A DNA stretch of 32,420 nt, from contig NW_003123907.1 of the NCBI RefSeq assembly GCF_000003605.2, forward strand, positions 707,564 to 739,983, read 5' to 3'. The position numbers were made by a program, and so were the translations under genes. Shown here in pieces: positions 1 through 32,420 of this stretch; position 1 is the first letter of the stretch, and each line of letters opens with the position of its first letter. The DNA is from Saccoglossus kowalevskii (taxonomy: Eukaryota; Hemichordata; Enteropneusta; Harrimaniidae). The notes under the pieces are model-generated. The model did no database searches, was not told the origin of the DNA, and worked only from the letters and a program-made list of their open reading frames with translations.

Positions 1-3000
1 CATCAGAAGGGGCGAAATAGAAATAACGATGGAACCAGAATAGGTGAGACACAAATAATGATGACATCAGAAGTTTGCAAAAATACAAATAACGATGAAA
101 CCAGAATAGGTGAGGCACAAATAATGATGACATGAGAAGGGGCGAAAATACCAATAAAGATGAAACCAGGATAGGTGAGAAACAAATAATAATGACATCA
201 GAAGGGGCGAAAATACAAATAACGATGAAACCAGGATAGGTGAGACACAAAGAATGATGACATCAGAAGGGGCGAAAATACAAATAACGATGAAACCAGG
301 ATAGGTGAGAAACAAATAATGATGACATCAGAAGGGGCGAAAATACAAATAACGATGAAACCAGAATAGGTGAGACACAAATAATGATGACATCAGAAGG
401 GGCGAAAATACAAATAACGATGAAACCAGAATAGGTGAGACACAAATAATGATGACATCAGAAGGGGCGAAAATACAAATAACGATGAAACCAGAATAGG
501 TGAGACACAAATAATGATGACATCAGAAGGGGCGAAAATACAAATAACGATGAAACCAGGATAGGTGAGACACAAATAATGATGACATCAGAAGGGGCGA
601 AAATACAAATAACGATGAAACCAGGATAGGTGAGAAACAAATAATGATGACATCAGAAGGGGCGAAAATACAAATAACGATGAAACCAGAATAGGTGAGA
701 CACAAATAATGATGACATCAGAAGGGGCGAAAATACAAATAACGATGAAACCAGAATAGGTGAGACACAAATAATGATGACATCAGAAAGGGGCGAAAAT
801 ACAAATAACGATGAAACCAGAATAGGTGAGACACAAATAATGATGACATCAGAAAGGGCGAAAATACAAATAACGATGGAACCAGAATAGGTGAGACACA
901 AATAATGATGACATCAGAAAGGGCGAAAATACAAATAATGGTGAAATCAGAATAGGTGAGACACAAATAATGATGACATCAGAAGGGGCGAAAATACAAA
1001 TAACGATGAAACCAGAATAGGTGAGACACAAATAATGATGACATCAGAAGGGGCGAAAATACAAATAACGATGAAACCAGAACAGGTGAGACACAAATAA
1101 TGATGACATCAGAAGGGGCGAAAATACAAATAACGATGAAACCAGAATAGGTGAGACACAAATAATGATGACATCAGAAGGGGCGAAAATACAAATAACG
1201 ATGGAACCAGGATAAGTGAGACACAAATAATGATGACATCAGAAGGGGCGAAAATACAAATAACGATGGAACCAGAATAGGTGAGACACAAATAATGATG
1301 ACATCAGAAGGGGCGAAAATACAAATAACGATGAAACCAGAATAGGTGAGACACAAATAATGATGACATCAGAAGGGGCGAAAATACAAATAACGATGAA
1401 ACCAGAATAGGTGAGACACAAATAATGATGACATCAGAAGGGGCGAAAATACAAATAACGATGGAACCAGGATAGGTGAGACACAAATAATGATGACATC
1501 AGAAGGGGCGAAAATACAAATAACGATGAAACCAGAATAGGTGAGACACAAATAATGATGACATCAGAAGGGGCGAAAATACAAATAACGATGAAACCAG
1601 AATAGGTGAGACACAAATAATGATGACATCAGAATGGGCGAAAATACAAATAACGATGGAACCAGGATAGGTGAGAAACAAATAATGATGACATCAGAAG
1701 GGGCGAAAATACAAATAACGATGAAACCAGAATAGGTGAGACACAAATAATGATGACATCAGAAGGAGCGAAAATACAAATAACGATTAAACCAGAATAG
1801 GTGAGACACAAATAATGATGACATCAGAAGGGGCGAAAATATACAAATAACGATGAAACCAGGATAGGTGAGACACAAATAATGATGACATCAGAAGGGG
1901 CGAAAATACAAATAACGATGAAACCAGAATAGGTGAGACACAAATAATGATAACATCAGAAGGGGCGAAAATACAAATAAAGATGAAACCAGGATAGGTG
2001 AGACACAAATAATGATGACATCAGAAGGGGCGAAAATACAAATAACGATGAAACCAGGATAGGTGAGACACAAATAATGATGACATCAGAAGGGGCGAAA
2101 ATACAAATAACGATGAAACCAGGATAGGTGAGAAACAAATAATGATGACATCAGAAGGGGCGAAAATACAAATAACGATGAAACCAGGATAGGTGAGACA
2201 CAAATAATGATGACATCAGAAGGGGCGAAAATACAAATAACGATGAAACCAGGATAGGTGAGACACAAATAATGATGACATCAGAAGGGGCGAAAATACA
2301 AATAACGATGAAACCAGGATGGGTGAGAAATAAATAATGATGACATCAGAAGGGGCGAAAATACAAATAACGATGGAACCAGAATAGGTGAGACACAAAT
2401 AATGATGACATCAGAAGGGGCGAAAATACAAATAACGATGAAACCAGGATAGGTGAGAAACAAATAATGATGACATCAGAAGGGGCGAAAATACAAATAA
2501 CGATGAAACCAGAATAGGTGAGACACAAATAATGATGACATCAGAAGGGGCGAAAATACAAATAACGATGAAACCAGAATAGGTGAGACACAAATAATGA
2601 TGACATGTGAAGGGGCGAAAATACAAATAACGATGAAACCAGGATAGGTGAGAAACAAATAATGATGACATCAGAAGGGGCGAAAATACAAATAACGATG
2701 AAACCAGAATAGGTGAGACACAAATAATGATGACATGAGAAGGGGCGAAAATACAAATAACGATGAAACCAGGATAGGTGAGAAACAAAGAATAATGACA
2801 TCAGAAGGGGCGAAAATACAAATAACGATGAAACCAGAATAGGTGAGACACAAATAACGATGACATCAGAAGGGGCGAAAATACAAATAACGATGAAACC
2901 AGGATAGGTGAGAAACAAAGAACAATGACATCAGAAGGGGCGAAAATACAAATAACGATGAAACCAGGATAGGTGAGACACAAATAATGATGACATCAGA

Positions 3001-6000
3001 AGGGGCGAAAATACAAATAACGATGAAACCAGAATAGGTGAGGCACAAATAATGATGACATCAGAAGGGGCGAAAATAGAAATAACGATGAAACCAGAAT
3101 AGGTGAGACACAAATAATGATGACATCAGAAAGGGCGAAAATACAAATAACGATGGAACCAGAATAGGTGAGACACAAATAATGATGACATCAGAAGGGG
3201 CGAAAATACAAATAATGATGGAACCAGGATAGGTGAGAAACAAATAATGATGACATCAGAAGGGGCGAAAATACAAATAACGATGAAACCAGGATAGGTG
3301 AGAAACAAATAATGATGACATCAGAAGGGGCGAAAATACAAATAACGATGAAACCAGAATAGGTGAGACACAAATAATGATGACATCAGAAGGGGCGAAA
3401 ATACAAATAACGATGAAACCAGGATAGGTGAGACACAAATAATGATGACATCAGAAGGGGCGAAAATACAAATAACGATGAAACCAGGATGGGTGAGAAA
3501 TAAATAATGATGACATCAGAAGGGGCGAAAATACAAATAACGATGGAACCAGAATAGGTGAGACACAAATAATGATGACATCAGAAGGGGCGAAAATACA
3601 AATAACGATGGAACCAGAATAGGTGAGACACAAATAATGATGACATCAGAAGGGGCGAAAATACAAATAACGATGAAACCAGGATAGGTGAGAAACAAAT
3701 AATGATGACATCAGAAGGGGCGAAAATACAAATAACGATGAAACCAGAATAGGTGAGACACAAATAATGATGACATGAGAAGGGGCGAAAATACAAATAA
3801 CGATGAAACCAGGATAGGTGAGAAACAAAGAATAATGACATCAGAAGGGGCGAAAATACAAATAACGATGAAACCAGAATAGGTGAGACACAAATAACGA
3901 TGACATCAGAAGGGGCGAAAATACAAATAACGATGAAACCAGGATAGGTGAGAAACAAAGAACAAAGACATCAGAAGGGGCGAAAATACAAATAACGATG
4001 AAACCAGGATAGGTGAGACACAAATAATGATGACATCAGAAGGGGCGAAAATACAAATAACGATGAAACCAGGATAGGTGAGAAACAAATAATGATGACA
4101 TCAGAAGGGGCGAAAATACAAATAACGATGGAACCAGAATAGGTGAGACACAAATAATTATGACATCAGAAGGGGCGAAAATACAAATAACGATGAAACC
4201 AGAATAGGTGAGGCACAAATAATGATGACATCAGAAGGGGCGAAAATAGAAATAACGATGAAACCAGAATAGGTGAGACACAAATAATGATGACATCAGA
4301 AAGGGCGAAAATACAAATAACGATGGAACCAGAATAGGTGAGACACAAATAATGATGACATCAGAAGGGGCGAAAATACAAATAACGATGGAACCAGGAT
4401 AGGTGAGAAACAAATAATGATGACATCAGAAGGGGCGAAAATACAAATAACGATGAAACCAGGATAGGTAAGAAACAAATAATGATGACATCAGAAGGGG
4501 CGAAAATAGAAATAACGATGGAACCAGAATAGGTGAGACACAAATAATGATGACATCAGAAGGGGCGAAAATACAAATAACGATGAAACCAGAATAGGTG
4601 AGGCACAAATAATGATGACATCAGAAGGCGCGAAAATAGAAATAACGATGAAACCAGAATAGGTGAGACACAAATAATGATGACATCAGAAGGGGCGAAA
4701 ATACAAATAACGATGAAACCAGGATAGGTGAGACACAAATAATGATGACATCAGAAGGGGCGAAAATACAAATAACGATGAAACCAGGATAGGTGAGACA
4801 CAAATAATGATGACATCAGAAGGGGCGAAAATACAAATAACGATGAAACCAGGATAGGTGAGAAACAAATAATGATGACATCAGAAGGGGCGAAAATACA
4901 AATAACGATGAAACCAGCATAGGTGAGACACAAATAATGATGACATCAGAAGGGGCGAAAATACAAATAACGATGAAACCAGGATAGGTGAGACACAAAT
5001 AATGATGACATCAGAAGGGGCGAAAATACAAATAACGATGAAACCAGGATAAGTGAGACACAAATAATGATGACATCAGAAGGGGCGAAAATACAAATAA
5101 CGATGAAACCAGGATAGGTGAGAAACAAAGAATAATGACATCAGAAGGGGCGAAAATACAAATAACGATGAAACCAGAATAGGTGAGACACAAATAACGA
5201 TGACATCAGAAGGGGCGAAAATACAAATAACGATGAAACCAGGATAGGTGAGAAACAAAGAACAATGACATCAGAAGGGGCGAAAATACAAATAACGATG
5301 AAACCAGCATAGGTGAGACACAAATAATGATGACATCAGAAGGGGCGAAAATACAAATAACGATGAAACCAGGATAGGTGAGAAACAAATAATGATGACA
5401 TCAGAAGGGGCGAAAATACAAATAACGATGAAACCAGAATAGGTGAGACACAAATAATGATGACATGAGAAGGGGCGAAAATACAAATAACGATGAAACC
5501 AGGATAGGTGAGAAACAAAGAATAATGACATCAGAAGGGGCGAAAATACAAATAACGATGAAACCAGAATAGGTGAGACACAAATAACGATGACATCAGA
5601 AGGGGCGAAAATACAAATAACGATGAAACCAGGATAGGTGAGAAACAAAGAACAATGACATCAGAAGGGGCGAAAATACAAATAACGATGAAACCAGGAT
5701 AGGTGAGACACAAATAATGATGACATCAGAAGGGGCGAAAATACAAATAACTATGAAACCAGGATAGGTGAGAAACAAATAATGATGACATCAGAAGGGG
5801 CGAAAATACAAATAACGATGGAACCAGAATAGGTGAGACACAAATAATTATGACATCAGAAGGGGCGAAAATACAAATAACGATGAAACCAGGATAGGTA
5901 AGAAACAAATAATGATGACATCAGAAGGGGCGAAAATAGAAATAACGATGGAACCAGAATAGGTGAGACACAAATAATGATGACATCAGAAGTTTGCAAA

Positions 6001-9000
6001 AATACAAATAACGATGAAACCAGAATAGGTGAGGCACAAATAATGATGACATGAGAAGGGGCGAAAATACCAATAACGATGAAACCAGGATAGGTGAGAA
6101 ACAAAGAATAATGACATCAGAAGGGGCGAAAATACAAATAACGATGAAACCAGAATAGGTGAGACACAAATAACGATGACATCAGAAGGGGCGAAAATAC
6201 AAATAACGATGAAACCAGGATAGGTGAGAAACAAAGAACAATGACATCAGAAGGGGCGAAAATACAAATAACGATGAAACCAGGATAGGTGAGACACAAA
6301 TAATGATGACATCAGAAGGGGCGAAAATACAAATAACGATGAAACCAGGATAGGTGAGAAACAAATAATGATGACATCAGAAGGGGCGAAAATACAAATA
6401 ACGATGGAACCAGAATAGGTGAGACACAAATAATTATGACATCAGAAGGGGCGAAAATACAAATAACGATGAAACCAGGATAGGTAAGAAACAAATAATG
6501 ATGACATCAGAAGGGGCGAAAATAGAAATAACGATGGAACCAGAATAGGTGAGACACAAATAATGATGACATCAGAAGGGGCGAAAATACAAATAACGAT
6601 GAAACCAGAATAGGTGAGGCACAAATAATGATGACATCAGAAGGGGCGAAAATAGAAATAACGATGAAACCAGAATAGGTGAGACACAAATAATGATGAC
6701 ATCAGAAAGGGCGAAAATACAAATAACGATGGAACCAGAATAGGTGAGACACAAATAATGATGACATCAGAAGGGGCGAAAATACAAATAACGATGGAAC
6801 CAGGATAGGTGAGAAACAAATAATGATGACATCAGAAGGGGCGAAAATACAAATAACGATGAAACCAGGATAGGTAAGAAACAAATAATGATGACATCAG
6901 AAGGGGCGAAAATAGAAATAACGATGGAACCAGAATAGGTGAGACACAAATAATGATGACATCAGAAGGGGCGAAAATACAAATAACGATGAAACCAGAA
7001 TAGGTGAGGCACAAATAATGATGACATCAGAAGGCGCGAAAATAGAAATAACGATGAAACCAGAATAGGTGAGACACAAATAATGATAACATCAGAAGGG
7101 GCGAAAATACAAATAACGATGAAACCAGGATAGGTGAGACACAAATAATGATGACATCAGAAGGGGCGAAAATACAAATAACGATGAAACCAGGATAGGT
7201 GAGACACAAATAATGATGACATCAGAAGGGGCGAAAATACAAATAACGATGAAACCAGGATAGGTGAGAAACAAATAATGATGACATCAGAAGGGGCGAA
7301 AATACAAATAACGATGAAACCAGCATAGGTGAGACACAAATAATGATGACATCAGAAGGGGCGAAAATACAAATAACGATGAAACCAGGATAGGTGAGAC
7401 ACAAATAATGATGACATCAGAAGGGGCGAAAATACAAATAACGATGAAACCAGGATAGGTGAGAAACAAATAATGATGACATCAGAAGGGGCGAAAATAC
7501 AAATAACGATGAAACCAGAATAGGTGAGACACAAATAATGATGACATCAGAAGGGGCGAAAATACAAATAACGATGAAACCAGGATAGGTGAGACACAAA
7601 TAATGATGACATCAGAAGGGGCGAAAATACAAATAACGATGAAACCAGGATGGGTGAGAAATAAATAATGATGACATCAGAAGGGGCGAAAATACAAATA
7701 ACGATGGAACCAGAATAGGTGAGACACAAATAATGATGACATCAGAAGGGGCGAAAATACAAATAACGATGGAACCAGAATAGGTGAGACACAAATAATG
7801 ATGACATCAGAAGGGGCGAAAATACAAATAACGATGAAACCAGGATAGGTGAGAAACAAATAATGATGACATCAGAAGGGGCGAAAATACAAATAACGAT
7901 GAAACCAGAATAGGTGAGACACAAATAATGATGACATCAGAAGGGGCGAAAATACAAATAACGATGAAACCAGAATAGGTGAGACACAAATAATGATGAC
8001 ATGAGAAGGGGCGAAAATACAAATAACGATGAAACCAGGATAGGTGAGAAACAAATAATGATGACATCAGAAGGGGCGAAAATACAAATAACGATGAAAC
8101 CAGAATAGGTGAGACACAAATAATGATGACATGAGAAGGGGCGAAAATACAAATAACGATGAAACCAGGATAGGTGAGAAACAAAGAATAATGACATCAG
8201 AAGGGGCGAAAATACAAATAACGATGAAACCAGAATAGGTGAGACACAAATAACGATGACATCAGAAGGGGCAAAAATACAAATAACGATGAAACCAGGA
8301 TAGGTGAGAAACAAAGAACAATGACATCAGAAGGGGCGAAAATACAAATAACGATGAAACCAGGATAGGTGAGACACAAATAATGATGACATCAGAAGGG
8401 GCGAAAATACAAATAACGATGAAACCAGGATAGGTGAGAAACAAATAATGATGACATCAGAAGGGGCGAAAATACAAATAACGATGGAACCAGAATAGGT
8501 GAGACACAAATAATTATGACATCAGAAGGGGCGAAAATACAAATAACGATGAAACCAGGATAGGTAAGAAACAAATAATGATGACATCAGAAGGGGCGAA
8601 AATAGAAATAACGATGGAACCAGAATAGGTGAGACACAAATAATGATGACATCAGAAGGGGCGAAAATACAAATAACGATGAAACCAGAATAGGTGAGGC
8701 ACAAATAATGATGACATCAGAAGGGGCGAAAATAGAAATAACGATGAAACCAGGATAGGTGAGAAACAAATAATGATGACATCAGAAGGGGCGAAAATAC
8801 AAATAACGATGAAACCAGAATAGGTGAGACACAAATAATGATGACATCAGAAGGGGCGAAAATACAAATAACGATGAAACCAGAATAGGTGAGACACAAA
8901 TAATGATGACATCAGAAGGGGCGAAAATACAAATAACGATGGAACCAGGATAGGTGAGACACAAATAATGATGACATCAGAAGGGGCGAAAATACAAATA

Positions 9001-10653
9001 ACGATGAAACCAGAATAGGTGAGACACAAATAATGATGACATCAGAAGGGGCGAAAATACAAATAACGATGAAACCAGGATAGGTGAGACACAAATAATG
9101 ATGACATCAGAAGGGGCGAAAATACAAATAACGATGAAACCAGGATAGGTGAGAAACAAATAATGATGACATCAGAAGGGGCGAAAATACAAATAACGAT
9201 GAAACCAGAATAGGTGAGACACAAATAATGATGACATGAGAAGGGGCGAAAATACAAATAACGATGAAACCAGGATAGGTGAGAAACAAAGAATAATGAC
9301 ATCAGAAGGGGCGAAAATACAAATAACGATGAAACCAGAATAGGTGAGACACAAATAACGATGACATCAGAAGGGGCGAAAATACAAATAACGATGAAAC
9401 CAGGATAGGTGAGAAACAAAGAACAATGACATCAGAAGGGGCGAAAATACAAATAACGATGAAACCAGGATAGGTGAGACACAAATAATGATGACATGAG
9501 AAGGGGCGAAAATACAAATAACGATGAAACCAGGATAGGTGAGAAACAAATAATGATGACATCAGAAGGGGCGAAAATACAAATAACGATGAAACCAGAA
9601 TAGGTGAGACGCAAATAATGATGACATGAGAAGGGGCGAAAATACAAATAACGATGAAACCAGGATAGGTGAGAAACAAAGAATAATGACATCAGAAGGG
9701 GCGAAAATACAAATAACGATGAAACCAGAATAGGTGAGACACAAATAACGATGACATCAGAAGGGGCAAAAATACAAATAACGATGAAACCAGGATAGGT
9801 GAGAAACAAAGAACAATGACATCAGAAGGGGCGAAAATACAAATAACGATGAAACCAGGATAGGTGAGACACAAATAATGATGACATCAGAAGGGGCGAA
9901 AATACAAATAACGATGAAACCAGGATAGGTGAGAAACAAATAATGATGACATCAGAAGGGGCGAAAATACAAATAACGATGGAACCAGAATAGGTGAGAC
10001 ACAAATAATTATGACATCAGAAGGGGCGAAAATACAAATAACGATGAAACCAGGATAGGTAAGAAACAAATAATGATGACATCAGAAGGGGCGAAAATAG
10101 AAATAACGATGGAACCAGAATAGGTGAGACACAAATAATGATGACATCAGAAGGGGCGAAAATACAAATAACGATGAAACCAGAATAGGTGAGGCACAAA
10201 TAATGATGACATCAGAAGGGGCGAAAATAGAAATAACGATGAAACCAGAATAGGTGAGACACAAATAATGATGACATCAGAAAGGGCGAAAATACAAATA
10301 ACGATGGAACCAGAATAGGTGAGACACAAATAATGATGACATCAGAAGGGGCGAAAATACAAATAACGATGGAACCAGAATAGGTGAGACACAAATAATG
10401 ATGACATCAGAAGGGGCGAAAATACAAATAACGATGGAACCAGAATAGGTGAGACACAAATAATGATGACATCAGAAGGGGCGAAAATACAAATAACGAT
10501 GAAACCAGAATAGGTGAGAAACAAATAATGATGACATCAGAAGGGGCGAAAATACAAATAACGATGGAACCAGAATAGGTGAGACACAAATAATGATGAC
10601 ATCAGAAGGGGCGAAAATACAAATAACGATGAAACCAGAATAGGTGAGAAACA
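1..10653. repeat. 65-bp satellite array, about 164 units
   Basis: A 65-bp unit repeats head to tail from the first base. On the plus strand each unit reads acaaataatgatgacatcag, then a G-rich stretch (aaggggcgaaaat), then acaaataacgatgaaaccag, then a variable g/aataggtgaga(c/a)ac. The consensus is about 48% A and 72% purine, so the strands are strongly asymmetric. Units differ by a few recurring substitutions (gaat/ggat, gagacac/gagaaac, gatgaaacc/gatggaacc, tcag/tgag). Rare length variants are +1 near 81, +1 near 787, +2 near 1850 and +1 near 5999. Since 65 is not a multiple of 3, the many ~60-codon minus-strand frames are by-products. The array continues beyond the left edge. It could be pericentromeric or interspersed satellite; the sequence does not decide. 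Confidence 0.98.
6572..7339. repeat. Long-range duplicate block within the satellite (copy of 4166-4933)
   Basis: About twelve consecutive units here carry the same series of unit-specific variants, in the same order, as 4166-4933. They include the otherwise unique aaggcgcg variant (about 4626 and 7032) and the ccagcat variant (about 4917 and 7322). The offset is 2406 bp, that is 37 units plus one inserted base. A second pair, 8197-8704 and 9692-10199, shares the rare ggggcaaaaat variant at an offset of 1495 bp (23 units). These are block-level copies within the array. Confidence 0.85.
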
Positions 10654-10740
10654 AAGAATAATAACACCGAAATAAGGTAAAACATAAAGAATCTCGATAT
10701 CAGAAGGGCTGAAACCTATAGAACGATAAAACCAGTTCAA
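10654..10740. repeat. Degenerate right edge of the 65-bp satellite
   Basis: The last copies are recognisable but diverged. Blocks such as caaagaataataacaccgaa, gatatcagaagggctgaaac and gaacgataaaaccag still align to the two halves of the unit, with many substitutions. This is the usual pattern at a satellite boundary, where homogenisation by unequal exchange is weakest. Unique sequence begins at about 10,741. Confidence 0.85.
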
Positions 10741-13290
10741 GCACTTTTGTATAAATAGTTGAGCAGAAATTCACCCGACCTCGCCGTCATGCAGACATGG
10801 TTTAATACCATTAAATCTAGAAAAATATTGATTTTCAATCTGATGAAATTGCTAGAAACACGTATTGATCATCATCTGTCATTTCTTTCTCCAATACTCA
10901 CCGGGATTCCTCATTCAACAGCAAAGTTTTCCGGAGTGATCGATATCTTCGGTCAATAATCACGTTAATAGCAAGGAGTAAATGCACTGGACTGAATGGT
11001 AAATGCCAAACACGAATGCCAGACACATAGTCGGATAATGATTATAATTATAATGTTAAAAACTCAATTTTAAATTGTATATAATTTCGAACCAAGGGTG
11101 CGTTTTTCGTAAAATAAACGGACCATATGATGATATATGGGCTTTCAGGTTTTGTTCTCCCACTGGACACTTAGAACACTACTGGCACGGTAACGTTAGT
11201 GCCGACGCTGTGGTTGAAATCCCCATATGAAAGCAGCAAAATGCGACGATGACTGTGCTGTGTACACAAGTCGTAATCTTAATTGTTTTTGCATGATAGT
11301 CTCTACGCTACTTTATCAGGATAAACAACCATCGATTTTATCCCCATTAATGTAAGACTAGAGGAGTTTTTCTTAGTCTACGTCAACGAAGACACCACGG
11401 ACAAATGTCCTATTTTTTCTGAAAACGCCAAAAATACTATTCATATCTAGTAATACTACTCATATCACCAATGTTGATTTCACCGGTACAATATAGTTGT
11501 TTCCGCGTAATACATTTTTTATTTTTCTCTAAACTACAGACTGAAAAATAAATCTATGTTAATGGTTCCAAAGTTTGGGGTACTTTTACATATCTTATCC
11601 AAATAAATTTTTCAGAGAGAAGATCAAGTAAATATTGAGGAAGGAAGTGGTTAAATAATTAACGAATGTGGAAATTTCAAAAACACTACAAAATTCTTGA
11701 TATTTTCTGAAGTCAAATGAAGGACGGAAAATCGGGTGTACCCGAACTTGTTTCCATGGAAACTATGACTTTGCGATTTCCTTATATCGCTCAACCCGTA
11801 CTTTGGCGTCAACCTCGCGTTCTTTTTTTTCGGAATTTAAAACAGCAAAGAATAAATTACCAAAGTTTTAAGGATATTCCTGTTCCAATATGTGTGAGCC
11901 ACGTCTATTCATAATGTACTATCATGGACGTTTCGTATTTCAAGTATGAAACACAGTTTTCTCTTTTTGCAATAACAAGACGATGGCGAATGACAACTGG
12001 AAATTGATCAAATGCATAATCCACGGTTTATGTGACGTGATCAACATGCATATCGGCACTGATACAGACACGCATGACTCGCACTCACGAGGTCACCAGG
12101 TGAGAACGTGTTCAGTTGAAGGAATCATACTGACATCGTCTGATTAAAGGTCGAATAGTTTATCATTCGAGATTTCAGCTCGAATCCATCAATATTTAAC
12201 ATATCTTCGTCGATGCCACTTTCGCATTTAAATGGAATTCACGTTTCACAATCTATGGATTTTCGTTCAAAGCAAAGAGGAATTACTCTCCCTTCAATAT
12301 TATATGCAATGCGGTGATCGAAGCATACTAAAACGGACACGAGAATATATTATGATCAAAGATACACAGTACAACCCGGGTAAAATAAAACACTTTCGAT
12401 GAATGATTTAATACTGAACTATGAAAATGCGACCAAATGATATAACTCCATCTGTAGTATAGGTAGCCTAATTTTATGTTCGCTTTTAAATTGCCTGCAG
12501 ACATGTGTGCGCATGCGTACACGTATGATGATGTCGATGTCTATTTCCGAAAACGGCTACACATGTTTCCGTCTCAAAAGTACTACCTTCAATTGTAATT
12601 AAGCTATGCGGCGTCTGATAATGGGTTATTATAAGAAATATCCAATCTTATAGAACGTAGTGTATATTTCAAATACTAGTATATGTATTAGAAACACCAC
12701 GAAAATGTGTAAGTTTACATAGCAATTACGCTTAGCGCATGAATACAACTTTAGAAGTTACATTCTGCATAAATACAAGTGTGGCCGGGGTGACAATTAT
12801 CATAAATACAACGAGAGATGTGTGTGTATACTGGAATAAACGTACAGCCATGAAAAATGATTGACAATGGTGGCGCTATTCTTGAAAGCCGTAATCAGAG
12901 TTTTATAACTATGTCAGCATGTTATTACATTCAAGCGCCAATAAAAAATGGGTTATCACAATGACGATGGTAAAAGGGCTAACTTTGTTTGTCATCGGGT
13001 TTGTCAAGTGATTTCAGATATATTATTGTTTTCCCATCCTTGTGAAATGTATACATACATTTTCAATACTGTCCGCGCTATTTTGTTATTGTTTCTCGCG
13101 TATTCGGAACAGAAAATATACAACTGACCAGTATAAATTTTGGCTATAGAACAATGGTAATCAGATCTGGGCTGTCAATTAAATGTTAGTCACACCACAC
13201 TGTAGTAATGAACGTGTGGCCAGAATTCTTATGAACATTGATCTATGCACTGTGACACTTGTGACTTTTACCTGGTTTCAGAAAAAATCA
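10741..13290. other. Unassigned intergenic sequence
   Basis: No recognisable gene, RNA or transposon terminus was seen on either strand. Frames of 60-66 codons occur (10,759-10,959; 11,717-11,914; 12,328-12,522 minus), but none resembles a family I know and none shows convincing splice signals. The only structural feature noted is the alternating purine-pyrimidine tract near 12,501. Confidence 0.6.
12501..12527. other. 27-nt perfect alternating purine-pyrimidine tract
   Basis: From 12,501 to 12,527 every base alternates purine and pyrimidine, including gtgcgcatgcgtacacgt. Such tracts can adopt Z-DNA under negative supercoiling. The centre also contains tgcgcatgcg, close to the NRF1 recognition sequence, so regulatory use is an alternative. 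No neighbouring gene is evident. Confidence 0.55.
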
Positions 13291-13294
13291 ACTT

Positions 13295-13312
13295 AATCAA
13301 TCAATCAATCAA
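13295..13312. repeat. Short (AATC)n microsatellite
   Basis: About four and a half tandem copies of aatc, with no other context of note. Confidence 0.8.
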
Positions 13313-13439
13313 TTACTTAATGAATGCATGGCGTATTTGCACTGTTGATACTATATACTATGAAATATCACTCGCATATGTGGTTTTACTAGTACGCATC
13401 ACATGATTACACTTCAAACACATGTCAATCTGGTACATG

Positions 13440-13905
13440 GACTATATCGAATAATAATTAATCGCATAGTAATGTTATCGAGAACAAGCTCATTGATTAA
13501 AAAGTCATCGCTGTACTTCAAATGGTTGAGACATCTGCCAGAGATATGGCAATCCGATTCCGACATTGTCGAGGACGTAAATAAGTAGGTCATCTACATA
13601 TACTGTAAACAAATGAGATGACAAAATACCAGTTTAGGGCGTTCACTTAGAAAGTAACCTCATCTGACATTAAATTGTCGGTGTCTATAACTAATATACA
13701 ATAACCCTGACATTAACTGTAGGAATACCTTTCTCGAGTAATTTGCGAAACAACATCCAGTGTTTCACATGACCAAAGGTTTAAAAACATAAAAGACAGA
13801 ACTCTTACTGCGCTGGTTAAATGTTGCCTTGAGCAATATTATACACATATGAATTGACCTACCTTTCCTAAACCCGCCTGTAAGTAGCAACGATTCAATA
13901 ATATG
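13440..13905 (-). pseudogene. Non-LTR retrotransposon reverse transcriptase fragment
   Basis: Read on the minus strand in shifting frames, this stretch gives a series of peptides in the order expected of a LINE-type reverse transcriptase. First is TGGFRKGRS (about 13,886-13,855), like the GFRKGRST motif. Next is GHVKHWMLFRKLLEKGIP (about 13,775-13,720), like the segment after KAFDxV. Then comes GILSSHLFTVYVDDLL (about 13,625-13,580), like QGGILSPxLFxVYxDDL. Last is CHISGRCLNHLKYSDDF, whose YSDD (coded at 13,501-13,518) sits where the catalytic YADD box is expected. Stops and frame changes separate the pieces, so it is dead. Only ~150 codons remain; no endonuclease domain, 3' tail or target duplication was found. 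The clade is uncertain (Jockey/CR1-like order). Confidence 0.75.
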
Positions 13906-14139
13906 ATGTCATAAAATTCAGATATAGCAATAGACATAGGTCTTATAGTTACTAGAGTTCGTAATATTAATAATAATTATTACTATTATACATCTGTCAT
14001 CGTTACGTCCTAAGTTACAACGTGCCGTAATTTTGCGGTCCAAATATGGAGGATTACGCGCGTGAGCGTCCTTTAATAAAAAAAACAAAACATGACACAA
14101 CGAACTTTTGGATTTAGGCATTTCCATGAGGTATCCGTG

Positions 14140-14406
14140 CAAGGGCGGTAGGCAAAAGTGCCTGGGTTAATACAATACTAGAAATAATACATGGCATGGC
14201 CGCGCGCTTTTTGAAAACGTTTGAATGTAGGACGCTTTCACACCCGCTGTTCATAATAATAGACGGGGTATAACAAGACTCAAGCTGACCAATAGGTGTT
14301 CGACATATAGAACACGTGACCAGCCATTTTTCATTAAAATAAATCGTCAACATTTAAAAATTGTCATCCATTCTGGCTTATCTTACACTTAAGCCTACCG
14401 CCCTTA
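14140..14406. mobile_element. hAT-like MITE, 267 bp
   Basis: The element opens with aagggcggtaggc (14,141-14,153), and its exact reverse complement gcctaccgccctt closes it (14,393-14,405). After two mismatches a further aagtg matches, giving a ~20-bp terminal inverted repeat. The immediate flanks share atccgtg (14,133-14,139 and 14,407-14,413), a 7-bp target duplication, or 8 bp with one mismatch. Ends of the form C/T-AAGG fit the YARNG consensus of hAT termini, and hAT elements duplicate 8 bp. The interior encodes nothing recognisable, so it is non-autonomous. The 79-codon minus-strand frame inside it is incidental. Confidence 0.75.
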
Positions 14407-14413
14407 ATCCGTG

Positions 14414-16458
14414 GGAGGAAAAGACAGTAAGCCGTCGCATCGACCTCCGCTGCGCGTCGGTTGATACTTCGCAGTTCTGTCTTCTTGCATACCTTTCGGT
14501 ATGCTTGTAATAACCTCATAATAAAACGCTTATGTGAGTAATTGATACGCCATGTACACCATTGGAACCGAAGACTAGATCATAGTAGTTTTTGGTTACA
14601 CTGTTCAAACTCTTTCGAGTAACGATCATATTTTGTGTGAAACCAGCATCATGTAGTTCTAACAAGGTATAATCTTATCGGTATTGTCCGATACTGGAGG
14701 CAACAAAGTATCAAAATGGTCCCACCACACATTAGCAATATCACCATGTTCACTAGAACCGTCAATAATGGATGATAAATTCGTTGATTTTTTTTTAAAT
14801 CACCCATTTATGAATTAAAATGCTCGGCGACAAAGTTCAATCGCCCGAAGTTCATTTCGCTAGTCACCGATCTTGATAACTCAATGATGTAATCAAGCTG
14901 TTCGGCGATTTATGAATCACGTAGAAACTTTGCAAAACATCCTAGTACTTAAGAGGCTGAAATAGTGATGGCGCCCTCGGTATACGGTAGGGTGGCAGAT
15001 GGGTTGGACGTACCGTAGACGGCGTCATACCAATACTCCATCAAATGATAAGCAAAGTGGAGCGTGTCTGTTTCACAATATCAGTGTTGATGACGTATAA
15101 ATGAACTAGGTCCTTTTATAGTAATGCCAGTGTTTGTTCATATTGCTCAAGTAGCACGTTAAAGTAGTGAGTAATATAATTATACACTTATAACATTCCA
15201 AAATTATCATTACTCCAGAAGCAGAAGTTATTTCAATATCGTCATTACTGATAAGCAGAGATGAATGGTCCTGAAAGTTCGCTTTACGTCATACCGGATG
15301 AAGAGCACACTAGATATATTTGGCGTTTATGAGTAATTTCGAAAAAGTTGCCATAACATCCGAATTTATTTAATGGTCATGTTTTAAATATATATCAATT
15401 TTCTCACGCGACGAATATTTTACTTGTTTAAAATGGATGAAAAAAAACAGAGTTGCACAATTCTATAATTTAATACTACAATGTTTTATCATACAATATA
15501 CAAAACATAGTGTAACATTATCTGGAAAATCGTTTAGGTCTAAAGGGTATATTTACTTTAAAATATTTGTATACGTGGTGCTCGTGGGGGTCCGATATGT
15601 TTTCAGTATTTAATATATGTATGGTGTAGTCGCACTCTGCATAGGCTGTGTCAAACGCGAACATACCGGAGCTGTGGCAGTGAGTTGAACATAAATCATG
15701 ATTCGACGCTGACAGTGTGTGTAATCGGTACTGCCATTTATGGATGGCGTCCGTTGAAAAGCTGGGTACGGGTCGATTGTAAGTTCACGAACTAGATACA
15801 TCAAGTTTCGATTCATGATGATAAATACTCCAAACTAGATAAATCATTGTTAATGGTATCTTACTGTAATTCTATCAACTAACACCATTCGCTTGACTAC
15901 ATCTCAGGGCACTTTTCATTATCAACGACCTGAGACCGTGGCGAACTACGGCCTCTAATAAAATTATTCCATTGTATCAGATAGCGAGTACCTCACCACT
16001 ACAAGTCGAATACATTATCACGTATATTTCAAAAACATTACCTGGCTTTCAATTAAAGCTTTCAGTGACCAACTAACAACTGTAAATTATTCCACCGCAT
16101 GCACGCGTCTTGGGTTCGTTTTCTCTGAATTAGGAGTTTCATTCGAAAGCATCTTCGAGATAAGGAGGAGGGGGCTTATTGTAACAAATGATAATTAAAA
16201 CAGATAAACACACATGTGCAAATCGTAACTTTAATATTTAATGTTGCCAATTTAAATCTAGATTGACATAATCGAAATCACAACACGATCTACTCTAGGC
16301 TATTTTAAAGATGGAAGGGTTAATCACATTGGTGTCATTTTTATAAAAACGTGGGTGATAACTGTTCAAAACTGTATTCAAGTAAATTTCAGAATTGTTC
16401 CTAGTTCATACGGAAGCTTATTAGGGACATACATGAAAATAAAAAAAATAATTTAAAA
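14414..16458. other. Unassigned intergenic sequence
   Basis: No recognisable coding or transposon signal was seen. A perfect 7-bp hairpin (gcatacc, loop tttc, ggtatgc) lies at 14,487-14,504. A 68-codon minus-strand frame at 15,610-15,816 is not similar to any family I recognise. Confidence 0.55.
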
Positions 16459-16731
16459 CTCGTGACCACGACTTACTATCTCGTGGCCACGACTTTGTAT
16501 CTCATGGCCACGACTTTATATCTCGTGGCCACGACTTTGTATCTCGTGGCCACGACTTACTATTTCGGGGCCACGACTTTGTATCTCGTGGCCACGACTT
16601 ACTATTTCGGGGCCACGACTTTGTATCTCGTGGCCACGACTTACTGTCTCGTGGCCACGACTTACTATTTCGGGGCCACGACTTACTATTTTGTGGCCAT
16701 GACTTACTATTTCGGGGCCACGACTTACTAT
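16459..16731 (+). repeat. Left terminal minisatellite: 13 units of 21 bp
   Basis: Exactly thirteen 21-bp units were counted. Each has a palindromic core (best form tcgtggccacga) followed by a spacer cttactat or ctttgtat. A second core variant, ttcggggccacga, occurs in units 6, 8, 11 and 13, which breaks the palindrome. Because 21 is divisible by 3, the array is open on both strands (114 codons plus, 93 codons minus). These frames are simple seven-residue repeats and not a protein. The first unit carries gtgacc and the twelfth ggccat variants. Confidence 0.93.
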
Positions 16732-16834
16732 ACTAAGTATTTCAAATCGACAGTTGATATCACAAAAATACAATATGTTTTTCATCACATTGACCACATA
16801 ATATGATTTACATTCCTACAGTACTAAAGTAGCC

Positions 16835-18248
16835 ATGGCAGACCAATTATAAGACTTTTTGAGACGTCGTGGTGTATCAAGAGGGGTGATAAATAAGCTG
16901 AGAGGTGATAAGATACTTTTTTCTACAAATTGGCTGAGCCAATGTGTGTGGATTTTGAAACGTTGCAATCAGACACAGCCATTCCATGTACTAGCACAGG
17001 TGTTACAAAGGAAGACCATCGAACACCTGTATTGGATAACCTAGAACACTACCAAGTAGACAGAGAACTACCTGGTCCAAGTACAGATCCTACTAAAGTT
17101 GAAAAAGCTTTGTATGATGATGATGATGATGATAGCATCAATTCAGGCATAGTCCACTTTTGCAGTGATGTGCTATTACAAGGTAGTCTCAGCAATTTTA
17201 ATGATACTATCCCTAACACTGAAACCATGCATGACCTGGAAATTCCACATCCTGGGGGGATGAATACGTATGATTGTGATACATAGAAGCAACATTCTGG
17301 AAGACATGTTGAAAGTATTTTCTGACCCTGGTATTCTTGCTGAAGATATTGATATAAGATTGGTATTGCCGGACAGTTCAGCCATGGAATAGGCAGTTGG
17401 TAGTGGAGTCATTAGAGAGTGTTTCACCGCCTTTTGGATGGAGTTTTATGAACGTTGCACTATTGGAAACATATACAGAGTTCACACGTAGTTCATGGGA
17501 AGCAGTGGGCAGAATTATTGTCAAAGGTTCCTATTTAGCTAAATACTTCCTAACTGCCTTAGCACAGCCATTTATCATGGAAGTTTTTCTAAAGGAAGTA
17601 AATATTCAGCGTGATTCCCAGCAGTTACTTGAAGCTCACTTTCTGTTTGTACCCGAAAGCGAGCGTGAGGTGTTTCATCAGGCAATTTCTGATTGTAATG
17701 CAGTAGATGAGGAAGATCTTACTGATGCTCCAGATAACTATCAATGCCGGAAGTTGCCCAGTGCTGATAATATGCGTGAAATTAATTTGGAGATTGCTCA
17801 CAAAGAGATTATACAGGAACCTATGTTTGTTGCAGACTGTTAGAGAAAAATACTTCTACCACTTTCCAGTACTATTTGTAGCGACAATATCAACAAGTTC
17901 TATGAGGACAAAAAGCCCAACCCAAAGAAAGTTATAAAGCAGTTACAGTTTCCAGACCAAATGAATACAAAAGAAAAGATAGTGGAGAACCATTTACAGA
18001 GGTATATACGTGAAATTGATGGATCATTGTTGAAGAGCTTTCTACGTTTCATTACTGGATCTGATCTGATGCCTGAGGATCCTCTAAACATATCATTTGT
18101 CAAGCTGTCTGGTATAAGTCGTCGTCCAGTAGCACATACCTGCTCAAATTTACTGGAACTGCCTTCATCATATGACAGCTATCTAGACTTTAGAGCCAAA
18201 TTCACAACCATTTTGAATGCTGGTGTTTGGGTGATGGACATTATTTAG
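16835..18248 (+). pseudogene. G2E3-like HECT-type E3 ubiquitin ligase, pseudogene
   Basis: HECT ligases form a thioester with ubiquitin through a C-terminal cysteine and pass it to a substrate. The last 430 bp read in one frame as FLRFITGSDLMPEDP, then RRPVAHTCSNLLELP, and end WVMDII. The cysteine of HTC (18,141-18,143) is at the catalytic position. Upstream, CFTAFWMEFYERCTIGN and SSWEAVGRIIVKG match the N-lobe of G2E3-like HECT domains common in fish and invertebrates. The start chosen is ATG 16,835 in a good context (agccatgg), beginning MADQL, then FLRRRGVSRGVINKL, like the short N-terminal helical domain of this family. Lesions: TAA 16,850; frame loss near 16,915; an extra G in the G6 run 17,254-17,259; TAG 17,390; a frameshift near 17,470; TAG 17,841, probably from a tryptophan codon. 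A GAT run (about 17,116-17,135) codes for an acidic tract. No intron is needed. Confidence 0.85.
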
Positions 18249-19216
18249 AAAGAGAAAATGTTTAGTTGCATTGCACAGAAAGTTTATTTTCACTTGCTAT
18301 CCTTGTGTCGAAATTGCTTGTATTTGACATGTTTTTTGTTTTATCCACATGTATCCGATTGTTCGGATCAAGAGGCAGTCATTAATGCCCTATTTATGTC
18401 GTTTATCAGTAATCTCGGAGACATGAGAATCATGCTATCAACACAAGAGCAGTTATAACAGTTACATTTCAAAATACTGTTGCGTTGTGTTACATAAATC
18501 GTTCATAAATCACCTACTTTGCTATCAGTGACCATTAGTATTGAAGGAAAGAAGCATGCCTTACCGTTTTTTCTATTATAAATCATGTTTTATCTATTAA
18601 TATTTTGTTCGTTTCTCCTCTTGTTATGGTATTGAATTTCAGTGACTATTACATATATTCACATGTCTTGGACCAGACGTTCAGTTTTAGCTGCATTGAC
18701 CACATGTACGACGTTGGTATGTTTTACTTGTTACTGTATACGTTGTTGTTTGAATATTCAAGTGTTATTTTATTTATTAATACAAATGAAATATTCGTAA
18801 TTCATCGTTTCCAATTGCGTTAGTCAGTGATGCAATCTCATATCTAAATTTGCTAAAATTCACCCGAAAGCTACTTTCAAATTAATTAAACTCTCAATCG
18901 ACATTTGTCTGCAATTATTATTAAATTTTTACCCACGGTGTGTATGAATATTTGTTCAAATCACACAGTATATCATGATGAATATAGCAATTTATTCAAA
19001 TCAAATCAAACGTGAATATTTACTACAAAAAATACTACCATCTTTGATTGAAGTTTGTTTATGCAATTACGTAGTAGGCTACGGATATTTGAAAACAACG
19101 TGCATAAATGACCACAACAACTACTCCCTCATCTTCTTTTGAACAAACGCCATGTTACCAAATTAATATATCCAGGGACCCCCAATTTTTTCAAACGCAA
19201 CATGATTACAGTATCG
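18249..19216. other. Spacer between the two convergent transposon pseudogenes
   Basis: No recognisable domain was seen. Two plus-strand frames of 66 and 72 codons (18,258-18,458 and 18,605-18,823) are AT-rich and hydrophobic in composition without family resemblance. The stretch probably held the 3' untranslated regions of both genes. Confidence 0.5.
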
Positions 19217-19550
19217 TCAAGCCAGCGCCTGTATGATAGCAGTGCGCAAGTCAATGTATAGTTCGGCAGCTTGATATGCATCTATCGGGACATCTCTGTT
19301 GATTTCCATCATAATTATACAACACAATTCAAAAATATCTTCGTCACTCACAAGGATATGCGCCTTTAAACGCACACTCCTCTTTACATGCCTCGATTTC
19401 GGTTTCCGACACAGGCAAGGAGAAATCTTCGGCTCCAAATAGTTGTGGACAACTACAAAGCATAATCGGCCGACCATTCGGAACAATTTGGTTGCGTGTT
19501 GGACGCATCCTATGTGCGCTCCATACTGAAACTACCTCGTCCAATACTTC

Positions 19551-20061
19551 TTGGAAAATAGTTAAAGACAGTAAAGTATAAGTATAGTCGTAACATTACA
19601 ACTTCTGTTCACACTAGTAAATTGATTTGGTATAAATTGATATATTCACGATTAGGGCAAATTGTCATGATTTTGTTATGGTGATTTACACTGANNNNNN
19701 NNNNNNNNNNNNNNNNNNNNNNNNNNNNNNNNNNNNNNNNNNNNACATTACAACTTCTGTTCACACTAGTAAATTGATTTGGTATAAATTGATATATTCA
19801 CGATTAGGGCAAATTGTCATGATTTTGTTATGGTGATTTACCACTGAAAATGCGGTAAAACACTAAATGTTTAAAGAACTTAAATTAATTTTATATTAGC
19901 CAACTCATAAAAATGAATTAACAAAGCACATTGGTTAAGAAAATTGACATAAAATGTGGAAGTTGGTGGTGAGTTTCAAAATCACATTTCAATATATCCA
20001 TGGCTACTGTAGTTATATTTTAATACTCTCAATGTTCATACTTAATATTTAATTTTCGTAC
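19551..20061 (-). other. Putative intron of the integrase pseudogene
   Basis: The donor is GTACG at 20,061 leftward, after CAG. Protein similarity stops exactly there and restarts in phase at 19,550. The interval is AT-rich with no domain similarity. It contains the 50-N gap and its duplicated flank, so its true length is about 150 bp shorter than shown. The expected AG acceptor is AA, consistent with decay, or the splice site may lie a base or two away in a damaged phase. Confidence 0.6.
19695..19744. other. Assembly gap (50 N)
   Basis: Fifty consecutive Ns. The 102 bp before the gap (19,593-19,694) recur immediately after it (19,745-19,847) with a single one-base difference (gatttacactga against gatttaccactga). 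The gap is therefore most likely an unmerged contig overlap and not missing sequence. Confidence 0.95.
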
Positions 20062-20904
20062 CTGAATCATTGCAGTAAAACAGAAACGTATCAAATTTTT
20101 ATCCAATGCAGTACCATCAAAATAACCATCATCTTCAATTTTCTGAAAAATATTCATCCAGAATTGACTGTTTTCTCTTCTCAATATTCCCCACCAGGAT
20201 TAAATTCTCTGATTAGTTGGACTTGTTCCATATAAAAAGGCGGGCACTGGAAGTGAATTATCATCTTTTCGTAGAAACTTCTAAAATAGTTCTACGTGGC
20301 CGTTCTCGGTCCCGAAATCTCCTCTCACGATCTTAGGGCATGCTTGATTATTTTCGACTGCTGTAATGTAGTAACTTGCTATGACTTTGGGTTCACTATT
20401 AGTTCGAAATGCTTCTAACCACATTATTTTACGAGAGTATCCATCGATTGCACCGTTTATGCAAATTCAGTATGGTTTTAGCTTGTCGTATATGCCATAC
20501 GAAATTTGGCCCAAATGAACGGTATGCTCGTCTACGTAGTCGATGTCTTGAACGCAGTGCTACGCCTTCGGGTCCAAGTCTTTAATGATTCGTTTTACAG
20601 TCTTTCGAGTTGTACTAATCCCATTTTGATTGCAGACTAGATGCATCCAACGGTATCCAAGAAGTTGACCTGATCCACTTAACTGTTGTTCAATAAACCG
20701 TACAGCATCATCGTCAGTTCTATTCTTGCGACGAAAAAGTCTTAACTTAGCTAAAATACGTTTTAAATGACTCACACTAATATCATTGATATGATGCTAG
20801 TATGAAACATATCAACATATAGTTTAAACCAAGGTTGAAATAACGGGCTATCAGCTGTTCCCTTTCCATGTCCATGTCAATAACGGCAGTCAATAGTAGC
20901 CGTG

Positions 20905-20967
20905 ATAGTAAGTCGTGGCCACGAGATAGTAAGTCGTGGCCACGAGATAGTAAGACGCGGCCACGAG
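20905..20967 (-). repeat. Right terminal minisatellite: 3 units of 21 bp
   Basis: Three 21-bp units (20,905-20,925, 20,926-20,946, 20,947-20,967), plus a degenerate partial unit from 20,893. Each contains cgtggccacgag or a variant, followed by the atagtaag spacer. They are the reverse complement of the left array at 16,459, as expected for terminal inverted sequence of a transposon. The outermost unit has the variants gacgcggccac. Confidence 0.93.
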
Positions 20968-21034
20968 ATAGTTGTTACGTCAGCAGATGATGAAAGTTAA
21001 ATAATCTAGTATTATACATGTGCATGCCTAACAG

Positions 21035-21990
21035 GGTTGGTTTCTGCACTGTTGCGATTTAACGCGACACACTACGCGTTTCATGATTCAACGCGCCACA
21101 CGACGGTTTAACGCGCCACACGACGATTTAACGCGCCACACGACGGTTTAACGCGCCCCACGACGGTTTAACGCGCCACACAACGGCTGTAACGATTAAA
21201 CGCACCGCACAACGCTTGTGACGATTTAACACCTCACGACTAAAACGATTCAACGATTTAACGATTTAACGATGGATGTGACGATTCAACGCACAACACG
21301 TCGCAATTCGACTGTGACGATTTAACGCGCCACAAGATGGATGTGACGATTTAGCGCGCCACGAGACGGGCGTGACGATTTAACGCGCCGCAATTCGACT
21401 GTGACGATTTAACGCGCCACGAGACGGCTGTGACGATTTAACGCGTCGCAATTCGACTTCGACGAGTTAACGCGCCACAAGATGGGTGTGACGATTTAAC
21501 GTGCCACAAGACGGGTGTGACGATTTAACGCGTCACGAGACGGCTGTGACGATTTAACGCGTCACGAGACGGCTGTGACGATTTAACGCGCAACATGACG
21601 GCTGTGACGATTTAACGCGCCGCAATTCGACTGTGCCGATTTAACGTGCCACAAGATGGGTGTGGCGATTTAACGCGCCATGAGACGGATGTTACGATTT
21701 AACGCGCCACGAGACCGTTGTGACGATTTAACGCGCAACACGACAGTCGTGACGATTTAACGCGCAACAAGATGAATATGACGATTCAACGCGTCACAAG
21801 ACGACTGTTACGATTTAACGCACAACACAAGGGCTGCTACGACTCAATGCGCCACACGACGACTGTGACGATTTAATGCGTAAATGAAGATTGTGACGAT
21901 TCAACGCACAACACGACGGCTGCGACTATTCAACGCCTCAGACGATAGCAGTGACGACTTAACGCGCCACACGACGGCAGTGAACCAACC
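21035..21990. repeat. CpG-rich 20/29-bp tandem array with inverted-repeat ends
   Basis: The motif cgatttaacgcgcc recurs about thirty times. Near the left (about 21,080-21,185) the spacing is 20 bp. From about 21,290 on it is mostly 29 bp, the longer unit containing an added ctgtgacga segment. Sub-variants include acgcgtcac, acgcgcaac and gccgcaattcgac. The array is bracketed by ggttggtttctgcactg (21,035-21,051) and cagtgaaccaacc (21,978-21,990), inverted relative to each other apart from a 4-bp insertion. This suggests a tandem-repeat-filled non-autonomous element; no target duplication was identified. No reading frame persists. Confidence 0.85.
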
Positions 21991-24487
21991 GCAAACAAAA
22001 CTATTTTGACTTCCAGTAACTTATCAGTACGTTCGACGCCTTTCTCATAATGCTCTCATAATATCTTGCAACAGTGTCGACAACATGTACACATTTCGGA
22101 TCGACGATAAAACTCGTAAACCGAGCCTGGTCATAAAGAACATCCCGTAAACAACCCCCATTAGACTGGGCTATTGAATTTCTCGTATACCAGGCATGTT
22201 TTAAACACAACGTCATTATAATCGCGTTCTTTAAACGTTCTTTAAACTGTTAACCAGACTATGGCACAGTAATAAACCTACTGTCGTGTCGTTATAATTG
22301 CTATCCCATAATGCACGTAGGCTTTATAATTGATATAGCAAGACTCGCGATACAATCGTGAACGGAAGTATTGAATCTCAATGACATACATTGCCTAATG
22401 CCACCATCGTAGATAAAGGATTCAACAGACATGACCAATATTACATAGTGATTACACAGTCAGTACGACCGTCTTAGACTACACTCGATAGATATTAAAC
22501 CTTTCATGCAAAAAGTCGTCTTTGTTTTTTTTGGCTTGCTTAGTATGACATTAATCATTACCACGCCGAAAATAGAGTTTTATAATGAGGCATCCGCAGT
22601 GTAGATGGATATTAATTAAACAGTTTGATATCAACTAAACCGGTGGCACCAAATAGCGTAGAAGGACTACCACAATTTATTCGCCCGAATTGAGTGAGCT
22701 CCCAATGCCATGGCACCATAACACCCGGCAAGTACCATGCGTAGTTTATAGAGGGCGTAGGGAGGTAATGACCATTTTTTTGTATTTTTTCTGTATTTTT
22801 CCAAGTCTACAGACTACTGTGTGATTCTCTGCAGTCGATACTAACTGCCTTTTATAAAATATGACAGGAACAAATTGCACTGCGAGGACTAACATTTTAT
22901 ATAAAGTTATCCGTCAAAACGCTACAGATACATCGTTCCAAATTCCATTCCAACGTACTCGTGGTCAACCAAGAACCTAAGAATCGAATAATGTGAACAA
23001 TGTCAGAAAATATGAAACACGTGTTTGCATTCGAATAGTGGTTGGGGATAATTAACCACAAAGGTCGAACCTTTGTGTAGTGGAATTCACGCACCCGTGT
23101 CACAAGTATTTACATCAGTACAATATGCTCGTGAAGTTAATAAATGAAAACTTCAACGACAATAAGACAGCATAAAACATCTTTTCACCAGCAACGTTTT
23201 AGGATCATACGCAATCGACACAAACGATCAGACATCATCCATTGTGGCAAGCATTGAGTTTCGCACGGAATACCAGTGGCTTCTGGCAACAACGTTGGCT
23301 TCCTGTCAGAATTCCTTCCAAAGTTCCAACTGACATTAAAATGATGAATCTTGTCGGTAAGTCACTAAAAAAGTTATTCCACAAAAAAATATGTTGTTAA
23401 AATAAAATTAATTATATTTTTATTTACCAAAATAATACACATTTTGTTATATACTCATTAAACACTGAGTAAATAACAATTCTTAGACGTAAAGTTAAAA
23501 AGAAAAAGAGATACAGCAAAATACATAGTTTAAGTTGACAAATACATGTAGTAACAATTAAAATCGAGCTTGAGTTTTGCATTCAATCTCACGAATGTCG
23601 GGACTCTGCAATTGCTCATTTGCACATTGGTTGGACATTCAAAGAAATCAACAGGAAATATATATACTACACCTGTTGCTCTCTCTCTCGCTTAGGCTCT
23701 GTATTCATCTTTTTGAATGAAATGCGAAATTACGTAGGAGAATTTGAATGGACACTTGAATAATTTAAGTTGCGATTTTTTTTAAACATATTTATGTTAA
23801 CATACGGTTGTTTGCATTGTAGTAAAACATAGTTTCTTTCTCTATACCCTGGTTTAAAGGGCGGTGGTCGTTGCGCTACGCATGCACGAAATTTGTGTTG
23901 ATAAACACAATCCAATGCGCTCTTCTAATGGAAATTAAAATGATGAGGTTTGATCTGGGCACGACTTGCACTAATTACCGCCGGTGACTCCTTTAGATGC
24001 CTAAAATAGCTAATTAAAGCTGATCTGTGCAACAGTCAAAGTCGCCATCTTTGTTTATATGAGTCCCATATACCTCGCGCATGCGTGGCGCGACGACTGT
24101 CGCCCTATAACGAACACTTGAGAAACCGTACGAGAAATATACATTTTCATAGCAATTCTAGGATTTGTCTAACAAATATTCAATGTTATATTCCGTTCCG
24201 ATGCAGGATGATTGATAATATATACATTAACAACAAATGGCATCAGTTCATACATTACATGTGTAGAACTTACGTGTGTCATGTTCTGACCAATAGAATG
24301 ACGAACGAGGGCGCAATTTCGACACGAGCTCAAAAGATCCCAAGTGGTTCACAATGCGGACCCGATTAACATGAACGCAAGTGCTGCAATCCCTTCTCAA
24401 ACATGAAGAATTAAAAATACACGACACGTGCCGGGATTTTGTAACGTGAACGTAGCTATAATGTTTTCCATGATATAGCTGTCCTGA
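21991..24487. other. Unassigned intergenic sequence
   Basis: No recognisable gene or element was seen. A 71-codon minus-strand frame (22,001-22,216) and a 94-codon plus frame (24,085-24,369) lack recognisable similarity. A short duplication (gttctttaaac twice) lies near 22,225-22,248. Promoter-like motifs near 24,041-24,086 and a possible first exon near 23,341 are listed separately. Confidence 0.5.
24041..24086. promoter_or_regulatory. Possible promoter motifs (YY1-like and NRF1-like)
   Basis: gtcgccatct (24,041-24,050) is the reverse of a YY1-type AAGATGGCGAC core, and gcgcatgcgt (24,077-24,086) fits an NRF1 half-palindrome. The surroundings are locally CpG-rich. Both motifs are typical of animal housekeeping promoters, but no adjoining exon could be demonstrated. 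Confidence 0.25.
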
Positions 24488-24985
24488 TCATGTGTTTTAC
24501 GATAAAGAGGTTATTCCAAAAAATCATGACCACCTACTTGCCTTGTGTTTTTGATTGTGTAGTTTTTGAAATGGGTGCCATCACCACCACGTGTTTTGAA
24601 ACTGAGATGTTGTATAAAGACATCATGGGCTTATCCGCCACATGTTGGGGATGGAGACGTTGTTTAAAGGAATCATGCCTCTTGCCATGTTTTGGGATTG
24701 AGAGATATCCCTGTGTACCACATTCACCATGGTTTTTGAGATTGAGAGGTTATTCTGGAATTTGGTGATTTTTTGAAAAGGTCATGGCAATGCTCACCAT
24801 ATGTTTTGGGATTAGGATTTTGTTTTAAGGCACCATAAACATCGAGGGATAATGACCCTTGTAACCATTGGTCTGTTCCAAGGCATCATGACACATGTTT
24901 TACGATTGACAGATTGTTCCAAAAGAACGTAGCCCTCATAGCTATATGTTTTTGGACATGTCTTGGGATATGTTTTGGAATAGAA
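24488..24985. repeat. Old degenerate tandem repeat, unit about 48 bp
   Basis: Segments of the form catgttttgggattgagagg, then ttgttccaaag and atcatg, recur at about 24,490, 24,540, 24,590, 24,638, 24,684, 24,727, 24,798, 24,890 and 24,943. Spacing is mostly 43-52 bp with wider steps where units are lost. Identity between units is low. The 92-codon plus-strand frame at 24,490-24,768 merely reflects this periodicity (a CFxIxR-like motif every ~16 residues). Confidence 0.65.
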
Positions 24986-26308
24986 ATAATGTTTCATTAG
25001 TTACTACTGAACAATCTGACCTATGTATGTGGGTAAATGTACTGAGTCCCATGTATACAGTTACTATTTTATGCCTTATTTTGAAATTCCCATACGACTA
25101 TTGATTTTCGATTAATGGATGGGTATGTCAGTATTTTTTCTTTTGTTAGCATATCGCTTTGGAAATGTACACTACAACATACAAATCATGAACCCTTCAA
25201 ATAACAATCTTTCCCCCAAAAATATGGCTTAGTCTGATACTGAAATCAATGCATTACACGCCATGTCACATTTCCACGATATATAAGCAAGTTTCTCGCA
25301 ACTTTCTCGACATGTGAGCAAGTTTGCTATTACTATTCACTACTAATTGACCAGACTGGTGTTATGTTATGTCTAGGAAATTATCAACTCAAACAAGAAA
25401 TGTTAATTTAGAGGCAGGGCTTTTACAATTAGGTAAAGTTTGTCCGATCCATAGATAGTACTAAAACAAAAGTAATAATGGTTTCGAAGCTCATGCGCAA
25501 CAGAGCCCGGAAATGTGTGTATTTGTCCTTTGGATAAGAATAATACAATTTAAATTGCATAAAGTTCACAAATAGTACAGCATTATATCTAAGCCACATT
25601 TTGGTGGGGAAAAATACAAGCCAGAGTTTTTTGAGGAAAAAATACTTTCTATAAGATTTATACTACATATAAAAATAAGATTTATACTACATAAGGAAAA
25701 TATTATATCTAGTACATTTTCTAAGTAACAATCCTTCTTCATTTTCAGACATTTAAAACATTTAAAAAATTGTCTGACTCATTGTAACCCATATTTTGAA
25801 GTTTCATTTTCATAAATATTTTCAGCAATAAACATGCGAATCATACCGTAATTCAACTTGCACAGGATTTCATACTGAATATGTTACCCAAGTTTGAATA
25901 TGACAAAAATTAGATATTGTAACAACAGAAAACAAAGAGAACAATAGAGACGATGGCAACTACATCAACGATAATAATGAAACATTTTCTCCTCATATAC
26001 CTAACCCTTCATTAACGTAAATAATTCCTATGCGCTGATGGTATTGGAGGTATTTTTTATTGAGATGCTCAATGTGAAACTACCACTTTCAAAGAAGGAA
26101 AGTTTACTACAAAAGAACGAAATTAAAACGGTTTGCAGTTTAAGGTTTCCATGTCACATATGTAGCAAGTTTGATTTAAAACTGACATTTATAATGACAT
26201 AGCCCCCGTTAGAATTTTGGGAAATGTTATCCATGCGAAAAAAAGTAATATGGCCCAAAAACATAAAACACATAATTAGTAATTGAAAGTGAATAATTGG
26301 CTGGTTTA
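24986..26308. other. Unassigned AT-rich intergenic sequence
   Basis: No coding or transposon signal was recognised. A small tandem duplication of 24 bp (ataagatttatactacatat and following) lies at 25,651-25,693. Confidence 0.55.
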
Positions 26309-26317
26309 GTATCAACA
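26309..26317 (+). repeat. Target-site duplication, left copy
   Basis: gtatcaaca, identical in direct orientation to 29,128-29,136, immediately outside the inverted repeats of the 2.8-kb element. Confidence 0.88.
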
Positions 26318-26500
26318 CAATCTGATTAAAATCCGATGTAGGTATGAGGTTCCATTTTTTTTATAACTTTTTATATTATATTTATTTGTATTTTAGTTTG
26401 AATATGTCGATTTTTTGGGTTTTCTTGCTGTTAATCAGTTCTTAGAAAATCGTGTCTCAGTCGCCTCTAACTACATCTGACTCAATGCCTATACACATCT
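26318..26500 (+). repeat. Left terminal inverted repeat of the 2.8-kb element
   Basis: About 183 bp, matching the reverse complement of 28,947-29,127. The inner half, from gtttgaatatgtcgattttt to ctcaatgcctataca, is almost unchanged. Most differences are small indels in the T-rich part. Confidence 0.9.
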
Positions 26501-26525
26501 CGCACAAGTCTCGCCCAGGGACTAG

Positions 26526-26665
26526 CCAATCAGATCATGGGTCACAAACGCGCCTGAACATGACTCAAAAAATGGCGGCATACGGCAGTACAACCATGGA
26601 CGTAAATGATACAACTTATTAACAACGCAGTTTTTTCGATGACGGATCGTTGTATAAAATAACAA
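26526..26665 (+). promoter_or_regulatory. Promoter-like motifs and short first-exon candidate
   Basis: Just inside the left inverted repeat are a CCAAT box (26,526-26,530) and aaaatggcggc (26,569-26,579), an excellent match to the YY1 core-promoter element, which includes an ATG. From that ATG (26,572) a 16-codon frame runs to TAA 26,620-26,622. A donor-like gtaagt follows at 26,666. This could be a transposon or captured promoter driving inward transcription. No downstream exon was identified. Confidence 0.35.
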
Positions 26666-28870
26666 GTAAGTAGCATTCATTGACCAGTTTGGCCTTGATT
26701 GTATTTTATTTCTGTTTAGAGGCTAATGAATTACATGTGCCAATAATGTTGTTTGTTGCCTCTGGATCGGCGTCGGTGATCCGGTATCAACTTCAAGTCG
26801 TTTTATCCCAATCCCGATCTTTACTTTTAAACTAAGAATTCACGAAGTATGGATGCTTTTTCTACTGCTCCCGGTTGGCAGATTGGTCACCGTCAACACG
26901 CATGTTTACGATCGGGCCAACAACGCTATCAATTCACCGTGTTCCATTATTTGTTTTTTCTCAGGAAGAACGTGACACCCCAGAAACAATTATCCCCCAG
27001 GGCAGATGAATGTGTTGTTTGTGGATTCAGTTTTGGAAACAAACTACTAGTATTCGCGTGTCGATAGTATATAATTTACATAATATTTATGTTAATCACC
27101 TATATTGTATTTATTTATTGATGCGCATTGCTCACAGCACAGCTATCTCAGCTGAGAGGCTGCAAGCACAGTGTACTTTTTTCGCCAACTCTTACAATGC
27201 AAATATCATACAATTTACGTTATGAGATTAATGCAGCACATGGATTAATTTAACATGTTAATTAGTATTTTGTTAGACATGATGCTGTTGTTGCGGATGT
27301 CAATATGACAATTAACACAAGGCAAACTTTACAAAGAAAAACGGGTTCTTTATTTCACAGAACGGAAGAGGAGATGTTGCTCCTTCACTGGCTTGGTACA
27401 ATCTGCCTTTAAGTTTACTCTAGCTGTCTATTGTTTCAACATCCTGTTTACCTAGTTACATAACAAAGTGACTCACAAGTTTGTACTACACATGTCCTAT
27501 CAAGGTTATTATTAAATTCACTAAGCTAAAATGATATCACATACACTCGTGAGTAAATTCACAGGTCTAATACTTGTGCCAAATTATAACAATATATTTA
27601 ACGTATTTTAATGTAACTGACATAACTAGAATGATCACAGTACCTAACATGTGGGTTCTCAGTCCCTAAAGTCATAACCTTGACTCATCTACATAACTTA
27701 TACTTGATCACATAACCACATTCTGTTCTGTTTGTTTTGTTATGATTATTGATGACTTCATTGTTCTTGTCTATGTCTGATCAGAATTGATTCATCTATT
27801 TTTTAGTCAAGGTTTTTTGATGCAAAATGTCTTAGTTTATATCTTTGGTCACACAAAGAAAAGATCCACCAGGTATCTTTACTATCCATCAATGTGTTAT
27901 TTAACTAAGATTCTCAACAGGCATTTTGGAATGGTTATTCTATTTTGATAAACAGTACCATCACAATTAACTAATAGTACGTAGCCACATATCCCTGTTG
28001 ATTTAGCAACAACAAAAATTAAAATTCTAAAACTTTGATGAATAGCTGCCAAATACTTCTGTTATTTGTATAAGAGTATTTTCAGTAAATTATTGATACT
28101 TAAATAAACCTTGTTCTGTCCATTGTTTTTTTAAGCAGATGAACATGTTATGCTTATGAAAACAGCTGGGAAATAAATTAATGGCATAATATACCAAGAT
28201 GTCATTTATTTAGGTGATGTGGTTTACTGCTCTGCATGTCCCTTATGTCTTCATTTGATACAAAATCTTCAAATAAATTAACGCTCTTACATACTGTTAC
28301 ATTTATTATATAATTTTTTAATTTTCTTGTTAAAACAAGACTGCTGAGATGGTTCATCATCTCTATCAACTCAACCCGACCCCTGTTTTATAACTTTCAA
28401 TATCGAGGGATCTAAATGGAATACACAAGTTGTTTTGATAAAAATGCCCATACCAAAGGCTGTGGCAAAATATTAATCTCAAACTTTAGTTGGTCACTTC
28501 AGCTATTTCTTTTGGATGCGATTCTTGTACAATACTGCCAGTTTATCCATAGTACATTTGCATATAAAAAAAAAACTGGGAATACTCCTCTTTGAAATAA
28601 TGATAAAGAGCTAATGAACAATAAATAATTGTCTGTGGGAAAGTATCTTTCTCTTCTCTTAGTTTGTCAACCATCCAATACAATATGAATGCACTGTCCC
28701 CTGACTGACAATCCAATGTTCCCTATTTGAGCATTGTTTATAGTCTTGCAATCTGGAATAATGTAATGAGGCTGTCTTTCAAAAGTGACTAAAACTCACC
28801 TCAAATTCGGAATCCTCTATTGATTTCACATTTGTTCTAACTCTTGAAATAACCAGGAACGATGAGTCTG

Positions 28871-28920
28871 GCGCATGCGCAAAGTCAGACAGCTATTTTT
28901 GTAAGCCGCACTATGATTGG
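28871..28920 (-). promoter_or_regulatory. Promoter-like motifs near the right inverted repeat
   Basis: gcgcatgcgc (28,871-28,880) matches the NRF1 palindrome. attgg (28,916-28,920) is an inverted CCAAT box placed, on the minus strand, upstream of it. The arrangement mirrors the left end, so both ends may carry inward-facing promoters. Confidence 0.35.
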
Positions 28921-28946
28921 TCGACGAAAACTGATCTCGTACTACG

Positions 28947-29127
28947 GGATTTGTATAGGCATTGAGTCAGATGTAGTTAGAGGCGACTGAGACACGATTT
29001 TCTAAGAACTGATTAACGGCAAGAAAAACCAAAAAATCGACATATTCAAACTAAAATACTAATAAATATAAAAGGTTATAAAAAAAAAATTGGACCCTTA
29101 TACCTACATCGGATTTTAATCAGATTG
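28947..29127 (-). repeat. Right terminal inverted repeat of the 2.8-kb element
   Basis: About 181 bp, inverted copy of 26,318-26,500. It is followed directly by the second gtatcaaca at 29,128-29,136. Confidence 0.9.
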
Positions 29128-29136
29128 GTATCAACA
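29128..29136 (+). repeat. Target-site duplication, right copy
   Basis: gtatcaaca, identical to 26,309-26,317. Confidence 0.88.
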
Positions 29137-29249
29137 GAAATTATATGTATTGTATGACACTTCCAAAATCAAAATATATGGTCAGAAATAAAACAGGTTC
29201 GCTATTTATACATTGTTGTGTCCAAACTGAATTTCAGTTGTTCAAGCCC

Positions 29250-29700
29250 ATTTACAGATATATAGTAGTATGGTCAAAAAGAAAGATTGCAGGCAGTCAA
29301 CCATCTTTGATCCGACTGTAGTTGTCATGGACATGAAACCTAACATGTATAAATTAAAGACCAAAATAAAAAAAAATTCAACAATACATTTTGTATAAAC
29401 AAGGCGGCTGCCTGGTGAACATTTTGAACTTGAACACGAAATGAATCATTATGAACATGTATCTCAACATGTATAAAAGTATCAAATTTGAACGTAAACC
29501 AACAAATCCTGTCCACATTTTTCAAAAACAAGATGAATGTCAGTCGGCCATCTGTGTTCTAATTATGAAACAAACTGACATGAACTTGTATACCTATATG
29601 TATGATGCATTTGTTAAATATGAATGAAAATGGTCCAAAATTCTTGGATATATAGTGGTAGGGTAAAAAACCAAGATGACCGTCAGACGGCCATCTTGGA
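29250..29700. repeat. Diverged hairpin-bearing tandem repeat, about 4 units
   Basis: Units centred near 29,281, 29,397, 29,525 and 29,670 share a core resembling caagatgnccgtcagncggc followed by catctt, a near-palindrome that is best preserved in the last unit. Flanking words include gtcatgaacatg and gatatatagt. Spacings are about 116, 128 and 145 bp. The unit order suggests an old tandem family with a conserved hairpin; no coding potential was seen. Confidence 0.65.
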
Positions 29701-30040
29701 TCTGACTAAAACAAATTGTCATGAACATATGAGATCGTTTGAAGGGGCACTAATAAATGGTTATTAAAATATCATAAAATTGAAGTCATAGAGTGATCAA
29801 ATTTAAATCCCCCAAGGCAACAACGACGGCCTTATAGTTGGACAAAATGTTTTTGTTTTAAAGTAACCTGGGAAAGTAGATAATAAGAGTATGTATGAAA
29901 ATTTGTCATGCGAGAATTTTGAATTGTGTTAGTGGATAGTAATGGTACTAGTCAATTGCACCACCTCTCAAACCAATGATTTTTCCATAATCACGCCGAG
30001 CTGTTACCTGATATAACATACATACATAAATTAACACACG
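29701..30040. other. Unassigned intergenic sequence
   Basis: No recognisable feature on either strand. Confidence 0.5.
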
Positions 30041-30048
30041 CCCTCGCT

Positions 30049-30255
30049 GGGGGGGGGGTCACCATAGGCGGTGATTGCGGAAGTCGGTGAGAACGTTGCT
30101 TACATATTGCGGAAGTTGCTGAGTCGGGCGGAAATTGCTACGTCGACGAGAAAACGGCGACATATCGCGGAAGGTAGGTCGGTGAGAGACTTTCTTAAAT
30201 ATCGCGGAAGTCGCTAAGTCGGCGAGAAACTTGATTACCTATCGCGGAGGTTGGT
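30049..30255. repeat. G10 run and CpG-rich ~40-bp degenerate tandem repeat
   Basis: A run of about ten Gs near 30,049 is followed by five segments built on cgcggaagtcgctgagtcgg and cgagaaac, starting near 30,077, 30,108, 30,166, 30,202 and 30,242. Spacing is 31-58 bp. CpG content is well above the surrounding sequence. Confidence 0.7.
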
Positions 30256-30490
30256 TTTTATTGTGACCAGGGAATCGTTGTAGCTCCATCATTCACCATG
30301 ATCGTGTGCCAGCGACCATTATACAGTATAAATCTATTGAGTAAAATCAGTATATGATTTGATTCTTATATTATAATATATATTATTATAATTGTATAAA
30401 GTCATTTTTGTTTCCATTCTCGTTCATTATGTCCAGTGTTTGGTGTAAATTTGAGGCCTCAATCACTATTAGTGAGGCAATAATCAAATG

Positions 30491-30557
30491 AAGGTAACAA
30501 CAGGAAGTGTAAATATTTGTTGGCGAAGGTACAACAGGAAGTGTAAATATTTGTTAG
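30491..30557 (+). repeat. Tandem duplication of ~35 bp
   Basis: aaggtaacaacaggaagtgt with the following aaatatttgtt appears at 30,491-30,525 and again at 30,526-30,557, nearly identical and lacking one base. It is a recent small duplication. Confidence 0.9.
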
Positions 30558-32265
30558 AAATGACAAAATATCCATTGTAATGACAAGAACTGTAAAATGT
30601 TGTGGAATATTATTTGTGAACGAAAAATACAATGTTCTAGGAATTCTTTATGCAAGTGAATTGGAGGGTAAATCCGTGGAGTAATGCTACTCTGAAAAGT
30701 ATTGGCAAACTGTTATACTAGAACGAAAAACATACACTTTCTCAAAACTCAGCTACGCTTCATATTATCCCCGCCATGTGAAGTTTCTAAATTAATTAAA
30801 CTTCTTGCTCGTCATGGTGGTGAATGATGAGAATTATCAGAGGTCAAGAACAACAAAAAATGGGCGAGATAAGAGAAAATATTTATCTACATGACAATCA
30901 ACAAATTATCACCAATACCTGTGAGCATAAGAAGTCTTGGCAAACTGCGGTAAGTGTCCGCTTCTCACACTAATTTTAGATGTGATTGAAAATTCTAATA
31001 ATGAAGTCTCAAACACTGAATTTTAGCCATGTCAATGTTTATTTTTGTTCATCATTTCTAGAGATTTCCTACTGGACAGGGATTCAGGACTCAGATTTAG
31101 TTCATCAGACAATTTATGTTCATGTTCTGCTGTGCTTTACAAGAAAATACTACCAAGAACACATCAGATAGATTAAAAATAAATTGTGCTTAGCACAAAC
31201 ATATGCAAATTACCGACGAAACAGAAATTTTAGCCTTCAAAACAAAATTGGAAATTGTTCATGTACATATAATTATTTCCTCTCGTGAACAAATGTCAGC
31301 CTGTATATTAAAGAGCTAGCTGTGTTGAAACTATGAGTTGAAACGCATAAAAATCTAGTTTGTACCAACTGATTGATCATGTATCTCAGACATAAGTGTG
31401 TCACATACACGAATCTCAGAACACGAATAACATCGTGACTATTATGTCTGATTAGCACAATATTCTGGCATCACCAATTTTGTGACTTCACAGACTCTCT
31501 TACCACGCTTATCAAGGAGCAGTGGAATCGTCTGATTTTGACACACTGTAACTAACCTTGAGGTGATACATTTGCACAATCAGATGCAGAAATGGCGCCT
31601 CCATGTTGTTTAGCAGACCTCCACACAGCATGCGTTTGGTAGCCTTCGAATCTGCAGTAATGGTCTGGACACAGCGTCATTGCAGATAGTGCTCGAACCA
31701 CATGGCAATCGGTAGTCTTTTCCAACTGTAACATTCTGCACATTTTCAGATTCCAAACCACTGCAATAATTCTGAAACAAAGTCTTTGCAGGTATTGGTT
31801 TGAAAAGAGCCCCTGGTACTGACTTTTGAGGTAGAAGGTTTAGACAACAGGCTACCATGGGTTTGAGATAATAGCTATGTTCAGTTCAAATATGGCAAAC
31901 AGAAACATTGACTTGATAAAGTCGCAGAGAAGTAATAAGAAACAAATCCAGTAGTCAATGGTTAGCTGTTTTTATCACCAACATTTCACTCACACACAGG
32001 CTCTAAAGAACAAAAGAAATAACTACAACCCCAAAAAATTGTGTTTTCATTTGATTAACCTATATACCAACACAATCATTCGAACCTGATTGGTCAGTAC
32101 AAACTCGAAAGGTACATAAGGCTATTTTCGCGGTTCGTTTCTGCAAAGTCACATGAGAAAAAAGAAGGAAACGTTATTCAAATATCAAGATTTCAGGGGT
32201 TTCGTACAAACCCAATGTATTCGCCCCTGGTTAACATATGTTGTAAGCTGGATTATGTACACATG
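30558..32265. other. Unassigned intergenic sequence
   Basis: No recognisable gene. Minus-strand frames at 31,552-31,761 and 31,610-31,858 (69 and 82 codons, overlapping in different frames) and at 31,273-31,458, and one plus frame at 30,986-31,171, show no resemblance to families I know. The first two are cysteine-rich and could be fragments of a decayed gene, but nothing supports a specific identity. Confidence 0.5.
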
Positions 32266-32267
32266 GT

Positions 32268-32420
32268 GATTCCAATGTAAACCATATAGATAAAACACTG
32301 TGTGGTACATCAATCCCAATATCTCCCAATGTGAACCATATCAGATAAAGACTCTGTGTGGTACATCAATCCCAATCTTTCCTCAATGCGAATCCATAGA
32401 TAAAACCCTGTGTGGTACAT
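32268..32420 (+). repeat. 55-bp tandem repeat running off the right edge
   Basis: tgtgtggtacatcaatccca and the associated segment ccatatagataaaacactg recur. The tgtggtacat word lies at 32,301, 32,357 and 32,411, a period of 54-56 bp. Three units are visible and the array continues beyond the window. Confidence 0.88.

Follow-up and report, generated by a model that had tools for sequence, protein, structure and literature searches.

Recurrent convergent pairing of rva_4 integrase and HECT ubiquitin ligase genes in the genome of Saccoglossus kowalevskii

The window, by which we mean the whole 32,420-nucleotide stretch of DNA that was analyzed (C1648:707564-739983), contains a dead two-gene DNA transposon at positions 16409-20972. 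A HECT pseudogene on the plus strand and an rva_4 (PF24764) integrase pseudogene on the minus strand converge in it. On either side of the pair stands an array of a palindromic 21-bp unit, the two arrays being inverted relative to each other. Very probably this is the truncated remnant of an IS3EU-like cut-and-paste transposon of a kind that normally encodes an IS3/IS481-type DDE transposase (rva_4) and, convergent with it, a HECT ubiquitin ligase; the IS3EU-like assignment is based on Pfam rva_4 matches and on the ends found in the family. The convergent pairing recurs across diverged lineages of this one genome, and one copy is open for both genes. Members of the window's family have a TACGG inverted repeat in common, and nearly all lineages that can be read on the integrase side have an array there.

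Results

The element in the window

A preliminary description made from the sequence alone had placed a HECT pseudogene and an integrase pseudogene converging inside inverted palindromic arrays, and Pfam matches and array counts bear this out (Table 1). The limits proposed at that time (16459..20967) had to be moved outward: the left array belongs to an inverted repeat that begins at 16409, and the right array extends as far as 20972, with no right terminus left beyond it. The core of the array unit, TCGTGGCCACGA, occurs 16 times in the window when up to 2 mismatches are allowed (0.45 expected), with 13 occurrences in the left array and 3 in the right.

Table 1. Features of the transposon in the window (positions are those of the whole stretch).
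Feature	Position	Strand	Remarks
Left terminal inverted repeat, outer part	16409..16458	+	Begins TACGG; recurs at ends of relatives
Left subterminal array	16459..16731	.	13 units of 21 bp, core TCGTGGCCACGA
HECT exon 1, pseudogene	16835..16912	+	One stop; splice donor GT changed to AT (by eye); open in relative L046
Rest of HECT pseudogene	16930..18248	+	Stretch from exon 1 to 16930 deleted relative to relatives
HECT C-lobe piece with HTC motif	17844..18245 (about)	+	PF00632, 40 bits
Integrase C-terminal exon	19217..19556	-	By eye against L046:1814-2185; upstream limit approximate
Run of N (assembly gap) in integrase intron	19695..19744	.	Flanked by identical 97-bp copies at 19593-19689 and 19745-19841
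Integrase exon 1, pseudogene, including rva_4	20062..20875	-	Limits by eye; frame change at first catalytic D; TAA at 20200-20202 at catalytic E
Right subterminal array	20904..20972	.	3.3 units of 21 bp, inverse orientation; outer terminus missing

Stops and frame changes disrupt the HECT pseudogene, and about 0.85 kb that is present in its relatives is missing from it. We considered loss of an intron as the source of this gap and rejected it, because the comparison points to a deletion that covers both the intron and coding sequence. A piece of 134 amino acids from the pseudogene matches PF00632 with 40 bits (cut-off 23.9) over profile positions 197-298, with the HTC motif inside the match. 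On the minus strand, a 61-residue piece of the integrase matches rva_4 with 33.6 bits (cut-off 26), and a longer stretch containing three stops reaches 59 bits. The frame change and the stop listed in Table 1 were located by eye against the open copy on contig C4815, at the residues that are catalytic in this integrase family. By eye against L046, the integrase gene reaches 19217.

Copies of the family and their termini

Used as a DNA query against its own genome (572 Mb in 4830 contigs), the element gave 96 matches; C4815 (two copies), C231, C3944, C1912, C408, C2070, C3950, C4175, C993 and C4188 are among the contigs matched. Both genes are recognizable and convergent in the two C4815 copies and in C231, C1912 and C408. 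Among the other fetched stretches, those from C3944 and C2070 have only the integrase, those from C3950 and C4175 only the HECT gene, C4188 has a 24-residue integrase fragment next to a stretch of Ns, and in C993 neither gene is present. The two C4815 copies share one array, and one of them is free of stops: it has a 300-codon integrase frame with D, D and E, a 124-codon frame for the C-terminal exon and a 680-codon HECT frame, as well as a separate first HECT exon.

The outer sequence, which begins TACGGAAGCTTATTAGGGACAT, lies on the HECT side in the window copy and on the integrase side in C4815 (two ends), C231, C3944 and C4188. Its presence on opposite sides in different copies is as expected of a terminal inverted repeat. 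Compared with the outer repeat of the window, there are 0 errors in C4188, 2 in C3944, 4 in C231 and 7 in C1644, and the repeat also ends the C4815 copies (two ends). Allowing up to 3 mismatches, the outer repeat has 5 matches in the genome and its reversed control has 0. Seven ends in the window's family begin TACGG, on different copies, none of which has both ends. Of two further ends that are more diverged, one begins TAT (C408) and the other TAC (C255, by eye). Neither target duplications (looked for at C231, C3944, C4815 and C408) nor empty sites were found, since every fetched copy has lost at least one end.

Subterminal arrays in other lineages

Outside the window's family, the paired lineages showed an array on the integrase side but no inverted-repeat termini. 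Inspection of the integrase side covered, of the 45 rva_4 loci in the genome (see below), the window's family, the eight best rva_4 loci, C3831 and C2470, together with three contigs from a sponge. The period is 21 bp in the window's family, L011 and L014/L015, and 22 bp in L010/L070 and, weakly, in L008 (2.7 copies); other periods are 26 bp in L013, 20/41 bp in L072, and 33 and 53 bp in L071. On the sponge contigs there are arrays of 23 bp (L074) and 21 bp (L075, 2.9 copies), and none was seen on the integrase side in L073. L009/L069 and L012 could not be judged, the former lying at a contig end and the latter at a run of N. The sequence of the unit differs among lineages, as seen by eye. The eight other HECT loci that score best in Pfam (L061-L068) have no array with a period of 15-70 and a score of at least 100.

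The gene pair recurs across the genome

Pfam searches of the genome gave 59 rva_4 hits, at 45 loci, and 67 HECT hits, at 33 loci. In this Pfam-only set, nine of the 45 rva_4 loci have a HECT locus within 4 kb, and all nine pairs are convergent. More sensitive HECT queries brought the listed HECT loci of the transposon type to 26, of which 4 come from the Pfam search and 17, 4 and 1 from three further searches; with these, 13 of the 45 are paired within 4 kb, again all convergent (13/13), with gaps of 0.95-3.9 kb. TBLASTN added two more convergent pairs, on C1912 and C408, whose integrases are absent from the Pfam rva_4 hits. The pairs are partly non-independent, since C862 and C3022 look near-identical by their translations and C4815 contributes two copies.

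As a control we took 150 scored rve hits from 244 candidates; one of them, on C330, overlaps an rva_4 hit. None of the 150 has a HECT hit closer than 250 kb. One (C4069) shares a contig with a HECT hit, at a distance of 255 kb, and no contig is shared between the control hits and the HECT loci from two of the more sensitive queries.

Repeated convergent co-occurrence of the two genes within 5 kb, in the source genome and other invertebrate genomes, had been set beforehand as the test of the preliminary description; in the source genome, the 13 convergent pairs and the unpaired rve control agree with it. The arrays that it expected around the gene pair lie on both sides in the window and at C4815, and on one side only in the fetched stretches of C231, C1912 and C408. 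Two of its suggestions reach beyond these results. One is that the HECT protein may counter host control or tune the transposase. The other, that such a transposon would explain how numerous G2E3-like HECT genes are, is borne out only in part: 13 of the 26 listed loci have an rva_4 locus within 6 kb, and the other 13 do not. Among the rva_4 loci, 32 of 45 have no partner within 6 kb; on C4704 the two genes are 15 kb apart. Decay, introns and short contigs may account for the unpaired loci.

Features of the two proteins

Matches to PF00632 that exceed the curated cut-off and include the catalytic Cys were found in the window (40 bits), L046 (31.8), L069 (40) and L070 (34.8). The HECT protein of L072 scores 46.5 bits over profile positions 30-304, and a 333-codon HECT frame on C2470 matches over the same span. 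In the window's family, Pfam recognizes only the C-lobe. The catalytic TC is invariant in all six aligned C-lobes, two of which are from the window's family. Among 38 matches in PDB, all of them weak, the best is HUWE1 (E = 0.0014). The Pfam label is HECT only; 'G2E3-like' is the label of the preliminary description. A suspected SAM-like N-terminus has no Pfam support. Upstream of the integrase core there are only weak helix-turn-helix matches, below the cut-off.

Selection and co-divergence

Compared with the open C4815 copy, the HECT gene has dN/dS values of 0.82, 0.66, 0.71, 0.66, 0.59, 0.59 and 0.61 in seven comparisons, of which the first rests on four changes; setting aside the near-identical L047 and the window copy, the remaining five lie between 0.59 and 0.71. 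The integrase values, in six comparisons with the same copy, are 4.08, 0.77, 0.52, 0.73, 0.52 and 0.82, the 4.08 representing 1 synonymous and 14 nonsynonymous changes between the near-identical C4815 integrases, one of which has two stops. An excess of pS over pN was tested in five of these 13 comparisons, hand-picked among the more diverged, and is significant in three for HECT (P = 0.002, 3 x 10−5 and 0.002) and two for the integrase (P = 0.005 and 0.008). Because most copies are decaying, these values speak for past constraint but not for how strong it was. In a comparison of four lineages, to which C2470 does not belong, the ranking of integrase distances resembles that of HECT distances, with rho = 0.81, a value reached by only one of the 24 permutations, the true one.

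Relatives in other organisms

A scan of genome contigs returned 24 stretches. Three are relatives, and these three lie in a single Cycloclasticus bin, which was obtained from a poecilosclerid sponge. We infer that these three contigs are sponge DNA. They carry rva_4 transposases, one with a frame of 441 codons, and over their length (3.4-4.2 kb) the only HECT matches are at chance level (E = 0.44 or worse). L073 continues for 1.0 kb past the integrase frame, L074 does so for 2.2 kb that include a retroelement-like frame, and L075 stops close to its integrase frame; with flanks as short as these, the gene pairing is documented in one genome only. Viral contigs yielded no relative in searches with the array or with the two protein pieces, no convincing relative among the 7 stretches matching a degenerate DNA pattern, and no confirmed one among 56 stretches from an integrase alignment. 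A literature search, beyond whose reach Repbase entries lie, found no paper combining IS3EU and HECT.

Discussion

We tentatively propose, as a reading with a little less than an even chance of being right, that in animal IS3EU-like transposons the HECT gene has long served as a second transposition gene, that these transposons move by way of the host ubiquitin system, and that many 'host' HECT genes of invertebrates and fish are transposon genes or derivatives of them. The transposase would bind the array of palindromic 21-bp units, which would give it many sites near each end, and as 21 bp corresponds to roughly two helical turns, dimers bound to the units would sit on the same side of the DNA. 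In the least certain part of the scheme, the HECT gene would be a second transposition gene kept by selection, and its product might ubiquitinate the transposase, or else a host factor that acts at the element in silencing or repair.

It is also conceivable, though we think it unlikely, that the HECT gene was captured from the host and is passive cargo without a role in transposition, as HECT domains are common among the proteins of the host and no transposase is detectable at 13 of the 26 HECT loci listed as transposon-type. However, the same convergent arrangement is found in lineages whose transposase cores are only 26-43% identical to those of the window's family (C3831 43%, C746 26%, C3022 26%), and the constraint on the HECT coding sequence, together with the invariance of its catalytic TC, would be unexpected in a useless passenger.

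We give a low probability to the integrase unit being of Ginger1/Ginger2 or retroelement origin instead of IS3EU. The matches to rve that would favor such an origin are weak and below the cut-off in L046 (18 bits) and L070 (18.8 bits), and above it in a sponge protein (38 bits), but in the three proteins that match both profiles rva_4 scores far higher than rve (82, 235 and 267 bits). Two features of IS3EU/GingerRoot elements are also present: no HHCC zinc motif is visible by eye upstream of the core in the L046 and L073 proteins, and the window's family has TACGG ends, found on separate copies. Such ends are as in IS3EU, whose elements are described as having TA..TA termini and usually 6-bp target duplications (PMC10045372) and, in fungi, ends of the form TAYGG..CCRTA (PMC12730594).

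That transposons merely came to lie beside members of a large host HECT family is scarcely credible, even in a genome with at least 33 HECT loci by Pfam and many mobile elements, given that the Pfam-only set has nine pairs, all convergent, against 0.03 expected within 6 kb under uniform placement, that the 150 scored rve hits show no pairing, and that in the window, as at C4815, inverted arrays enclose the two genes.

If the HECT gene does serve transposition, ubiquitin ligation would join the functions carried by DNA transposons, and the pair would open a direct way of testing how a protein encoded by a transposon deals with host control or with the transposase itself. It would also supply a mechanism for expansions of HECT genes, one that can be checked through rva_4 neighbors and TACGG-like ends. 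The subterminal arrays, often with a period of about 21 bp but differing in sequence, would predict the mode of transposase binding.

The KDZ DNA transposons (Kyakuja, Dileera and Zisupton) are said to carry a SUMO-protease-like gene. They would thus likewise have an enzyme of the ubiquitin system as an accessory, but their transposase is unrelated and the enzyme is a protease, not a ligase. Like IS3EU as described in PMC10045372, the elements reported here have an rve-like DDE transposase without an HHCC motif, and TA..TA termini. They differ from that description in having a recurrent second gene, HECT, and long subterminal palindromic arrays; the main text of that paper has no mention of HECT or of 'subterminal'. 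Fungal TET+ IS3EU elements, in the passage devoted to them (Kojima 2025, PMC12730594), have an alpha-kinase gene oriented opposite to that of the transposase. Their enzymes are a kinase and a TET/JBP dioxygenase, whereas here the enzyme is a HECT ubiquitin ligase, and the main text of that paper has no mention of HECT or ubiquitin. The gene pair here is convergent, where the fungal passage gives only 'opposite'. In both, the ends are of the TAYGG..CCRTA type and a second enzyme gene runs opposite to the transposase (PMC12730594).

Repeats around the element and a related array family

The 65-bp satellite in the window contains nine open frames of 125 amino acids, which arise because its unit repeats. 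The minisatellites begin about 110 bp outside the right array, adjoining the truncated end of the element. Within the integrase intron, the two identical 97-bp copies on either side of a run of N are probably one sequence that was duplicated at an assembly join. By eye, the related arrays on two other contigs of the S. kowalevskii genome have the core CTCGAGATCTCGA, with a similar spacer (CTTAYTAT), and terminate in a similar repeat, TATGAAAGCTCATTGGGGACAT. Neither contig was among the rva_4 or HECT matches from our Pfam searches of this genome or from two of the more sensitive HECT queries.

Repeats and unpaired HECT matches in S. kowalevskii
Feature	Location	Details
Satellite	window 1-10666	unit 65 bp, ~164 copies
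Identical 97-bp copies	window 19593-19841	flanking 50-bp run of N
Minisatellites	window 21085-21983	units 20 and 29 bp, AACGCGCCACACGACG-like
Related array family	L057 ~1966-2217 (contig C2717); L060 ~883-1060 (contig C3496)	by eye
HECT matches without rva_4 within 6 kb	contigs C289, C598, C1174, C1407, C1554, C1775, C2070, C4547, C4704	

Unpaired HECT loci and other copies

One of the more sensitive HECT queries of the S. kowalevskii genome gave 17 matches, 9 of which have no rva_4 locus within 6 kb; these may be orphaned or domesticated copies. The copy on contig C4815, which has open frames for both genes, seems by eye to have inserted into a mariner-like transposase sequence (L046:1-293). 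Eukaryote-like transposons are also present in three contigs (LWTN01000118, 139 and 127; L073-L075) of the published Cycloclasticus symbiont bin from a poecilosclerid sponge, one of which (L074) additionally carries, by eye, a retroelement-like polymerase frame. These contigs presumably derive from sponge DNA.
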